From contig WRAX01000010.1 in the NCBI GenBank assembly GCA_009779935.1, positions 1 to 64,000 of the forward strand: a stretch of DNA of 64,000 bases, read 5' to 3'. Positions 1 to 64,000 of the stretch are shown one piece after another. The translations under genes were made by a program, and so were the position numbers. This stretch comes from Defluviitaleaceae bacterium. GTDB lineage: Bacteria > Bacillota > Clostridia > Lachnospirales > WRAX01. The notes below the pieces were generated by a model. That model was not told the DNA's origin and did not search any database. It saw nothing but the letters and a program-made list of their open reading frames with translations. The stretch's first letter is position 1, and every line of letters starts with the position of its first letter.

Positions 1-1
1 G

Positions 2-1096
2 TTGGCATCGGTATTGGTGGCTTGTGGTGGCAACTCGGAAGATACTGCTGATGTCCAAGCAACATCGACGAGCACAACCTCCATGAGGGATGAAGTGGCT
101 ACACGGCGTAATTTTTTGACTATTGGTGAATTGTTTAATTTTGTTAACGCAATGGCAAACAGTGAACATAGCTCGTGGGGATCCGTCCGTGTGCTTAGAG
201 TGGAAGTACTAGATGAGAGACCGGGCTACATATACAATTTCGGTACGCACATCCCGCGCCTCTTTCATCATGCACGAGTATTAGATGTTTTTTATGGCTA
301 TGAAGAGGTGGGCGATATTATTGAAATAGACCGAAGCTACATAATACCCGATCAACTCACCGTTGGAGATGATATAGTTCTGTTTTTAAGTGTACCGTCA
401 TGGACAGAAGGGCGTAAAATGCCAGACCCTCAAGGAATCTTCCGCACCCCACCCCAACTATCCTACCCCCAATCCATAATCTCCTCAATCCTAACCCGCA
501 CCATACCGGAGGATATGATATTAGAACCCACAAGACCCGATAACCCCCTATCCCTAACCATCCAAGACTTAGCCCGCATAGCAGGCCTATGTGACAGCCC
601 ATGGCCACAACCTGTTATATACAGGACAGTAACCTTCACCCCCAACGCTAACGAAGCTCTACTACCGGGCTTTATCCCCACAGGCGGAATGGTTAGAGCA
701 AATACCAATCCCTATCAAATACTCCCACGAGGTCGTATAACCATAGGTGCAGAAGGTGAACCCATACAACCAGGTAGCTCCCATAGAGAAGGAACAGAAA
801 TAATATTCCGAGCAACACCCGATAGAGGAGCTTCATTACAAGCATGGTATATCAATGGCATTAGATACACAGGAGGCACTCCAAGCTCAATAACCCTTAC
901 CTTAGAATCCAACCTTGATGTTCGTGCTGTGTTTGGGGTTGTTGGTGGCTTTATAGGAGATTTACATGATAATGAAGATGCGTCAGAACAGCAATTGGGT
1001 GATGGGTATGTATCTACGGAAGTAGATATAGATGACTCGGGTGATGGGTATGTGTTATTAGAAATGGATGATTCGTCTGATAATTATGGTGACTAA
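2..1096 (+). CDS. Secreted lipoprotein, 5' end cut by window edge
   Basis: The reading frame is open from the first bases, so the true start lies outside the window. The first visible residues, ASVLVACGG, are the end of a lipoprotein signal peptide with the lipobox Cys, so the mature protein is probably anchored outside the membrane. Residues about 240-315 look like a bacterial-repeat (InlB B-repeat-like) domain: a G-rich beta segment, a WYINGIRY motif and an ending TLESNLDVRAVF. The C-terminal 45 residues are strongly acidic (repeated GDGYV and Asp/Ser runs). No enzymatic motif is visible; the function is unknown. It is followed by a long hairpin. Confidence 0.75.
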   Translation: MASVLVACGGNSEDTADVQATSTSTTSMRDEVATRRNFLTIGELFNFVNAMANSEHSSWGSVRVLRVEVLDERPGYIYNFGTHIPRLFHHARVLDVFYGYEEVGDIIEIDRSYIIPDQLTVGDDIVLFLSVPSWTEGRKMPDPQGIFRTPPQLSYPQSIISSILTRTIPEDMILEPTRPDNPLSLTIQDLARIAGLCDSPWPQPVIYRTVTFTPNANEALLPGFIPTGGMVRANTNPYQILPRGRITIGAEGEPIQPGSSHREGTEIIFRATPDRGASLQAWYINGIRYTGGTPSSITLTLESNLDVRAVFGVVGGFIGDLHDNEDASEQQLGDGYVSTEVDIDDSGDGYVLLEMDDSSDNYGD

Positions 1097-1134
1097 CCAT
1101 CAGAATATTTATATGATTAACATTGAGCAATATC

Positions 1135-1176
1135 AAACCACCCCACACTTATGCCCTTATAGGTGTGGGGTGGTTT
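1135..1176. terminator. Strong hairpin after the lipoprotein gene
   Basis: A perfect 14-bp stem (AAACCACCCCACAC at 1135-1148 with its complement at 1163-1176) and a 14-base loop lie about 40 bases past the stop codon. There is no clear T-run on either side, so it is either a non-classical terminator or an mRNA-stabilising hairpin. Confidence 0.55.
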
Positions 1177-1207
1177 GAAAATGTTCTAATTGACTAATGG
1201 ATTAGGT

Positions 1208-1496
1208 TTATGCGACCCCATTCTCATAGGCATAATACTCATCCAGATAACTTCCGCAATCAGTAGCTGCCGGCGGGCCGAAGGCTTTTACACTTGTGCA
1301 GGTGATGTCGTTTGAGCATTCTCCGCCGAACCGTTATCCGAAGTGGGCAAGCAATCACTGATGGCTTCCATTGGCCAATAAAGTCGGAATCAACAATGGC
1401 AGTATAAATAATATGAGTATTATGCTTGCTGTCATCAGTAGCTTTTATGGCAGCGCAATTATCCAACCAACCCTTATAAGAGAGGTCATAACCCTT
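1208..1496 (-). pseudogene. Frameshifted remnant of an unrecognised gene
   Basis: On the minus strand one frame gives protein-like sequence containing GWLDNCAAIKATDDSKHN and DSDFIGQWKPSVIA. A second frame takes over near 1340 and reads FGGECSNDITCTSVKAFG, then ATDCGSYLDEYYAYENGVA and a TAA at 1208-1210. Joined, they look like the Cys-rich C-terminal half of one protein broken by a frameshift. There is no good start codon or ribosome site, and the upstream end runs into the stop of the fakA-like gene. The family is not recognised; the coding interpretation rests on composition only. Confidence 0.4.
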
Positions 1497-1498
1497 TA

Positions 1499-3181
1499 CT
1501 ACTCCGCCGAGAAGATATAGTTATAAACCACCTGCCCGCCAACTGCGGTGGTAACTTCGCAACCCGGGTAATTGTCGGCCAAATGCGCCTCAATATGGGC
1601 GGTTTGGGCAAACTCTGCATCTGTTCCTGTGTATATGGTAAACATGTCATAACCGCCTGCCATCATGGCATCTGCCAGTTCCGCTGCTGCCGGCTCCAAT
1701 TGTTTGTGGGCACAGATGATTTTACCTTCCAAAATTCCGATAAAATCCCCTTCTTTAACATGTTTTCCATCCAGCTCTGTATCCCGCACGGCAACGGTAA
1801 TTTGTCCCGTGGTAACATCACTTAATGCCGCACGCATTTCCTCCAAATTGGTTTCAAAACCATTGTCGGGTAGGTAGTTAAACATGGCGGCAATGCCTTG
1901 GGGCAGGGTTTTGGATTCTACCACAGCAACATTGCTGTTTTCGCAAAGCTCCGCCGCCTGCTGCGCCGCTAAAATGATGTTTTTGTTGTTGGGTAAAATT
2001 ATCACATTGTCCGCATTAAGCAGGGCGGCACCCTTGGCAATTTCTTCGGCAGAAGGGTTCATGGTCTGTCCGCCTTCGATTATATAATCCACACCGATTT
2101 CCGCAAAAATTTCCTTAAACCCTTTGCCGGATGATATGGCAATAACCCCCAGCTCCCGCCTTTCGTTGGTGGCGGATGGGGCAAATAAATCCACATTTTC
2201 CTTGGCATCCAAAAAGCTGACTGCCCCATGGTGTTGAAAACGCATGTTGTCGATTTTAATATGGGATAATGGGCCAATTTTCATGGCTTCTTCCATCACT
2301 GCCCCGGGATGGTCGGTATGTACATGCACTTTCACAATCTCGTCATCGGACACAACGGCAATACTGTCGCCAATTGTGTCCATATATACCTTAAACTCAC
2401 CCTCGGCTTTTTCGCTAAAACCTTTTACATTAATAAAAAATTCGGTACAATAGCCAAAGGTAATATCATCAGGGTTAATAGCCGCAAGTGCGGAAAAATC
2501 AGGCCCTTCTTCCACTTCATTGGACCCTTCTGCAACAATTTGCGGGTTACGGGAGCGCACACCAAGTGCCATCCCCTCAAAAAACACCATAATGCCTTCG
2601 CCGCCACTGTCCACCACACCTGCTTGCTTCAAAACCGGCAACATGTCGGGGGTGCGTTTTAGGGCATCATAACCCTCCGCCATAATTTCCTTCATAAACA
2701 AACTTAGGTCATTGGTTGAATAAGCGATGTTAGTGGAAACCTCCGCCATATGCCGCCAAACGGTTAGCATTGTGCCTTCCTGCGGGCGCATTACGGCTTT
2801 ATAGGCAACTTTGTTAGCTTGATTAAGTGCTTCTGCAATTTCTTGGGTGCCTGCCGCTTCCATACCTTCCAAACCACGGGAAAAACCACGGAAAAACTGG
2901 GAAAATATTACCCCGCTATTACCCCGCCCGCCACGCAAAGCACCACTTGCCGCAGCTTTTGCCACTTGGCAAATATCTGTGGTGTCAAGCTTTTCCACTT
3001 CACGTGCCGCTGCAAGGGCGGTAAAGGACATATTTGTGCCCGTATCCCCATCAGGCACGGGAAACACATTAAGGGCATTTATCCGCCCCATATGCGCCAT
3101 AAGGCGGTTGCTACCGCAAATTATCATGCGGCGCAGCATTGCACCATCGATCTTCTCAATCCTCGGCTTTCGCTTATCCAT
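1499..3181 (-). CDS. fakA: Fatty acid kinase FakA-like, DAK2-domain protein
   Basis: 560 residues, close to the usual length of FakA/YloV (about 550). The N-terminal DAK2 (DhaL-like) nucleotide-binding domain has the signature VFPVPDGDTGTNM at about residues 39-51 and RGGRGNSGVIFSQFFRG at about 83-99. A middle and a C-terminal FakA domain follow. In known systems FakA is the ATP-binding subunit that phosphorylates fatty acids held by a FakB (DegV-family) protein, feeding exogenous fatty acids into phospholipid synthesis. No FakB gene is in this window. It overlaps the upstream Asp23 gene by 8 bases, the usual yloU-yloV pairing, so both are probably translated from one mRNA starting at the promoter at 3561-3589. 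Confidence 0.9.
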   Translation of the reverse strand: MDKRKPRIEKIDGAMLRRMIICGSNRLMAHMGRINALNVFPVPDGDTGTNMSFTALAAAREVEKLDTTDICQVAKAAASGALRGGRGNSGVIFSQFFRGFSRGLEGMEAAGTQEIAEALNQANKVAYKAVMRPQEGTMLTVWRHMAEVSTNIAYSTNDLSLFMKEIMAEGYDALKRTPDMLPVLKQAGVVDSGGEGIMVFFEGMALGVRSRNPQIVAEGSNEVEEGPDFSALAAINPDDITFGYCTEFFINVKGFSEKAEGEFKVYMDTIGDSIAVVSDDEIVKVHVHTDHPGAVMEEAMKIGPLSHIKIDNMRFQHHGAVSFLDAKENVDLFAPSATNERRELGVIAISSGKGFKEIFAEIGVDYIIEGGQTMNPSAEEIAKGAALLNADNVIILPNNKNIILAAQQAAELCENSNVAVVESKTLPQGIAAMFNYLPDNGFETNLEEMRAALSDVTTGQITVAVRDTELDGKHVKEGDFIGILEGKIICAHKQLEPAAAELADAMMAGGYDMFTIYTGTDAEFAQTAHIEAHLADNYPGCEVTTAVGGQVVYNYIFSAE

Positions 3182-3530
3182 GGACCCTCAGCCCCTCCAC
3201 AAAAACATTCACCAAGGCCACGTTAAGCCCGCAGGTTTCTTCCACCTTATATTTTACAGCAGACATTAGGGATTCGCATATAGCGGTGATATTTGTGCCA
3301 TATTCGGCAATAACATGCAATTCTATGGTCAGCTGCCCGTCCTTGGCAGTGAGTTTAAGCCCTCGGGTCATATTATCCATGCGCAAAAGATGCACAATCC
3401 CATCCCTGGCGGACTTTGCAGCCATGCCAACAATACCATAACATTCCATGGCTGCAAGCCCCGCAATGCGTGCCACAATGCCGTTGTTGATGCTTATTGT
3501 TCCCAAGTTGTTTTTAATTTTGCAAGCCAT
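3174..3530 (-). CDS. Asp23/Gls24 family envelope protein (YloU-like)
   Basis: 118 residues. The compact Asp23/Gls24 (DUF322) fold is shown by GTISINNGIVARIAGLAA near the N-terminus, a central ELHVIAEYGTNI strand and the terminal VALVNVFVEGLRV. Family members are small cytoplasmic or membrane-associated proteins linked to the cell envelope; in Firmicutes a copy sits directly upstream of fakA, as here. A GGAGG site lies 9 bases before the ATG. It is first in a two-gene operon with its own promoter. Confidence 0.88.
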   Translation of the reverse strand: MACKIKNNLGTISINNGIVARIAGLAAMECYGIVGMAAKSARDGIVHLLRMDNMTRGLKLTAKDGQLTIELHVIAEYGTNITAICESLMSAVKYKVEETCGLNVALVNVFVEGLRVHG

Positions 3531-3560
3531 AATGCCCCTCCAAAAAAATTCTATCCCTAC

Positions 3561-3589
3561 ATTATATCATCACATTACCAAAAAAACAA
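3561..3589 (-). promoter_or_regulatory. Sigma-A-type promoter for asp23-fakA
   Basis: On the minus strand TTGTTT (3584-3589) and TATAAT (3561-3566) are separated by exactly 17 bases, about 30 bases upstream of the Asp23 start codon. Confidence 0.6.
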
Positions 3590-3610
3590 GCACCAAGCAC
3601 CAAGTGCAAC

Positions 3611-3637
3611 AAAAAAGGCGGCAAATGCCACCTTAGT
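3611..3637 (-). terminator. Intrinsic terminator of the ABC-2 exporter operon
   Basis: Minus strand: stem AAGGTGGC / GCCGCCTT with a four-base loop followed directly by a T-run, 12 bases after the permease stop codon. Its position also isolates the asp23 promoter from upstream transcription. Confidence 0.7.
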
Positions 3638-3648
3638 TGAAATGGCGG

Positions 3649-4386
3649 TTAACCCCGCAAACCTTTTTTGCGATAGGCAACCACAAACAAAACAGCAAAA
3701 ATCACCACATTAGCGGCAATTATTATGGCGGATTCGGTCATTGGGATGTCGAACATAGGTTCTAATCCTTCCGGTACATGAACCATAATTTGGGTAAGAG
3801 CCGCAAAAATTTGGAAGGTGAAAGTGAAGTGGGCAATATTTGCAGCCGCCTCGCTATACATGGCTATGAAAGGCGCAAATCCCAAAATCATCATAATAGG
3901 TGTATAAATGGCAGAGCATTGCTGTACATTTTTGGAAAACAGCCCAATTATAGCACCCAAAACAGCAGATGCCAGCACCCCAAGCAACGAAAGCCCGAGG
4001 AAAATCACCAATTCCATGCCTGCAAAGCTGCCAATAAATGCAAAAATAAGCAAAGGCACAATGGCAATTACCAGCACAAAGCCGATAAGGCCTGTTAAGT
4101 ATTGTCCGGGTTTTACACCGGCCGTAACTAAAAACCGTAATGATTTATACTCGTTATCCTCTGCAATTGTATTGGCAATTGTTACCATAGGCACCATTGC
4201 TGCAAACATGGTTGCAAATTGCACAATAAAGGCCGGTGCAATGTCAAAGCCATATTCGTCCGGTCCGCCCAAAAAGTTAGCAAATAAAAATGCCAAAAGC
4301 GGGAAAATGATATACATAATGGTGATGGACAGGTTTTTTGGCAAATCCACCAATTGTTTCATAAAAATAGCTTGTACGGCTCTCAT
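3649..4386 (-). CDS. ABC-2 type transporter permease
   Basis: 245 residues with about six hydrophobic segments, the layout of ABC-2 (DrrB/NatB-like) exporter permeases. It starts MRAVQAIFMKQLVDLPKNLSI and has a hydrophilic segment, VTIANTIAEDNEYKSLRFLV, typical of the cytoplasmic loop that contacts the ATPase. The ATG overlaps the stop of the ATPase gene by one base (TAATG), so the two are co-translated and form one exporter. The substrate cannot be told from sequence; drugs, lipids or small ions are all known for the family. Confidence 0.85.
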   Translation of the reverse strand: MRAVQAIFMKQLVDLPKNLSITIMYIIFPLLAFLFANFLGGPDEYGFDIAPAFIVQFATMFAAMVPMVTIANTIAEDNEYKSLRFLVTAGVKPGQYLTGLIGFVLVIAIVPLLIFAFIGSFAGMELVIFLGLSLLGVLASAVLGAIIGLFSKNVQQCSAIYTPIMMILGFAPFIAMYSEAAANIAHFTFTFQIFAALTQIMVHVPEGLEPMFDIPMTESAIIIAANVVIFAVLFVVAYRKKGLRG

Positions 4387-5096
4387 TACCCCACCACCTC
4401 CGCCTGCTTATGCCCCGTAAGCTTGATAAATACCGATTCTAAATCCGGCACGGTTTTGAAGCTATTATGCTTTTCGCAAATATCCCTTGGTGTACCGTAT
4501 TCCACAATAGCACCCTTGTGCAATAGCGCAACATTGTTGCAAAGGTGTACGGCTTCATCCATATTGTGGGTGGTTAGGAAAATAGTTGTCCCTTCATCCC
4601 GCAGGCCAAAAATCAACTTATGTATGCCAACGGCCGTGTTGGGGTCCAGGTTGGATGTGGGCTCGTCTAAAAACAAAACTTTTGGTTTATGTATGATGGA
4701 ACGGGCAAGGGCAAGCCTTTGGCGCATACCCTTGGAAAGCTTGTTTACAGGCTTTTTGCCCGCTTCACCCAATCCAACAGAATTTAGGGATTCCTGCACC
4801 TTGGCTTTGCCAACGCCATAAATACCCGCAAAAAGGCTAAGGTTTTCGGCGGCGGTAAGGCGGGCATATAGGCCGTCCTGCTCCAACATAAGCCCTGTTT
4901 CAAGGGGTTTTGCCCCCACATTAAACTCGCCGCCATCAGCGGCTATTTGGTGGGCAAGTATGTTGATAATTGTGGTTTTACCGGCCCCCGAAGGGCCAAG
5001 CAATCCAAAAATCTCCCCTGCCCCCACATTAAATGTCACATTGTTCAAAACGGTTTGCTCACCAAACCGCTTGACAATATTTGTCATGGAAATCAT
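4386..5096 (-). CDS. ABC transporter ATP-binding protein
   Basis: 236 residues starting MISMTNIVKRFGEQTV. Walker A is LLGPSGAGKTTI (about 34-45), the signature is KLSKGMRQRLALARS, Walker B is PKVLFLDEPTSNLDP and the switch His is in TTHNMDEA. The open frame extends 45 codons further upstream, but that extension has no family similarity, while AAGGAG sits 7 bases before this ATG, so this start is preferred. Partner of the adjacent ABC-2 permease; together a two-gene exporter with its own promoter at 5137-5165. Confidence 0.9.
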   Translation of the reverse strand: MISMTNIVKRFGEQTVLNNVTFNVGAGEIFGLLGPSGAGKTTIINILAHQIAADGGEFNVGAKPLETGLMLEQDGLYARLTAAENLSLFAGIYGVGKAKVQESLNSVGLGEAGKKPVNKLSKGMRQRLALARSIIHKPKVLFLDEPTSNLDPNTAVGIHKLIFGLRDEGTTIFLTTHNMDEAVHLCNNVALLHKGAIVEYGTPRDICEKHNSFKTVPDLESVFIKLTGHKQAEVVG

Positions 5097-5136
5097 TTTT
5101 TCGCTCCTTTTTGGCTTTATTGATTTGCACTTATAC

Positions 5137-5165
5137 ACAATAGCACAAGGGCAAGCAAAAGTCAA
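5137..5165 (-). promoter_or_regulatory. Promoter for the ABC-2 exporter
   Basis: Minus strand TTGACT (5160-5165), a 17-base spacer and TATTGT (5137-5142), about 40 bases before the ATPase start. The -35 is strong and the -10 is imperfect. Confidence 0.5.
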
Positions 5166-5196
5166 CATAAAGTTCGTGGAATAGAAAATACAGCTC

Positions 5197-7089
5197 TTAC
5201 TTATCAACAAAAACCGTGTTTCCCTCCACATGTCTTTTATCCATCAAACGGCGGGCCTTTCTGTTTTCCACCGTATCAAATACAATGGAAAAGTCATAAT
5301 CATCTGGGTAAAGCTGGTCGGCGGCGGCTATCAGCTTTACCCGTTTGTGGTTAACAAGCTGCTTGCTACCTTTTATTTGCACGCCAAGCTCCCCCTTGCC
5401 ATTGGCACGTTGGTAAATAATGCCCACGTTCCTTTTAGGGTACACCAACACACTGTCACCAATGTTAAAACTTTGGCTTCTGGGCATTTTCACATCTTTT
5501 TCAGGTTCGCTTGCAACTTCCAAGGGCGTGACATGGATTATGTTGCCTGTCTTTTGGGCGGCAGGGATAATGCCCATATAAGTAATCTCCCTTGCCCTTT
5601 CCAAAATATGGGTTGGCATCCCAAGCCTTTGGGCTATGTGCAGGGCGCAGCTTTCGCCGGCTTCGCCTATTTCCAGCTTGTATAGGGGCATTAGGCTGTC
5701 CCTGTTAAAGGCCATGCGGGCGTTTACGAGCCCATTGGTGCTTGCGGCAAAATCCTTAATTTCGGGATAATGGGTGGTTACTGTAAAAAGGCAGCCTTTT
5801 ACTAACAACTCTTCCAAAATAGCCGTGGCTATGCCCATACCTTCGGCAGGGTCCGTGCCGGAACCAAGCTCGTCAAACAAAATTAAAGATTTGTCCGTTG
5901 CCTGCCCTAAAACATCAATAATATTGGTCATATGGGAAGAGAATGTGGAAAGGTTTTGGGAGATACTTTGCCCATCCCCAATATCACACCAAACCCCATC
6001 AAAAATGCACATGCTGCTGCGCCCGTCGGCAACCACATGCAGTCCGCTTTGTGCCATAAGCGAAGCAAGCCCCACGGTTTTAATTGCAACAGTTTTGCCG
6101 CCCGTGTTTGGGCCGGTTATCACAACCCCTTGCACGCCACCACCCAAAGCAAAGTCCAAGGCAACAGCATCATGCCCTAAAAGGGGGTGCTTTGCGGAAA
6201 GTAACCTAATCTCCCTTTCCTCCGTCAACCTTATTTGGCCGGCTTTCATATGCAGGCTAAGCTTGGCCTTGGCAAAAACAAAGTCCAAAACCTCCATACC
6301 CTCCATGTTTATTTTGATAGAGGGCAGGTGGCTGTCAATCAAGGCTGTTAGTGTGTAAAGTATTGTGCGTACCTCATTTTCCTCCTCAATTTTCAGCAAG
6401 GCAAGCTCGTCTTGCAGCTTGGCAATGGCCGCAGGCTCTATAAAACAAGTGCCGCCTGTGTTGGACATTTCTACCAAAACCCCTTGTATCTTGTTCTTAA
6501 ACTTTCTTTGCACGGGTATAGTGTATCTGCCGCCACGTACCACCACATAATTCTCGGCACAATAGGCTTTATTTGCTTTTAGAAGGGCTTCTGCCTTGGC
6601 TTTAATTTGTTCGCTTTTGCGCTCCATACCCCTGCGCAAATCATGCAGTTTAGGGGTTGCCCTATCGTCAATTTGCCCATTGCGCAAACAGCGGTTTATC
6701 TCCTCATCCAAATCCGAAATATCCGCCATGGAATTGCCGTAAAAAGCGATTTCGCCCCCAATAAATTCCGCCTTTTTCAGATAAGCCTTAATGCGGCCGC
6801 ATGCCACAATAAAGGCCGCAACATTGTTTATATCATCCACCGTAAGCATTGCATCTACACCCAGCAAAACAAGTATTTTGTCAAGGTCCGTCATCAAAGC
6901 AATGGGTGGGTTGCCCTGGTGCTCTAAAATCCTTCTCGCCTCTGATGTTTGGTTTGCAAGCCTTGTTGCATCTGCAATGGTTGCCGCAGGCGTAACCGCC
7001 TTGCATCTCTCCTTCGCCGCTGTGGATACGGCAAAATCGGCTAATTGGTTTAATATGGTATCAAATTCTAAGGTCTCAAAATGGTTCAT
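5197..7089 (-). CDS. MutS2-like DNA-binding ATPase lacking the Smr domain
   Basis: 630 residues. The N-terminal half matches the MutS2 core/lever region (MNHFETLEFDTILNQLADFA; VVVRGGRYTIPVQ; GVLVEMSNTGGTCFIEP). The ATPase half has Walker A VVITGPNTGGKTVAIKT (about 337-353), Walker B LILFDELGSGTDPAEGMG and FTVTTHYPEIK. The last 90 residues hold a short basic segment with NIGDSVLVYPKRNVGI, reminiscent of the KOW-like stretch of MutS2. Typical MutS2 is about 780 residues and ends in an Smr endonuclease domain; none is present here, so recombination control or ribosome-rescue nuclease activity known for MutS2 cannot be assumed. GGAGTGATAAG precedes the ATG. Confidence 0.88.
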   Translation of the reverse strand: MNHFETLEFDTILNQLADFAVSTAAKERCKAVTPAATIADATRLANQTSEARRILEHQGNPPIALMTDLDKILVLLGVDAMLTVDDINNVAAFIVACGRIKAYLKKAEFIGGEIAFYGNSMADISDLDEEINRCLRNGQIDDRATPKLHDLRRGMERKSEQIKAKAEALLKANKAYCAENYVVVRGGRYTIPVQRKFKNKIQGVLVEMSNTGGTCFIEPAAIAKLQDELALLKIEEENEVRTILYTLTALIDSHLPSIKINMEGMEVLDFVFAKAKLSLHMKAGQIRLTEEREIRLLSAKHPLLGHDAVALDFALGGGVQGVVITGPNTGGKTVAIKTVGLASLMAQSGLHVVADGRSSMCIFDGVWCDIGDGQSISQNLSTFSSHMTNIIDVLGQATDKSLILFDELGSGTDPAEGMGIATAILEELLVKGCLFTVTTHYPEIKDFAASTNGLVNARMAFNRDSLMPLYKLEIGEAGESCALHIAQRLGMPTHILERAREITYMGIIPAAQKTGNIIHVTPLEVASEPEKDVKMPRSQSFNIGDSVLVYPKRNVGIIYQRANGKGELGVQIKGSKQLVNHKRVKLIAAADQLYPDDYDFSIVFDTVENRKARRLMDKRHVEGNTVFVDK

Positions 7090-7390
7090 CTTATCACTCC
7101 TTCAATATTTCAAACAATAATACAAAAAAATACCGCAAACAAGTGGCCTAAAGAAAGGCTACCCATCTACGGCATTTACAATGTAAACGCAAAAAAGATA
7201 CGACCTAATCGTACCCCCATAAAAGGCAGTATTCAAAAAAGGTTACAAGTCTGGTTGGTATTTGGTTATCAAGTGCTGGCGTTAGCCACCAATACCATTC
7301 TCACACTCACAAAACATTCCTCCGTTTCAAAATATAATTCTTTTGTATTTTAACATGTAAAGCGCAAAATGTCAATATCAAATATTTTAC
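7090..7390. other. Intergenic region, divergent from MutS2-like gene
   Basis: About 300 AT-rich bases between two divergent genes. It holds a small hairpin (TACGA/TCGTA around 7199-7213) and GGCCTAAAGAAAGGCTACCC near 7144, which faintly recalls a riboswitch core, but I could not fold it into a known class. A 90-codon frame crosses it without a ribosome site and is probably not a gene. Otherwise nothing supported. Confidence 0.4.
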
Positions 7391-7420
7391 TTGACTAAAC
7401 TTACAAAACTTTGATATAAT
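7391..7420 (+). promoter_or_regulatory. Promoter for the EAL-HDOD gene
   Basis: TTGACT at 7391-7396, an 18-base spacer and TATAAT at 7415-7420. A strong AAGGGGAGG follows at 7449-7457. Confidence 0.7.
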
Positions 7421-7495
7421 GATAGCTGATTCCATTATTGCTTCGAGTAAGGGGAGGATACTATCAAATATTTAATCGTACCAAAACCGATATTA

Positions 7496-8707
7496 ATGCG
7501 GGATATGACTGTTTTGGCATATTGCTTCCGCTACGAATCTGCCCACGATTATATTGCACATGCCCCCGCACGTGCTTTTGACGGGGTTGTAAACCCGCCG
7601 GGCTTGGATATCTTGGAAAGAGTAGGCATTGATGCGTTTACCAATGGTGCGCCGCTTTTTGTACCCATCAGCAAATTTGCTTTGCTTTCCGATATGTCCC
7701 AAAAAAGCACCCAACCTCCCAATCAAATTATATTTTTGTTTAACCATACCGACATAACACCGGAAGAGCCTTTTTTAAGTAGCATTAAGGCACTAAAACA
7801 ACGGGGATACAGGTTTGCCATCGAAAACCCAAGGGATGTTAATCACCTGCACCCTATCCTTGAACTTTGTGATTTTGTTATACTTGGTTTTAAGTATAAT
7901 ATGAATAATATGACAACCTTTCGCCAATTGGCAGCCTCCCACAAGCATTTGGAATTTATTGCAGCTGATATTAATGGGCTGGAAATATTTAGCCAATTGG
8001 ACAAAACCAATTTTAAGTATTTTGAAGGGCGTTTTTACAATGTGCCTGTATCCAAGGATCAATCCACCATGTCGCCTGTTAAAATAAACCGCATCCATCT
8101 GCTTAACACAGTGCAGGAGGAGGATTTTGCCATAGAAAGCGTAGCGGATATTGTCGGGCGTGACCCGTCCATGTCCATTAGCTTGTTAAAATTGGTAAAT
8201 TCGCCTCATTTGGGCATTAGCCAAAAAATTAAAAGCATACAGCATGCTGTTGCCATGCTTGGGCAAAAAGAGGTGCGCAAGTGGGTTACAACCGTTATAG
8301 CCAACCTGTTGGCAGAAGATAAACCGGGAGAGCTTACCCGCCTATCCCTTCTACGTGCCAAGTTTGCGGAAAATATGGCACGCCACTTCCACCTGGCCAT
8401 GCAGGCAAATGACCTGTTTTTGCTTGGCTTGTTTTCCATACTGGATGCAGCTTTGGATATGCCAATGGAAGATGCCTTAAAGCTTATCCATGTATCTGAG
8501 GAGATACATACAGCTTTAGTGGAGCGCAAAGGGCGGTTTATGAAAATCCTCAACTTCATCCTTGCCTACGAAGCCGCCGATTGGACAGAGGTTAAAAACA
8601 CAATGATGCTCCACGACATCAGTGCAGGTGATGTTTTTGAATCCTATATGGAAACCGTAAGCTGGTATGATTCCATACTAAACGAAGCCTACGAAGTTGA
8701 AGCATAA
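7496..8707 (+). CDS. EAL-HDOD domain signalling protein (YuxH-like)
   Basis: At least 403 residues. The N-terminal half is a degenerate EAL domain: it lacks the catalytic ExL motif and reads PILELCDFVILGFKYNM where active enzymes carry metal ligands, so c-di-GMP hydrolysis is unlikely. The C-terminal half is an HDOD domain (VADIVGRDPSMSISLLKLVN, HAVAMLGQKEVRKWV). Such proteins act as scaffolds in signalling and motility. The first ATG is at 7496, but the only ribosome site (GGAGG at 7453-7457) is 38 bases upstream and in-frame sequence YLIVPKPILMRDM before the ATG fits the usual family N-terminus (FVARQPIFDRK type). Translation may therefore begin at the AUC at 7463, five bases after the GGAGG. 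Confidence 0.88.
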   Translation: MRDMTVLAYCFRYESAHDYIAHAPARAFDGVVNPPGLDILERVGIDAFTNGAPLFVPISKFALLSDMSQKSTQPPNQIIFLFNHTDITPEEPFLSSIKALKQRGYRFAIENPRDVNHLHPILELCDFVILGFKYNMNNMTTFRQLAASHKHLEFIAADINGLEIFSQLDKTNFKYFEGRFYNVPVSKDQSTMSPVKINRIHLLNTVQEEDFAIESVADIVGRDPSMSISLLKLVNSPHLGISQKIKSIQHAVAMLGQKEVRKWVTTVIANLLAEDKPGELTRLSLLRAKFAENMARHFHLAMQANDLFLLGLFSILDAALDMPMEDALKLIHVSEEIHTALVERKGRFMKILNFILAYEAADWTEVKNTMMLHDISAGDVFESYMETVSWYDSILNEAYEVEA

Positions 8708-8710
8708 TAA

Positions 8711-8756
8711 AATAAAAAATGCCGTTGACCCCATAGGGAGTACGGCATTTTTTATT
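8711..8756. terminator. Bidirectional terminator between converging genes
   Basis: A perfect 15-bp stem (AATAAAAAATGCCGT at 8711-8725, complement at 8742-8756) with a 16-base loop. The A-run and T-run flanks let it work on both strands, between the EAL-HDOD gene and the converging PEGA-domain gene. Confidence 0.88.
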
Positions 8757-8769
8757 CATCATCGTCGCT

Positions 8770-10290
8770 TTACTCAAACATACGCCAAGCCGGGTCATTA
8801 ACAAGAATATAGCTGAAAACAGTATTGCCATCATCAGTTACATGGATATTGTCGGTGGTGGACAAAAAGCCTTCCCGCTCCAATGTCAGAACATGGCGGC
8901 GCACTTCTAACTCCAAAAATAAGGGCGTTAAGCCTCTAAATTCCTCGTCTATATACACCCTTGCCCCTGCCGGGCTGGTGCTTACGGTTGTGCCGCGGGT
9001 GCGGGTTATGGCTTCCAGGTTTATGGTATGCTCCTGCGGGGTTGGGCCAATGGTAACGGTGTGATATGCGGGATGGTATCCCACTGCTTCCAGCAGTAGA
9101 TAATGCACACCAAACTCCATCAAAAATGGCTCGTTTACGGGTTGCCAGCGGTCACCTACATGTAAAACGGCATTTTCCGTTTCCGTGTATATGGTTAGCG
9201 AGCCCAAGCTAAACTCCAACCCATTAAAGTTAAGGTTTGCTGTTTCGCCACGGTTTACGGTTACATCGAAAATAAATGGCTCGATATTTTCCCCACGGAT
9301 AACCACGCGGTTTTGCCCTTCAGGCACACGCAGGCGCATATCCTCATCGGCAAGGGCTGTTATAATTGTTGTGCCCACCTCCACCATGCCGCCTATAATA
9401 TCTTCATTTTGGGGGATAAGCAAATCACCGTGGCTTCTATGCACTTCTATGGATGTTACGAAAGTATCTTGAAAAGTGCCAACACTCACTAAATCAATAG
9501 GGTCAAGGGAGCTTAGTGCAAGGGTTTGGCCGCCATGCCGCACAATGGGATTATTACCCAAATCATATCGGCGGTTGCCGATAAGCAGCCTTCCCCCGTC
9601 TTCGACAGTGATACCCGTAATTTCCCTGTGCATGCGCACCTGTGCGCTTAGTTGCGCCGTTTCCACTGTATTGGAATTGGGCGCATGGTGGATATACACC
9701 ACATTACCGGGCACAAATTGGGGCAGTGTAGCAGGGTTGCCCAGCCTATCCCGTAAAACCGAGTGGGGCTCGGCAAAAAAGCTGCGCATTTCGCCAATGT
9801 CAAACACATATATGTCAATACGGTTACTGCGTATGTCCTGGATAAGTCCTGTTGCGGTTACATTGCCGGGGGCAATAGGGGGCGGGGCCACATTATCCAG
9901 CGGCGGCAAGCCGCCATCATGCCCGGGCAGCAAGTTGTTGCCCGCATCACCTGTAACCATATTGTTTGTGCCGCCTTCCGCTGTGCTGTTTAAGAATGAT
10001 GTAAACATGGTGGCAAATACAAAAACAGCCGCCAAAACAGCCACAAACACCGCCACCACAATGATGATGGAGTAATTTGTGTTTTTGGCGGGGGCAATTT
10101 TCTTTTTGGGGGCTAATTTAGGGCCTGCCGGTACAGGTTCGGGCTTTGGTGCGGCATTGCCCACAAAATTAAATTTTCTGGTTTCGCCCTGCTCGGCTTC
10201 GGGTGGTATGGCGTGGCCGCCGGGTATATACGCCACCCCTTCCCGTTGTATGGGCATTTTTCTGGTATTGTTTTTTTCTCTTTCGTCCAT
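8770..10290 (-). CDS. PEGA-domain membrane-anchored protein
   Basis: 506 residues from the ATG that follows GAGGTG. A basic, Pro-rich cytoplasmic N-terminus is followed by one transmembrane segment (YSIIIVVAVFVAVLAAVFVF, about residues 73-92), a Gly/Asn/Pro linker, beta-rich modules, and two PEGA domains near the C-terminus (SLTIYTETENAVLHVGDRW..., TTVSTSPAGARVYIDEEFRG). PEGA domains are small beta-sandwiches found on surface proteins and near kinases. A type II membrane protein exposed outside is inferred. It is 10 bases downstream of the CotS-like gene, so the two are probably cotranscribed. Confidence 0.8.
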   Translation of the reverse strand: MDEREKNNTRKMPIQREGVAYIPGGHAIPPEAEQGETRKFNFVGNAAPKPEPVPAGPKLAPKKKIAPAKNTNYSIIIVVAVFVAVLAAVFVFATMFTSFLNSTAEGGTNNMVTGDAGNNLLPGHDGGLPPLDNVAPPPIAPGNVTATGLIQDIRSNRIDIYVFDIGEMRSFFAEPHSVLRDRLGNPATLPQFVPGNVVYIHHAPNSNTVETAQLSAQVRMHREITGITVEDGGRLLIGNRRYDLGNNPIVRHGGQTLALSSLDPIDLVSVGTFQDTFVTSIEVHRSHGDLLIPQNEDIIGGMVEVGTTIITALADEDMRLRVPEGQNRVVIRGENIEPFIFDVTVNRGETANLNFNGLEFSLGSLTIYTETENAVLHVGDRWQPVNEPFLMEFGVHYLLLEAVGYHPAYHTVTIGPTPQEHTINLEAITRTRGTTVSTSPAGARVYIDEEFRGLTPLFLELEVRRHVLTLEREGFLSTTDNIHVTDDGNTVFSYILVNDPAWRMFE

Positions 10291-10300
10291 AAAATCACCT

Positions 10301-11248
10301 CTATTGCTTTTGTATATATCCATCCAGCGCATTGCCCCGTGCTAAGCTCTCTTCCATACGTGCAAGATATGCCTTGGGTGCAAAGCTGCGGTTTTTGCTA
10401 TAATAATCCCTTGCAATTTTAATAAATTTATCGGGATACAAAAGCTTGGCTGTAAAAAAATCTTTGTTTATGTCCGCTTCCGCATGCCCTGCCTTGTATG
10501 CGCCAAAAATGTCTGCAAGGGGCAAGTCCCCATCAGGTTCCGCTTTTAGGTATCGTTTAACCATGTAGGTTAAATCCGATAAATAATGCCCATAACCTGC
10601 CGTGGCAAAATTGGAAAAAATTGGCCGGTCCGCCATGTAGATATTTTCTTCTTTTAGCAGGTTGTGGCAAATATAGTTATTATCCCCCAAAGCACCACCC
10701 GCAATACTGACGGAAGAGATATGAGGGGCAAATTTTTCATATCCCCTTAAAAAAAGCATGTCAAATTCCGAAAACTTACCGGCTTTCATCAACTTTTTCC
10801 TGTGTGTTGCCAAATTTTCCAATGCCTTTTGGGGCGGTATTGCTTCTTGCCGCCTTTTGGGCTTGTGGGCAAAGTTTGCACCCATCAAAATTTTGTGCAT
10901 TTTGCCCAAATGCTCCACTACCGTCAAAAAATCCTGTTTTTTGGCAAAGTCTACCTTGGGGGCTGCAAATGTTAGGGAAGCTGTGTAAACATCATCCGAT
11001 GTTTTGTAGTAGGGCAGGTTTTTTTCTGTAACATAAAAACGGTCGGTTTGGTCAAAACCCTCCCTATACAAAAACTCCTTAACCTCATGCTGGAACAGGA
11101 TAGCCTCGACATTTTCTTCTGTGGTATTACTTTTTTGCAGTGCAACAGAGCCTTGGTCGGTAGCAACCAAAAACCCGAATTTTTCACGGTTAACCCCTTT
11201 GGCAGTTAGCCCGAAAAGCGAAATAATGTATTTTACATGTGTTTCCAC
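10301..11248 (-). CDS. CotS-family spore coat protein (kinase-like fold)
   Basis: 315 residues from a GTG at 11248 that sits 6 bases after GGAGGTG; the longer frame upstream runs through a palindrome and is rejected. The kinase-like fold of the CotS/CotI/YutH family shows as FGFLVATDQGSVALQKS, a helix VVEHLGKMHKILMGA, the catalytic-loop-like SVSIAGGALGDNNYICHN and MADRPIFSNFATAGYGHYLSDL. Family proteins are deposited in the Bacillus spore coat; the active site is only partly conserved, so kinase activity is uncertain. This is the best pointer in the window to a sporulating organism. Confidence 0.75.
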   Translation of the reverse strand: METHVKYIISLFGLTAKGVNREKFGFLVATDQGSVALQKSNTTEENVEAILFQHEVKEFLYREGFDQTDRFYVTEKNLPYYKTSDDVYTASLTFAAPKVDFAKKQDFLTVVEHLGKMHKILMGANFAHKPKRRQEAIPPQKALENLATHRKKLMKAGKFSEFDMLFLRGYEKFAPHISSVSIAGGALGDNNYICHNLLKEENIYMADRPIFSNFATAGYGHYLSDLTYMVKRYLKAEPDGDLPLADIFGAYKAGHAEADINKDFFTAKLLYPDKFIKIARDYYSKNRSFAPKAYLARMEESLARGNALDGYIQKQ

Positions 11249-11269
11249 AAAAGCACCTCCGAAAATCCC

Positions 11270-11291
11270 GTAGGGCGTAAGTACGCCCCTA
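11270..11291. repeat. Short GC-rich palindrome, GTAGGG family
   Basis: GTAGGGCGTA-AG-TACGCCCCTA, a near-perfect 22-base palindrome 22 bases upstream of the CotS-like start. It is one of several similar palindromes in the window (see 26985, 30936, 35824, 63317). Confidence 0.6.
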
Positions 11292-11370
11292 TAATCCATG
11301 ATATGAGCAAGCCCGCCCATATATTCAAAGGTGTGCAGTTCATTATAACAGCTTTTTATATGGGTGTCAA

Positions 11371-12051
11371 CTAAATATAGCCGCCATCCAAGTTAAGTAT
11401 TTGCCCGTTAATGTATCCAGATTGTATAAGAAAATCTGCCATTAATGCAATCTCTTCAGGTTTTGCAAAGCGTCCGAGTGGGATTTGGCTAAGTAAATCC
11501 ACCCTTTCCTCGGGGTCAAGAAAATTATTCATCTCCGTTTCCACCACACCGCAGGCAATGGCGTTTACCTTAATACATGCCCCGCCAACCTCCTTGGCAA
11601 GGGCCTTGGTAAAAGCATCCACACCGCCTTTTGTGGCGGAATATACCGCCTCGCAACTTGCCCCCGCCCCGCCCCAAATGGACGATATGTTGATAATATG
11701 CCCACCGCCCTTGCTAAGCATATGCTGCACCGCTATGTGGCTGCAATTTATCACCCCTAAAAGGTTGGTGTTTATCAGGCTTTGCCATGTATCGGGGGTG
11801 GTGTCGGCAAAAAAGCCCACATGGGAGATGCCCGCGTTGTTAACAAGCACATCCAGCCCACCAAACTTGGCTTCAATTTGGTCAAACATCCGCTTGCAAT
11901 CGCCATAATCCCCAACATCACCGTTTAGGGACAAAGCCCCGTCCAGGCTGCCGTGGCGGCTGCAAATTGCCACCTTATAGCCCTTGCCGATAAAGTGGTT
12001 TGCCATGGCAAGCCCTATTCCACGGCTGCCGCCGGTTATAAAAATACGCAC
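11371..12051 (-). CDS. SDR-family oxidoreductase (FabG/YmfI-like)
   Basis: 226 residues from a GTG after GAGGAG; an ATG seven codons upstream has no ribosome site. Classical short-chain dehydrogenase layout: cofactor loop FITGGSRGIGLA, DVLVNNAGISHVG, catalytic Ser in INISSIWG, YSATKGG (YxxxK) and the PG-equivalent loop VNAIACGVVETEM. NAD(P)H-dependent reduction of a 3-keto group is expected; the 3-oxoacyl-ACP reductase-like class fits best. The substrate is not determined. Divergent from the transporter gene at 12122. Confidence 0.85.
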   Translation of the reverse strand: MRIFITGGSRGIGLAMANHFIGKGYKVAICSRHGSLDGALSLNGDVGDYGDCKRMFDQIEAKFGGLDVLVNNAGISHVGFFADTTPDTWQSLINTNLLGVINCSHIAVQHMLSKGGGHIINISSIWGGAGASCEAVYSATKGGVDAFTKALAKEVGGACIKVNAIACGVVETEMNNFLDPEERVDLLSQIPLGRFAKPEEIALMADFLIQSGYINGQILNLDGGYI

Positions 12052-12121
12052 TCCCTCAACTCCTCTTGACATTTAGACGCATTTGAGTTACAATAAGTTC
12101 CAATACCCTTTGGGGGTGCTT

Positions 12122-13024
12122 ATGTTTACGACAGTATTGACAAATTTAATACCCATGGGCATTATTATGGCAATTGGTATTTTTGCCCGTAAGCTGGGCA
12201 TCATCAGTGATGATGTATCTGCTGGCATGTCCAAAATTTTGGTAAATATTACCTTGCCTGCCATGCTTATCATGGGCATGCAAAGGGAATTTACGGCGGA
12301 GCTGTTAAGTGGCGGCTTAATGGTGCTTGGGCTTGTTGCTGCACAAATTTTGGTGTTTTGCGGCTTGGGCCTTCTTGCCTGCATACTTCTAAAACTGCCA
12401 AGGGGGCGGCGTGGCGCATTTGCCTCATCCATCGCTTTTGGTAATGTGGGTTTTATGGGCATACCCATTATTGTTGCCGTTTTTGGGTACGATGCCTTGT
12501 TTTACGCCGCCATAGCACAAATACCCTTTAATTTGCTACTATTCTCACTGGGCATTGGTTTGATGGCAAAAGATGTTAAGCGGGCAAAATTTCGCCCTAA
12601 TATGGCGTTTTTCGCCGCCTTGCTGGGGCTTGCCATCTTTTTAATAAGGTGGCAAATACCCCAACCCATTGGCATAACCCTGCACCACCTTGGCGGGATG
12701 ACAACGCCCCTTTCCATGCTGATAATGGGCGCAATGATTGGCAAACAAAGGGTAAAAGAGCTGGTTAGTGATAAAACCGTGCTTTTTCTGGCAATGCTAA
12801 AACTAATTGCCCTGCCTGCCCTAACATGGCTAATTTTGCGCAGCTTTATTGCGGATGTGCTCGCCCTGGGCGTAATTGTCACACTTTCCGCTATGCCTAC
12901 GGCCGTTATGGTGGTTATCTGTGCCAAGGACAACCCGCAGGCATCCGAATATGCCTCCAAGGCTGTATTTGTAACCACTGCCCTTTGTTTATTTACCCTG
13001 CCCCTTGTTGGCTTGATTTTATAG
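12122..13024 (+). CDS. Auxin efflux carrier (AEC) family transporter
   Basis: 300 residues with about ten hydrophobic helices. The AEC family signature is visible as LVNITLPAMLIMGM in helix 2 and FGNVGFMGIPII in helix 4. Bacterial relatives export or exchange malate, malonate and other organic acids. The ATG follows GGGGGTG; the in-frame upstream TTG at 12083 is rejected because it adds a hydrophilic stretch before the first membrane helix. Organic acid transport would fit the nearby fumarase, but that link is inference. Confidence 0.82.
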   Translation: MFTTVLTNLIPMGIIMAIGIFARKLGIISDDVSAGMSKILVNITLPAMLIMGMQREFTAELLSGGLMVLGLVAAQILVFCGLGLLACILLKLPRGRRGAFASSIAFGNVGFMGIPIIVAVFGYDALFYAAIAQIPFNLLLFSLGIGLMAKDVKRAKFRPNMAFFAALLGLAIFLIRWQIPQPIGITLHHLGGMTTPLSMLIMGAMIGKQRVKELVSDKTVLFLAMLKLIALPALTWLILRSFIADVLALGVIVTLSAMPTAVMVVICAKDNPQASEYASKAVFVTTALCLFTLPLVGLIL

Positions 13025-13068
13025 CGGTTGCGTTTTATTAGCCAAACCGCTGCAGTAGGAGAAGTTAC

Positions 13069-13959
13069 GTGGAAAATTTTACACCCCAACATTTTAGAGA
13101 AAAAGGTCTGTTTGCCCTATTTGGGCAGGCGGGCGTTTTGTATTTCAAATCAGCAAAATTTTTGGCTGTTATGACTATTTTGTCATTTTTGCCCGTATTT
13201 GTTTTCCGCTTGTTTTTGCCGGCCCATCTGGCATATGCTTTTGCCGAATTTCAGGCACTTTTGCAATATTACCTTGCGGGTGGGGAGATTTATATGGCAA
13301 GCCTTATGGCAGCCGCCGAAGGTGATGCGACAATTTACACCTTTATGCATGCAGGCGTATGGCTTGCCTTTTTGCCCCTAATGGTGGGTGCAACCACCTA
13401 CCTTGCCGCCCGCCATTTGGATGGAGAGTCTCCAAATTTCAGCGATATGCTTGCCAATGCCATGCCCCGTTTTCCCGCAATGCTGGCCACCCTTGCAATT
13501 GTTGCGGTTATTATGGTGGGTTTGCTGTTTTTAACGGGCGGCACATTTCTTGTGGCCATCCCCATTTATATTGCCGTAACCATAATGTTTTTTATGCATG
13601 TTACGGCGGATGTGGGCCGCTGGGGTTTTAATGCCTTATCCATCAGCCGCTTTTTGGTGCGTGGTCGGTGGTTTAGGGTGCTTTTCTTCGCATTGTTTAT
13701 TTTGGTGGCTTATGGGGCGGTTTACCTTGCCATCAACGTTTTTGGCGGCATTTTAGGTGTTTCTGCAAGCCTGTTTGCAGAATTGCCCTTTTTCCTGATA
13801 TCACAGCTAATTCTATCCTATTTCCTATTAGTTTTTGCCCTATGGTATTTTGACATAAAAACCCTGCATCAGCGCAACTTAGAAGCGGTGGAGAAGATGG
13901 TGTCCGACACTTTACGGGAGATTATGGAAAGGCGGGATAATGATGATAGCAAGCTTTAA
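13069..13959 (+). CDS. Polytopic membrane protein of unknown function
   Basis: 296 residues from a GTG after AGGAG. About six membrane segments are visible (starting FLAVMTILSFLPVFVFRLFL, then VWLAFLPLMVGATTYLAA, MLATLAIVAVIMVGLLFL, and three more). The last 30 residues are charged and cytoplasmic (EAVEKMVSDTLREIMERR). No catalytic motif is visible. The layout resembles the glycerophosphodiesterase-type membrane domain (YciC-like) group but I would not assign it. It overlaps the YigZ gene by 20 bases. Confidence 0.72.
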   Translation: MENFTPQHFREKGLFALFGQAGVLYFKSAKFLAVMTILSFLPVFVFRLFLPAHLAYAFAEFQALLQYYLAGGEIYMASLMAAAEGDATIYTFMHAGVWLAFLPLMVGATTYLAARHLDGESPNFSDMLANAMPRFPAMLATLAIVAVIMVGLLFLTGGTFLVAIPIYIAVTIMFFMHVTADVGRWGFNALSISRFLVRGRWFRVLFFALFILVAYGAVYLAINVFGGILGVSASLFAELPFFLISQLILSYFLLVFALWYFDIKTLHQRNLEAVEKMVSDTLREIMERRDNDDSKL

Positions 13960-14572
13960 GACCATTGATAAGCCCGCCATAATCGAAACTGTGGAAAAAG
14001 GCAGCCGCTTTATCGGCCATGCCTTTAATGTGGATAATGAAGAGGCAGCCTTGGCACATTTGGCGGAAATACGCCAATTACACGCCAAAGCCACCCACAA
14101 CTGCTGGGCATGGCAAATGGGCATGGCAAACCAATTTACCCGCCAAAGTGATGATGGCGAACCATCAGGCACTGCAGGCATGCCTATGCTTGATTATCTG
14201 CGTAAGGAAGATTTGAAAAATGTGTTAGTAATCGTAACCCGCTATTATGGCGGCACATTGTTGGGCACGGGCGGGCTTGTGCGGGCATATGGCCACGCCG
14301 CAAAAGAAGCTTGTATTGCCGCCCGCATTGTGGAAAAGTTTTTATATCAAAAATTCGCCATTACTGTGCCGTATCATCTTGGTGGTAAATTGGAGCATGA
14401 GTTGCGCACGGGCGGTCACATCATCGCAAATGCGGATTATGCCGACCAAATCACATTCACTGTGCTGACGGAGATGCCAAATGCGGACAACCTTGCAAAG
14501 CATATCACCAATATAACCGCATCCACCGCACAAATAATCCGCACAGAAACCCCTTATTTAGAACGTCCTTAA
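13940..14572 (+). CDS. YigZ/IMPACT family protein
   Basis: 210 residues, the usual family length. The UPF0029 N-terminal domain carries KGSRFIGHA, HNCWAWQMG, DDGEPSGTAGMPML and VIVTRYYGGTLLGTGGLVRAY, all hallmark motifs; a DUF1949-like C-terminal domain follows. Bacterial YigZ is structurally related to translation-factor domains and has no settled function. The start lies inside the end of the membrane protein gene (ATGATG at 13940), suggesting translational coupling. Confidence 0.92.
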   Translation: MMIASFKTIDKPAIIETVEKGSRFIGHAFNVDNEEAALAHLAEIRQLHAKATHNCWAWQMGMANQFTRQSDDGEPSGTAGMPMLDYLRKEDLKNVLVIVTRYYGGTLLGTGGLVRAYGHAAKEACIAARIVEKFLYQKFAITVPYHLGGKLEHELRTGGHIIANADYADQITFTVLTEMPNADNLAKHITNITASTAQIIRTETPYLERP

Positions 14573-14671
14573 GCATCGTGCGGTTGCCCGCAATAACATG
14601 TTTGGAGCGTTTTTATATTAATTTCAAAACAAGCATATAATCATACACATAACAAACGGAGATTTTACTTT

Positions 14672-14788
14672 TTATCTGCAACCAAGTGTTTCCCTTAGTT
14701 CTTTGGTTAGGGCTATTCTTCCAAATTCTGTCCGTTTTTTGTTTTGCGTCAATAAGTGCTCAACAAATAGACCTGGGTGACTTTGTTC
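14672..14788 (-). pseudogene. C-terminal gene fragment, family unknown
   Basis: Between an in-frame TAG at about 14789 and a TAA at 14672-14674 the minus strand reads EQSHPGLFVEHLLTQN and then TEFGRIALTKELRETLGC. The composition is that of a real protein tail, without start codon or ribosome site. Probably the last relic of a deleted gene. Confidence 0.35.
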
Positions 14789-14806
14789 CTATGGAGTATA
14801 TACGTA

Positions 14807-14847
14807 TTATTTATGAATGTGAGTGCTTATTCCACATTCATAAATAA
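14807..14847. repeat. Perfect 15-bp inverted repeat
   Basis: TTATTTATGAATGTG at 14807-14821 and its exact complement at 14833-14847 around an 11-base loop. AT-rich, no adjacent T-run. It may be a relic element or terminator. Confidence 0.5.
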
Positions 14848-15110
14848 ATCACGATGGTTTGTATATGTCACCGGAATCACAACAAATACTTGACACACTG
14901 CATTCTTTTAGTAATGGCACACAAATTAAGATTGTCCGTATTAGCCAATTGCCCTATGGCATAGTTACCATGTAGGTGGGAAGTGGCGAGGAAGCTAACG
15001 TTTATACCCCAAATGGATAAATTGCAACAGAAATTAGGGGTACATATATCACTAAATGCTTGGATTGCAAATGGTCTTCAACACTTCCCAATCCCCTTGC
15101 TTTTAATTTA

Positions 15111-15220
15111 GAGTGTGTTCACATTAATGGGTCGTACGGATTTGCGTGTGGGTTCTGCCAACGACAAGTGGCGGGAAATCAGCACGTAAAGCTGTGCGGC
15201 AGCTTAATGCGAACACGCTC
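15111..15220. mobile_element. 110-bp MITE-like element with TA flanks
   Basis: The ends GAGTGTGTTCACATTAA (15111 on) and TTAATGCGAACACGCTC (to 15220) are inverted repeats with two differences, both G/T-type. The element is flanked on each side by TA (15109-15110 and 15221-15222), the target duplication expected for Tc1/mariner/IS630-type transposition. It codes for nothing. It lies just upstream of the decayed RCC1 lipoprotein gene. Confidence 0.6.
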
Positions 15221-15261
15221 TAATCAAATAAGTAAACGGACGAAGAAAATGGAGGAGCGAT

Positions 15262-15815
15262 ATGAAACGTAAAATTATTACTTTATTATTTTTGTGCTTT
15301 CCTGTCGCTGTCCGCTTGTGGGCAAACTCTGCATAGTGAAGATTATGAACCACCACCACCGACATACCCCTCTGACATGAATTTACGGCAAGAAGTACGG
15401 CAATCGCCGTCGCAACTTCCGGAAGCGGCACAAGTTTTGCAATTTTACCTGATAACAGCTCATGAGGATGGGGCATTAACCACGGGTTCGGCAACTATCA
15501 CGAGCATTGTTTAACAGGTTTCCTCGGTGATGACACACCGGAAAACCGTTATATCCCCACAAAAATTATGGAGGGGGGCTGGGGAAATAACGCCAGCGGA
15601 CAAATGGGTACGTACCGGTGAGGTTTGGACATCGGTGCGGCACCCCCGCATGATTATGGAAGATGTAATCCATGTATTGCGGGTACTTCTCACACGATGG
15701 CAATCCAACGTGACAACAGTTTGTGGGGATAGGGTAGGAACGGCCAAGGTCAGCTCGGCGACAGCACTACCCAAGACAGGCAACGCCCTGTGCGCTATCT
15801 TAAAAAAGCCAACGA
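15262..15815 (+). pseudogene. Decayed RCC1-repeat lipoprotein gene
   Basis: After GGAGG, the ATG at 15262 opens MKRKIITLLFL. One extra base then shifts the frame to AFLSLSACGQTLHSEDYE, a perfect lipobox, and the lipoprotein N-terminus continues to TSIV and a TAA near 15513. Further frames give FLGDDTPENRYIPTKIMEG and, near 15690, AGTSHTMAIQRDNSLWG, a TAG where Trp is expected, then GRNGQGQLGDSTTQDRQRPV. These are unmistakable RCC1 (beta-propeller) repeat signatures (sHtmAi..dgsLWaWG.N..GQLGdgT). The original was a secreted propeller lipoprotein; at least one frameshift in the signal peptide, one nonsense mutation and internal deletions have killed it. Confidence 0.7.
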
Positions 15816-15821
15816 TATACA

Positions 15822-15856
15822 AAAACACCACTGCGGACTGACTGCAATGGTGTTTT
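15822..15856 (-). terminator. Terminator after carbamate kinase
   Basis: Minus strand: AAAACACCATTGC / GCAGTGGTGTTTT (one mismatch) with a 9-base loop and a following T-rich run, 7 bases after the arcC-like stop. Confidence 0.7.
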
Positions 15857-15862
15857 GCTTAC

Positions 15863-16771
15863 TTATTGGAATGCGGTGCCGCTTTGCCCTGCAATAGCTT
15901 CCCTTGCTTTTTCAAGGGCGGCTATGATGGCTTTTTTGCCGCCATTTTCGATAAAGGAGGCGCAGGCCTGCACCTTTGGTAACATACTGCCGGGGGCAAA
16001 ATGCCCTTCATCTTCGTATTTTTTGGCATCTGCTACTGTTAGGGCGGTTAAATCTTGGTGGTCTGCTTTGTTAAAGTTTAGCGCAACATGCTCCACCGCC
16101 GTTAGGATTATTAGCGTGTCTGCCCCGATAAGCTCCGCCATTTTGGCTGATGCAAAGTCCTTATCCACCACGGCATCTATGCCCTTCCAAAGGCCGCTGT
16201 CATTATAAACAGGGGTGCCACCACCACCACAGGCGATGACGACCATATCATCAGCAAGCATCTTTTTAACCACTTCTTTTTCCACAATATCAATAGGTTT
16301 GGGGGATGCTACTGCCCAACGCCAGCCCCTGCCCGCATCTTCCATATAAAACTTGCCTGTTTCTGCCATAATTTTCTTGGCTTCTTCTTCGGTGCTGTAT
16401 GCGCCGATGGGTTTGGTTGGCTTTTGGAATGCGGGGTCGTTTTTATCCACCACGGTTTGGGAGGGGATTGTGGCAACCTCTTTACTAATGCCCCTTGTGG
16501 CAAGCTCGTTGCGGATAGCTTGCTGGATGTGGTAACCTATGTATCCTTGGGACATGGCAATGCACTCCACCAGCGGCATATCATCCTTGCCTGCATCCAT
16601 TAAAAGCTTTATCATGCCCACCTGCGGGCCATTGCCGTGGGCAATAACAACTTTGTGGCCCTGCTCCACAAAATCCACTACGGATTTGGCGGCGGATTTT
16701 ACCATTTCCAGCTGTTCCTTCACATTGTTGCCAAGGGCATTGCCCCCCAAAGCCAGTACGATTGTTGACAT
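15863..16771 (-). CDS. arcC: Carbamate kinase
   Basis: 302 residues, the usual length is about 310. It opens STIVLALGGNALG and has VIAHGNGPQVG, GYIGYHIQQAI, ASPKPIDIVE, VIACGGGGTPV and VDKDFASA, all carbamate kinase signatures. It makes ATP from carbamoyl phosphate at the end of arginine, agmatine or purine/allantoin fermentation. AGGAGG lies 8 bases before this ATG; an upstream in-frame extension overlaps the neighbouring gene and is rejected. No arginine deiminase or ornithine carbamoyltransferase gene is in the window, so the carbamoyl-phosphate source is elsewhere. Confidence 0.93.
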   Translation of the reverse strand: MSTIVLALGGNALGNNVKEQLEMVKSAAKSVVDFVEQGHKVVIAHGNGPQVGMIKLLMDAGKDDMPLVECIAMSQGYIGYHIQQAIRNELATRGISKEVATIPSQTVVDKNDPAFQKPTKPIGAYSTEEEAKKIMAETGKFYMEDAGRGWRWAVASPKPIDIVEKEVVKKMLADDMVVIACGGGGTPVYNDSGLWKGIDAVVDKDFASAKMAELIGADTLIILTAVEHVALNFNKADHQDLTALTVADAKKYEDEGHFAPGSMLPKVQACASFIENGGKKAIIAALEKAREAIAGQSGTAFQ

Positions 16772-16790
16772 AATTTTTTCCTCCTGTGTA

Positions 16791-17465
16791 TTAAAGTTTT
16801 TTGGGATTTGAAGCATTTCGTCTTGTTAAACGGTATGAGTGCCAACCTTCCGAATAAGGGGTTTTTAGCCAAGCTACAAACCCCAATATATTCAAAATAA
16901 TCAACACAGGAATTCCTATTAACCTACGCAAGTCAGCGGGTGCCGGCACGATTTCAAAAGTGGACAAGACTTGTAATACTTGCCTCCCAAGCTCTCCATT
17001 CCATTCTCTTGGGCGTAATTGCGCCCGGATGGTAAAACCATACCTTTCACCTAAGTAGTAAAAGGTTCGCACTTCATGCCACGCTTCCCGAGGATGTACT
17101 GTGGATAGGCGAATTAGTTGCATTTCGTGGTAAAAGGGAGATTCTTGTGTGGGCGAAGTAAGGTGGTTCGAGAGCGTAAACATTGGCGACCTACCACGAA
17201 TCTCCATGAGATGCCTGCCGGTATCCCTGCAATAAACAGTCAAAGTACTGCTTTGCCTACATTCACTAACAACAAAATACTGCCCATCAAGATATATGGA
17301 AAATCTTGGTAAATTGGTTCTTACGGAAGAGGTGCGCCACTTCTCCGAATGGACGACTATCCTTTGCAACCCCCTGTTTTCTCTTAACGTAGCCCTTCCG
17401 CCGCAAGCTGTTAATGTAAGTGTGAACAGAAACAAAAACAGCATGGGCAAAAGCCACCTACGCAC
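16791..17465 (-). CDS. Lipoprotein with C-terminal membrane segment
   Basis: 224 residues from a GTG that overlaps the end of the fumarase beta gene; it gives an RRW basic start, a hydrophobic stretch and the lipobox LTLTACGG. The mature part is beta-rich with two Cys (ECRQSSTLTVYCRD), and a membrane helix lies near the C-terminus (LIGIPVLIILNILGFVAWL). An internal ATG at the next Met would leave a signal without positive charges. No family recognised. Being wedged between fumarase and carbamate kinase it may simply be cotranscribed. Confidence 0.65.
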   Translation of the reverse strand: MRRWLLPMLFLFLFTLTLTACGGRATLRENRGLQRIVVHSEKWRTSSVRTNLPRFSIYLDGQYFVVSECRQSSTLTVYCRDTGRHLMEIRGRSPMFTLSNHLTSPTQESPFYHEMQLIRLSTVHPREAWHEVRTFYYLGERYGFTIRAQLRPREWNGELGRQVLQVLSTFEIVPAPADLRRLIGIPVLIILNILGFVAWLKTPYSEGWHSYRLTRRNASNPKKL

Positions 17466-17988
17466 GGTCGTACACACAGCAACCCTTACTATCAATAGCA
17501 ACGATTACCGGAAATTTTTCCACAGTTAACTTTCTTATGGCTTCTGTTCCCAAATCCTCAAAAGCCACCAATTCCACAGCTTTGATGGACTTGCTCATAA
17601 GTGCTGCCACGCCGCCGGCACCCGCAAAATAAATGCCATTATGCACCACAATGGCCTGCCTAACCGCATCCGAGCGCAAGCCCTTGCCAACCATGGCTTT
17701 TAACCCGCATTCAATCAGCTTTGGGGAATGCAAATCCATACGCCCGGCTGTTGTTGGGCCGATAGAGCCTATAACGGCACCATCAGGGGCGGGGGATGGG
17801 CCTGCGTAAAACACAATTGCCCCATTAACATCAAAAGGCAGGGGCTTGCCGCTGTTTATTAATTCCATCATACGGATATGGGCGGCATCCCTTGCGGTGT
17901 AAATCTCTCCCGTTATATGCACCATCTGCCCGCATGTAAGCCCGCTGATAACCTCATCGGTAAGCGGTGTAAAAATTTCTTTAATCAT
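17458..17988 (-). CDS. Fe-S fumarate hydratase, beta subunit
   Basis: 176 residues, the length of the separate C-terminal (swivel) subunit of class I two-subunit fumarases and L-tartrate dehydratases. Signatures: ISGLTCGQMVHITGEIYTAR, FYAGPSPAP, GPTTAGRMD (substrate binding) and VHNGIYFAGAGGVAAL. Works with the alpha subunit encoded directly upstream (4-base ATGA overlap) to hydrate fumarate to malate. Tartrate dehydratase cannot be excluded by sequence alone, but nothing nearby supports tartrate use. Confidence 0.88.
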   Translation of the reverse strand: MIKEIFTPLTDEVISGLTCGQMVHITGEIYTARDAAHIRMMELINSGKPLPFDVNGAIVFYAGPSPAPDGAVIGSIGPTTAGRMDLHSPKLIECGLKAMVGKGLRSDAVRQAIVVHNGIYFAGAGGVAALMSKSIKAVELVAFEDLGTEAIRKLTVEKFPVIVAIDSKGCCVYDRA

Positions 17989-18824
17989 AACACGGCCTCC
18001 TCGTGGCGGTTTACGTGGCAGCCTATGTTTACGGCAACGGGCAAACCTGCAATGTGGGTGGCAAAGGTGTTTATATGCACTGCCATGGCGGTGGTTTTAC
18101 CCCCAAGGCCTGATGGGCCAATGCCTGTGGCGTTTATCCGCTCTAAAAGCTCCGCCTCTATCCCTGCCCAATAAGGGTCGGGATGGGGTTGGCCCAGCGG
18201 GCGTAACAAAGCCCTTTTCGCCATAAGGGCAGATTTGTCAAAACTGCCGCCCACGCCCACGCCCACAATAATAGGTGGGCATGCATTGGAATCTGCCAGT
18301 TTAACCGTTTCCATCACAAAATCCCGCACCCCGTCAATGCCAACCCCCGGCACGAACATTTTAAGGCGGGACATGTTTTCGCTGCCAAAACCCTTAGGCG
18401 AAACGGTTATGTGCAACCTATCCCCCGGCACAATTTGGTAATGGATAATGGCGGGGGTGTTATCACCTGTATTTGTGCGCCTTATGGGGTCCCCCACCAC
18501 AGATTTGCGCAAATACCCCTCTTCATAACCCTTGCGCACCCCTGCGTTTATGGCATCTTCAACATCACCGCCAACAATGCGCATATCCTGCCCCACATCC
18601 AAAAACACCATTACCATGCCCGTGTCCTGGCAAATGGGTAGGCGGTCGGTTTTGGCAATGTCCTGGTTTTTTAGCATATCCTGCAAAATTTCCCGGGCAA
18701 TACCGCTTTCTTTTTCCAGCGCATTTTCCATGCAGCTGCGTATGTCGCAAGGTACCTCCACGCAAGCTTTTATGCAAAGTTGCGCCACCACATCCCTTAT
18801 TTGTTCAACATTAACTTCTCGCAA
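17985..18824 (-). CDS. Fe-S fumarate hydratase, alpha subunit
   Basis: 279 residues, the length of the separate N-terminal subunit of class I hydratases. The three cluster-ligand Cys are in LPICQDTGM, SNACPPIIVGVG and NIGCHVNRHEE; IGPSGLGGKTTAM and SPKGFGSENMS are further family motifs. It holds an oxygen-sensitive [4Fe-4S] cluster, as expected for an anaerobe. The start is a TTG 6 bases after GGAGG. With the beta gene it interconverts fumarate and malate. Confidence 0.88.
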   Translation of the reverse strand: MREVNVEQIRDVVAQLCIKACVEVPCDIRSCMENALEKESGIAREILQDMLKNQDIAKTDRLPICQDTGMVMVFLDVGQDMRIVGGDVEDAINAGVRKGYEEGYLRKSVVGDPIRRTNTGDNTPAIIHYQIVPGDRLHITVSPKGFGSENMSRLKMFVPGVGIDGVRDFVMETVKLADSNACPPIIVGVGVGGSFDKSALMAKRALLRPLGQPHPDPYWAGIEAELLERINATGIGPSGLGGKTTAMAVHINTFATHIAGLPVAVNIGCHVNRHEEAVL

Positions 18825-18952
18825 CTCCCCACCTCCTTATTACAATTATATACCCAAGCCCAAGGCACGTCAAGAATTTTATTTGCTTATGGACAAAGCG
18901 AGCCCGGCATGGTATGCTAATGTAAAAGTAATTTTACACAGGAGGGCAATTT

Positions 18953-19672
18953 ATGCGATTTAACGGCAAAACAGCAGTTGTAACAGGGGCGGCGGCAGGC
19001 ATTGGCCGCTGTGTGGCAGAAATGTTGGCAGCACAAGGGGCAAAAGTTTGCGCTGTGGATATTGCAGATATCCCCTATCAAGCGGACGGCATAAAGGCAT
19101 ACAAACTAAATGTAGCGGACAGTGCAGCATGCAAAGCTTTTTATGACCAAGCAGCCGGGGAATATGAAAGCCTTGATATCCTGATAAACAACGCAGGCAT
19201 AACCCGTGATGCCATGACAGCGAAAATGACTGACGAGCAGTGGGATTTGGTAATGGATGTAAACTTAAAAGGTATATTTAACCTTACCCGCCACTTTGGA
19301 CCCCATATGGAGCGGCAGGGGGGCGGTGCAATCGTCAATATATCATCTGTGGTGGGGGAATTTGGTAATATTGGCCAAGCCAACTATGCTGCCACAAAAG
19401 CCGCTGTTTACGGGCTTACAAAAACATGGGCTAAGGAATTTGCCCGCAAAGGTGCGGCGGTGCGTGTAAATGCCGTTTCACCGGGATACACCATGACGGA
19501 TATACTAAAAACCGTGCCGCAAGATTTGCTGGATAAATTTGCCGCACAGACCATGCTTGGCAGGCTTGGGCAACCGGAGGAAATTGCAAAGGCCATCGTA
19601 TTTTTAGCAAGTGACGAAGCGTCCTACATCACCGGGCATAATTTAAGCGTAAATGGTGGTATGCGGTTGTAA
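18953..19672 (+). CDS. FabG-like 3-oxoacyl reductase (SDR)
   Basis: 239 residues. AVVTGAAAGIGRCVA binds NAD(P); ILINNAGITRDAMTAKMTDE is highly typical of FabG/PhaB; catalytic residues are in NISSVVGEFGNIGQANYAATK (Ser, Tyr, Lys), followed by VNAVSPGYTMTDI and the C-terminal ITGHNLSVNGGM. Expected reaction: 3-oxoacyl-ACP or acetoacetyl-CoA to the 3-hydroxy form. No other fatty acid gene is adjacent, so an accessory role is possible. AGGAGG precedes the ATG. Its TAA stop overlaps the first base of a 103-bp palindromic element. Confidence 0.88.
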   Translation: MRFNGKTAVVTGAAAGIGRCVAEMLAAQGAKVCAVDIADIPYQADGIKAYKLNVADSAACKAFYDQAAGEYESLDILINNAGITRDAMTAKMTDEQWDLVMDVNLKGIFNLTRHFGPHMERQGGGAIVNISSVVGEFGNIGQANYAATKAAVYGLTKTWAKEFARKGAAVRVNAVSPGYTMTDILKTVPQDLLDKFAAQTMLGRLGQPEEIAKAIVFLASDEASYITGHNLSVNGGMRL

Positions 19673-19774
19673 TACCAATTCCATTCTCAATCATGGAAAA
19701 GCACATTTTGAAAACGCACTGAAACCTGCGATTTTCAAAATATCCTTTTCCATGTTTCAAATTGGAATTGGTAT
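19672..19774. repeat. 103-bp palindromic element, copy 1
   Basis: Runs from ATACCAATTCC to GGAATTGGTAT. The whole element is one long hairpin: outer arms ATACCAATTCCA, inner arms ATGGAAAAG/CTTTTCCAT and ATTTTGAAAA/TTTTCAAAAT, centre CGCA...TGCG. Its first base is the last base of the TAA stop of the reductase gene, and the same base (A) flanks both ends. Near-identical copies are at 47309, 49946 and 54037. Confidence 0.92.
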
Positions 19775-20152
19775 AATTATAAATGTATTTATAAGGTTGC
19801 CGAGGATTGTGTCAACTCTCTCAATCGAGCATGTTATAATAATACCACATCTGCAACCAACATTCAATCTACTCTTTACAAAATGAAGTGGAGAGAGAGG
19901 GGGTGCGGGGCAAAGCCCCTCCTTACCCCTCTTTTTCTTTTGTTTATATATGTCAACACGTTGGGGCATAGGTTGGGCTTAATTTTTTAACCCCCCAACA
20001 ACGCTTTCTCCATAAATCTTATTCTGGGAGATAAGAAAATACAAAATCTACGTACCACCCACACCGCACAAAACAAAAATACCTTTATTGCGTTGCGGGA
20101 TTTAGAATGCATTATACAATAGTTTACTTATTAGTTGTACCGGCGTAATGGC
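19775..20152. other. Intergenic region with one terminator
   Basis: About 380 bases between converging genes. Apart from the terminator at 19896-19940 I see no coding or regulatory signal. Confidence 0.5.
19896..19940 (+). terminator. Intrinsic terminator, GC-rich hairpin
   Basis: Outer arms AGAGGGG/CCCCTCT (19896-19902 and 19926-19932) and inner arms GGGGC/GCCCC around AAA, followed by CTTTTTCTTTT. Probably terminates the reductase transcript. Confidence 0.65.
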
Positions 20153-20674
20153 TTATTGCCCTAAACGTTCCCAAATCTCCATCACATAATCGTAATGCTC
20201 TTCTATTGTGCTTACAAAAATAATTGTGTTGCGCACACGGGTCATTCTTGCAACTTGCCCATCGGATGTAATTTGTCCGTACCAACTATTAAAACCCGAA
20301 CTGCTCCATGTGTACACCACGATGCTCCGCTGTTGCTCTAATTGCTCCAAATCATTTCTAAGCCGAGCGAATGTGCGGCGTGCATCTGCCATTGTTTCAT
20401 GCACCATAAACTCCACATAAAACACATCACAATCCGCAACTAAATGGGTTTTGATTTGTTCGGGTGCAGGCACTCTCTCTTCAACCGCATATCCTGCTTC
20501 TTTCATGCGGGCTACAAATTCCTCCGGGGATACAATTGGTCTAAAAAATTCCAGCGATATTCCGATTAAGAAAGCAATGGTTAACGCTGCAATAACCAGC
20601 AATGTATTGCGTAATAAGTATCGTTTTTTTATGCCAATCGCCGCCCTTCTGCGTATTGTTGTTATCCGCAACAT
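20153..20674 (-). CDS. Single-pass membrane protein, unknown function
   Basis: 173 residues. A basic N-terminus (RRRAAIGIKKR) precedes one membrane helix (LLVIAALTIAFLIGISLEFF), then an extracytoplasmic domain of about 120 residues with SPEEFVARMKEAGYAVEE, a segment often seen in small secreted Firmicutes proteins. No recognised family. No strong ribosome site is visible before the ATG. It lies 37 bases after a lipoprotein gene in the same direction, so the two are probably one unit. Confidence 0.65.
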   Translation of the reverse strand: MLRITTIRRRAAIGIKKRYLLRNTLLVIAALTIAFLIGISLEFFRPIVSPEEFVARMKEAGYAVEERVPAPEQIKTHLVADCDVFYVEFMVHETMADARRTFARLRNDLEQLEQQRSIVVYTWSSSGFNSWYGQITSDGQVARMTRVRNTIIFVSTIEEHYDYVMEIWERLGQ

Positions 20675-20711
20675 ATATGTAAAATTTTGCAGTATGCGCT
20701 ACACTAATGAA

Positions 20712-21215
20712 TTATATCCTGTCATCCAACCAAAGTACCTCAGGATTAAACCAGATATCGACCCACTCAACCGTGCCATCATTACCAACCAAGCCCAATC
20801 TTTCTTGATTTGAAGGATTTATTATGACATATCTTTGCGCCCAACTAGGGCTTGCACCATACTGCTCATCATCAAATCCGGGATAGCCGAATTCGGGTTG
20901 GTTTGCTGATAAAATTCGCACCCTTTCCGGTATAAAGGTTAAACGGTAATCCGTTTCATTTTCACGAGAAATTGTAAAACTACCGTTGATAATTGTCATA
21001 TTATCCCAATTTTCTTCATATCGGCCATCATCAGATATTGTAATGCCCGAATTTCCATACGCAATTACCCAGCGTCCGCTTATTCTTGCTTTTACGTCAT
21101 AAAAATCAACTGCCGCTAAGGTTTGGGATTCGCTTGGACCACTTCCGTTACAGGCAACCAACATAAGCCCAATGGGAACGAGTATAAAAAAATTCAAAAT
21201 CCTTTTCATTTTCAT
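20712..21215 (-). CDS. Small lipoprotein, unknown function
   Basis: 167 residues. MKMKRILNFFILVPIG followed by LMLVACNG is a clean lipobox signal peptide; GAGGTG precedes the ATG. The mature domain reads ISGRWVIAYGNSGITISDDGRYEE and NGSFTISREN, a lipocalin-like small beta-barrel pattern often described as a lipocalin-like or DUF-type fold. Function unknown. Confidence 0.72.
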   Translation of the reverse strand: MKMKRILNFFILVPIGLMLVACNGSGPSESQTLAAVDFYDVKARISGRWVIAYGNSGITISDDGRYEENWDNMTIINGSFTISRENETDYRLTFIPERVRILSANQPEFGYPGFDDEQYGASPSWAQRYVIINPSNQERLGLVGNDGTVEWVDIWFNPEVLWLDDRI

Positions 21216-21307
21216 TACACAATCACCTCTTTCACGGGCAATTGTAACACACCCTATGCCAAAAAGCTACCCCAAAATGAGTATAAAAATGCAATGGCAA
21301 CTTTATC

Positions 21308-21336
21308 TTGAAAAAATGCTGTTTGTTCTGTATAAT
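21308..21336 (+). promoter_or_regulatory. Promoter for the M42 peptidase gene
   Basis: TTGAAA (21308-21313), a 17-base spacer and TATAAT (21331-21336), 32 bases before the start codon. Confidence 0.72.
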
Positions 21337-21367
21337 AAAAATATCCATAAACACAGGAGGAATGATT

Positions 21368-22396
21368 GTGAATTTTAATGGCGAATATTTCAAAAAAGTT
21401 CTGGCAGAAATTTTGGGGATTGACAGTCCAACGGGTTTTACGGCAGCTGCTGTTGCCAAGGTTAAAGAGATTATTGACGGCATGGGTTACGAAACGGCTG
21501 TTACCAAAAAAGGCAACTTAGTTGTTAATGTGGCAGGCAAAAGCGGCCATACCGTGGGCATATCTGCCCACATTGACACGCTGGGGCTGGTGGTTAGGGG
21601 CTTTAAGGGTGATGGCACCCTTACATTTTCCAAGGTTGGCGGCAGCATACTACCTACCCTTGACGGGGAATATTGCAAGGTTTACACCCGTTGGGGCAAT
21701 GTTTACACAGGTACAATTTTATCCAATTCCCCATCCAGCCATGTATATGAAAATGCAGGTACGCTTGCAAGGGATGCAAACAACATGCACGTTAAACTGG
21801 ATATAGAAACCGACAATGACGATAAAACCAAAGAATTGGGCATTTTAGCGGGGGATTTTATTTGCTACGAGCCAAAAACCGTGTTTACCGATACAGGCTT
21901 CCTAAAAAGCCGCTTTTTGGACGATAAAATGTCCGTCGCCATTATAATTGCATTGTTGAAGCACTTTAAGGATAACAACATTACGCCAAACCACAACGTT
22001 TGCGTGGTTTTTTCCACTTACGAAGAGGTAGGCCACGGCCTTGCCCACCTGCCGCAAGATGTGGATGAATTTGTGGCGGTGGATATGGGTTGCATTGGTG
22101 ATGATTTAACATGTACAGAATTTGATGTATCCATCTGCGCAAAAGATTCCAGCGGTCCTTATGATTATGAGCTAACAACCCGCCTAATAACCCTTGCAAA
22201 GGATGCAGGGCTTAACTTTGCCGTGGATATTTACCCCATGTACGGCTCGGATGTATCCGCCGCATGGCGGGCAGGTAATGATATGAAAGGCGCATTAATA
22301 GGTCCCGGCGTTGCCGCCAGCCATGGTATGGAGCGCAGCCACATCAAAGCCGCCGAAAACACTTGGAAGCTTTTGCATCTTTATTTGGCGAAGTAG
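21368..22396 (+). CDS. M42 family metallopeptidase (aminopeptidase-like)
   Basis: 342 residues from a GTG placed 7 bases after GGAGG; the ATG two codons upstream is only one base from that site. Metal ligands of the M42 family are in GISAHIDTLGLVV (His, Asp), RFLDDKMSVAI (bridging Asp), STYEEVGHG (Glu-Glu) and VAVDMGCIG, with the last His in ASHGMERSH. Co-catalytic zinc or cobalt aminopeptidase activity on short peptides is expected; some relatives act as deblocking enzymes or glucanases. A second M42 member is at 48649-49716, clearly a different subfamily. Confidence 0.9.
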   Translation: MNFNGEYFKKVLAEILGIDSPTGFTAAAVAKVKEIIDGMGYETAVTKKGNLVVNVAGKSGHTVGISAHIDTLGLVVRGFKGDGTLTFSKVGGSILPTLDGEYCKVYTRWGNVYTGTILSNSPSSHVYENAGTLARDANNMHVKLDIETDNDDKTKELGILAGDFICYEPKTVFTDTGFLKSRFLDDKMSVAIIIALLKHFKDNNITPNHNVCVVFSTYEEVGHGLAHLPQDVDEFVAVDMGCIGDDLTCTEFDVSICAKDSSGPYDYELTTRLITLAKDAGLNFAVDIYPMYGSDVSAAWRAGNDMKGALIGPGVAASHGMERSHIKAAENTWKLLHLYLAK

Positions 22397-22404
22397 GTGA
22401 GGGT

Positions 22405-22803
22405 ATGGAAAAACTTTTGCGCTTTAAGCAACGCCGCCAAAAATACGACAGGGCTTTAAGACTGCTTGTTGACCACTCAAAAAAGCAAGAATTTGATGAT
22501 GTGGACATTGCTGCCATGATACATTTTTTTGAAATGGCTTTTGAGCTTGGGTGGAAAATGCTAAAAGACCTTCTGGAAGAAGAGGGGGGCATAATCGCAA
22601 AAAGTCCGAGAGAAGTTATCAAAAAGGCTTTTGAAGCTGATTATATTAAGGATGGGCATTTATGGACCGGTATGTTAGAATCCCGAAATATCGTTGCCCA
22701 TACTTACGACGAGGGGATTGCGAAAGATTTGATTGATAGAGTTTTACAAAGCTATATTCAACCTTTAGAGAAATTAGGGAGTGATGCAGCATCTTTGGGT
22801 TAA
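22405..22803 (+). CDS. HEPN-type partner of a nucleotidyltransferase (HI0074-like)
   Basis: 132 residues, all helical. The pattern KYDRALRLLVDHSKKQEF, MIHFFEMAFELGWKMLKDLLEEEG, SPREVIKKAFEADYI and MLESRNIVAHTYDEGIA is that of the HI0074 nucleotidyltransferase substrate-binding family. RNxxxH appears as RNIVAH. In related HEPN/MNT toxin-antitoxin modules the HEPN protein is an RNase toxin and the MNT partner neutralises it by AMP transfer; whether this pair is a toxin system or an older HI0073/74-type enzyme is not decided by the sequence. The ATG follows AGGTGAGGG, 9 bases after the peptidase stop. Confidence 0.82.
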   Translation: MEKLLRFKQRRQKYDRALRLLVDHSKKQEFDDVDIAAMIHFFEMAFELGWKMLKDLLEEEGGIIAKSPREVIKKAFEADYIKDGHLWTGMLESRNIVAHTYDEGIAKDLIDRVLQSYIQPLEKLGSDAASLG

Positions 22804-23258
22804 AACAAAGCGACATCGCTATAATTGAATATATTGGCAAAAGCAACCCCGGCCTTGAAAAAATCCTCATCTACGGCTCCCGTGCAAGGGGAACCCACAA
22901 AAAAGGCAGTGATGTGGATTTGGCACTGGTTGGCAGGCTGGAAAGCACAGCCCTTTGGAAGGCTAGGGACTTGCTTAATGAGGTGATGCCAACCCCATAC
23001 TTTTATGATGTGGTGCATTTGGACACATTAACGGATTCTGAATTTAAGGAGCGTATTTTGGCAGAAGGTAAACCCATCTACCAAAAAGGCGGGGTTTTTG
23101 AAGTGCCCGTGCAAATAAAAGCAAACCCATCCCTGCGGGATTTGGAGAGTTTTATATCACGCCACGCCAATAGCGCAAGGCAAGGCACAAAAACCGAGGA
23201 AGAAGCATTTTACAAATTTTTTGAAATTTTGGAGGAATGCAAGAATGAAGGAATTTAG
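22791..23258 (+). CDS. MNT-type minimal nucleotidyltransferase, start unclear
   Basis: The frame encodes LKQSDIAIIEYIGKSNPGLE, then LIYGSRARGTHKKGSDVDLAL, the GS(x10)DxD signature of polymerase-beta-like MNT proteins, then a tail to residue about 155 that is longer than usual (SFISRHANSARQGTKTEEEA). It overlaps and follows the HEPN gene. No ATG, GTG or TTG lies in frame before the conserved N-terminus: the good ATG at 22784 (after GGGAG) is in another frame and would need a +1 shift at CTT-T-GGG, or translation begins at the AUC at 22791. It is either a recently broken gene or one with unusual initiation. Confidence 0.7.
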   Translation: MFGLKQSDIAIIEYIGKSNPGLEKILIYGSRARGTHKKGSDVDLALVGRLESTALWKARDLLNEVMPTPYFYDVVHLDTLTDSEFKERILAEGKPIYQKGGVFEVPVQIKANPSLRDLESFISRHANSARQGTKTEEEAFYKFFEILEECKNEGI

Positions 23259-24612
23259 AATTTTATCCCCAACAGCAATTTTAGGCTATGGCTTCCCCGC
23301 CGCTTCTTTTGAAGAGGGGATGCGCAGAAAACCCCATGCCATTGCAGTGGATGCAGGCTCCACCGACCCCGGGCCCTATTATTTAGGTAGCGGCAAAAGC
23401 TTTACCGACCGTGGGGCGGTTAAGCGGGATTTGGAATTTATGCTAACAGCCGCTGTGGCGGAGGGGATACCCCTTATCATAGGCTCGGCGGGCGGTGCCG
23501 GGGCAAATAGCCATTTGGACTGGAATGTGGACATTATAAGGGAAATTGCGGCGGAGAAGAAGTTGTCCTTTAAGGCGGCGGTAATATCATCCCAATTAGC
23601 CCATGATGTGGTGCTAAAAAGCTTTAACGCAGGTGATGTGAAGGAATTGCACCCCGCCCCCATGCCCACAGCTAAGCATATAGAAGATAGCACCAATATT
23701 GTGGCACAAATGAGCGAAAAGCCTTTTATTGATGCGTTGGACGCAGGCGCACAGGTAATAATTGCAGGCCGCAGTTATGACCCCGTTGTGTTTGCCGCCC
23801 CCGCCATCCGTGCAGGTTTTGATGCGGGCCTTGCCCTGCATATGGGCAAGATTTTGGAATGTGCCGCAATTGCCGCCTTTCCCGGTAGCGGAAGTGATTG
23901 CATGCTGGGCATTTTACGGGAGGATTGTTTTGAGCTTAACACCCTAAACCCCGCCCGCAAATGCACTGTAACATCCGTTGCCGCCCACACACTGTATGAA
24001 AAAAGTGACCCCACATCACTGCCCGGCCCTGGCGGTGCGCTGGACTTGCGCCAAACCACCTTCGAGCAGGCAGGGGATGGGGTAATTGTGCGTGGCAGTA
24101 AATTTGTAGCAGATGAAGGGCTTGGTTTTGTAAAGTTGGAAGCCGCCCGCCTTGTTGGCCGCCGCACCCTGTCCATCGCCGCTACCATAGACCCCATTAT
24201 GATAGCCCAGCTGGGTAAGGTGATATCCGCTGTTAAAGAGCGTGTAAATGCGAATTTTGAAAATCTAAGGGATTTTTATTTGGACTTTAAGACATACGGC
24301 GCAGGCAATGGCGCAAGCTTTTATGATGGCGACACCTGTTGCCCCCCATCCGAAATCGCCATAATCATAGAAGCTGTAGCGGATACAAGGGAGCTGGCGG
24401 ATACCATATGCTCCTTTGCCCGTTCCACCCTGCTGCATTACGGCTATGAAGACCGCAAGTCCACAGCTGGCAACTTGGCCTTTCCCTTTTCCCCATCAGA
24501 CTTTGCAGGCGGCGATGTTTACGAATTTAGCCTGTATTGCCTAATGAAGGCGGAAGCGGACATGTTTCCAATAAAATATGTTGATTGTAAGGAGGGTGTT
24601 TGGAATGGTTAA
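23245..24612 (+). CDS. AtuA-like (DUF1446) acyclic terpene utilisation family
   Basis: 455 residues from the ATG after GGAGG. N-terminal PTAILGYGFPAASFEEGM, AVDAGSTDPGPYYLGSGK, LIIGSAGGAGANSHLDW and IIAGRSYDPVVFAAP are typical of the DUF1446/AtuA family. In Pseudomonas AtuA belongs to citronellol/geraniol degradation, but most members in anaerobes sit beside a DUF4387 gene, exactly as here, with no known reaction. The start overlaps the end of the MNT gene by 14 bases. Confidence 0.85.
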   Translation: MKEFRILSPTAILGYGFPAASFEEGMRRKPHAIAVDAGSTDPGPYYLGSGKSFTDRGAVKRDLEFMLTAAVAEGIPLIIGSAGGAGANSHLDWNVDIIREIAAEKKLSFKAAVISSQLAHDVVLKSFNAGDVKELHPAPMPTAKHIEDSTNIVAQMSEKPFIDALDAGAQVIIAGRSYDPVVFAAPAIRAGFDAGLALHMGKILECAAIAAFPGSGSDCMLGILREDCFELNTLNPARKCTVTSVAAHTLYEKSDPTSLPGPGGALDLRQTTFEQAGDGVIVRGSKFVADEGLGFVKLEAARLVGRRTLSIAATIDPIMIAQLGKVISAVKERVNANFENLRDFYLDFKTYGAGNGASFYDGDTCCPPSEIAIIIEAVADTRELADTICSFARSTLLHYGYEDRKSTAGNLAFPFSPSDFAGGDVYEFSLYCLMKAEADMFPIKYVDCKEGVWNG

Positions 24613-24928
24613 ATACTTTGATTTGTTTGATATGGCGGATGTTATACGCAGCAAAAATGCAGGCCCTTATGAATTTACTTTTGACATAATTTTCAAAGAT
24701 GCGGACCATTTTGAAGAGTTTGCAAAAGCTGATATTATGACGCCCGCAGTTTTTGCAAAGCTTTACAATATCCCCGAAACCGATATAATCTCCGTTATAT
24801 ATTTCGCCCCTGCTAAGGCGGTTAAAATCACCATAATACGCCCCATGGCATCAGGCGACTTGGGGGAGAAGGATATTTACGGTGCACAACAACATGCCCC
24901 ATTACTGGATTTTGAGTACACATTGTAA
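24605..24928 (+). CDS. DUF4387 protein, partner of AtuA-like protein
   Basis: 107 residues. FDMADVIRSKNAGPYEFTFDI is the family signature, followed by TPAVFAKLYNIPETDIISVIYF and KITIIRPMASGDLGEKDIYG. DUF4387 occurs next to or fused with AtuA-like proteins in many bacteria, so a two-component enzyme is likely though uncharacterised. The ATG lies inside the end of the AtuA gene and its stop overlaps the recG start (TAATG), giving tight translational coupling into the housekeeping run. Confidence 0.85.
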   Translation: MVKYFDLFDMADVIRSKNAGPYEFTFDIIFKDADHFEEFAKADIMTPAVFAKLYNIPETDIISVIYFAPAKAVKITIIRPMASGDLGEKDIYGAQQHAPLLDFEYTL

Positions 24929-26988
24929 TGAAGCTGACTGACGGCGCAGAAACCCTGAAAAATGTAGGCGAAGCTCGCCTTGTCCTGCTTCACAAACTTG
25001 GCATTAAAACCATTGGGGATTTATTAGAATTTTTTCCAAGGGATTATTTGGATAGAAGTGTGATTTCGCCTATTGGGGAGCTTGCCCAAGGTCAAATGGC
25101 AACAATACTTGCCAAGCGGGCAGGGGATGCCCAGTTTCGCCAATTGGCGGGCAAAAATATCACCCGCTTGTATTTTAGTGATGGCACAGGGCAAATTGCC
25201 ATTTCTTGGTTTAACCAACCCTATATACAGCAAGCCCTAAAATATGGCGAAGATTATTATATATCAGGCAAGGTGGCATGGTCGCCTGCAGGGCTTACAC
25301 TGGAAAACCCCCAATGGGACAGGGTGGAGGGTGAAAGCCTGTCCGCCGGGCGCATTGTGCCTGTTTACAAACTAACAGTGGGCATAACCCAAAAGATTTT
25401 GCGTGGGCTCATCCGCCAAGCTTTGGATGAAACTGCGGGACAAATTGAGGATTTTCTGCCACCCAATATCCTGCATGCCCACGGTCTTTGCGGGCGCAGT
25501 TTTGCTGTGGAAAACATCCACTTCCCCAACGGCGGGGAGGATTTTTATACAGCCCGCAAACGGTTGGTTTTTGAGGAGCTTTTTTTACTGCAAACTGCCC
25601 TAATCACAGCAAAAGGGCATTTGAAGCAGAAAATTGCCCCCGCAGATATTTTTGCCAACATGGATATTACCCCAATTTTATCAGCCTTACCCTATAAGCT
25701 AACAGATGACCAAGTCAAGGTGCTGGATGAGATTATGGGCGACATAACCGGCGGCTTTGCCCTAAACCGCCTGCTGCAAGGGGATGTGGGCAGCGGCAAA
25801 ACGGCAGTTGCCATGGTACTGTGCTATCTTGCGGCAAAAAACGGGGCACAAGCGGCGGTTATGGCACCCACAGAAACCCTTGCAACCCAGCATTTCCAAG
25901 CATTTACAGAAATTTTGGGCGGGCTTGGGGTAAATTGTGGTCTGCTAAGTGGCTCCCAAAAGCCCAAAGAAAAGCGGGAAATTAAGGCAAAACTTGCGGC
26001 AGGGGAAATTAATGTGATAATCGGTACCCACGCCCTGCTGCAAGATAATGTGGAATTTGCCCGCCTTGGGCTGGTTATTACCGACGAGCAACATCGCTTT
26101 GGCGTGCGCCAACGTGCCGCATTAAACAGTAAAGGCACCATCCCCCATGTGCTGGTGATGACGGCAACACCAATTCCCCGCTCCCTTGCCATGGTTTTGT
26201 ATGGGGATATGGATATTTCTGCCATCCGCCAAATGCCGCCGGGCAGGCAACCCATCGATACTTATTCAGTCACAAAAGCCTATCACAATCGTATTTTTGA
26301 CTTTATCCGTAAGCAGGTAGCAGATGGGCGGCAAGCCTATATCATATGCCCCCTCATCCAAAAGGATGAGGGCGACGAGGATGCCTCTGCCGCCCAAAAT
26401 AAGCAGGAAATTACCCAAGTTATTAAGTTTGCAGAACTATTGAAAGATGGCGTTTTTGCCGATATAAATGTGGGCATTTTACATGGCCGCATGAAGGCGG
26501 ATGAGAAAAATGCCGTGATGACAGCATTTGGGCTTGGCGAAATTGATGTGTTAGTATCCACCACCGTGGTGGAAGTGGGCATAAATGTGCCAAATGCCAC
26601 CATTATGATGATTGAGAATGCAGAACGCTTCGGCCTTTCCCAGTTGCACCAGCTGCGGGGGCGGGTGGGGCGTGGCAAGCATAAGTCCTATTGCATACTT
26701 GTAACCGATGCCAAAAACCAAGTAACAAAAAAACGCATGGATGCCATGACCAAAACAGGCGATGGTTTTGTACTGTCCGAAATGGATTTGGAGCTGAGAG
26801 GGCCCGGGGAGTTTTTTGGCACAATGCAACATGGCTTGCCCCGCCTAATGCTGGCAAATTTATATAAAGACATGGAAGTGCTTGCAGCCGCAAGGGATGC
26901 GGTGATAAATATGGGCGAAGTAAGCCACCTACCCCTAAAAAACAAAGTCAAATCACTACTAGCCAAAGTACAGCAGATAGCATTGTAG
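24928..26988 (+). CDS. recG: ATP-dependent DNA helicase RecG
   Basis: 686 residues, the usual length. An N-terminal wedge/OB domain (KLGIKTIGDLLEFFPRDYLDR, RLYFSDGTGQIAISWFNQPY) is followed by two helicase domains: Walker A LLQGDVGSGKTAVAMV, DEQHRFGVRQR (motif II), VLVMTATPIPRSL, STTVVEVGINVPNA and SQLHQLRGRVGRG (motif VI), then the TRG-type tail. RecG remodels stalled forks and Holliday junctions. The TAG stop forms the first bases of a GTAGGG palindrome. Confidence 0.96.
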   Translation: MKLTDGAETLKNVGEARLVLLHKLGIKTIGDLLEFFPRDYLDRSVISPIGELAQGQMATILAKRAGDAQFRQLAGKNITRLYFSDGTGQIAISWFNQPYIQQALKYGEDYYISGKVAWSPAGLTLENPQWDRVEGESLSAGRIVPVYKLTVGITQKILRGLIRQALDETAGQIEDFLPPNILHAHGLCGRSFAVENIHFPNGGEDFYTARKRLVFEELFLLQTALITAKGHLKQKIAPADIFANMDITPILSALPYKLTDDQVKVLDEIMGDITGGFALNRLLQGDVGSGKTAVAMVLCYLAAKNGAQAAVMAPTETLATQHFQAFTEILGGLGVNCGLLSGSQKPKEKREIKAKLAAGEINVIIGTHALLQDNVEFARLGLVITDEQHRFGVRQRAALNSKGTIPHVLVMTATPIPRSLAMVLYGDMDISAIRQMPPGRQPIDTYSVTKAYHNRIFDFIRKQVADGRQAYIICPLIQKDEGDEDASAAQNKQEITQVIKFAELLKDGVFADINVGILHGRMKADEKNAVMTAFGLGEIDVLVSTTVVEVGINVPNATIMMIENAERFGLSQLHQLRGRVGRGKHKSYCILVTDAKNQVTKKRMDAMTKTGDGFVLSEMDLELRGPGEFFGTMQHGLPRLMLANLYKDMEVLAAARDAVINMGEVSHLPLKNKVKSLLAKVQQIAL

Positions 26989-27010
26989 GGTGTGGGCTTG
27001 CCCCGCCTGT
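26985..27010. repeat. GTAGGG-family palindrome at the recG stop codon
   Basis: GTAGGGTGTGGGCTTGCCCCGCCTGT, an imperfect palindrome. The TAG at 26986-26988 is the recG stop codon, so the repeat starts inside it. Confidence 0.55.
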
Positions 27011-27026
27011 TAACGGGAGAAATAAA

Positions 27027-27572
27027 ATGCGTGTTATTTCAGGTAAGGCAAGGGGCGCATCGTTGCTCGCCCCAACAGGCAAAAACGTGCGCCCCACATC
27101 CGACTATGTTAAGGAAAACTTATTTAATATAATCCAAGCTGATGTGGCAAGCAGCTATTTTTTGGATTTGTTTTCAGGCAGTGGCGGTGTGGGTATAGAA
27201 GCCCTAAGCCGTGGGGCAACCCACGCTGTTTTTGTCGACAGTTCCCAAAAATCAACCGACCTTGTAAGGCGCAACTTGGAAAAAACACGGTTATTAGGCC
27301 ATGCCACCATCATTAAAGGCGAAATACCTGCCATTTTTCACCGTTTAGCAGGGCAAAAGTTTGATATTGTTTTTCTGGACCCGCCCTACGACAAAGGACT
27401 GGCAGAAAAAACCATTACCGCCATCCAAAAGCTATGTATTTTAGCGGATGGTGGCATAATAATTGCTGAAATTGCAGGTAACGAAAGCTTTTCGCCCCCT
27501 AATGGGCTGGAAATTTACAAAGAAAAAAACTACGGAACAAGCAAACTTATTTTTATGGAGGTAAGGGCATGA
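27027..27572 (+). CDS. rsmD: 16S rRNA (guanine966-N2)-methyltransferase RsmD
   Basis: 181 residues. It opens MRVISGKARGASLLAP, has RPTSDYVKENLFNI, the SAM-binding FLDLFSGSGGVGIEALSRGA and the catalytic FLDPPYDKG. It methylates G966 of 16S rRNA. Positioned in the common recG-rsmD-coaD order of Firmicutes; its last codons overlap the coaD start by 4 bases (ATGA). Confidence 0.95.
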   Translation: MRVISGKARGASLLAPTGKNVRPTSDYVKENLFNIIQADVASSYFLDLFSGSGGVGIEALSRGATHAVFVDSSQKSTDLVRRNLEKTRLLGHATIIKGEIPAIFHRLAGQKFDIVFLDPPYDKGLAEKTITAIQKLCILADGGIIIAEIAGNESFSPPNGLEIYKEKNYGTSKLIFMEVRA

Positions 27573-28099
27573 ATGCAGTATACCCCGGCAGTTTTGACCC
27601 GGTAACATTGGGGCATATGGACATTATCCACCGTGCGGCTGCAATTTCTGATGTGCTAACGGTGGCGGTGCTTAACAACCCCGCAAAAAATGCCATGTTT
27701 ACGGTGGATGAGCGTGTAGAAATGCTGCGGCATGCTTGCCAAACCATGCCCAATGTGCAAGTTACCTCCTTCCGTGGTATGCTTGCGGAATTTGTTAAGC
27801 AAATGAATGGGCAAGTGGTTATAAAAGGCGTGCGTAACCATCGGGATTTTGAATACGAAAACCAAATGGCACAATTTAACAAAATGTTAAATAATAATAT
27901 GGAAACCCTATTTCTACCCGCAAGCACAGCTTTTTCCCTAATCTCCTCCTCGGCGGTTAAGGAGATTGCATTGATGGGCGGGGATGTTTCCAAAATGGTC
28001 TCCAATAATGTTTACAACAAAATATTGCAAAACATCTCCCGTGTGTGGTATAATGACATAAGTCAAACATCAACTCAACCTTCACAAAAAACTCGGTGA
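27569..28099 (+). CDS. coaD: Phosphopantetheine adenylyltransferase
   Basis: 176 residues. AVYPGSFDPVTLGHMDII carries the T/HxGH nucleotide-binding motif and FSLISSSAVKEIA the ISSTxxR-like C-terminal motif; VIKGVRNHRDFEYE binds pantetheine. It makes dephospho-CoA from 4'-phosphopantetheine and ATP, the penultimate step of CoA synthesis. The last dozen residues (TSTQPSQKTR) are outside the normal fold and are encoded by the first arm of the downstream terminator hairpin. Confidence 0.95.
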   Translation: MNAVYPGSFDPVTLGHMDIIHRAAAISDVLTVAVLNNPAKNAMFTVDERVEMLRHACQTMPNVQVTSFRGMLAEFVKQMNGQVVIKGVRNHRDFEYENQMAQFNKMLNNNMETLFLPASTAFSLISSSAVKEIALMGGDVSKMVSNNVYNKILQNISRVWYNDISQTSTQPSQKTR

Positions 28100-28116
28100 A
28101 GCATCGAGGTTTTTTG
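28086..28116 (+). terminator. Terminator overlapping the coaD stop codon
   Basis: AAAAAACTCG and CGAGGTTTTTT (one-base bulge) enclose a 9-base loop; the TGA stop of coaD lies within it, followed by a T-run. Confidence 0.7.
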
Positions 28117-28218
28117 CTCGGCTTCGTTGTGTTTAACTAAGTCACTATGATATAATGAAAAATAATTGAAAAATCAGCCTTGTATGGGGCTTGGCATATA
28201 TACGCAGGGAGGCAAAAT

Positions 28219-28764
28219 ATGGAACTTATAAGCTCTCAAATTGATAGGATAGAGGATTTGCTGTCCGAAATGGATGGTGTGATTGACGGTGCACGTGCAG
28301 TGCCTTTTTCGGGCAAAATAAGCCTTGAAAAGGAAAGTCTTTTTCATTTGATTGATGATGTGCGGGGCATTGTGCACGAGATGCGCAAAGGCTTGCCGGC
28401 GGAAATTAACCAAGCCCGCCGCCTGCTTAACGACAAAGATAATCAGCTTAGCGAAGCCCGCACAAAAGCAGAAATGATGCTGCGTGCAGCCGAAGCCCAA
28501 GCCGCCCAAATGGTGGATGAGCACGATTTAACCATGCAAGCCAGAGAAACATCCGATCGTATTTTAGAAGAAGCAAAACAAGAAGCCCGCAACTTCAAAG
28601 TTTCTGCCGCCCAGTACGTGGACAGTATTTTTGGAGAGTTGGATGAAAAACTACAAAGTGCCCTTGATGCCCAAATGCAAAAATCCAGTGATATGGAAAA
28701 GTTTTACAACACTTTGTTGGATGAATTGCACCACAATCGCCAGTCCATACCCATGGACCAGTAA
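28219..28764 (+). CDS. Coiled-coil ATPase-subunit-like protein
   Basis: 181 residues from the ATG after GGGAGG. Mostly long charged helices: EINQARRLLNDKDNQLSEAR, AAEAQAAQMVDEHDL, RILEEAKQEARNFK. The heptad pattern resembles V-type ATPase subunit H/G or DivIVA-like stalk proteins, and a protein like this often follows coaD in Clostridia. There is no nucleotide-binding motif, so the label ATPase often given to such genes means similarity to a stator stalk, not an enzyme. The role is unknown. Confidence 0.72.
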   Translation: MELISSQIDRIEDLLSEMDGVIDGARAVPFSGKISLEKESLFHLIDDVRGIVHEMRKGLPAEINQARRLLNDKDNQLSEARTKAEMMLRAAEAQAAQMVDEHDLTMQARETSDRILEEAKQEARNFKVSAAQYVDSIFGELDEKLQSALDAQMQKSSDMEKFYNTLLDELHHNRQSIPMDQ

Positions 28765-28786
28765 TATTGTTTTATAGGAGCTGAAT

Positions 28787-30478
28787 ATGGATTTCAAAAT
28801 TGAAATAGCACAACTTTTGGCTAATGCCACAAATTTGGAAGCCGGGGAGGTTGCAGGCGCAATAGAAACCCCCGACCCTGCCATGGGAGACTTTGCCTTT
28901 CCCTGCTTTAAGCTGGCAAAAACAATGAAAAAAGCCCCCGCCGCCATTGCAGATGAATTGGCGGCTTCTTTGCAATTGCCCGCATTTTTACAAAGCATAC
29001 AGGCGGCAGGCCCCTACCTAAATTTTTTTGTAAACCGTGGCCTTTATGCGGCAGAAATTTTATCTAAAATCTACAAAGCAGGTAAGGAATTTGGGCGTAG
29101 CCATATTGGCGGCGGCGGTGTGGTTGTTATTGACTATTCCTCGCCAAATATGGCAAAACGCTTTCACATTGGGCATTTGCGTTCCACGGTAATTGGTCAC
29201 GCCTTGTACAATATTTTTAACTTTTTGGGCTACAAAAGTTTTTCCATAAATTATCTGGGGGACTGGGGGACGCAGTTTGGCAAAATCATCACCGCTTATG
29301 AGCATTGGGGCAACAAGGCTGATGTGGAAGCTGGTGGTATAGAGGAGCTGGAGCGTCTTTATGTAAAATTTCATAAAGAGGTGGAAAACAAACCGGAGCT
29401 GGATGACCAAGCCCGTGCTTGGTTTTTGAAAATGGAGCAAGGGGACGAGTATGCCCTGGACTTGTGGCGTTGGTTCAAAGAAATTAGTATGGCAGACCAT
29501 AGTAAAATTTACAAAATGCTGGATATTGATTTCGACTCTTTTAACGGCGAAAGTTTTTATAATGATAAAATGACCCCTATTGTAGATGAGCTTAAATCCA
29601 AAGGTGTTGCCGTGGAGGACAAAGGTGCTTGGATTGTGGACTTGGAAGCCCATAAAATGCCCAATTGCCTTGTTTTGCGTAGTGACGGGGCGACGATTTA
29701 CGCAACCCGTGACATTACATCGGTTTTGCACCGCAAGGATGAATATAAATTTGTAAAAGCCCTATATGTAACATCCAAAGAGCAGATTTTGCATTTTGCC
29801 CAATGCTTTAAGGTGGTAGAATTGATGGGGCATGAATGGGCATCAGAACAGCTTATTCACGTGCCTTTTGGCTATTTGACGCTTCCGGAAGGCAAAATGT
29901 CCAGCCGTATGGGCAACGCCCTGTTAATGAAGGATGTACTGGAAGAGTCTGTTGAGCGCATACGCCAAACCATAGAGGAGAAAAACCCCAATTTAGCAGA
30001 CAAAGAAACGGTTGCCCAGCAGGTAGGCATTGGGGCGATTATCTTTAATGACCTTTACAACAACCGCATAAAAGATGTGGAGTTTAGTTGGGAGCGGGCT
30101 TTGAGTTTTGAGGGAGAAACAGGGCCATATGTCCAATACACCCATGCCCGCTGCTGCTCGGTACTTGCCAAGGCAACCCTGGACTTTGCAGATGCCGACC
30201 TAACCAAGCTAACCACAGATGAAGAATTGGAGCTTATCAAAACCCTAAATAACTTCCCTGAAAGGGCAAAAGAAGCCGCCGAAAGATACGAACCCTTTAT
30301 AATAGCCCGCTTTGCCATGTCTGTGGCTCAAGCATTTAACAAATTTTACCACGATAACCCCATACTAAAAGCGGATGAACAAACGCAAAAAGCCCGCCTT
30401 TATCTAACCCACTGCACAAAAGAAATTATTGCAACAGCCCTTGGCATTCTGGGCATCAAAGCCCCGCAGGAGATGTGA
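28787..30478 (+). CDS. argS: Arginyl-tRNA synthetase
   Basis: 563 residues, class I synthetase. The N-terminal Add-1 domain is followed by NMAKRFHIGHLRSTVIGHAL (HIGH motif), YLGDWGTQFGK, LPEGKMSSRMGNALLM (KMSK-like KMSS) and the DALR anticodon-binding domain, ending KEIIATALGILGIKAPQEM. It charges tRNA-Arg. GGAGCTGAAT precedes the ATG. Its TGA overlaps the next start. Confidence 0.97.
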   Translation: MDFKIEIAQLLANATNLEAGEVAGAIETPDPAMGDFAFPCFKLAKTMKKAPAAIADELAASLQLPAFLQSIQAAGPYLNFFVNRGLYAAEILSKIYKAGKEFGRSHIGGGGVVVIDYSSPNMAKRFHIGHLRSTVIGHALYNIFNFLGYKSFSINYLGDWGTQFGKIITAYEHWGNKADVEAGGIEELERLYVKFHKEVENKPELDDQARAWFLKMEQGDEYALDLWRWFKEISMADHSKIYKMLDIDFDSFNGESFYNDKMTPIVDELKSKGVAVEDKGAWIVDLEAHKMPNCLVLRSDGATIYATRDITSVLHRKDEYKFVKALYVTSKEQILHFAQCFKVVELMGHEWASEQLIHVPFGYLTLPEGKMSSRMGNALLMKDVLEESVERIRQTIEEKNPNLADKETVAQQVGIGAIIFNDLYNNRIKDVEFSWERALSFEGETGPYVQYTHARCCSVLAKATLDFADADLTKLTTDEELELIKTLNNFPERAKEAAERYEPFIIARFAMSVAQAFNKFYHDNPILKADEQTQKARLYLTHCTKEIIATALGILGIKAPQEM

Positions 30479-30939
30479 TGATGAACGAACCATCAAGCAC
30501 AAGCAGCAGCAAATCAAACTTTAACTGGGCATTGCTTATCGGGCTTTGCTTGGGGGCGGCTATTGTGTCCATAGGCATAAGCTCTGCCGGCAATAGCATT
30601 GCAAACCGTATGCCCAACACATGGCATGGAAATTTGCACCACACCCCCGGCTTTCAACACCAATTTCCCCCTGTGGATAGTGAATTTATGACCCAATGGC
30701 AGGTAGCAAACCTTTTAGGCTTTAATGCTGATGAACTGGAAGACATTATAGCCGGCGGGGAGCTTGCTGGCACATATACCACCTTCCAATTAGAGCGCAC
30801 CGAATGGGTGTGGGCAGAACATCCTATTAACACCGACCCTTTCACCCCAAGAGAAATGCAACCCCAAACCATCACGGTTAACCACCGTATATTCAGCCGC
30901 CAGCTGCTATTAGACTGGCTTTATAACCGCATAGAGTAG
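30478..30939 (+). CDS. Membrane-anchored protein with HTH-17-like domain
   Basis: About 153 residues; start at the tandem ATG overlapping the argS stop, 5-8 bases after GGAG. A Ser-rich N-terminus is followed by one membrane helix (WALLIGLCLGAAIVSIGISS). The C-terminal half has MTQWQVANLLGFNADELEDI and then IIAGGELAGTYTTFQ, resembling an excisionase-type (HTH_17) helix-turn-helix with its wing, and ends FSRQLLLDWLYNRIE. The topology would put this domain outside the cell, so DNA binding is doubtful; the motif may serve peptide or protein contact. Family unknown. Confidence 0.7.
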   Translation: MMNEPSSTSSSKSNFNWALLIGLCLGAAIVSIGISSAGNSIANRMPNTWHGNLHHTPGFQHQFPPVDSEFMTQWQVANLLGFNADELEDIIAGGELAGTYTTFQLERTEWVWAEHPINTDPFTPREMQPQTITVNHRIFSRQLLLDWLYNRIE

Positions 30940-31093
30940 GGTGGGGGCAAGCCCCCACCCTACTACTCATAAGCATTGCAAACGAAACAACAAATGCAAT
31001 TATTACAATGATTATAAGTAAATTTATGTATTGAGCTATAAAAGGGTCGTGTCCATCAGTGCCTATTATATCAAAAAATGACTCTTTATCCAT
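30893..31093 (-). CDS. Possible small membrane protein
   Basis: The minus strand encodes MDKESFFDIIGTDGHDPFIA and a single helix, INLLIIIVIIAFVVSFAMLM. It starts after GGTGG (spacing 8). The last 22 residues, after MSSR, are read through the GTAGGG palindrome and antisense to the upstream gene, so a stop has probably been displaced by that repeat. The N-terminal 46 residues look like a genuine single-pass protein. Confidence 0.4.
   Translation of the reverse strand: MDKESFFDIIGTDGHDPFIAQYINLLIIIVIIAFVVSFAMLMSSRVGACPHPTLCGYKASLIAAGG
30936..30963. repeat. Perfect 28-base GTAGGG-family palindrome
   Basis: GTAGGGTGGGGGC-AA-GCCCCCACCCTAC. The TAG at 30937-30939 is the stop codon of the upstream gene. 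The 22-base core is identical to the copy at 63320-63341. Confidence 0.8.
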
Positions 31094-31301
31094 AACTATT
31101 GCCACCACCATTTCAAATCCATTGTAGCACCTACACCCAAATTTGTCAATCAGAATTTTGTTACTTTTTGCTAATTGTTTTTATTGACAAGAGGCGGGAG
31201 CTGTTTTGCTGATGGTATCATATGATATAGAGTGGCGGGATGTACCTGCCTCTACCACAATTAGTGGCTTTTGCCACGAAAAATACATAGGAGGTACTAT
31301 T

Positions 31302-31660
31302 ATGAAAAAAGCAAAGTCCAAAATTACGGCAATGGTTCTGGTTACTGTTAGTGCATCCGACAGAGGTCTTCCGTCTTCCGGCACCTAAAGCCCCCCACCA
31401 ATAGAAATTTCTGCTGGTGATGACTTGCGTGTGGAAGAATCAAGCGCCAAAATAGCTTTCCTAAAATAACTGCTGCTACAGCTGGCGCACACAACGCTGG
31501 TTTGGTTGTCGGTGAAGACCTTGCTTAGAACGGCGAGAGCCTTAATGGCGTAACCGCAAATCTATGGAGAGCCGCAGCTGTTACGGTCCTTGGCCCTATT
31601 GGTCTAATTTCCTTCAACCTTGGACTTAGTAACGGATGGAACAGGGTGATGAATGGTTAG
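31302..31660 (+). pseudogene. Decayed secreted protein gene
   Basis: AGGAGG at 31289-31294 precedes an ATG that opens MKKAKSKITAMVLVTVSAS, a plausible signal peptide, but a TAA follows after 28 codons. Other frames then read PIEISAGDDLRVEESSAKIA, TAATAGAHNAGLVVGEDLA, TAG, and NGESLNGVTANLWRAAAV, VLGPIGLISFNLGLSNGWN before a TAG at 31658-31660. The protein-like segments separated by stops and shifts indicate an inactivated gene whose start signals are still intact. Family unknown. Confidence 0.5.
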
Positions 31661-31700
31661 AAACAACAACTAACCCACTTAATAAAGGAGCTGGTTTATC

Positions 31701-31949
31701 TTGCGACACAAAAAAATATCCAGAAAACGAGTAGCCATCATAAATGCAGGCATGTTTGTGATGTTGATTATCCTATATATAATCAATCACTTCTGGGCTA
31801 TTGAACGCTTCCCAGCAACCAACACCCTATATTTAGCCATAAGGATTGGGTGGATAATGATACCTTCGGCAATTTTTATTGCCATTTCGATTATAATTTC
31901 AACACGTACAGAAGCAAAAATACCAAAACAAGAGAAACCGCACCGATAG
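31701..31949 (+). CDS. Small two-helix membrane protein
   Basis: 82 residues from a TTG 10 bases after AGGAG. A basic N-terminus (RHKKISRKR) leads into VAIINAGMFVMLIILYIINHF and a second helix, IGWIMIPSAIFIAISIIIST, with a charged tail. Probably an integral membrane protein with both ends inside. No family recognised. Confidence 0.6.
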   Translation: MRHKKISRKRVAIINAGMFVMLIILYIINHFWAIERFPATNTLYLAIRIGWIMIPSAIFIAISIIISTRTEAKIPKQEKPHR

Positions 31950-31965
31950 AGGGTGCGGTTTTTTA
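31935..31965 (+). terminator. Intrinsic terminator
   Basis: AAACCGCACC / GGTGCGGTTT with a 7-base loop, running into TTTTTT. It overlaps the stop of the small membrane protein gene. Confidence 0.85.
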
Positions 31966-31969
31966 ATGC

Positions 31970-31998
31970 TTGCGCAATGCCTGCGCATAGGTTATAAT
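31970..31998 (+). promoter_or_regulatory. mnmE promoter
   Basis: TTGCGC (31970-31975), a 17-base spacer and TATAAT (31993-31998). The expected start of transcription (about 32004-32006) coincides with the mnmE ATG. Confidence 0.68.
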
Positions 31999-32004
31999 TA
32001 AAAT

Positions 32005-33348
32005 ATGGACAGACTTGTTAAATTTAATATGGATGACACCATCGCGGGCGTTGGTGCGCCTACTGGCGGTGCAATTTCCATAATACGCCTTAGCGGCCCA
32101 AGGGCTTTGGAAATCCTTGGGCAGGTTTTTGTGTGTAAAAAAAACAGTTTTGAAAGCCATCAGGTCTATTACGGCTGGATTATGCAGGGCACACAACCCA
32201 TTGACGAGGTGCTGGCAACAATAATGCTTGCCCCCCGCACCTTTACCCGGCAAGATGTGGTGGAAATTAACTGCCACGGGGGAGCGTTAGTTACAGAAAA
32301 AATCTTATCACTGCTAATTACCCACGGGGCAAGGCCGGCAGAAGCCGGCGAATTTACGAAAAGGGCATTTCTTGCAGGGCGCATAGACCTTTCAAGGGCA
32401 GAAGCGGTTATGGACATTATCAACGCCGGTAGCGATTTGGCACATAAAACCGCCATAAACCAGCTTTCGGGCAGGCTTGCCGCCTTGCTAAACAAATGCG
32501 CTGATGACCTGTTAAATATATTAGCCCGCATAGAAATGGCAATAGACTATCCCGACCATGAAGAGGCGCATATTGTCTCAGACCATATTAAAATAGGCCT
32601 GGAAGGGGTTTTGACACAAGTTGACAGGCTTTTGGCAACTGCCAAGCATGGCAAAGTTATCCGGGAAGGGATTAAAACAGCAATCGTGGGTCGCCCCAAC
32701 GCAGGCAAATCTTCCCTATTAAACGCCCTTATTGGGCAAGAACGGGCAATTGTAACCCATATACCCGGCACAACCCGTGATGTATTGCGGGAAACAATTG
32801 ATATTGGCGGCGTTTTCCTAACCTTATCGGATACGGCAGGTATACGCAAAACAGATGATATTGTGGAAAGTGAAGGGGTTGCACGCTCCATAAAAGAAGC
32901 GGCGGATGCAGATTTGGTGCTTTTGGTTGTGGATGGCTCTAAGGAGACGGACGAGCCGCTGGAAGGGCAGGAAAGCTGGCAAAATGTGGTTATAGTTGCC
33001 AATAAAAGCGACTTGCCGCAAAAACTGCACATCGCCCAAGCTGTGCAGGTGTCTGCTAAAAACAACGAAGGTATTGATGCGCTAAAATCTAAAATTAAAG
33101 AAATTTTTGCAGTAAACCAAATCCAATACGGTCAGGAAATTGTAACCAATATGCGCCATATCACCCTTTTGCAAAATGCATGGCAAAACCTTGCTGCCGC
33201 AATACAAGCAGCAGGCGATGGGGAATTTATTGATATGATTGCAATCGACATAACTGCCGCCCTGTCCGCTTTTGGAGAAATAACAGGCGCATCGGTGGAC
33301 GAAGACTTGATTAACAGGATTTTTTCGGAATTTTGTTTGGGTAAATAG
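32005..33348 (+). CDS. mnmE: tRNA modification GTPase MnmE
   Basis: 447 residues. An N-terminal folate-binding domain (TIAGVGAPTGGAISIIRLSG) is followed by helices and an inserted G domain with GRPNAGKSSLLNALIG (G1), DTAGI (G3) and NKSD (G4), ending with the catalytic C-terminal motif CLGK (CxGK). With MnmG it makes the 5-carboxymethylaminomethyl group on U34 of certain tRNAs. MnmG is not in the window. The ATG at 32005 has no ribosome site and sits where transcription should begin; an alternative ATG is at 32029, where the conserved sequence begins. Confidence 0.95.
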   Translation: MDRLVKFNMDDTIAGVGAPTGGAISIIRLSGPRALEILGQVFVCKKNSFESHQVYYGWIMQGTQPIDEVLATIMLAPRTFTRQDVVEINCHGGALVTEKILSLLITHGARPAEAGEFTKRAFLAGRIDLSRAEAVMDIINAGSDLAHKTAINQLSGRLAALLNKCADDLLNILARIEMAIDYPDHEEAHIVSDHIKIGLEGVLTQVDRLLATAKHGKVIREGIKTAIVGRPNAGKSSLLNALIGQERAIVTHIPGTTRDVLRETIDIGGVFLTLSDTAGIRKTDDIVESEGVARSIKEAADADLVLLVVDGSKETDEPLEGQESWQNVVIVANKSDLPQKLHIAQAVQVSAKNNEGIDALKSKIKEIFAVNQIQYGQEIVTNMRHITLLQNAWQNLAAAIQAAGDGEFIDMIAIDITAALSAFGEITGASVDEDLINRIFSEFCLGK

Positions 33349-33385
33349 TGGACAAGTATAATAACCATATACAGGAGGAAATTTC

Positions 33386-35197
33386 ATGTCAGAATTAAAG
33401 ACCAGAGAGCAAGTGCCGGCAGAGTTTAAGTGGAACCTAACCACCGTATGTAAAACCGACGGGGAGTGGGAAAGCCGCTTGGAGGCTGCAACGGCACAAA
33501 TTGCCAAAGTTAAAGCCTTTGAGGGTAAGCTTGGCGAAAGCGGCGCAAGCCTTTTAGCATGCTTGCAAGCACAAGATGCCCTGCAACAGGAAGGATACCA
33601 GCTATACTTATACGCCGCCCTAAAATATGACGAAGATACAGCAAATGCCCAATACCAAGGCATGCGGGACAAAATGCGTGGTGCAGCGGTGCAAATGCAA
33701 GCATCCACTAGCTTTTTAGAGCCTGAAATTATCGCCATTGGCGAAGATAAGGTTAAAGGCTTTGCAGCATCCACCCCGGGTTTGGAGCTTTACAACCACA
33801 TGCTTCACGATATTTTCCGCAAGCAAGCCCATATCCTGTCCCCTGATAAAGAGGAGCTTTTAGCAAAAGCCGGCGAAATCGGCGGTGCGCCAAACAGCAT
33901 CTACCGTATGATAATCCAAACAGATATGGTGTTTGGCAAAGCAAAAGACAGTAATGGGGAGGAGCACGAGGTTACATCAGGTCGTTTCGGCAGTTTGATG
34001 CAAAGTACGGACCGCACCCTGCGCCGCAATGTGCATGAGCTTTATTATGACACCTATATTAAACAAAAAAACACCATAGCAGAAGCCTACAATTATTCTG
34101 TTAAAAACGACAACTTCCAAGCCGATGCCCGTAATTACCAATCCGCTTTGGAAGCTGCCCTGTCCTACAACAATATTCCTGTATCCATCTACAAAAATTT
34201 GGTGGATACTGTTGGCAAAAACATGCACATCTTCCATCGCTATTTAGACCTGCGCAAGCGTTGCCTTGGGGTGGATAAATTGGAGTTTTGCGACATTTAC
34301 GCCCCAATCGTTAAAGATGCGGATGTTAAAATGAACTGGGACGAAGCCAAAACCGCTGTGCTTGAAGGCGTTGCCGCCCTTGGTAAAGAATATCAAGATT
34401 TAATACAAAAAAGCTATGACGAAAATTGGATTGATGTGTACGAAAACAAAGGCAAAGCAACCGGGGCATATTCTTGGGGCACATATGGCCTGCCCCACCC
34501 CTTTGTGCTAATGAATTATGATGATACCATTGGGGATATGTTTGTGCTTGCCCACGAAATGGGCCATGCCCTGCATACCTATTACACCTGCGCAAACCAG
34601 CCCCATGTTTACGGCGATTACACCATTTTCTTAGCAGAGGTGGCAAGCACCGTAAACGAAGCATTGGTAATGGAGCATATGCTAAAAAATACCGACCCAA
34701 AAACCGAAAAAACCAAATATCTTTACCTGCTTAATGAGTTTTTAGAGGGCTTTAAGGGTACGGTGTTCCGCCAAACCATGTTTGCCGAATTTGAGATGAT
34801 AACCCATGAAATGACAAAGGAAGGCAAGCCGCTAAACAGCGAAACCCTTAACCAACTATACAAAGATTTGCTTACCAAATATTTTGGGGACCATATTGTG
34901 ATTGACGACCGCATTGTGTACGAGTGGAGCAGGATACCCCATTTTTACAGGGCTTTTTATGTGTACCAATACGCCACCGGCTACTGCTCTGCCATGGCAT
35001 TGTCAAAGGCTATACATGAAGATGGTGCGCCCGCCGTGGAAAAATACCTGGGCTTGCTAAAAGGCGGCAGTAGTGACTATTCCGTGGAATTGCTTAAAAA
35101 AGCAGGGGTGGATATGACAACCCCGCAACCGATACAAGCGGCCATGGATGTTTTTGAAAGTTTGATTGATAGGTTTGAAAAGGCGAATTTCTCCTAG
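33386..35197 (+). CDS. pepF: Oligoendopeptidase F
   Basis: 603 residues, M3B metallopeptidase. The zinc site is FVLAHEMGHALHTYY (HExxH), with the third ligand Glu in FLAEVASTVNEALVM. The N-terminal helical PepF domain opens TREQVPAEFKWNLTTVCKTD. It cleaves peptides of about 7-17 residues inside the cell. AGGAGG precedes the ATG. The stop is followed at once by the next ATG. Confidence 0.95.
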   Translation: MSELKTREQVPAEFKWNLTTVCKTDGEWESRLEAATAQIAKVKAFEGKLGESGASLLACLQAQDALQQEGYQLYLYAALKYDEDTANAQYQGMRDKMRGAAVQMQASTSFLEPEIIAIGEDKVKGFAASTPGLELYNHMLHDIFRKQAHILSPDKEELLAKAGEIGGAPNSIYRMIIQTDMVFGKAKDSNGEEHEVTSGRFGSLMQSTDRTLRRNVHELYYDTYIKQKNTIAEAYNYSVKNDNFQADARNYQSALEAALSYNNIPVSIYKNLVDTVGKNMHIFHRYLDLRKRCLGVDKLEFCDIYAPIVKDADVKMNWDEAKTAVLEGVAALGKEYQDLIQKSYDENWIDVYENKGKATGAYSWGTYGLPHPFVLMNYDDTIGDMFVLAHEMGHALHTYYTCANQPHVYGDYTIFLAEVASTVNEALVMEHMLKNTDPKTEKTKYLYLLNEFLEGFKGTVFRQTMFAEFEMITHEMTKEGKPLNSETLNQLYKDLLTKYFGDHIVIDDRIVYEWSRIPHFYRAFYVYQYATGYCSAMALSKAIHEDGAPAVEKYLGLLKGGSSDYSVELLKKAGVDMTTPQPIQAAMDVFESLIDRFEKANFS

Positions 35198-35827
35198 ATG
35201 CAAAAGATTTCCATAAACGGCGTGGAGGTTTTTGTAGAGCCCGAAGAGAAGTATCTGCAAATAAATGACATAAACGAAGCCGATTTGGGTAAGATTTGGG
35301 GATTGGTTTTGGGTGAGTATGGCGATTATGACAAATGGCTTTGCTACCACAGTACAATACCGCCAACTTCACTAATTGAAGAAGTTGGCGGGGTACTTGT
35401 GGATGATAGTGTGGAAATGCGCTTAGTACCCAACCAATTTTGCCCTGCCCAATTTTTGGGTGTACAGCGTCTAACAAAAGCGGATTTTGATGAATTTGCC
35501 CAATTACATGATAGGCTTAACCCCGATATGTATTGGAACAGCCAGCGTATGGTGCAAGATCTTTCCCATTGGGCGGTTTTTGTGGTGCTAAATGGCGGTA
35601 AAATAACCGCTTATACAATGCTTGCCCTTTGGAATTGGGAGATTTATAAGGTAGCAGCGGAAACCATCAGCCAAAACGCCGCACTTATAACCGCCGCAGC
35701 CCAATTTGCCTTTGAAAACGGCGCAAAAGAACTTTTGTACATGGCAGATGATGGCACCAATGCCCACCAAGCCGCATTAAAAACAGGCTTTCTGCAAACA
35801 GGTTTTTACAAGGGCTACAAATTGTAG
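35198..35827 (+). CDS. GNAT-fold acetyltransferase-like protein
   Basis: 209 residues beginning directly after the pepF stop. The C-terminal two-thirds look like a GNAT fold: WAVFVVLNGGKITAYTMLAL, then ALITAAAQFAFENGAKELLY and AHQAALKTGFLQTGFYKGYK, the terminal pattern of Asn/His...AL..GF. The acetyl-CoA loop (Q/RxxGxG/A) is poorly conserved, so activity is uncertain. Substrate unknown. The TAG stop is part of a GTAGGG palindrome. Confidence 0.62.
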   Translation: MQKISINGVEVFVEPEEKYLQINDINEADLGKIWGLVLGEYGDYDKWLCYHSTIPPTSLIEEVGGVLVDDSVEMRLVPNQFCPAQFLGVQRLTKADFDEFAQLHDRLNPDMYWNSQRMVQDLSHWAVFVVLNGGKITAYTMLALWNWEIYKVAAETISQNAALITAAAQFAFENGAKELLYMADDGTNAHQAALKTGFLQTGFYKGYKL

Positions 35828-35847
35828 GGGCGGGCATTGCCTGCCCC
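35824..35847. repeat. GTAGGG-family palindrome at a stop codon
   Basis: GTAGGGGCGGGCATTGCCTGCCCC. The TAG at 35825-35827 is the stop of the GNAT-like gene; the palindrome fills most of the gap to the next gene. Confidence 0.65.
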
Positions 35848-35861
35848 AATCAGGAGGTGGC

Positions 35862-36737
35862 ATGATTAATTTTGCGAAGAAAATACCAATCGAAGCAGGC
35901 TGGTCTGCAGACAAAAAATACTGCGCCATAACAGAGTCCGGGGAAAAGTTTTTGCTGCGCATATCCGCCGAAACCCGGCGGGATTCCCGCAAAACATTAC
36001 ATGAAATGATGAAGCAGGTTGCGGCACTTAATATACCCATGTGCCGCCCTGTGGATTTTGGGGAATGTGATGATGGGGTTTATATGGTGCAAACATGGGT
36101 TGACGGGGATGACCTATCACCCACATTACCCACCCTGCCCAAAAAACGCCAATGTGCCCTTGGGCTGGATGCGGGCAGATATCTGCGCCAAATCCACACC
36201 ATACCAGCCCCCGATGGGCGGGAAGATTGGGCAAACCATTTTAATGCCAAAATCGATAGAGTTATCAACAACTACGAGGAATGTGATTTGCACCTGGAAA
36301 ACGATACCAACATAATAGACTATATCACCGATAACCGCCATTTACTTACAAACCGCCCCCAAAGTTTTAGCCACGGTGATTACCATGTAGGCAACATGAT
36401 GCTTGCAGGCGGCAAACTTACGATTATTGACTTTGACCGTTTTGACTTTGGAGACCCCTTAGCGGAATTTAACCGCATACCATTTTCTGCCCGAATAAGC
36501 CCCGCCTTTGCCACAGGGCAAATTAGGGGGTATTTTGAAGGGGAGCCGCCTTCGGATTTTTTTAGCATAATGCTTTTGTATGTTGCTTGCAACACGCTTG
36601 CATCACTACCTTGGGCAATCCCTTTCGGTCAGGGTGAAATTGATACTATGAGAAAAATGGCACAAGATATGCTGTCATGGCATGATGATATGCAAAACCC
36701 CGTGCCGTCATGGTATTGTGGAGGTAAATATGATTAA
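35862..36737 (+). CDS. APH-family small-molecule kinase
   Basis: 291 residues of the aminoglycoside phosphotransferase/choline kinase fold. Catalytic loop FSHGDYHVGNMML (Brenner motif HGDxxxxN) and metal loop IIDFDRFDFGDP are intact; the N-lobe has EKFLLRISAETRR and MKQVAALNIPMCRPV. It should phosphorylate a hydroxyl of a small molecule. Antibiotic resistance is only one of many roles in the family and there is no specific support for it here. AGGAGGTG precedes the ATG. It overlaps nspC by 8 bases. Confidence 0.85.
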   Translation: MINFAKKIPIEAGWSADKKYCAITESGEKFLLRISAETRRDSRKTLHEMMKQVAALNIPMCRPVDFGECDDGVYMVQTWVDGDDLSPTLPTLPKKRQCALGLDAGRYLRQIHTIPAPDGREDWANHFNAKIDRVINNYEECDLHLENDTNIIDYITDNRHLLTNRPQSFSHGDYHVGNMMLAGGKLTIIDFDRFDFGDPLAEFNRIPFSARISPAFATGQIRGYFEGEPPSDFFSIMLLYVACNTLASLPWAIPFGQGEIDTMRKMAQDMLSWHDDMQNPVPSWYCGGKYD

Positions 36738-37857
36738 TTTTGATGTAAATAAATTTGATACCCCTTATTTTTTGGTGGATGAGGGCTTGTTAAAGCGCAA
36801 CTTGGAGATTTTGGCGGGGGTGAAAAAGGACGCTGGTTGCAAGATTTTGCTTGCCCAAAAGGCATTTTCCATGTTTGTAACCTACCCCCTTATCAGCCAA
36901 TATTTGGACGGCACATGCGCTTCGGGTTTGCATGAAGCCCTGCTTGCCCATGAACATTTTAAGGGCGAAAACCATGTGTTTTCCCCGGCATATACGGAAA
37001 AGGATATGCCCGAAATTTTGCGGGTGTGTGACCATTTGGTATTTAACTCCTTCACCCAATGGCAGCGGTTTAAGGGGGATGTGGGCGGCAAAAGTTGCGG
37101 AATACGCATAAATCCCGAATTTTCCACGCAGGATGCGGGTATTTACGACCCCTGCGCACCAAATTCCCGCCTTGGGGTTACACTTGCCAGCTTCCGTCCC
37201 GATTTGCTGGACGGCATTAGCGGGCTACATTTCCACGCCCTTTGCCAACAAGGGGCAGAAGAGCTTGCAGCAACTTTTGCCGCCGCCGAGGAGAGGTTTG
37301 GCAAATTTTTTCACCAAATGGATTGGCTTAATTTTGGCGGCGGGCATCACATTACCAAAAAAGGCTACAATATTCCGCTTTTGGTGGATACCATCAAGCG
37401 TGCCAAGAAAAAATATAATGTGGAAATTTATTTGGAGCCCGGCGAAGCCATTGCCCTGGATGCCGGCTTTTTGATAGCGGAAGTTGTGGATATTGTGGAA
37501 AATGACGGCAATATAGCCATCCTGGACGCATCTGCCGCCTGCCACATGCCCGATGTGCTGGAAATGCCCTATCGCCCCCATATTACCGGCAGCGGTAAGG
37601 CAGGGGAAAAAGCCCATACCTATCGCTTTGGCGGCCCCAGTTGCCTTGCAGGTGACATCATAGGGGAATATTCTTTTGACCGGCCTTTGAAAGTGGGTAG
37701 CCGCTTGGTTTTTACAGATATGGCAATTTATTCCATGGTAAAAACCAATACATTTAATGGCATAAAATTACCCGGCCTTGCCATGCGCAGGTTGGATGGC
37801 ACCATGGAGTGCATCAAAACCTTTGGCTATCAAGATTTTAGGTCAAGGCTATCGTGA
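36730..37857 (+). CDS. nspC: Carboxynorspermidine decarboxylase
   Basis: 375 residues from the ATG after GGAGG. A fold III, PLP-dependent decarboxylase: PLP Lys in ILLAQKAFSMF, then FDTPYFLVDEGLLKRNLEIL near the start, SRLGVTL, GLHFHALCQQG, LNFGGGHHITKKGY and YLEPGEAIALDAG, with the second-subunit Cys region GGPSCLAGDIIG. It decarboxylates carboxynorspermidine or carboxyspermidine, giving norspermidine or spermidine by the alternative pathway. The dehydrogenase partner (Lys1-like) is not in the window. Confidence 0.92.
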   Translation: MINFDVNKFDTPYFLVDEGLLKRNLEILAGVKKDAGCKILLAQKAFSMFVTYPLISQYLDGTCASGLHEALLAHEHFKGENHVFSPAYTEKDMPEILRVCDHLVFNSFTQWQRFKGDVGGKSCGIRINPEFSTQDAGIYDPCAPNSRLGVTLASFRPDLLDGISGLHFHALCQQGAEELAATFAAAEERFGKFFHQMDWLNFGGGHHITKKGYNIPLLVDTIKRAKKKYNVEIYLEPGEAIALDAGFLIAEVVDIVENDGNIAILDASAACHMPDVLEMPYRPHITGSGKAGEKAHTYRFGGPSCLAGDIIGEYSFDRPLKVGSRLVFTDMAIYSMVKTNTFNGIKLPGLAMRRLDGTMECIKTFGYQDFRSRLS

Positions 37858-38636
37858 TGGGTAAGGGCAAAAAGATTATTTTTGGCATTTTGGCTGCGAT
37901 AACATTTGCCTTTGGTGCCCAGGTGGAAGATGTGGATGTGGTTTCGATTTTGTTTGTAGGAAACAGCCATGTACGCACAGGCAATGTGCCGGGGCAATTG
38001 CAAGCACTTGCAAACCTGCACGGCATTGAAATTACCTATGTAGACGTTTCTATAAATGGCCCGGGATTTATTTACGGTGAGCAACGAGGAGATAATGCCA
38101 TAAGGGAAATGCAAAACAGAAACTTTGATTATGTTGTTATAGGGCCGGCTGCGGGACGTGGGCGCAATGTAATAACTGACACTGATGGTTTTTTTAATAA
38201 TATCAGAGATTTCGCCGAGATAATAAGAGAACATGGGGCAATACCTGTATTATATAACACTGTATGGATGGGTGTGGACGGTCGTCCTAACGAGGAACTT
38301 CATAACATTTTTTCGGAGATGTTCAAGCAAGCCGCCTATGAAAATGATATTATTTTAGTAAATGTAGGTGACGCTTGGGTTTATGCACACAGGACCATTC
38401 CCGGAATTTCTCTTTATGCCAGAGATGGGATGCACGCAAACCATGCCGGGGCTTTTCTTGCCGCCAGTGTGTTTATGGCCACATTGTTTGATTTGGATAT
38501 TGAAAATATTCCCACAGGCAATATAATTGACGATATGCCAATGCTAAACATCATAATACTTGCAGGTATTGCATCTATTGCGGCAATTGCTATTTACTGC
38601 ATTGCAAAAAAACAACCCCTGCACTGGAAAAAATGA
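37857..38636 (+). CDS. SGNH/GDSL-like hydrolase, membrane associated
   Basis: 260 residues. A hydrophobic N-terminus (IIFGILAAITFAFGAQ) is probably an uncleaved or cleaved signal. SILFVGNSHVRTGNVP takes the place of the GDS block, VVIGPAAGRGRN the central block, and ARDGMHANHAGAFLAA the DxxH block with the catalytic His. A C-terminal helix (IIILAGIASIAAIAIYCIA) anchors it. An esterase or deacylase acting on an extracellular substrate is expected. The ATG overlaps the nspC stop (TGATG). Confidence 0.75.
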   Translation: MGKGKKIIFGILAAITFAFGAQVEDVDVVSILFVGNSHVRTGNVPGQLQALANLHGIEITYVDVSINGPGFIYGEQRGDNAIREMQNRNFDYVVIGPAAGRGRNVITDTDGFFNNIRDFAEIIREHGAIPVLYNTVWMGVDGRPNEELHNIFSEMFKQAAYENDIILVNVGDAWVYAHRTIPGISLYARDGMHANHAGAFLAASVFMATLFDLDIENIPTGNIIDDMPMLNIIILAGIASIAAIAIYCIAKKQPLHWKK

Positions 38637-38667
38637 TTTTACCAGCAATCGCCATTGCGTCACTTAA

Positions 38668-38868
38668 AGTTATGAGCTTCTTTCCGCATGTGTTTCTGTT
38701 TATCGCCTTGCGAGGCATGAAAGGGATAGGAAGTATGTTTTCTACATCATAACTTGCTGTGTTGTTTATGCATTAACATTTGTTCCGGTATTGGGGTTGC
38801 GCATCCCCATATATATGGGCAACAACGCCGCCGCCCTTGTGGAGGCTGTTATAGAATTTTTACCGTGA
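38668..38868 (+). pseudogene. Possible remnant of a small membrane protein gene
   Basis: An open frame of 66 codons without any early start codon reads RHERDRKYVFYIITCCVVYA and LTFVPVLGLRIPIYMGN, then AAALVEAVIEFLP and a TGA. A different frame starts from an ATG at 38672 and stops at 38751. The membrane-like stretch suggests a frameshifted or truncated gene. Weak support. Confidence 0.3.
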
Positions 38869-38880
38869 GAGGTGATGAAT

Positions 38881-39333
38881 GTGAAAGAAAAAGCCTTTGG
38901 AAAAGAGCTGGCAATTGCCGGCACGGTATTTTCCTACCGCATTAATGTGGCAATTGCCGTATTTTTAATTTTTATTAATGCCCAAATTTTCGCAGGGCTT
39001 TTGATGAGTAATGACCCCGAAATAGCCACCCACCTAACCCCAATGTATGGTAGCCTGCTTTTTGCCTGCATTATTTACGGCTTTACTGCCATAAACTTAA
39101 TGGCTACAAAAATCCGCATTTTCGGCAATGGTTTGGAGTACCGCAGCCTACTGCGCCGCCGCTTTGTGGCGGAACAGGATATTAAGTATGTTACTTTTGC
39201 ACGTAAGGATAAATTGCGCATGCAAATAACCATCCACACCACAGATGGCAAACCAATGCTGCTAAATGCTGCTAAATACAAGGACAATCAGCCTATTATC
39301 GATTTTTGCGCCCGCTTCAAAAAAGCATCTTGA
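38881..39333 (+). CDS. Small membrane protein with PH-like domain
   Basis: 150 residues from a GTG 5 bases after GAGGTGA. Two membrane helices (VAIAVFLIFINAQIFAGLLM and LLFACIIYGFTAINLMA) precede a cytoplasmic beta-rich domain, KIRIFGNGLEYRSLLRRR, FVAEQDIKYVTFARKDK, QITIHTTDGKPMLLNAA, which follows the bacterial PH-domain pattern (YdbS-like). Function unknown. Confidence 0.65.
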   Translation: MKEKAFGKELAIAGTVFSYRINVAIAVFLIFINAQIFAGLLMSNDPEIATHLTPMYGSLLFACIIYGFTAINLMATKIRIFGNGLEYRSLLRRRFVAEQDIKYVTFARKDKLRMQITIHTTDGKPMLLNAAKYKDNQPIIDFCARFKKAS

Positions 39334-39358
39334 AACGGAGCCGGCATTGGGTTATAAT
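39330..39358 (+). promoter_or_regulatory. tdh promoter
   Basis: TTGAAA (39330-39335), a 17-base spacer and TATAAT (39353-39358). The -35 box overlaps the TGA stop of the preceding gene. Confidence 0.7.
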
Positions 39359-39403
39359 TGAAGCAAACACAATTTTGAAACTATAATAAAGGAGAAGTTA
39401 TCT

Positions 39404-40450
39404 ATGCAAAAGACAATGAAAGCAATTATTAAAGCCCGTGGCGAACATGGCGGCCTGGAGATTAAAGATATACCTGTGCCGCAAATCGGCCCAAATGATG
39501 TGCTGGTAAAAATCCGTAAAAACGGCATTTGCGGCACGGATGTGCATATTTATAAATGGGATGCCTGGGCCATGCGCACCATCCAAACCCCCATGACGTT
39601 GGGGCATGAATTTGTTGGCACAATTGAAGAAATTGGCGCAAATGTTACCGGCTTTGAAATCGGACAACTGGTGTCAGGCGAAGGGCATGTGGTTTGCGGC
39701 AAATGCCGCTGGTGCATTACGGGCGCACAACATCTTTGCCGTGCAACCAAGGGCATTGGCGTTAACCGTGATGGTGTTTTTGCCGAATACGCCTCCATCC
39801 CCGCTACCAATATTTGGATTTGTGACCCTAAGATACCCGAAAATGTGCTTGCCGTGCAGGACCCGTTGGGCAACGCTGTCCACACCGCCTTCTCCTTCCC
39901 GTTAATTGGTGAAGATGTGCTTATTACAGGGGCGGGCCCCATCGGTCTAATGGCTGTGCCGATTGCAAAAATGGCAGGTGCCCGCAATATTGTTGTAACC
40001 GCCCGCAGGGATGCGCCCCTTAAAATGGCAATGGAGCTGGGCGCAACCCGCACCGTAAATATTCGTAACGAAAAAATTAGCGATGTTATGGCAGAGCTTG
40101 GCATGACAGAGGGTTTTGACGTGGGTATGGAGATGAGCGGAAGCCCGGAAGCCTTTGCCGAAATGGTTGATAATATGGCAAATGGCGGCAAAATAGCCAT
40201 TCTTGGCATTTTTGCCGATGATGTTAAAATTGACTGGGATAAAATCATCTTCCGCATGATAACCCTAAAAGGCATTTACGGGCGGGAAATGTATGATACT
40301 TGGTATAAAATGACCGCACTGCTGCAAAGCGGCCTTACCCCCCATATCGAAAAACTTGTAACCCACGAATTCCATTACAGCCAGGTAGATGAGGCCTTTG
40401 CCGCCATCGCCAGTGGTGATGTGATAAAGGCCGTACTTACTTGGGACTAA
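39404..40450 (+). CDS. tdh: L-threonine 3-dehydrogenase
   Basis: 348 residues, zinc-dependent medium-chain dehydrogenase. Catalytic zinc Cys in NGICGTDVHIY, GHEFVG, the structural zinc lobe CGKCRWCITGAQHLC with four Cys, and the NAD site GAGPIGLMAVPIAK. It oxidises threonine to 2-amino-3-ketobutyrate, which KBL (at 41322) cleaves to glycine and acetyl-CoA. AAAGGAG precedes the ATG. Confidence 0.95.
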   Translation: MQKTMKAIIKARGEHGGLEIKDIPVPQIGPNDVLVKIRKNGICGTDVHIYKWDAWAMRTIQTPMTLGHEFVGTIEEIGANVTGFEIGQLVSGEGHVVCGKCRWCITGAQHLCRATKGIGVNRDGVFAEYASIPATNIWICDPKIPENVLAVQDPLGNAVHTAFSFPLIGEDVLITGAGPIGLMAVPIAKMAGARNIVVTARRDAPLKMAMELGATRTVNIRNEKISDVMAELGMTEGFDVGMEMSGSPEAFAEMVDNMANGGKIAILGIFADDVKIDWDKIIFRMITLKGIYGREMYDTWYKMTALLQSGLTPHIEKLVTHEFHYSQVDEAFAAIASGDVIKAVLTWD

Positions 40451-40548
40451 TCCCCCGTAAGCGGATGAAAAATGAGTGCATTGCAGGTAAAGTAACGTCT
40501 ATTTGAACTAAGGCGTGTTGATGCTAATTCGTCATAGGATGTAATCAC

Positions 40549-41216
40549 TGAAGGGTGTAAATAACGCAGTTTGGATAGCTTCATCACAATAGCACCAAAG
40601 TTGCAATAAAATAAATTTACCAGCTGGATGGATTGTCATCTTGTTTATTTAATTAAGAGCGCACTTATGTACCACCACAAGAGTGGTACGTGCTTAAAAT
40701 TTATATAACGCAGTGAGAGCGAGGTGGAAAATGGCACTACCAGAATCTTTGCTTGAATTTTTGCACGTTAAAAGAATTGAAGTAGCAACAAGACTAACAA
40801 TCCCAGAAAACGGAATGCAAGCATACGTTGTCATTTTTCCTATTATAGAGATTAGGGAACTGAAATATTACAATAACTTGGCTGACACGGTTTCTTATGA
40901 AATCCGTTTAATTAAACATAAAGATATATACACCCATGAAAAATGGGGATATGATTGGGATTATGTTTTGGATGATAAAACCACAAGAATTAAACGCATA
41001 TTTGTGAATAGAGTCGATGATAACAACGAGTTAGAAAAAGTTCTAACATCAATAGACATTGATATTAACGACTTCAATCGCCTTAGAATTTATGACAGCC
41101 CTGTGCTTGATAATGTGATTGATTGTTATTTTGAACATCCAAGTCAATCCCCGCACTTATGGGAAGATTTTTGAAAGTGGCTAAAAAAGCATTATCTGCG
41201 TTATTTCCACCCTTCA
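40549..41216. mobile_element. 0.67-kb unit with 21-bp inverted ends, between tdh and kbl
   Basis: TGAAGGGTGTAAATAACGCAG at 40549-40569 and its inverse at 41196-41216 match at 20 of 21 positions. They enclose one gene (40731-41174) on an AT-rich stretch that separates tdh from kbl. An extra ATAACGCAG lies inside the left end near 40707. There is no transposase and no clear target duplication. Interpreted as a small non-autonomous mobile unit with a cargo gene, but the evidence is the inverted repeat and the context only. Confidence 0.55.
40731..41174 (+). CDS. Orphan protein carried by the inverted-repeat unit
   Basis: 147 residues from the ATG after GAGGTGG. No family recognised. The sequence is soluble and charged, with LLEFLHVKRIEVATRLTIPE, YVVIFPIIEIRELKYYNNLA, KWGYDWDYVLDDKTTRIKRI and a C-terminal DCYFEHPSQSPHLWEDF. 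AT-rich codons distinguish it from tdh and kbl. Its position inside 21-bp inverted repeats suggests it arrived by transfer. It could be an immunity-like or adaptor protein, but nothing proves that. Confidence 0.7.
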   Translation: MALPESLLEFLHVKRIEVATRLTIPENGMQAYVVIFPIIEIRELKYYNNLADTVSYEIRLIKHKDIYTHEKWGYDWDYVLDDKTTRIKRIFVNRVDDNNELEKVLTSIDIDINDFNRLRIYDSPVLDNVIDCYFEHPSQSPHLWEDF

Positions 41217-41321
41217 CAAATAACGTCATACACCTTTTCGGTCGATTTTACACCATTCTTCGTCAGAAAAAATTCTTAATACTGACGCCATCCCAACTAA
41301 TCAAAAATTTTGGAGGTTAAA

Positions 41322-42509
41322 ATGAAAACAGCATACAAACACTGGGCAACATTAGCCCAAGAGATTAAAGACAGCGGCTTGTGGAAAACCGAGCGCATTA
41401 TAACCACCCCCCAAGGGGCGCAAATTGACACAACGGCAACCAAGGGTGTTATTAATATGTGCGCCAATAACTACCTTGGCCTGTCCAATAATGAAGATAT
41501 TAAAAAAGCGGCAATTGAGGGCATTGGCCGCTGGGGTTATGGCTATTCCAGCGTACGCTTTATTTGCGGCACTTCCCAATTGCATAAGGATTTGGAGGCA
41601 CGCCTGTCAAACTTTTTGGGTATGGAGGATACCATCCTTTACAGCTCCTGCTACGATGCTAATGGCGGCTTGTTTGAAACCATCCTAACCGCAGAAGATG
41701 CCATAATAAGCGACGAGCTTAACCACGCCAGCATTATTGACGGGGTGCGCCTGTGCAAAGCCATGCGTTACCGCTATAAAAACAATAATATGGAAGAGCT
41801 GGAAAATTGCCTGAAAGATGCCACCGAAAAGGGTGCACGCATCAAGGCTATTGTTACCGACGGTGTATTTTCCATGGATGGCACAATTGCAAACCTTGTA
41901 GCCGTTTGCGATTTGGCCGATAAATACGATGCAATCGTAATTGTGGATGACAGCCATGGTGTAGGCGTTATTGGCGATAATTTGAAGGGTGCCCACGAGC
42001 ACTGCGGTGTTATTGAGCGCATTGATGTTATGACAGGTACATTGGGCAAGGCTCTTGGTGGCTCATCGGGCGGCTACACCACAGGCAAAAAAGCTATTAT
42101 TGACATTTTGCGCCAGCGCAGCCGCACCTACCTATTCTCCAACACCCTTTCACCCATCATTGCCAGCGCATCCATTAAAGTGCTGGATATGGTGGAAAAT
42201 GACAAGGATTTGGCGGGCCGCTTAAAAGAAAACACAGCCTATTTCCGCAAAGGCTTAAAAGACATTGGTTATGATATAATCGAAGGTACCCACCCCATTG
42301 TGCCGATTATGACTTATGATGAAATTAAAGCGGGGCAACTGGCGGAAAAGATGCTGGAAAAGGGCGTTTATGTAATCGGCTTTTTCTTCCCTGTTGTGCA
42401 ACGTGGCAAGGCCAGGGTGCGTACACAAGTGTCCGCCGCACATACAAGGGAACAGCTGGACCATGCCCTTAACGCCTTCAAAGAAGCAAAGGCAGAGCTT
42501 GGCATATAA
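41322..42509 (+). CDS. kbl: 2-amino-3-ketobutyrate CoA ligase (glycine C-acetyltransferase)
   Basis: 395 residues from the ATG after GGAGG. An alpha-oxoamine synthase: [47 protein letters not shown] and the PLP Lys in [14 protein letters not shown]. It cleaves 2-amino-3-ketobutyrate with CoA into glycine and acetyl-CoA. Pathway partner of tdh upstream. Confidence 0.95.
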
Positions 42510-43068
42510 GTGAAGGCTTACGAAATATTTTTGTTTGATGCAGATGATACCCTGTATGATTATGACCAAAGCGAAACCCATGCTCTGCACACCATGTTTG
42601 CCCGCCACAACTTACTGGGAATAGCAAATGTGGAGGGTTTTAATGATGGATACTTATCGGAGCTTGGCAGGGGCACGTTTTTGATAGAAGGTGCCCACAA
42701 GGTTTGCCGGCACCTTGTTTCCATGGGCAAGTTGATTTTTATTGTGACCAATGGACTGCTTGCCACCCAAAAATCCCGTATGGAACATTCGCCTATAAAC
42801 CAATATATATCGGATTTTTTTGTGTCAGAAGTGGTAGGATATAAAAAACCCAAGCGGAGTATTTTGACTATGTTGTAAGCCGAATCCCCCAAGTGGGCAG
42901 GGATAAAATATTGATAATTGGTGATTCGCTTACGGCGGATGTGGCAGGCGGCAACAATGCAGGTATTGACACATGCTGGCTTAACCCAAAAGACATTGCC
43001 AACCAAACAGGCGCAACGCCCACATACGAAATAACAGATTTAAAACAAATCTTAACAGTTATACAATA
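42510..43068 (+). pseudogene. HAD-family (YjjG-like) phosphatase, broken
   Basis: The first 122 codons read IFLFDADDTLYDYDQSE (motif I) and FLIEGAHKVCRHL, IFIVTNGLLATQKSRM (motif II), SEVVGYKKPK (motif III Lys). The frame then ends at a TAA near 42878, while one frame over EYFDYVVSRIPQVGRDK, LIIGDSLTADVAGGNNAGID (motif IV) and the normal C-terminus continue to a TAA at 43066-43068. A one-base change around AAACCCAAGCGGAG (about 42848-42861) is enough to explain it. About 50 residues of the cap domain also appear deleted between GFNDG and YLSELGRGTF. The start abuts the kbl stop. Confidence 0.75.
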
Positions 43069-43137
43069 ATACTTAATATAATTTTAATGGGATGCGCCCC
43101 TTTGTTGTGCTATAATTACAGCAAAGGGGGCATTTCT

Positions 43138-44847
43138 GTGAAAAAGCGAATTTTTACCATTGTTTTGCTGGTGGCTGTCTTGGGTATTTTTGCATCGTGT
43201 AATGGTGGCGAAAACCCGCCCATGAAGGGCATTGAAGCGGCAGACGATTTATATGAGCCCAAAACCGGGCACGAACCCGAAAACACAATTACGACCCCAC
43301 AACCATTACAAAAGCCCGAGCCGCAAGCGCATATCCCAATGCCGCTTAGTTTGCCACTATCTACTAATCCGGTTTACAGCTGGGTTATGCCGCCCGATTT
43401 TGGATGGGTTGCTATCAATCAAAACAATTTGGTGCGGGTGGAGCTTGGTGGGCTATTTGGCATAGCAGATCTTTACACAAGCCATTTGGTTGTGCCGCCA
43501 ATTTATGACAGCGGCCTTTGGAACTTGGAAAACGAATTTATTGCCGCAAGCAGGGGTGGTTTGTGGGGTATTATCGACAGGGAAGGGAGGGAGATTTTAC
43601 CCTTCACCCATACCAATGTGGAAGTTTTGCAGGGCTATCCCCGTGCAACTGTAACCCTACCGGACGGGCGCAACCAATTGGTGGAGCTACCCGGCGGCAA
43701 CACCCTTAAAGATTTAACAATTGGGTTGCGCACAATGTCTATTGGGGTATATGTGGGGGATGGTATTTTTATAGCCCACCACAGACCAATAAATGACTGG
43801 CAAACCACCCGTGTTAGCCTAATTAATGTGGTGACAGCAGAAGAAGTGCCCGCACCCTACCCACACCACCGAAGGGAATATACCGGCATGCACATCCTTA
43901 ACCATGAAAAAGGCTTGCTTGCCGCCCAAAGCAATGGCAAGTGGGGGGCTATTAATAAAGAGCGGGAAGTGATTTTGCCATTTGATTTTGATAGCGCACT
44001 TTTTTATCGGGACGGGCTTATGTCTTTCAGCCAAAATGGGCTTATGGGCATTGTTGATATGGGCGGCAAAATAATTACGCCACCTATGTTTACCAACATC
44101 AACTTGATAGGGGAAGGCAGAGCCATAGTGTGGAATGAAGGCTGGCACGCAGGTGTTTTGGACATTTTTACGGGAGATATGGTTACGCCCTTTTTCCTCG
44201 AATTACATTATGCAGGGGAAGGGCTTGCCGTTGCCAGCATAGGTGGTGATTGGGAAAATGCCGCCACCATTTTAATCGATATAAAAACAGGGCGGGAAAT
44301 TGCGCCTTTCCCCTATGCGGTTGACGGAAGAAGCGGCTTGCCTTGGTTTGTGGACGGTTTTTCCGTGGTTATGCAATGGCTGCAATGCCCCGAAAACCCT
44401 TGGCATGCTGTTTTTGGCTTGATATACAGGAATGGCACAGAGGTTTTGCCCCTTAACTTTCAAAGCCTTTGGCATTTTTACGGGGATTTATATGTGGCAA
44501 GCAAGGGGCAAAACCAATGGGGCATTATAAATACAGCAGGGCAGTGGGTGCTGCCGCCTGTTTATGACAGCATAAGCGGCTTTTGGCATATTAACAATGG
44601 GCAGGTTATTACACCAATCAGATACGGTAGTGTATGGATTAATTTGGCTGATGAAGATGAGTCTTGGACAGATTATCATATAACAGGCGGATTTTGGGGC
44701 TTTGTGGACAGGTATGGACAAATTGTTATACAACCGGAATTGGAGTTTGATTTTTTGAACAGCACCAACATACCCAACCTTTTTAATGCACGCAAAGAAG
44801 AGGGCGATTTGGGTGTTATTGAAATACATATAAACGAAGGGGACTAA
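43138..44847 (+). CDS. WG-repeat lipoprotein
   Basis: 569 residues from a GTG after AAAGGGGG. The signal peptide KKRIFTIVLLVAVLGIFASC ends in a lipobox. A Pro-rich linker is followed by multiple WG (KWG) repeats such as GLWGIIDREGREILPF, GKWGAINKEREVILPF, GLMGIVDMGGKIITPP, NQWGIINTAGQWVLPP and FWGFVDRYGQIVIQP. WG repeats form beta-propeller-like or solenoid surface modules that are probably binding platforms. A TATAAT lies at 43111 without a clear -35. Confidence 0.85.
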   Translation: MKKRIFTIVLLVAVLGIFASCNGGENPPMKGIEAADDLYEPKTGHEPENTITTPQPLQKPEPQAHIPMPLSLPLSTNPVYSWVMPPDFGWVAINQNNLVRVELGGLFGIADLYTSHLVVPPIYDSGLWNLENEFIAASRGGLWGIIDREGREILPFTHTNVEVLQGYPRATVTLPDGRNQLVELPGGNTLKDLTIGLRTMSIGVYVGDGIFIAHHRPINDWQTTRVSLINVVTAEEVPAPYPHHRREYTGMHILNHEKGLLAAQSNGKWGAINKEREVILPFDFDSALFYRDGLMSFSQNGLMGIVDMGGKIITPPMFTNINLIGEGRAIVWNEGWHAGVLDIFTGDMVTPFFLELHYAGEGLAVASIGGDWENAATILIDIKTGREIAPFPYAVDGRSGLPWFVDGFSVVMQWLQCPENPWHAVFGLIYRNGTEVLPLNFQSLWHFYGDLYVASKGQNQWGIINTAGQWVLPPVYDSISGFWHINNGQVITPIRYGSVWINLADEDESWTDYHITGGFWGFVDRYGQIVIQPELEFDFLNSTNIPNLFNARKEEGDLGVIEIHINEGD

Positions 44848-44849
44848 CA

Positions 44850-45662
44850 ATGTCTGTAAAGTTTTGCACCATTGCCAGTGGCTCGTCAGGCAATTGTACA
44901 TATGTGGCCGCTGGTAACAATGCCGTTTTGGTGGATGCGGGCCTTGCAGGGCGGGTGATTGAAGAGGGGTTGCAGGTGCAGGGCATTGACCCAAAAAGCC
45001 TAACCGCCATTTTTGTAACCCACGACCATGGCGACCATATCAAGGGGGCGGGGGTGCTTTCCCGCCGTTTTAACCTACCTTTGTATATGACGGCGGGCAC
45101 ATGGGCTTATGCGGAAAAATATAAGATTTTGGGCAAAATAAGCCCCGCAAACAAAATGGTTGTGCGCAATGGGGTGGATGTGAAGCTGGATTGCATGACA
45201 ATAACACCCTTTACCCTGCCCCATGATGCCAGCGAACCTGTGGGATATGCCATATACGCCCAGGGGTGCAAGGTGGCAATTGCCACAGATTTAGGGCATG
45301 TTAGCCCCCATGTGGCAACCCATATTGCAGGGGCGGATATTGTTTTAATAGAGGCTAATTATGACAAAGATATGCTTGCAAGGGGCCCCTACCCCGCCCA
45401 CCTAAAACAGCGCATATCGGGGACGATGGGGCATTTATCCAATGTGTGCTGCGGGGCATTTTTAGCGGATATTATTTGCGGCAAAACCAAATATGTTTTT
45501 TTGGGGCATTTAAGCCAAGAAAACAACCGCCCCATCATTGCCCACGAAACCATAAAAAATATATTGCTTGCACGGAAAATTGATGTGGGCGGGGCGATTG
45601 GGCTGTATGTGGCGGACAGGCACCGCCCAAGTGCCATGATAACTTTGAATGATGGTGATTAA
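44850..45662 (+). CDS. walJ: MBL-fold hydrolase WalJ/YycJ
   Basis: 270 residues. Opens KFCTIASGSSGNCTYVA, the YycJ signature, then VTHDHGDHIKGAG (metal-binding HxHxDH), LPHDASEPVGYAI, VAIATDLGHVS and VFLGHLSQENNRP. In Bacillus YycJ/WalJ is a metallo-beta-lactamase-fold exonuclease linked to DNA mismatch repair. It is outside a walRK operon here. The start is 3 bases after the preceding stop. Confidence 0.88.
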   Translation: MSVKFCTIASGSSGNCTYVAAGNNAVLVDAGLAGRVIEEGLQVQGIDPKSLTAIFVTHDHGDHIKGAGVLSRRFNLPLYMTAGTWAYAEKYKILGKISPANKMVVRNGVDVKLDCMTITPFTLPHDASEPVGYAIYAQGCKVAIATDLGHVSPHVATHIAGADIVLIEANYDKDMLARGPYPAHLKQRISGTMGHLSNVCCGAFLADIICGKTKYVFLGHLSQENNRPIIAHETIKNILLARKIDVGGAIGLYVADRHRPSAMITLNDGD

Positions 45663-45822
45663 TACCGCTACCCTCTTAAAAATATTGACGCTTGGTGGTC
45701 TTTTGACCAAATCCGTCGTCAGCCCCTCCTTATGCCCCTTTGGGGGTACTACGTTGTCACTTCCCATGCTTGGAACAAAAATCCTCGCCAATCATCAATG
45801 TTTTTAGAAAGGGAACAGTATA

Positions 45823-46746
45823 ATGGAAATTATGGCAAAACTGCCCACGCCTTGTGAATTAAAACAGCAACTTGCCCTAAGCCCTCAAGTTTTGGCAGAT
45901 AAGGCAAGCAAAGATGGGGAAATTGCCGCCATTTTGCGGGGGGATGACAGGCGACTGCTTTTAATTATCGGCCCCTGTTCTGCTAACAACCCGCCTGCTG
46001 TGCTGGATTATGCCCATAGGCTTGCGGAGCGGGCAGGGCAGGTTGCGGATAAAATGCTGGTTGCGCTAAGGGTGTACACCGCAAAACCCCGCACCGATTG
46101 CCGTGGGTTTTTGGGTTTGTTGCATCAACCGGGCGGCCTGCCCACCGCCCGCAAACTGCATTTGGATGTTTTGGAGCAAACAGGCCTGCCCACGGCGGAT
46201 GAGCTTTTATATACCGCCCTAATGCCATATTTTGACGATTTGGTTAGCTATTTTGCTGTTGGTGCAAGAAGTGTGGAAAATCAGGAGCATCGTTTGGTGG
46301 CCAGCGGCGCATTGGCCCCTGTTGGTATGAAAAACCCCCTTTCGGGTGAAATTGCCCCGATGCTGACAGCCATAAATGCTGCAAAAGCCCCCCACAACTT
46401 TATATATAGGGATTGTGAGGTGCAAACAACCGGCAACCCCCTTGCCCACGGCATTTTGCGTGGCGGACAAGCTCCAAACTACGGCGGGGATGTGTTGGCG
46501 AGGATGACAGAGCCTGTAATTGTGGATTGCAGCCATGGCAATTCGGCTAAAAACCCATTGCGGCAGCGGGATGTGGCTTTGGATGTGCTAAAATCAAGAA
46601 AAAAACAGCCCCTTGTGCGGGGGCTGATGATTGAAAGTTTTACCATGGGCGGTAGCGGCAGCCTTTATGGGCAATCCATCACCGACCCCTGTTTAAGCTG
46701 GACAGACACCCGCAATCTAATTGAGGAGATTGCTTTTTCCCTGTGA
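45823..46746 (+). CDS. 3-deoxy-7-phosphoheptulonate (DAHP) synthase, class I
   Basis: 307 residues. Motifs of the AroF/G/H family: LLLIIGPCSANNP, RVYTAKPRTDCRGFLG, AVGARSVENQEHR, and VIVDCSHGNSAKNPLRQ, with the C-terminal ESFTMGGSGSLYGQSITDPC. It condenses phosphoenolpyruvate and erythrose 4-phosphate at the start of aromatic synthesis. It is about 40 residues shorter than E. coli AroG, so the N-terminal effector-binding part is reduced and feedback control may differ. AAAGGGAAC precedes the ATG. Confidence 0.9.
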   Translation: MEIMAKLPTPCELKQQLALSPQVLADKASKDGEIAAILRGDDRRLLLIIGPCSANNPPAVLDYAHRLAERAGQVADKMLVALRVYTAKPRTDCRGFLGLLHQPGGLPTARKLHLDVLEQTGLPTADELLYTALMPYFDDLVSYFAVGARSVENQEHRLVASGALAPVGMKNPLSGEIAPMLTAINAAKAPHNFIYRDCEVQTTGNPLAHGILRGGQAPNYGGDVLARMTEPVIVDCSHGNSAKNPLRQRDVALDVLKSRKKQPLVRGLMIESFTMGGSGSLYGQSITDPCLSWTDTRNLIEEIAFSL

Positions 46747-46803
46747 AAACACCGCACACCACATCAACATAAACTTAGCTCCCTTTTTTGGTAGGTTACT
46801 GCT

Positions 46804-46953
46804 ATGCTAAACAGCAATGGCTGCACCAGTATTTCCAGCTTAGTTGAATGTTGTGGGGCAGCCACCAATTGGAGCAAGGTAGATAAACCCTTCGATAGAG
46901 AAGCTAGCAGGTTCGTATGTGCTGATGATACCGGCTATTACCTTGGTAAATAG
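46804..46953 (+). CDS. Possible tiny Cys-containing protein or gene tail
   Basis: A 49-codon frame reads MLNSNGCTSISSLVECC and then DREASRFVCADDTGYYLGK. GGTAGG lies upstream of the ATG. Composition is protein-like and the C-terminus resembles secreted protein tails. It could be a small gene or a truncated remnant; no family recognised. Confidence 0.25.
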   Translation: MLNSNGCTSISSLVECCGAATNWSKVDKPFDREASRFVCADDTGYYLGK

Positions 46954-46978
46954 CCTAAATTTTTTATTTACGAACAGT

Positions 46979-47200
46979 TTAACCATTGTTTTCGGCCTCA
47001 CTTACCCGCTTTTGTTTACGCAAAATAAACCAATCCCTATGGCCGCATTTAGGGCAAATAAACTCAGCATTTTTTAAGGTAAAGGCCGAAATCAAAAGGC
47101 TGATTATTGCGACGGATATATACATCGCAAGCCCCCACCAAATGCGTGACACTACAAGTAACACCATAAACGACAACCCCAAAGTTGCTGCAATCCCCAC
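46979..47200 (-). CDS. Small membrane protein with a CxxC ribbon
   Basis: About 73 residues from a GTG; two membrane helices (LGLSFMVLLVVSRIWWGLAM, ISVAIISLLISAF) followed by a short zinc-ribbon half, FICPKCGHRDWF, and a basic tail. The same frame stays open upstream (DFAGRASKNYVGVGIA), overlapping the MerR gene in another frame, so the real start may be further out, or the two were once one product. Function unknown. Confidence 0.5.
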   Translation of the reverse strand: MGIAATLGLSFMVLLVVSRIWWGLAMYISVAIISLLISAFTLKNAEFICPKCGHRDWFILRKQKRVSEAENNG

Positions 47201-47579
47201 ACCAACATAATTTTTACTTGCTCGTCCAGCAAAATCGTTAGGATTTTTTCGGATAGCTCACTCTCGATGACGTTTTTAATCGAATCCAGCGACAGACCTA
47301 TTGATTTGATACCAATTCCATTCTCAATCATGGAAAAGCACATTTTGAAAACGCACTGAAACCTGCGATTTTCAAAATATCCTTTTCCATGTTTCGAATT
47401 GGAATTGGTATGAGTGTACAAATTAGGCGTAGCTTGGTTAGATCATCATCATTATAAATTCGCCTGCCACCTTCACTTTCAGATGATGGATGCAAAACAC
47501 CCTTTTGGTCGTAAAATTGAACCGTGCGCACAGAAACATCACATAGCTTAGCCATTTCTCCGGTCGTGTATTTTGATAC
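47152..47579 (-). pseudogene. MerR-family regulator split by a palindromic element
   Basis: The N-terminal part has the MerR helix-turn-helix: YTTGEMAKLCDVSVRTVQFY, DQKGVLHPSS and GGRRIYNDDDLTKLRLICTL. At that point the 103-bp element intervenes, and the frame resumes beyond it as KSIGLSLDSIKNVIESELSE and ILTILLDEQ. Removing 104 bases restores LICTLKSIGLSLDSI, exactly the family pattern. In addition, the first codon position (47577-47579, 4 bases after GAGG) is GTA, not a start codon. The gene is therefore inactive unless an ATG at 47555 gives a useless fragment. Confidence 0.82.
47309..47411. repeat. 103-bp palindromic element, copy 2, inside merR
   Basis: Same orientation as copy 1 and nearly identical to it; C flanks both ends. 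It interrupts the MerR coding sequence. Confidence 0.93.
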
Positions 47580-47603
47580 AGAACCTCACCTCCTCCCCCG
47601 AGT

Positions 47604-47636
47604 ATACGTAACGTCACAAGCAATAGGTGACGTAAA
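47604..47636. promoter_or_regulatory. Candidate operator dyad upstream of merR
   Basis: ACGTCAC and GTGACGT (47611-47617 and 47627-47633) form an inverted repeat, with ACGTAACGT overlapping, near a TATACT on the minus strand. MerR regulators bind dyads in their own promoter, so this may be the autoregulatory site of the broken gene. Confidence 0.3.
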
Positions 47637-47663
47637 AGGATTTTTGCAAAACAGTAAATAAAT

Positions 47664-47692
47664 GCCGCCTAATACCTGATGGAATAGGCGGC
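47664..47692 (-). terminator. Hairpin after the nucleotidyltransferase gene
   Basis: GCCGCCTA / TAGGCGGC, 8-bp stem, 13-base loop; followed on the minus strand by ATTTATTTA. A weak terminator. Confidence 0.5.
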
Positions 47693-47746
47693 GAACAAAT
47701 AAATCCAATAAATAGTATCACCCATTATTTACAGCAGACCCCTAAT

Positions 47747-48637
47747 TTAGAACAACTTTTCCGGGTAATGTCCGCTTTCAATCAGCTCATTTATTACCTT
47801 TTGGGCTTTCGGCAAATCCTCTTCGTAAGTAACGCCCATCCATTTGTCATCCACAGGTAACACCTTCATGGTGGCTTTGCCTGTGTCAATCAACCCGCCA
47901 ACGGTGGCATTTAGAAAGTATTCGGCCTTGGGGTCGTTAATCCGGTTTTGCAGAAAAGTTGCAAAGCCCTTTTCAATTTCCTCAAAAATTGCGGGGGTAA
48001 AGCCGAAAACCAGCATGTTTACAATGGTATCATCAGCCAGCATTTGAAAGCTGTCCCCATCCACATTGCCAATGCCCTTGTAACGCTTTTCGATATTAAG
48101 CATTTCTTTAATTTTGGTAAGGTAGCCGTTTTCGATGGTGCAAACCGCACGGGAAACACTGCCATGCTCGCTGACAGTTTGGGATAATTTGTGGCCGGGC
48201 ATGGCAAAGGCATAATCCCCGCCGCTTCCATCAGTCAAAAAGCCGTGCATGGAGTTAAACACCCCCCTGCCATAAAAATCATCAGCGGATATTACCATGA
48301 AGGGCTCGTTTACAACATGGCGTGCCGCCCACAGCGCATGGGATGTTCCCCAAGGCCTTTCTCTGCTTGGCGGGGCGGTAAAGCCCGCTGGCAAATCATC
48401 CACGGTTTGCAAGGCAAGCTGCACAGGCACATCCTTAATTTTTGCGGTAATATCCTTCATATCTTGAAGTATGGCGGGCTTAGTTACAAAAACAATTTTG
48501 TTAAAACCCGCCCTAATAGCATCATAGGCAGAAAAGTCCGCAATAATTTCCCCATGCCTGCCGATGGGTGTTATTTGCTTGGGCCCGCCAAAGCGGGAAC
48601 CCAAGCCGGCCGCTAAAACAACTAGTGTTGCATTCAT
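47747..48637 (-). CDS. NDP-sugar-type nucleotidyltransferase
   Basis: 296 residues. The N-terminal LVVLAAGLGSRFGGPKQITP is the nucleotide-binding signature (G-x-GxRxxxxPK-like); VISADDFYGRGVF contains the metal-binding Asp pair, and VPVDDKWMGVTYEEDLPKA ends the domain. Activity as a UTP/GTP sugar-1-phosphate transferase is likely; which sugar is not shown. It lies 11 bases after the M42 peptidase gene in the same direction, so the two probably share a transcript. Confidence 0.82.
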   Translation of the reverse strand: MNATLVVLAAGLGSRFGGPKQITPIGRHGEIIADFSAYDAIRAGFNKIVFVTKPAILQDMKDITAKIKDVPVQLALQTVDDLPAGFTAPPSRERPWGTSHALWAARHVVNEPFMVISADDFYGRGVFNSMHGFLTDGSGGDYAFAMPGHKLSQTVSEHGSVSRAVCTIENGYLTKIKEMLNIEKRYKGIGNVDGDSFQMLADDTIVNMLVFGFTPAIFEEIEKGFATFLQNRINDPKAEYFLNATVGGLIDTGKATMKVLPVDDKWMGVTYEEDLPKAQKVINELIESGHYPEKLF

Positions 48638-48648
48638 TTTAATGCCCC

Positions 48649-49716
48649 CTAAAAACCACTTATAATATTTTTATCTAGGGTGCGTAAAATTTCCACGGCA
48701 AGTTTTACTCCATTTTTGTAGTCTGGAAGATATGCAATAGAATTTGGGCTGTGTACATGGCGGGAAGGGTGGGCGATAATAATATTTGGCACGCCCATTT
48801 GGGAAACCTGATAAGCCGAGCCATTGGTAAAACCGCCTGTGCGCACTGCCTCTTGCACGGGAATGTTTTTATCCCTCGCAACTTTAAGGGCAAGGGCTAT
48901 AAAGCGTGGGTTGGTTATCATGCCCGGGTCTATATGGCGCAGCATTGGCCCTTTTTTAAGGGCGGTTTGTATCATCTCTGCCGGTGCAAAGGTATCATCG
49001 GCAGGTGTACCTTCAAAGCAAATGGCAACATCCGGTTTTACATGGCTTGCAACCACTTTTGCCCCTCTCATCCCCACTTCTTCTTGTGATGATAGTGCAC
49101 CAACCACGTTAATGGGCAGTTTTTCGGCTGCAACCTGCTCCATCACCTCAATAACGGCGGCGCATCCAAGGCGGCAGTCAAATGCCTTGCTCATCATAAT
49201 GCCTGTTTTTTCATTATATTCAAACTCGCCAAAGGGCACAATTGGGCAGGCCGGGCCAATATGGTACTGTTCCAGCACCTCTTCTTTACTGGTTGCGCCA
49301 ATGTCTATCACCATATCTGTTACTTTCAAGTCAGATTCGTTACCGCCAAAATGGGGCGGGCGGGATGCCACAACACCATGTACAAATTCGCCCTTACGGT
49401 TTTTAATAACCAGCTTTTGGGCAAGAAGCACAGGCGGCGACCACATGCCAAGGGGCATAAAAGTAAGTGTGCCATTATCCTTTACAGCCTGCACCATCAT
49501 ACCCACTTCATCACTATGGGCATCCACAAGCACTGTGGGCAAATCGGGGTTTATGCCGCCTTTGGGGTAAAAATACAGGTTACGCATACTATCCTCAACA
49601 ATCTCCACACTATCAGGGGCATATTCGCGGGCAACCGCCACCACATCATCCTCAAAACCCGGGCAACCAAATGCACTTGTTAAATCCCTAATCAAATCAA
49701 CCGAATTCATATACAT
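48649..49716 (-). CDS. M42 family glutamyl aminopeptidase-like enzyme
   Basis: 355 residues from the ATG after AAGGAG; a long upstream extension has no similarity. Ligands: VLVDAHSDEVGMMV, KAFDCRLGCAAVIEVM, GALSSQEEVGMRGAKV, AICFEGTPADDTF and the final His in HPSRHVHSPNSIAYL. This is the classical PepA/FrvX-type M42 family. Zinc or cobalt aminopeptidase on short peptides. Distinct from the M42 enzyme at 21368. Confidence 0.92.
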   Translation of the reverse strand: MYMNSVDLIRDLTSAFGCPGFEDDVVAVAREYAPDSVEIVEDSMRNLYFYPKGGINPDLPTVLVDAHSDEVGMMVQAVKDNGTLTFMPLGMWSPPVLLAQKLVIKNRKGEFVHGVVASRPPHFGGNESDLKVTDMVIDIGATSKEEVLEQYHIGPACPIVPFGEFEYNEKTGIMMSKAFDCRLGCAAVIEVMEQVAAEKLPINVVGALSSQEEVGMRGAKVVASHVKPDVAICFEGTPADDTFAPAEMIQTALKKGPMLRHIDPGMITNPRFIALALKVARDKNIPVQEAVRTGGFTNGSAYQVSQMGVPNIIIAHPSRHVHSPNSIAYLPDYKNGVKLAVEILRTLDKNIISGF

Positions 49717-49795
49717 CCATCTCCTTGGAAATTTTGTCAGTTTTTCGTTCGTAACCCAATCATTATACAGCAAAAGCTTTTGTGTGTCAATTCTA

Positions 49796-49824
49796 TTGTG
49801 AAATTTGGCTGTATGTGGTATAAT
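49796..49824 (+). promoter_or_regulatory. Promoter upstream of leuS
   Basis: TTGTGA (49796-49801), a 17-base spacer and TATAAT (49819-49824), about 315 bases before leuS. Confidence 0.65.
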
Positions 49825-49945
49825 GGACAAACCATCAGCCGAAAGCGGCAACCATGTTAAAGCTTAGCAGATTATGACAATAGAAACGTTTTACAAAGCC
49901 GGACTTGAAAAGGTATTGACGATGCCGCTATTAAAACTGCATATA

Positions 49946-50049
49946 ATACCAATTCCAATTCGAAACATGGAAAAGGATATTTTGAAAATCGCAGGTTTCA
50001 GTGCGTTTTCAAAAATGTGCTTTTCCATGATTGAGAATGGAATTGGTAT
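49946..50049. repeat. 104-bp palindromic element, copy 3, in the leuS leader
   Basis: Opposite orientation to copies 1 and 2; one extra A inside. A flanks both ends. It sits between the promoter and leuS, so a 104-base hairpin would be transcribed in the leuS leader. Confidence 0.92.
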
Positions 50050-50139
50050 AAGACCCAATGCCTGATATGACTGTCTAATACATACCCAAGCTTTTGGCGG
50101 AGGCATACTCATAATACTAAACAAAGGAGAATAAGGAGC

Positions 50140-52554
50140 ATGGAACACAAAAAATATAATTTCAAAAATTTGGAAAGTAAGTGGAGAGTTAAGTGGCAAG
50201 AAATTGACATTAATCCCTATGACCCCCAAAAGCCCAAGCAATACGTTTTGGATATGTTCCCCTATCCATCGGGGGAGGGGTTGCATGTTGGGCATTGGCG
50301 GGGCTATGTGCTAAGTGATGTGCTAAGCCGCCAAAAGCTGATGCAGGGCAATTACATTATCCACCCCATGGGCTGGGATGCCTTTGGTTTGCCTGCGGAA
50401 AACTATGCAATTGAGCATGGCATACACCCCGCTAAGGCACTGGAGGAGACCATTGCTGTATTCAAAGACCAACTGCTGGATATTGGCGCAATGTATGATT
50501 GGAAAAGGGAACTTAACACCACCGACCCAAATTTTTACAAATGGACCCAATGGATTTTTGTGCAAATGTTCAAAAAGGGGCTGGCTTATGAAAAAGAAAT
50601 GCCCCTTAACTGGTGCCCCACCTGCAAAGTGGTGTTGGCTAATGAGGAGGCCGCAGGCGGCGAATGCGAGCGTTGCGGCGGCGTAACAAGCAAGCGCAAT
50701 TTGCGCCAATGGATGCTTAAAATTACCGAATACGCCCAGCGGCTGCTGGATGATTTGGATGGGCTGGATTGGCCGGAAAAAGTTAAGCGTATGCAGGCGG
50801 AGTGGATTGGAAAATCTTACGGCGCAAAGATTGATTTTGCAGTAAATGGACGGGATGAGAAAATAACCGTGTTCACCACACGACCGGATACCATTTGCGG
50901 TGCAACCTTTATAACCCTTGCGCCCGAACATGAGCTTGTGCAAGCTTTAACAACAGACGAAAATAGGGAAGCAGTGGAAAAATATGTTAAGGAAGCGGCA
51001 ACCCTTTCAAATATTGACAGGATGGCCGCCAAGGAAAAAACCGGCGTGTTTACGGGCTCGGTGGCCGTTAACCCTGCCGACGGCTGCCATATGCAAATTT
51101 GGGTGGCGGATTATGTTTTGGCGGATTATGGCACGGGGGCAATAATGTGCGTGCCCGGACATGATGAGCGGGATTTTGAATTTGCCAAGAAGTTTAGCCT
51201 GCCTATTTTACAGGTGATTTCGCCAGACGGTAGCAAGTTTGACCTTGATGAAGCCTATACAGGCGATGGTGTTTTAGTTAATTCTGACCAATATAACGGT
51301 TTGACCTGCGATGAAGCCAAAGAAGCCATTGGAAACGACCTGGAAAAGGCGGGTATTGGCGAAAAAACCACCAATTACCGCCTACGAGACTGGGTATTTA
51401 GCCGCCAGCGTTATTGGGGCGAACCCATACCGCTGATACATTGTGCAAAATGTGGCGTTGTGCCCGTTCCCGAAGCCGATTTGCCTGTAAGCTTACCCCA
51501 TGTGGAGTCCTACCAACCCACCGACACAGGCGAATCCCCCCTTGCATTAATTGAGGAGTGGGTTAATGTGCCATGCCCGCAGTGCGGCAAAGCAGCAAAA
51601 CGTGAAACCAACACCATGCCCCAATGGGCGGGGTCTAGCTGGTATTTCCTACGCTATTGTGATGTGGATAACGACAAGGAACTTATCAGCAAAGAAGCCA
51701 TGGAAAAGTTTTTGCCCGTGGATTATTATGTGGGCGGCATAGAACATGCCGTGTTGCACCTGCTGTATGCCCGTTTTTACACCAAGTTTTTGTATGATAT
51801 CGGGGTGGTAAATTTTACCGAGCCCTTTACACGCCTGTTTAACCAAGGTATGATTTGTAAGGACGGCAAAAAAATGTCCAAATCTAGGGGCAATGGCGTT
51901 TCCCCGGATAGTGTTGTGGAAAAATATGGCACAGACGCCCTACGGATGTACATTTTATTTGTAGGGCCGCCGGAACTGGATGCGGACTGGCAGGATAATG
52001 GCATGGAAGGCGTATACCGCTTCCTTAACAAGCTATGGCGTTTGGTGGTGGAAAATGCGGATAAAACCATACCCGCCACGGCGGAGCTGGAAAAGATTCG
52101 CCATAAAATGATTAAGGACATTACATGGCGTGTAGATAACTTATCACTAAATACCGCCGTTTCGGGCTTCATGGAATACACCAATAAGTTGACGGATATG
52201 GCAAGGAATGGTGGTATTGACAAAGAAACGCTGGAAACTGCCGTTTCCATGATTGCCCCCTTCGCCCCCCACACCGCTGAGGAATTATGGGAGATTTTGG
52301 GGCATGGCAATACAGTTTTCGCCTGCCAATGGCCAAAATATGATGAAAGCAAAGCGGCAGATGATACAATTACCATGGTTGTGCAAATAAACGGCAAACT
52401 TCGTGGTGATATGCAAGTTGCCGCAGACACTACAAAAGATGATGCCCTTGCTGCCGCCAAAGAAGCCATCGCTGCCAAGTTGGAAGGGCAGCAAATTATT
52501 AAAGAGATATTTGTGCCAGGTAAGTTGGTTAATTTTGTGGTTAAGCCACAATAG
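50140..52554 (+). CDS. leuS: Leucyl-tRNA synthetase
   Basis: 804 residues, class I. FPYPSGEGLHVGHWRGYV (HIGH-like HVGH), zinc-type CPTCKVVLANEEAAGGEC and ERCGGV, the CP1 editing domain (FTTRPDTICGATFITLAPEH; GTGAIMCVPGHDERDFEFA) and KKMSKSRGNGVSPD (KMSKS) are all present, with the C-terminal INGKLRGDMQVAADTTKDD. It charges tRNA-Leu and edits mischarged products. AAGGAG sits 5 bases before the ATG. Confidence 0.97.
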   Translation: MEHKKYNFKNLESKWRVKWQEIDINPYDPQKPKQYVLDMFPYPSGEGLHVGHWRGYVLSDVLSRQKLMQGNYIIHPMGWDAFGLPAENYAIEHGIHPAKALEETIAVFKDQLLDIGAMYDWKRELNTTDPNFYKWTQWIFVQMFKKGLAYEKEMPLNWCPTCKVVLANEEAAGGECERCGGVTSKRNLRQWMLKITEYAQRLLDDLDGLDWPEKVKRMQAEWIGKSYGAKIDFAVNGRDEKITVFTTRPDTICGATFITLAPEHELVQALTTDENREAVEKYVKEAATLSNIDRMAAKEKTGVFTGSVAVNPADGCHMQIWVADYVLADYGTGAIMCVPGHDERDFEFAKKFSLPILQVISPDGSKFDLDEAYTGDGVLVNSDQYNGLTCDEAKEAIGNDLEKAGIGEKTTNYRLRDWVFSRQRYWGEPIPLIHCAKCGVVPVPEADLPVSLPHVESYQPTDTGESPLALIEEWVNVPCPQCGKAAKRETNTMPQWAGSSWYFLRYCDVDNDKELISKEAMEKFLPVDYYVGGIEHAVLHLLYARFYTKFLYDIGVVNFTEPFTRLFNQGMICKDGKKMSKSRGNGVSPDSVVEKYGTDALRMYILFVGPPELDADWQDNGMEGVYRFLNKLWRLVVENADKTIPATAELEKIRHKMIKDITWRVDNLSLNTAVSGFMEYTNKLTDMARNGGIDKETLETAVSMIAPFAPHTAEELWEILGHGNTVFACQWPKYDESKAADDTITMVVQINGKLRGDMQVAADTTKDDALAAAKEAIAAKLEGQQIIKEIFVPGKLVNFVVKPQ

Positions 52555-52591
52555 CCTATTGCCCCGACACAATTAAGGAGGGGGAAACCCC

Positions 52592-52945
52592 ATGAATCAA
52601 GTTGAGTTACTTGACAAGCTAACACGCAAATCCAGCCTAACAGAGGTGCAGGAATATATAAAAACCGTGCTGGATTTGCGGGGCTTTTCCGACGAGTCTA
52701 TACAAGAATCTATGCTGATTTTATTGGAAGAAGTTGGCGAGCTTGCCAAGGCGGTGCGCAAGGGACACACAAAAATGTCCGTGGATGCGGACAAAATGCA
52801 AAGTTATGACACAGTGGAAAGCGAAGTTGCCGATGTTTTTGTGGTTTTGCTTGCCGTGTGCAACAAACTTGGCATAAACCTGCTGGATGCGCTGGTGGAA
52901 AAAGAGCGGCAAAATTGCAGCCGTAATTGGACTTTTGAAAGGTAA
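52592..52945 (+). CDS. MazG-like nucleotide pyrophosphohydrolase
   Basis: 117 residues. All-alpha NTP-PPase pattern: SMLILLEEVGELAKAVRKG (EExxE) and ESEVADVFVVLLAVCNKLGI (ExxD). The single-domain MazG-like class hydrolyses noncanonical or excess (d)NTPs to monophosphates. AAGGAGGGGG precedes the ATG. It lies 37 bases after leuS. Confidence 0.85.
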   Translation: MNQVELLDKLTRKSSLTEVQEYIKTVLDLRGFSDESIQESMLILLEEVGELAKAVRKGHTKMSVDADKMQSYDTVESEVADVFVVLLAVCNKLGINLLDALVEKERQNCSRNWTFER

Positions 52946-52975
52946 CAAAAAATTAAAATATAAAGTAGAATTAAC

Positions 52976-53097
52976 ATGAACGAAAACAAAAGGAAAAAAC
53001 GTTCCCCCCTCTTAATTGGCGGTGCGGGTGCGGTTGTTATATCGCCCTTGTGGTGATGTGGACAACAACAGATACATTTAGACCGTCCACCCCCTAA
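52976..53097 (+). pseudogene. Remnant of a tiny membrane protein gene
   Basis: An ATG opens MNENKRKKRSPLLIGGAGAV but the frame stops at TGA after 27 codons; a shift of frame gives CYIALVVMWTTTDTFRPSTP and TAA. Joined they form one short single-pass protein; a small deletion in the helix broke it. Confidence 0.4.
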
Positions 53098-53114
53098 CAA
53101 GGTGTTAGGAGCTT

Positions 53115-53515
53115 ATGAATATTGTAGTGCATGGACTTAACGAATCTGCCCGGCTAATAACAATGGAAGCGTAAATTTGCCACAGACCCGTCCATTCTAA
53201 CATCTGACGACATATTTAATGTAGATGATTATAGCCATCCAGCCGCCTACGGTGCATTCTATTGCTATGCACCCGGATAGAACCTACTTTTATTCCGTAG
53301 AACGGGGCTTTTTAAGGTTTGCAGATGTAGAGCTGACGCCGGAAGAGCTAAACAAATTACATAGGCAGGTGATAGGCAGCATGACACTGGTGATGCTACG
53401 GGATTTAATGGATGATGCCCGTGCCGCAGCCCAAACCGCTGTGCAAAACCTGGTTACCACATTAATGTCGGCGGTGGATGCTAATGATACAATTAAGGTT
53501 ACTTGGAAGGAGTAA
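53115..53515 (+). pseudogene. Decayed gene, family unknown
   Basis: After TTAGGAG an ATG gives MNIVVHGLNESARLITMEA and a TAA. One frame on, KFATDPSILTSDDIFNVDDY and AAYGAFYCYAPG lead to a TAG near 53278, and another shift gives RTYFYSVERGFLRFADVELT, then LNKLHRQVIGSMTLVMLRDL and a helical end (VQNLVTTLMSAVDANDTI) with a TAA-type stop at 53513-53515. These segments look like one protein of about 130 residues with two or more lesions. The last 97 codons are an open frame and could still be expressed alone from 53225. Confidence 0.5.
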
Positions 53516-53551
53516 AGCATTGGCTTTGCACGATATGAAAGGACGAAACCC

Positions 53552-54037
53552 ATGAAAATACTGGTTTTTAGTGACAGCCACGGCAAAACCGATTTGATGA
53601 TAGAAATTACCAAGAAGCACCAGCACCAAATTGGGGCGGTGTGCTTTTTAGGTGATGTTATGCGGGATTATGTTAAGCTGCGCAACACCTTTCCCGACCT
53701 AACAATCCACGCTGTGCCGGGTAACTGCGACCCTAAATCTACAAAAGAGCGGGTGCAGGTGGTGGAGCTTGGCGGCGCAAAAATAATGCTAACCCATGGC
53801 CATTTACACAGCGTTAAGCGGGAATACACCAAAATTGCCGCCGCCGCTACCGAGATGGGGGTGGATGCCTGCTTTTTCGGCCACAGCCACAAACCTATTA
53901 CATTTGAAAAAAACGGCATAACCTTCCTAAATCCCGGAAGCATAACAGAGCCTCGCGGGACCATGGGGAAGAGCTATGCCTTGGTAGAAATTGCAGATGG
54001 AAAGTTGCAAGAGCCACAGATTTTGGATGCGGACTAA
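53552..54037 (+). CDS. YfcE/MJ0936-type phosphodiesterase
   Basis: 161 residues. The calcineurin-like metallophosphatase motifs are complete: FSDSHGK, CFLGDVMRD, VPGNCD, MLTHGHLHS and FFGHSHKP, then the family ending LNPGSITEPRG. A cyclic or other phosphodiester is the expected substrate. AAAGGACGAAACCC precedes the ATG. The TAA stop overlaps the first base of the fourth palindromic element. Confidence 0.9.
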   Translation: MKILVFSDSHGKTDLMIEITKKHQHQIGAVCFLGDVMRDYVKLRNTFPDLTIHAVPGNCDPKSTKERVQVVELGGAKIMLTHGHLHSVKREYTKIAAAATEMGVDACFFGHSHKPITFEKNGITFLNPGSITEPRGTMGKSYALVEIADGKLQEPQILDAD

Positions 54038-54139
54038 TACCAATTCCAATTCGAAACATGGAAAAGGATATTTTGAAAATCGCAGGTTTCAGTGCGTTTT
54101 CAAAATGTGCTTTTCCGTGATTGAGAATGGAATTGGTAT
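54037..54139. repeat. 103-bp palindromic element, copy 4
   Basis: Orientation as copy 3; A flanks both ends. Its first base is the last base of the TAA stop of the phosphodiesterase gene. It also lies at the 3' end of the converging gene at 54145, so the hairpin could end both transcripts. Confidence 0.93.
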
Positions 54140-54144
54140 AAGTT

Positions 54145-54585
54145 CTAAATCTCACTATTTTCGGTTGATGCTTGGTGCAATGCAGCATTGATGGCATCTA
54201 ACAAAATTCTGCTGGTATGCAGGGTTTCCAAAGGGGCTTCTACTACCGTACTTTGGTTTGTTAGCACCTGATGGGACAAGTTGGCCATAGTAGGGCGGAT
54301 AAGGGGGTAAAAAACCTCTACCGTTTCTTCCATTTCGGAAATGGCTATGTCCAAAATCTCATCCTCGCTAACGGTGACGGATACAGTGACAGGGCGGTTG
54401 TGCAAGATGATGTAAGATGTGTATGTACCCGGTACAAAACTGCCCATTGGCCCATGGGCATCATTGCTGCCACGGGGTGATATTGCCCAAATTAAGGTGA
54501 TAAGCAGGGCGATGCCGATAATTATAAAAATCCCCGTGCGGATTATATCTTTCCTTCGTAAAACAACAAAACGTGATTTTGCCAT
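54145..54585 (-). CDS. Membrane-anchored FMN-binding-like protein
   Basis: 146 residues. A basic start (RFVVLRRKDIIR) and one membrane helix (TGIFIIIGIALLITLIWAIS) are followed by an external domain with GTYTSYIILHNRPVTVSVTV, EDEILDIAISEM, VLTNQSTVVEAPLETLHTS and ILLDAINAALHQAS. This follows the FMN_bind layout (GxY..., DGxI, Q(S)..VD.SGAT.TS..., AV..AL) but the SGAT-type flavin attachment motif is replaced by APLETLHTS, so covalent FMN is unlikely. Function unknown. Confidence 0.65.
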   Translation of the reverse strand: MAKSRFVVLRRKDIIRTGIFIIIGIALLITLIWAISPRGSNDAHGPMGSFVPGTYTSYIILHNRPVTVSVTVSEDEILDIAISEMEETVEVFYPLIRPTMANLSHQVLTNQSTVVEAPLETLHTSRILLDAINAALHQASTENSEI

Positions 54586-54679
54586 AACGGGCTGTGCCTC
54601 CTTGTTTGATTTTGGGGGTGTTTAACACATTTTATTAAACATGCACAAAAATTATACTTGCTTTGTGGGGGAAATTGTG

Positions 54680-57600
54680 ATGTTGCAATTTATTTTAGGC
54701 AAGCCGGGCACGGGCAAAACAACCCTTATCCACCAGCAAATTGCACAAATACAAGCCGAGGGCGGGGAAAATGCCCTAATTTTAATTGTACCGGAGCAAT
54801 CCTCCTTTCAAACAGAAAAGGCCTTGTTGGCGGCAACACCTTCGGGGGCAATTTCCCGTGCAAGGGTGTTGTCCTTTAACCGCCTGTCATACTATGTCTT
54901 TGGACGGGTCGGTGGAGCCCGCATGGCAATTTTAGAAAACAGCGGCAAGCATATGTTGTTGCGCAAAATTGTATCGGGATTGGACGGGAAATTGCAATAT
55001 TTCAAGTCCGCAGGGGATACAAAGGGGTTTTTGGATAGCCTTTCAACTACAATTACCGAATTTTACCAATACCATATAACCCCCCAGCAATTGGAGGAGC
55101 ATAAGAAGGGCGCAACCAAAGAAGCCCTTGCCATGAAGCTTAACGACCTGCATTTGATATACCAAGCATATCAACAGCATTTGGAGGATAATTTTATTTG
55201 TTCCGATGCTATGCTGGATATTTTGGCGGAAAAAATTCCTGATGCAGATTTTTTGCAGGGGGCAGAAATTTGGGTGGATGGCTTCAAAAGCTTCACCCCG
55301 CAGGAGAAAAAGGTGCTTTCTGCTCTGCTTTGTGTGGCATCCGGCGTAAAAATTGCGCTTACAGCACCGGGCGGGCTGCAAGATGCGCAGATGATAACCA
55401 AATTTGATGCCTACCATGAAGTGGCGGATACCATGCGTAAGCTGACGACCCTTGGGCAGCAACTTAATATACAAATGCAGACGCCACATATTTGCAAGGA
55501 ATTTTACCGCCACACAAATGCCCCCGACCTTGCTTTTTTATGCCAAAACTTTCTTGGATTTTCCAGTCGGACTTATGGGGAAGTGCCTAAAAATATCCAT
55601 ATTTTTTCGGGGGAAAATGTTTTTGATGAAATTGACCATGCCGCCCGGCTAATAACAACCCTAACCCGCCAGCGGGGCTACAAATACAGCCAAATTGCCC
55701 TTGTAGCCACAAATTTAGGGGAATATGAAAAGTTTTTGCCTGCCATATTTGCAAGGCATGGCATACCCGTTTTTGTGGATGCACGGCACAGCGCCATATC
55801 CCACCCGCTGATGGAGATGGTTTTTGCCGCCTGCGGTATAATTGCCGGCAATTGGAGCTATGAAGCGGTTTTTCGTTTACTGCGCCTGCCCATATTTACA
55901 AATCGGGATGAAATTGATTTGTTGGAAAATTATGTACTGGCCCACAACATAAGGGGCAGGGGGTGGCAGGAGTATTTTGTACGTGGTGATGAGGGTGCTT
56001 TACTTCAAATAAACACAATACGCCGTTGGGCGGTGGATATTATGCGGCCGCTAACCGATAAATTTACTCAGCGGAAAAAGTTTGCATTGGAAGAATTTGG
56101 GCGGGGTATATATGAATTTTTGATTGCAAACAACATGCCGCAAACACTGGAAAACTGGATGGACACTGCACAAATGCACGGCGACAACAAAGCCCTGCGG
56201 GAACATGAACAGGTTTGGGGCAAGCTGATGGACACCCTTGATAAAATGGTGGAAATTTTAGGAGGCCAAAAAGAAACCATTGCTGATTTTGCTAAGATTT
56301 TGGAGGCGGGCATTATGGACTTGGGGCTTGCCCCCCCTTCCATAGACCAGTTGGTGCTTGGGGACTTGCGCCGCTCCCGCTTTGGCGAGGTTAAGGCAAT
56401 GGTAATACTTGGTGCAAAAGATGGGGCTATGCCGTCCCGCCCCAATGATGCGGGGCTGTTTAGTGATGAGGATAGGGATTTTTTGGTAAACAACGGCGGC
56501 TTGACACTGGCGAAAGATACCACCGCACAGATTTGTGAAGAAGAGTTTTTGATATATACGGGCTTCTCCAAGCCCAGCCATTTCCTTGCTATTGGCTACC
56601 CCGCCGGCAATTTGGAGGGGCAGGGGGCTAACCCATCCCGACTTTTACAGCGCATCCGCGACCTTTTCCCTGGCCTGGGACAGCATGCAATGGAAATTTC
56701 CAGTCCGCAAGGGGTTTTTGGGGATATGTTGCTGGCTTTGGGTCAATCTGCCATATCCACCCGGCCTTTGCATGGGGATTTTATCCACACCTACGCCCAT
56801 TTTAGCGGTGATGAGTATTTTGGCAAAAAAATTGACAAAATGCGTGCAGGGCTTGATTTTGCTTATGATACCAAGCTTTCCACGGAATCTGTTAAGGCTT
56901 TATACCGCCCAAATGTAAAAACCAGTATTAGCAAGCTGCAACGCTATGTATCCTGTTCATTTGCGTATTTTGCAGAATATAACCTGCGGGCAAAACCCCG
57001 CAAAATACACGATGTGGCAGCGGCGGATATGGGCAATGTATACCACGATATTTTGGCAGAATTTGGGCATATACTAAAACAGCTTGGCAGCGACTGCGCA
57101 TCGGATGAAAAGCGGGTATCGGAGCTGGTAGAGCAAGTAATTGACGGGGTGCTGGACCATCCAGCAAATTATGCCCTGCGCACCAGCGGAAAACATATGC
57201 ACTTTGCCCACAAAATGCGGGAAATCAGTAAAGCATCTGCCCTTGCCCTTTCAAACCACCTTGCCCGTGGAAAGTTTGATATTGCTTATAACGAAGTGGC
57301 TTTTGGCAGCCAGCGGGATGATGGAGACATCACTATGCCCCCAATCGAAATTGAATTATCCGAAAACGCTAAGATGTTGTTGGAAGGGCGTATTGACCGG
57401 GTGGACATCAGCCAAATTGACGGGGCGGAATATGTGAAAATTATCGACTACAAGTCGGGTGCTAAAAAGTTTTCGCTGGATGATGTTTACCATGGCCTGG
57501 ACATGCAGTTGCTAATGTACCTTGGCGCATTTATCCGTCAAATGGCGGAAACGCAGGGCGAAACCGCCGCCGTTAAAACCCTGCCTGCCGCCGCCCTATA

Positions 57601-58039
57601 TTTTAACCTGCACAACCCCCTGCTAAGTTTTGATGAAAAACTAACCAACCCCGCCATGTTAAAAGATGAGCTGCTGAAAAAGTTTAGGATGAGCGGCCTT
57701 GTGCTGGATGAAGAGGCCGTACTAACCGGCCTTGACAGCAAAAACACGGTAGATATGGGCGAAAGGGTGGAAAAGGCAAAAATAACCGCCGAGGGCTTTG
57801 CCGCCCTGTTAGACCATGTAAGCCACCTTGCCAAAAAAGCCGGGCAGGATATTTTGACGGGCAAAATATCCATATATCCTTATAAGTACAGCAATAAAAG
57901 TGAGGACAAGACCCCGTGCACCTATTGCGATTACCATACAATTTGCAAATTTGATGCAGGTGCAGATGCCCACCGCAACCTGTCAAAATTAAAACGGGAA
58001 GAGGTGATGGAAAAAATATCCAACAAACGGCAAAATTAG
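54680..58039 (+). CDS. addB: Helicase-exonuclease subunit AddB
   Basis: 1119 residues; typical AddB is about 1150. Walker A LGKPGTGKTTLIHQQI at the N-terminus; VPEQSSFQTEKALL; the C-terminal nuclease region has VKIIDYKSGAKKFSLDDVYH (motif D/K) with Fe-S ligands in YVSCSFAYFAEYNLR and CTYCDYHTICKF. With AddA it resects double-strand breaks up to Chi. The addA gene, usually next, is absent: rpsU follows. The ATG was chosen over an upstream frame because the family starts at MLQFILGKPG. Confidence 0.92.
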   Translation: MLQFILGKPGTGKTTLIHQQIAQIQAEGGENALILIVPEQSSFQTEKALLAATPSGAISRARVLSFNRLSYYVFGRVGGARMAILENSGKHMLLRKIVSGLDGKLQYFKSAGDTKGFLDSLSTTITEFYQYHITPQQLEEHKKGATKEALAMKLNDLHLIYQAYQQHLEDNFICSDAMLDILAEKIPDADFLQGAEIWVDGFKSFTPQEKKVLSALLCVASGVKIALTAPGGLQDAQMITKFDAYHEVADTMRKLTTLGQQLNIQMQTPHICKEFYRHTNAPDLAFLCQNFLGFSSRTYGEVPKNIHIFSGENVFDEIDHAARLITTLTRQRGYKYSQIALVATNLGEYEKFLPAIFARHGIPVFVDARHSAISHPLMEMVFAACGIIAGNWSYEAVFRLLRLPIFTNRDEIDLLENYVLAHNIRGRGWQEYFVRGDEGALLQINTIRRWAVDIMRPLTDKFTQRKKFALEEFGRGIYEFLIANNMPQTLENWMDTAQMHGDNKALREHEQVWGKLMDTLDKMVEILGGQKETIADFAKILEAGIMDLGLAPPSIDQLVLGDLRRSRFGEVKAMVILGAKDGAMPSRPNDAGLFSDEDRDFLVNNGGLTLAKDTTAQICEEEFLIYTGFSKPSHFLAIGYPAGNLEGQGANPSRLLQRIRDLFPGLGQHAMEISSPQGVFGDMLLALGQSAISTRPLHGDFIHTYAHFSGDEYFGKKIDKMRAGLDFAYDTKLSTESVKALYRPNVKTSISKLQRYVSCSFAYFAEYNLRAKPRKIHDVAAADMGNVYHDILAEFGHILKQLGSDCASDEKRVSELVEQVIDGVLDHPANYALRTSGKHMHFAHKMREISKASALALSNHLARGKFDIAYNEVAFGSQRDDGDITMPPIEIELSENAKMLLEGRIDRVDISQIDGAEYVKIIDYKSGAKKFSLDDVYHGLDMQLLMYLGAFIRQMAETQGETAAVKTLPAAALYFNLHNPLLSFDEKLTNPAMLKDELLKKFRMSGLVLDEEAVLTGLDSKNTVDMGERVEKAKITAEGFAALLDHVSHLAKKAGQDILTGKISIYPYKYSNKSEDKTPCTYCDYHTICKFDAGADAHRNLSKLKREEVMEKISNKRQN

Positions 58040-58052
58040 ATTAAATTTTCTA

Positions 58053-58081
58053 TTGACTTTCCAGAAATTTTATTGTATAAT
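58053..58081 (+). promoter_or_regulatory. rpsU promoter
   Basis: TTGACT (58053-58058), a 17-base spacer and TATAAT (58076-58081), close to consensus, as suits a ribosomal protein gene. Confidence 0.82.
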
Positions 58082-58132
58082 TGCTTTTGTGGTGTGTGCC
58101 ACGTGGATTTAAGCACGGAGGGAGGGGAAAAA

Positions 58133-58309
58133 ATGTCAGAGGTAAGAATTAAAGACAATGAAACACTAGACTCTGCTCTTCGTCGCTTCAAAAGGGCAAC
58201 ACAAAAAGCAGGTATTTTGGGCGAGGTTCGTAAGCGCGAGCATTATGACAAGCCCAGCATCAAAAGAAAAAAGAAAATGGAAGCCGCCCGTAAGCGTAAG
58301 TACAATTAG
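58133..58309 (+). CDS. rpsU: 30S ribosomal protein S21
   Basis: 58 residues, standard length. [20 protein letters not shown], then [18 protein letters not shown] and the basic tail ARKRKYN. GGAGGGAGGGG precedes the ATG. It has its own strong promoter and a strong terminator, so it forms a single-gene unit. Confidence 0.96.
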
Positions 58310-58330
58310 GAAAATGTTTCCATAACATAA

Positions 58331-58366
58331 AAACCCCCTGCATATGGTTGCGGGGGGTTTGCTTTT
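58331..58366. terminator. Terminator between rpsU and the stalk-domain gene
   Basis: AAACCCCC (58331-58338) / GGGGGTTT (58353-58360) followed by GCTTTT; A/T flanks suggest it works on both strands for the two converging genes. Confidence 0.8.
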
Positions 58367-58372
58367 ATTATA

Positions 58373-58969
58373 TTATTGTCCAAGGGTTACATTTACGCCG
58401 GCAGGGGTAACATTGTAGCTAACAGTTCTGCCGGTTAGGTTTTGGATTGCGGTTTGAATCAATCCGGTAGCCAAAGTCAACTCGCCATAAGCGGCAGCTG
58501 CATCCAAAGGCATGCTGCGCGGGAACATGGTTGCAGGTATCATATGACGGTCGTTAATAAGGGTTGATACAAGGCGGGTGCCGGCGGCCGGGCCGTTAGC
58601 AACAACAAGCGCACCACCTTCAACACTTCTCAAATCGATGGAGAAGGTGCCGGGTTGGATAACACCTGCCAAATCAATACCTGTGCTTTCAGCAAGGCGG
58701 GCTGCAACATCTGCACCAGAAAAGCTGATGGTAATAGTTTGGGTTGCCTGATTCCAAACAACACTGCCTTGGCCTAAATAAGCTTCTGCCACACTGCGCA
58801 AGCCAAAATAGGCGTTGCCGTTGTGCACTTCGATAAATTGTGCCGCATTTGCAACACCGGCCACAATAACTTCAGTTGGTACATTAACAGTTTGGGCATA
58901 TGCCGTAACAGGGGCAGCCAGCATGGCAAGGCCCAACAAACTTGCAAGTATTCTCTTTTTCAAAAACAT
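58373..58969 (-). CDS. Secreted stalk-domain (copper amine oxidase N-like) protein
   Basis: 198 residues. A cleavable signal peptide (KKRILASLLGLAMLAAPVTAYA ends in AYA-QT) precedes a beta-rich domain with AQFIEVHNGNAYFGLRSVAE and VVWNQATQTITISFSG, then DRHMIPATMFPRSM, the pattern of the copper amine oxidase N-terminal-like (stalk) domain found on many clostridial secreted proteins. No catalytic part is attached. GGGAGG precedes the ATG. Probably an exported cell-envelope protein. Confidence 0.82.
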   Translation of the reverse strand: MFLKKRILASLLGLAMLAAPVTAYAQTVNVPTEVIVAGVANAAQFIEVHNGNAYFGLRSVAEAYLGQGSVVWNQATQTITISFSGADVAARLAESTGIDLAGVIQPGTFSIDLRSVEGGALVVANGPAAGTRLVSTLINDRHMIPATMFPRSMPLDAAAAYGELTLATGLIQTAIQNLTGRTVSYNVTPAGVNVTLGQ

Positions 58970-59038
58970 TTCCTCCCTTTATAAAAACATTATTTGCCAT
59001 CCCACCATAAGCACATAGGTGGACAACTTCTGCTACCT

Positions 59039-59067
59039 ATTATACCAAGCTTGTTACAAAAATACAA
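59039..59067 (-). promoter_or_regulatory. Promoter of the stalk-domain gene
   Basis: Minus strand TTGTAT (59062-59067), a 17-base spacer and TATAAT (59039-59044). Confidence 0.65.
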
Positions 59068-59287
59068 TACCAATTTTGAAAAAAATTTTCAAAAAAGTTA
59101 AATTTAACATTGCAATTTTGTTAAAGATATATTATAATCATATACATCAACACCATGGGCGTTTTGTGCCCCGACGATGGCGGGTCAATCTTATAACTTG
59201 CGTTTATGATGAAATGGGCGTTGCGGCGCAACAAGTTGCGTTTAATTATTTTTAACATCCGTTCACAAAGTTTGTCAAATAATAATG

Positions 59288-59316
59288 TTGATAAAACTTT
59301 GCAGATATGCTATAAT
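59288..59316 (+). promoter_or_regulatory. Promoter of the large lipoprotein gene
   Basis: TTGATA (59288-59293), a 17-base spacer and TATAAT (59311-59316), leaving a leader of about 95 bases with a small hairpin. Confidence 0.68.
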
Positions 59317-59417
59317 GTCGTATAATAAGAGTTTGGCGGGCTTTATGTTTGTCGGGGTCTTAATATAAATAAAAAAGGGCATACTTATGCCCAACATAAT
59401 TAAGGGAGGATTTCCAA

Positions 59418-61343
59418 ATGAAGAGAAAATTGCTTGGCGTTTTCTTGGCTGGAGCAATGGCCGCTGTACTTGCGGCTTGCGTGTATGATGACGCAGGCGT
59501 GGCCACAACCCCGCCAACACAAAACGAGCAACAAGCCGGTCCGGTGCTGTTCCCGGCCATCACAGGTACACAAACGATCCGAGTGTCTGTTCCTTATGGT
59601 GAAGTGAGAAATCACGATGGCTCTTTGACTGTTGGCAGACTTGAGGAGCAAGGTGGCACAATGTGGGGTCCAGAATCTGTGGACGCACTTGCCAATGCAC
59701 ATGCTTTCTCCAACCAAGTTGACAGCGGCGAAAACTTTGCCCCAATCGTGCTTGACGTTACTTTTACGCCCCATAACATTGCTGACATCCGTCTTATTTC
59801 CCATGCAGAAACTTTGGGTGTTGTAGGTGCCGGCACAAACAGCGGCGTAAACTATGTAGCAATGGTTTACCCGGCGTTGACTGACCAAATCATTTTCCAT
59901 CAGTCTACCCTTCAGCTTGATGCGTTTGCTCACGCTACCATCACCCGTAACGCTATCGTTCGTGGCGTTAACGATGCTATTGCTGAAGCCGGCGGTAACC
60001 CGAGAGAGCTTGCTCCAATCAATCAAAATGCTACTACCCCACCAGCAGGTGCCCGTTTCATACCGGGTGTTGCACACATCTATGTTCCTGCCGGTACTTA
60101 TGTAGTTATGGATAACAGCGCACCTGTTCTTGATATTCGTGAGCTTACTCCTGAACTTGCTCTTGAGCTTGGGATGAGAAATGCTGAGGGTGGTGCTGCA
60201 AATGCTGCCATCCAACGTCATGGTGTTTTGCATAACGGTTTCCGCAGACAGCCTCATCCATCAATTGAAGAGCGTCTTGGTCTTGCCACTCCACGTACAG
60301 CAAGTGAAGCTGCTCTTGCTGACACACACTACTTCCATGCAGCCAACATTGCTGATACCAATTTAACAGCTGGCGGCCAAGGTTTGGCTATGGCTCTTAA
60401 CCAAACTTTTGATTACAACCTTTCTCCTGGTGACCCCAACCCACGTGCAGGTCTTCCAAGAGGTATGTGGATGACTGTTTCCTTCGGTTTTAACACTTTC
60501 TGGATTCAAGAAAGAGGTACACGTACACAAGATGATTTCTCTGGTCTTGTAATGGGCGGACATGGCGAAACCCAAACTGGAGGTTTTGCTAACCCACACA
60601 ACATCGCTATTGGCGATGAAGGCACAAGCGTGAGCAACCATGCTCTTGGTAGCTATGCTTGGTCACAATCTGCTGTATTTATTATGAACGACCAACAATC
60701 TACTCATAACGCTGTAGATGCTCAATCTAACGCTACCATGACCGCTACTGGTGTTCGTGTTGCTCTTGAGCAAGCTATGCGTAGACATGGTGCAACTGAT
60801 GCAACCATTGCTGGCATGACTCCAATTGCTGAGCCACTATTCCGTACTGGTCGCCCGCAAGGTGGCTCCACCAATAACCAAGCTGGCGGAGTAAACGGTG
60901 GTGGTAACTCTGCAATTCTTCGTCCAGGCCTTTACACAACTGAAATTGCCCCTGGCGTAGAAGTTAGAGTTTTGCTTGACCGTGCTATTATTCGTCACTT
61001 CAGCATCGCTCAAGTTGGAGCTGGTCTAACTCTTGCTAACGATACTCAAATTCCAGGTTGGACTAATGACAACTGGGCCACTTTCAGAAACAATGTGCTG
61101 TTTGCATATGCTGAAAATCCTCCGGCCGGCACAGGTGGCGCATATCGTCTTGAGCGTTTGCAAGCCGTTGAATTGATGGAAGGCATTGCTCCTGAAACTG
61201 CACAAGCTATCCTTGACTTTGTTATTGACACCGTTGTTAATAATGACGTTACTGTTGAGCATAGCAACCTAAATCGCCTTGGTGCAAGCAGCGGTGGAAC
61301 TGGTAGAGATAGACTTCCAGCGACTCCGTCCATAAGAAGATAA
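59418..61343 (+). CDS. Large lipoprotein with FMN-binding-like segments
   Basis: 641 residues. Signal MKRKLLGVFLAGAMAAVLAA with lipobox Cys. Two regions follow the FMN_bind layout: about residues 105-195 (NIADIRLISHAETLGVVG, YPALTDQIIFHQSTLQLDAF, AHATITRNAIVRGVNDAI) and about 385-455 (QSTHNAVDAQSNATMTATGV, RVALEQAMRRHGA). The usual flavin-attachment SGAT is AHAT and SNAT. Codon choice is strongly skewed to GCT, CGT, CTT, GGT, unlike its neighbours, which suggests very high expression. GGGAGG precedes the ATG; own promoter and terminator. It may be an abundant extracytoplasmic redox or binding lipoprotein; the function is not proven. Confidence 0.78.
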   Translation: MKRKLLGVFLAGAMAAVLAACVYDDAGVATTPPTQNEQQAGPVLFPAITGTQTIRVSVPYGEVRNHDGSLTVGRLEEQGGTMWGPESVDALANAHAFSNQVDSGENFAPIVLDVTFTPHNIADIRLISHAETLGVVGAGTNSGVNYVAMVYPALTDQIIFHQSTLQLDAFAHATITRNAIVRGVNDAIAEAGGNPRELAPINQNATTPPAGARFIPGVAHIYVPAGTYVVMDNSAPVLDIRELTPELALELGMRNAEGGAANAAIQRHGVLHNGFRRQPHPSIEERLGLATPRTASEAALADTHYFHAANIADTNLTAGGQGLAMALNQTFDYNLSPGDPNPRAGLPRGMWMTVSFGFNTFWIQERGTRTQDDFSGLVMGGHGETQTGGFANPHNIAIGDEGTSVSNHALGSYAWSQSAVFIMNDQQSTHNAVDAQSNATMTATGVRVALEQAMRRHGATDATIAGMTPIAEPLFRTGRPQGGSTNNQAGGVNGGGNSAILRPGLYTTEIAPGVEVRVLLDRAIIRHFSIAQVGAGLTLANDTQIPGWTNDNWATFRNNVLFAYAENPPAGTGGAYRLERLQAVELMEGIAPETAQAILDFVIDTVVNNDVTVEHSNLNRLGASSGGTGRDRLPATPSIRR

Positions 61344-61368
61344 TAAACCGCATCAATAATAGCAATTA

Positions 61369-61399
61369 AAAAAGAGCAGCCATAACGGTTGCTCTTTTT
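61369..61399. terminator. Bidirectional terminator after the large lipoprotein gene
   Basis: AAAAAGAGCA (61369-61378) / TGCTCTTTTT (61390-61399) with an 11-base loop. The stop of the converging ABC ATPase gene overlaps its end. Confidence 0.85.
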
Positions 61400-61973
61400 A
61401 TATGTTTATGGTGGTGGCACCAAAAAAATCAGCTTCGGCAGGGTCGTGGGTGACAAGGACTAAGGTTTTATTTTGGGTGCGGGTTTTAACAAGTTCCATT
61501 ATTTGGGGTTTTAGGGCGGCATCCAGCCCTTTGAAGGGCTCGTCTAATATTAGCAGGTCAAAATCCACCATTAGGGCACGGCAAAGGGCAAGCCGCCTTT
61601 TCATGCCGCCGCTGTACTGGGCGGTTTTTTTGTGGATGTCTTGCCCAAGGCCGGCCTGTGCCATCAGGTCAATGGCAACCTGGGCATGGTTTTTTGCCCG
61701 TTTTAAGGGAAAAAGTACATTTGCCAAACCACTTTTGTAAGGTAACAACCTATCCTCCTGGAAAACCATGGAAATTTGCAAACCGTCCCGCTTGATGATG
61801 TTGCCTGTATCAGGCTGGGTGAAGCCGCAAAGCATATTTATTAGCGTAGTTTTACCCTTACCCGACGGCCCCATGATGGCCAGCTTTGCGCCGTCTTCTA
61901 TATCAAGGCTAAAGCCTGCAAAAATCACATTTTCGCTAAAATTTTTGTGTATATTTGTTATTTGGATTGCCAT
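61398..61973 (-). CDS. ABC importer ATP-binding protein (SsuB/TauB-like)
   Basis: 191 residues from the ATG after GAGGAGGG. Walker A AIMGPSGKGKTTLINML, Q-loop SMVFQEDRLLPYKS, signature YSGGMKRRLALCRAL, Walker B LLILDEPFKGLDAAL and switch VTHDPAEADF. The short form is typical of the nitrate/sulfonate/taurine/pyrimidine-precursor importers. It overlaps the permease gene by 16 bases. Confidence 0.9.
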   Translation of the reverse strand: MAIQITNIHKNFSENVIFAGFSLDIEDGAKLAIMGPSGKGKTTLINMLCGFTQPDTGNIIKRDGLQISMVFQEDRLLPYKSGLANVLFPLKRAKNHAQVAIDLMAQAGLGQDIHKKTAQYSGGMKRRLALCRALMVDFDLLILDEPFKGLDAALKPQIMELVKTRTQNKTLVLVTHDPAEADFFGATTINI

Positions 61974-62713
61974 GTGCCAACCCTCCTCAACAACAGCGAA
62001 AACGCTTTTTCGATAATATAACCCAGCAATACAATGGTTATTGTCCAAGCCATGGCATCTTCCATCATTAAAAAATTGCGGGCGGTGTGTAGGTTAAAGC
62101 CGATGCTGTCCCGCACAAACCCAATAAGCTCTGCCGTAACCCCTGCTTTGAAGGCGAAACCAAGCCCTGATGCGGCTGCGGAAAAAACATAAGGCAGGGC
62201 ATGTGGCAGATGGATGTTGGCGGCAGTTTTTAAGGGCGGCACACGAAGGATTTTGGCCATTTCCAGCAATTTAGTGTCCACATTGCTAAGCCCTTCGTAG
62301 GTATTAAAAAACACAATGGGCAAAACCGTCACAAACGCGATAAAAACGGACAAATTCTCCCTGGACACCCAAAAAAGAGCAAGCACAGTAAATGATACAA
62401 TTGGTACAGATTTCATCACATTAACAAGGGGTATAAAAAGGGTGTAAAGCAAGGGAATGCGGTAGCATATCCCGGCCAAAACCGCCCCGACCGCCATGGA
62501 CAGCACAAAGCCAAAAACCACCCGCCCAAGTGAAAACCAAACAGAAAGCCAAAAAACCCCTTCGCCTGCAAGCTCCCAAAGCCGTGTAAAAGCAGCAATG
62601 GGAGAGATAAGGACTAAGGGATTGCCAATAAAATGACTTGCCACCTGCCAAACGGCTATCCAAAAGGCGATGGCAGCGGCGTTTTTAGCGGTTTTGATTA
62701 AAGTGTTTTTCAT
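61958..62713 (-). CDS. ABC importer permease (SsuC/TauC-like)
   Basis: 251 residues, about six helices. The EAA loop is at LLEMAKILRVPPLKTAANIH with LPHALPYVFSAAASGLGFAF after it. A binding-protein-dependent permease working with the ATPase downstream and the solute-binding protein upstream. AAGGAAAA precedes the ATG; its start overlaps the preceding gene by 4 bases. Confidence 0.9.
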   Translation of the reverse strand: MKNTLIKTAKNAAAIAFWIAVWQVASHFIGNPLVLISPIAAFTRLWELAGEGVFWLSVWFSLGRVVFGFVLSMAVGAVLAGICYRIPLLYTLFIPLVNVMKSVPIVSFTVLALFWVSRENLSVFIAFVTVLPIVFFNTYEGLSNVDTKLLEMAKILRVPPLKTAANIHLPHALPYVFSAAASGLGFAFKAGVTAELIGFVRDSIGFNLHTARNFLMMEDAMAWTITIVLLGYIIEKAFSLLLRRVGTWQSK

Positions 62714-63303
62714 AGATTTTCCTTAAAATGCTTAAATGACAAAATGCCGATGGGCGCAAAGTAGGCACACCAAACCAATAAAACTATTGTACCAATAAAA
62801 TCTGCACCCTCCATTGTGGTGAAAACGCCGGAAATTGGCATCACAAGCCCGCTGATAAAGAAGATGCCGTGTATCATCAACAGGCACTTTAATACCTTGT
62901 CTGCCTTAGTTTTTGGGGTTATGGTAAGCCCCAAAAAGAATGTGGAAAGGCTCATCACACCATAACCCAGCAGGTTAAGGTTAAAAAACAGCCCAAACGC
63001 TTGATAATCAAGCAAGGCGGCGGCTTGGTTGGTTAAGGTTTCGTTGCGTAAGGTGGTTAGCTGGGCAAAGTAAATTATTAATATAAAGGTGACATAAACT
63101 GCCGCAAATGCCACGGCGGTTTTGCCTGCCGCCCTTGCCCTGCTCCGCTCTGCAAAAGCACAGGCGAGGGGCAAAAAGCTAAGGGATATAAACATACTTG
63201 CTAAGTACCCACCAAAATCAAAACCAAAAATCATTGATGCGGCGAATGCCATAACGGCAAAAGTGTTGGCTGCCCCGCTATACATTCCAATCTTTTTGTC
63301 CAT
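62710..63303 (-). CDS. Six-helix membrane protein inside the ABC importer operon
   Basis: 197 residues from the ATG after GGAGGAGC; an in-frame upstream stretch is read through a GTAGGG palindrome and is rejected. Six hydrophobic segments (for example AANTFAVMAFAASMIFGFDF, LASMFISLSFLPLACAFA, AFAAVYVTFILIIYFAQL). No transport motif is visible. It lies between the solute-binding and permease genes with overlap on the permease side, so it is probably part of the system or of its regulation. Family unknown to me. Confidence 0.7.
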   Translation of the reverse strand: MDKKIGMYSGAANTFAVMAFAASMIFGFDFGGYLASMFISLSFLPLACAFAERSRARAAGKTAVAFAAVYVTFILIIYFAQLTTLRNETLTNQAAALLDYQAFGLFFNLNLLGYGVMSLSTFFLGLTITPKTKADKVLKCLLMIHGIFFISGLVMPISGVFTTMEGADFIGTIVLLVWCAYFAPIGILSFKHFKENL

Positions 63304-63316
63304 CGCTCCTCCGATT

Positions 63317-63344
63317 AAGGGGTGGGGGCAAGCCCCCACCCTAC
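63317..63344. repeat. GTAGGG-family palindrome in the ABC importer operon
   Basis: GGGTGGGGGC-AA-GCCCCCACCCTAC; the 22-base core is identical to the copy at 30939-30960. On the minus strand it begins 2 bases after the TAA stop of the solute-binding protein gene. Confidence 0.8.
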
Positions 63345-63345
63345 A

Positions 63346-64000
63346 TTAAGGTCTATGGAAAAAGCCATCAGACGGCAGTGTGCCGCCCACGGATTGGGGC
63401 AGCTGGCTGTAAAGCACGGTAAGATAGCCCATGATATAACTTTCCATTTCACTACCGGCGATAAACACTTGGTTGGTGCGGGGTATGGCTTGCATGGCAA
63501 TGTTTGGGTTGGGGATAATGCCAAATTCAACTGCCAAATCTGCCGTTTCTATCACATTTTGCTGTGCAAACTGGATTGACAAGTCAAAGTCGTTTAAGAA
63601 ATTTGCAACCGCTTGGGGGTTTTCATCCAAAAAGGCATTGCGTGCCACAATTGCTGTCATCACAAGGCCTGTATCTGCCACCTTACCCCATTCTTCTGTT
63701 AAATCCAGGGCGTGGGACACATGGTCGTTTTGCATAAGCACGGTTGTTGCAAAAGGCTCGGGCAATAGAGCTATTTCTGCCGCGCCCTGCGCAAGAAGTG
63801 CTGCAATTTGCGGCTGCTCTCCATGAAAGTCCAAAAACACATCCACATTGGGGGTTAAGCCGTTTTGTGTTAGCACATAATTAAGCACAAATTCGGGTGC
63901 CGCCCCCATGCCGGACAAGTGCACGGTGCGCCCACGCAAATCCTCAATAGATGCAATTTCGCCTGTTGTGTCCAAAATATGCAAAACCCCCATGGTGCTA
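63346..64000 (-). CDS. ABC importer solute-binding protein (NMT1-like), partial
   Basis: The C-terminal 218 or so residues; the start is beyond the window. It has DLRGRTVHLSGMGAAPEFVL, LLAQGAAEIALLPEPFATTV, TGLVMTAIVARNAFLDENPQ and VANFLNDFDLSIQFAQQN, the pattern of NMT1/THI5-like and sulfonate-binding proteins. An extracytoplasmic lipoprotein is expected. The ligand cannot be told; nitrogen/sulfur organics or thiamine precursors are all possible. Confidence 0.82.
   Translation of the reverse strand, partial: STMGVLHILDTTGEIASIEDLRGRTVHLSGMGAAPEFVLNYVLTQNGLTPNVDVFLDFHGEQPQIAALLAQGAAEIALLPEPFATTVLMQNDHVSHALDLTEEWGKVADTGLVMTAIVARNAFLDENPQAVANFLNDFDLSIQFAQQNVIETADLAVEFGIIPNPNIAMQAIPRTNQVFIAGSEMESYIMGYLTVLYSQLPQSVGGTLPSDGFFHRP

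Follow-up and report, generated by a model that had tools for sequence, protein, structure and literature searches.

Does a lipoprotein whose flavin-attachment motifs have lost their glycine still carry flavin? The question is raised by a 641-residue protein encoded at 59418..61343 of the window, by which we mean the entire 64,000-nucleotide stretch of Defluviitaleaceae bacterium DNA that was analyzed (contig WRAX01000010.1, assembly GCA_009779935.1). A sequence-only reading of this DNA had described a highly expressed lipoprotein with two FMN_bind-like repeats that carry AHAT and SNAT at the ApbE target site, and had offered two roles for it, an abundant extracellular flavoprotein or a former flavoprotein since turned to binding. 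Judging from the sequence and its relatives, we consider it fairly probable that the protein is an abundant electron carrier of the cell surface, flavinylated at T174 and probably at T440, in which a third flavin domain has been retired. Standard motif searches would miss such a flavoprotein, with its Gly lost and its flavin-holding Thr kept.

The gene and its FMN_bind domains

The open reading frame starts with ATG, and its first 20 residues (59418..59477; all coordinates of this gene are on the forward strand) form a putative lipoprotein signal peptide. We read the lipobox (LAAC, within ...VLAAC) by eye and on this basis predict lipidation at Cys21 (59478-59480), which is invariant in alignment A1. 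The earlier description of a lipoprotein is borne out, and the predicted lipobox supplies the signal peptide and lipidation site expected of an extracytosolic multi-flavinylated protein. Upstream lies a promoter-like site, TTGATA-17 nt-TATAAT with an extended -10 (TG), at 59288..59316, which matches the consensus at 11 of 12 positions and is the best of eight such sites in 58200-61700; because shuffled sequences yield 5.6 (sd 2.3), it counts as a consensus match only. Sequences upstream of both same-genus orthologues align no farther than the Shine-Dalgarno stretch, so that consensus is the whole of the promoter's support. That stretch, AAGGGAGGA, is conserved in both, and the Shine-Dalgarno sequence GGGAGG occupies 59404..59409. 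A hairpin in the 5' untranslated region (GGGCAT-4 nt loop-ATGCCC, 59377..59392, its stem listed on the reverse strand) could not be aligned in the same-genus upstream regions, and its meaning is uncertain. Downstream lies an intrinsic-terminator-like hairpin of 13 pairs (61369..61399); it and the promoter-like site, each a consensus match only, bracket a single-gene unit. An Rfam search of 54000-64000 returned nothing near the gathering score, indicating no known riboswitch there.

Pfam FMN_bind (PF04205) matches the protein in two stretches with 49 bits (E 9.5e-13) against a gathering cut-off of 22, which places it in the family and gives it more than one FMN_bind domain, as expected of extracytosolic multi-flavinylated proteins. 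Searched one domain at a time, domain 1 scores 38.1 bits, above the cut-off, and domain 2 scores 19.9 bits, just below. Domain 1 (residues 49-204, 59562..60029; alignment A4) contains an inserted loop, and domain 2 (residues 346-464, 60453..60809; second Pfam stretch and alignment A3) contains inserted loops. The two motifs named earlier are present letter for letter: AHAT at residues 171-174 (59928..59939) and SNAT at residues 437-440 (60726..60737), or in full DAFAHAT (A171-H172-A173-T174) and DAQSNAT (S437-N438-A439-T440), each with its acceptor Thr six residues past an Asp (D168 for T174, D434 for T440). Relative to the canonical ApbE-substrate motif, Dxx[S/T]GA[S/T], the Gly is replaced in both domains and the S/T at -3 is replaced as well in domain 1, so the protein is not classed as a canonical ApbE substrate. 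The acceptor Ser/Thr of such a substrate is present at T174 and T440 and lost in domain 3.

The two repeats of the sequence-only reading are real, but a third, degenerate FMN_bind domain had been missed. It spans residues 499-612 (60912..61253), aligns with the canonical third domains of nine relatives, and carries MEGIAPETAQ (61176..61205) in place of the relatives' SGATxSxxAI (alignment A3); in this region the family profile matches CbFMN4 domain 1 with E 4.1e-10. The third domain has a canonical GAT in nine of the 16 proteins of A3 and has lost the motif in the other seven, the window protein included. From the canonical GAT of these nine we infer that the ancestor probably carried three flavin domains, of which domain 3, its acceptor threonine gone, appears retired in the window protein. 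Elsewhere in the window, a 146-residue single-pass membrane protein (54145-54585, reverse strand) is FMN_bind-like, with EAPLETL at the motif site, no acceptor Thr, and a Pfam FMN_bind match of just E 0.18.

Relatives, motif variation and fold

Homologues occur in 6 of 16 genomes of the same family and in 16 of 295 genomes sampled across the order, the own genome being counted in both. Fourteen homologous loci come with organism names, 13 of which are isolates of the form Lab288P1, Co191P1, Th196P1, Nt197P1, Mp193P1, or Nc150P1; two of the 14 (L036 and L038) coincide in coordinates with contigs of the same-genus genomes G009 and G010. A passage of PMC7024585 lists most of these sample codes (Mp193 is absent from it) for higher termites, describes the P1 gut region as highly alkaline, and derives 53 Defluviitaleaceae genomes (79%) from P1. 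The P1 gut region of higher termites is the main source of the relatives, and kinship with them suggests a termite origin for the window genome. Within the genus, identity is 84-87% over the full length, and among viral contigs we found one pattern match and no relative.

In alignment A3, which comprises the window protein and 15 relatives, T174 and T440 are present in 16 of 16 proteins, and H129 of the SHAET element (residues 128-132, 59799..59813) and T176, a second flavin-contacting hydroxyl, are likewise invariant. The motif Gly varies: position 172 is Gly in 12 proteins and His in 4, and position 438 is Gly in 11, Asn in 4, and Ser in 1. A profile search of the collected loci returned 108 domain matches, of which one without letters at the motif was dropped. 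The acceptor Thr is present in 106 of the other 107, a tally that counts related sequences, not independent events, and whose profile, built from motif-bearing domains, favors domains that keep the motif and mostly leaves out degenerate third domains. At -2 these 107 domains have Gly (87), Asn (6), His (4), Ser (4), Asp (3), Phe (1), Ala (1), or Glu (1). Thr is retained in 19 of the 20 non-Gly domains, and the exception, which is also the one with Glu, is the short window protein at 54145-54585. Paralogues in the own genome with altered motifs are a contig 19 lipoprotein, whose first domain has VDAT, and RnfG, whose second domain has SFAT and whose first site is the canonical SGAT. A four-domain FMN_bind lipoprotein of a termite-gut relative (L046:424-1653, reverse strand) has TGAT, TNAT, TDAT, and TDAT, a further case of a relaxed glycine with Thr retained. 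Adjoining a relative of the FMN lipoprotein, L019:3581-4471 encodes a 296-residue lipoprotein with two near-identical repeats, each containing a GRAT stretch that resembles the end of FMN_bind.

Asn, Asp, His, and Ser accept the left-handed backbone angles typical of glycine, and these four residues make up most of the Gly replacements in the 107-domain tally. In the holo crystal structure of SaFMN3-D2, as described in an excerpt of PMC10339131, the backbone amide of the motif Gly contacts the FMN phosphate. Together, these observations suggest that the motif Gly has a backbone role in which His, Asn, Asp, or Ser may replace it, which would leave the Gly free to vary and the Thr not. A search of titles and abstracts in the open-access literature found nothing on His or Asn in the ApbE motif or on flavinylated termite-gut proteins.

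Selection differs among the three domains, with dN/dS values (Nei-Gojobori, three within-genus pairs) of 0.014-0.040 for domain 1, 0.105-0.151 for domain 2, and 0.213-0.266 for domain 3. The domain with the oddest motif, domain 1, is the most constrained segment and under the strongest purifying selection. A structure model of the full-length protein was too poor for a structure search (mean pLDDT 44). Domain 1 was modeled with 25 aligned domains, canonical relatives among them (mean pLDDT 63, core ~80), giving strands at model residues 4-10, 62-68, and 73-80 and helices at 98-113 and 126-142; the acceptor T174, model residue 126, starts the last helix. This model matches CbFMN4-D1 (8p2b) with Z 11.7 and an rmsd of 1.6 Å over 83 residues, SaFMN3-D2 with Z 9.7, CPE2226 and RnfG with Z 7.3-7.8 (RnfG 7.3), and NqrC with Z 5.4. 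A Foldseek search with the domain 1 model gave no match at E <= 0.001 (best E 0.0067). Compared with solved structures, the domain 1 sequence alone gave weak matches (E 0.12 and 0.25), although the family profile did match, and the domain 2 sequence alone gave no informative match (best E 1.2). We have moderate confidence that the fold predicted for domain 1 corresponds to that of crystal structures with covalent FMN; it is an FMN_bind fold, as the sequence-only reading had supposed, and no unrelated fold was seen. In CbFMN4-D1, Thr37 and Ser69 contact the flavin ring (an excerpt of PMC10339131), and these residues and the acceptor Thr67 align with T132, T176, and T174, respectively. Domain 2 retains HGET (382-385) and T440/T442, and domain 3 lacks both an HGET-like element and the Thr pair in A3. 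The flavin-contacting residues are kept in domains 1 and 2 and gone from domain 3.

Codon usage and rival explanations

The codon bias reported earlier is confirmed and is extreme. The sampling-corrected divergence of the gene from mean window usage, 0.298 nats/codon, exceeds that of all other genes among the 50 in the window (the second-highest being 0.127) and compares with 0.193 for EF-Tu, 0.066 for EF-G, and 0.041 for 12 ribosomal genes. The direction of this deviation correlates with that of EF-Tu (r 0.83) and of ribosomal genes (0.72), compared with a mean r of 0.08 (sd 0.20) to EF-Tu for the other 49 window genes. A codon adaptation index with a ribosomal reference does not single out the gene (0.699, rank 24 of 50); with EF-Tu, EF-G, and GAPDH as the reference it ranks second of 50. 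The EF-Tu-like codon use, together with the putative promoter, Shine-Dalgarno sequence, and terminator, makes high expression likely. Divergently transcribed from the gene is a 198-residue secreted protein (58373-58969, reverse strand) with a weak, below-cut-off match to Cu_amine_oxidN1 and no lysine past its signal. Its codon use is second in the window in resemblance to EF-Tu (r 0.58), and proteins like it adjoin FMN lipoprotein genes in L036 and L040.

Recent horizontal transfer could also make codon usage strongly unlike that of the neighbors, but the deviation points to EF-Tu, the two same-genus orthologues and a relative in G012 share the bias against their own neighbors, and the 84-87% identity within the genus extends over the full length; we regard transfer in place of high expression as highly improbable. 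A more serious objection concerns the flavin itself. The change from Gly to His or Asn might block ApbE, leaving an abundant structural or ligand-binding coat, for which EF-Tu-like codon use would be fitting, and the threonines could be conserved because they cap the second helix, not because they hold flavin. Loss of the domain 3 acceptor in seven of 16 proteins demonstrates that such loss occurs in the lineage, and an excerpt of PMC4348036 reports that apo-NqrC, a related protein, has very low affinity for free FMN, and a domain left unmodified would accordingly hold no flavin. The same weak binding also implies, however, that a domain without the ester is probably empty and has little reason to keep the residues that contact the ring. 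Yet T176 is as invariant as the acceptors, domain 1 is the segment most strongly held by selection, and the loss in domain 3 removes the whole GAT whereas domains 1 and 2 change mainly the Gly. We therefore consider complete retirement unlikely, and the proposal of a former flavoprotein now used for binding appears to apply to domain 3 only.

A compromise would have one of domains 1 and 2 flavinylated and the other docking a partner or holding free flavin. Domain 2 is the less constrained of the two, falls below the Pfam cut-off on its own, and has the motif GNST in one relative, but its T440 is as fully conserved as T174, and we give this arrangement little credence. For T174 itself, we judge covalent flavin distinctly probable. 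In one test protein, as summarized in an excerpt of PMC12052999 citing Bertsova 2019, changing the Thr to Ala left no flavinylation, Gly to Ala gave ~50%, and Asp to Ala had little effect. We found no tests of His or Asn at the motif Gly position, and both residues are larger than Ala. The abundant extracellular flavoprotein envisaged by the sequence-only reading is supported, for domains 1 and 2, by the fully conserved Thr, the predicted fold of domain 1, the EF-Tu-like codons, and an ApbE encoded in the same genome.

Partners, lysine and known systems

As the sequence-only reading had suggested looking for, the genome encodes ApbE, in one copy (contig 23; 199.2 bits, E 7e-59); across 24 genomes, a single copy is the rule (20 genomes), with two copies in one genome and no match at threshold in three. 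The window gene is solitary, lying between the secreted 198-residue protein and an ABC transporter, and adjoins neither apbE nor a known electron-transfer gene in its own genome. Among ten chosen neighbor proteins tested in relatives, the homologue adjoins NDH-2 in L046 and L047 and is near ApbE and Hpre_diP_synt_I in L043 and L045. A relative's NDH-2, used as a single query with no positive control, had no match in the own genome, and an Hpre_diP_synt_I-type membrane protein, of a family not exclusive to flavin-based extracellular electron transfer, is present on contig 11. Rnf genes with a two-domain RnfG lie on contig 20 (L010:5493-14099), preceded by genes that we take, by eye, to encode an NrfA-like multiheme lipoprotein and ResB/ResC-like proteins. 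The pair glgC-glgD follows apbE in the own genome (L013:5052-8645) and the FMN lipoprotein gene in both same-genus genomes (L036:2654-7126; L038:4001-8749), which suggests a rearrangement between the two flavinylation genes.

Lysine is absent from the 621-residue mature chain of the window protein, which has 36 arginines and a single cysteine, the lipidated Cys21. Of 17 multi-FMN proteins of the group, 12 have no lysine past residue 28 and the others have 1-3. The own RnfG has none in 321 residues; RnfG-like proteins elsewhere in the order, represented by 25 other genomes after filtering 30 loci by length and motif (25 retained), have means of 8.0% Lys and 1.1% Arg. ApbE averages 1.07% lysine in 15 homologue-bearing genomes and 7.83% in 24 sequences from other genomes of the order, after exclusion of a short fragment and of a sequence interrupted by internal stops (Mann-Whitney p 2.6e-7, a statistic that ignores relatedness). 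It is also low in six same-family genomes without a homologue (mean 1.92%), so the trait is broader than the 641-residue protein. In stretches of the own genome, 13 exported proteins average 0.9% Lys versus 6.5% in 81 cytosolic-like proteins, by a home-made signal-peptide rule. Nearly lysine-free, arginine-rich exported proteins are encoded at 59418-61343 of the window, L010:11497-12567, and L013:5052-6128 and in L036-L049 and L092-L111; same-order relatives of these families have ~8% lysine. Arginine stays charged at pH 10-12 and reacts with quinones less readily than lysine. Low lysine may be an adaptation to gut fluid that is alkaline and rich in quinones, and titles and abstracts in the open-access literature yielded nothing on lysine-free exported proteins of alkaline-gut bacteria. 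These proteins are a more surprising by-product than the relaxed-motif flavoprotein, and their near-absent lysine is a clean, testable signature of habitat.

In the mechanism we propose for the flavin-bearing lipoprotein, three FMN_bind domains would have been inherited, as the relatives indicate. Domains 1 and 2 retain the acceptors T174 and T440 and the ring-touching residues, with the motif Gly alone of these elements changed to His or Asn. The single ApbE, shared with the canonical SGAT site of RnfG, would most likely esterify FMN to T174 and probably to T440, perhaps with lower efficiency offset by the quantity of protein, and domain 3 would persist as a spacer or binding module. Electrons might then pass from the Rnf complex, with its two-domain RnfG, to the lipoprotein flavins and on to an extracellular acceptor, a path suggested by the family context in an excerpt of PMC8238504. 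Should T174 be flavinylated, ApbE would accept a broader motif than that on which counts of flavinylated proteins rest, and residues compatible with unusual backbone angles could stand in for the motif Gly. The gene would be one of the most highly expressed in an uncultured gut lineage, and such expression would suggest that extracellular electron transfer is among the central activities of the alkaline hindgut. A broader hypothesis, which we advance tentatively as a possibility, is that ApbE of this alkaline higher-termite-gut lineage tolerates D-x-x-x-[G/N/H/D/S]-A-T, so that motif-based surveys undercount, and that the exported redox chain (multi-FMN lipoproteins, RnfG, and ApbE) was rebuilt with almost no lysine to let its most abundant member work at very high pH amid amine-reactive quinones.

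Known multi-repeat flavoproteins have canonical GAT motifs, near-identical repeats, and proven covalent FMN, whereas the window protein has divergent domains with long insertions, a replaced motif Gly, and a third domain without an acceptor. PplA of Listeria is a surface lipoprotein with FMN domains that acts in flavin-based extracellular electron transfer. The likely role of the window protein, outward passage of electrons, is similar, and relatives' loci adjoin NDH-2 or lie near ApbE and Hpre_diP_synt_I; unlike the PplA system, the gene set of the own genome is unclustered, and NDH-2 was without a match in the search described above. With RnfG and NqrC the protein shares the FMN_bind fold and a weak NCBIfam rnfG match (20.1 bits), but it is a three-domain lipoprotein and not an Rnf subunit; assignment to the RnfG subfamily (TIGR01947) was rejected at a cut-off of 102. 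From the multi-flavinylated proteins of Meheust et al. 2021, as presented in an excerpt of PMC8238504, it differs in a motif outside [S/T]GA[S/T] and in having no adjoining flavinylation gene in its own genome. It resembles them in having multiple FMN_bind domains that follow a lipobox, in its Gram-positive kinship, and in the two-domain RnfG of the same genome, as described there.
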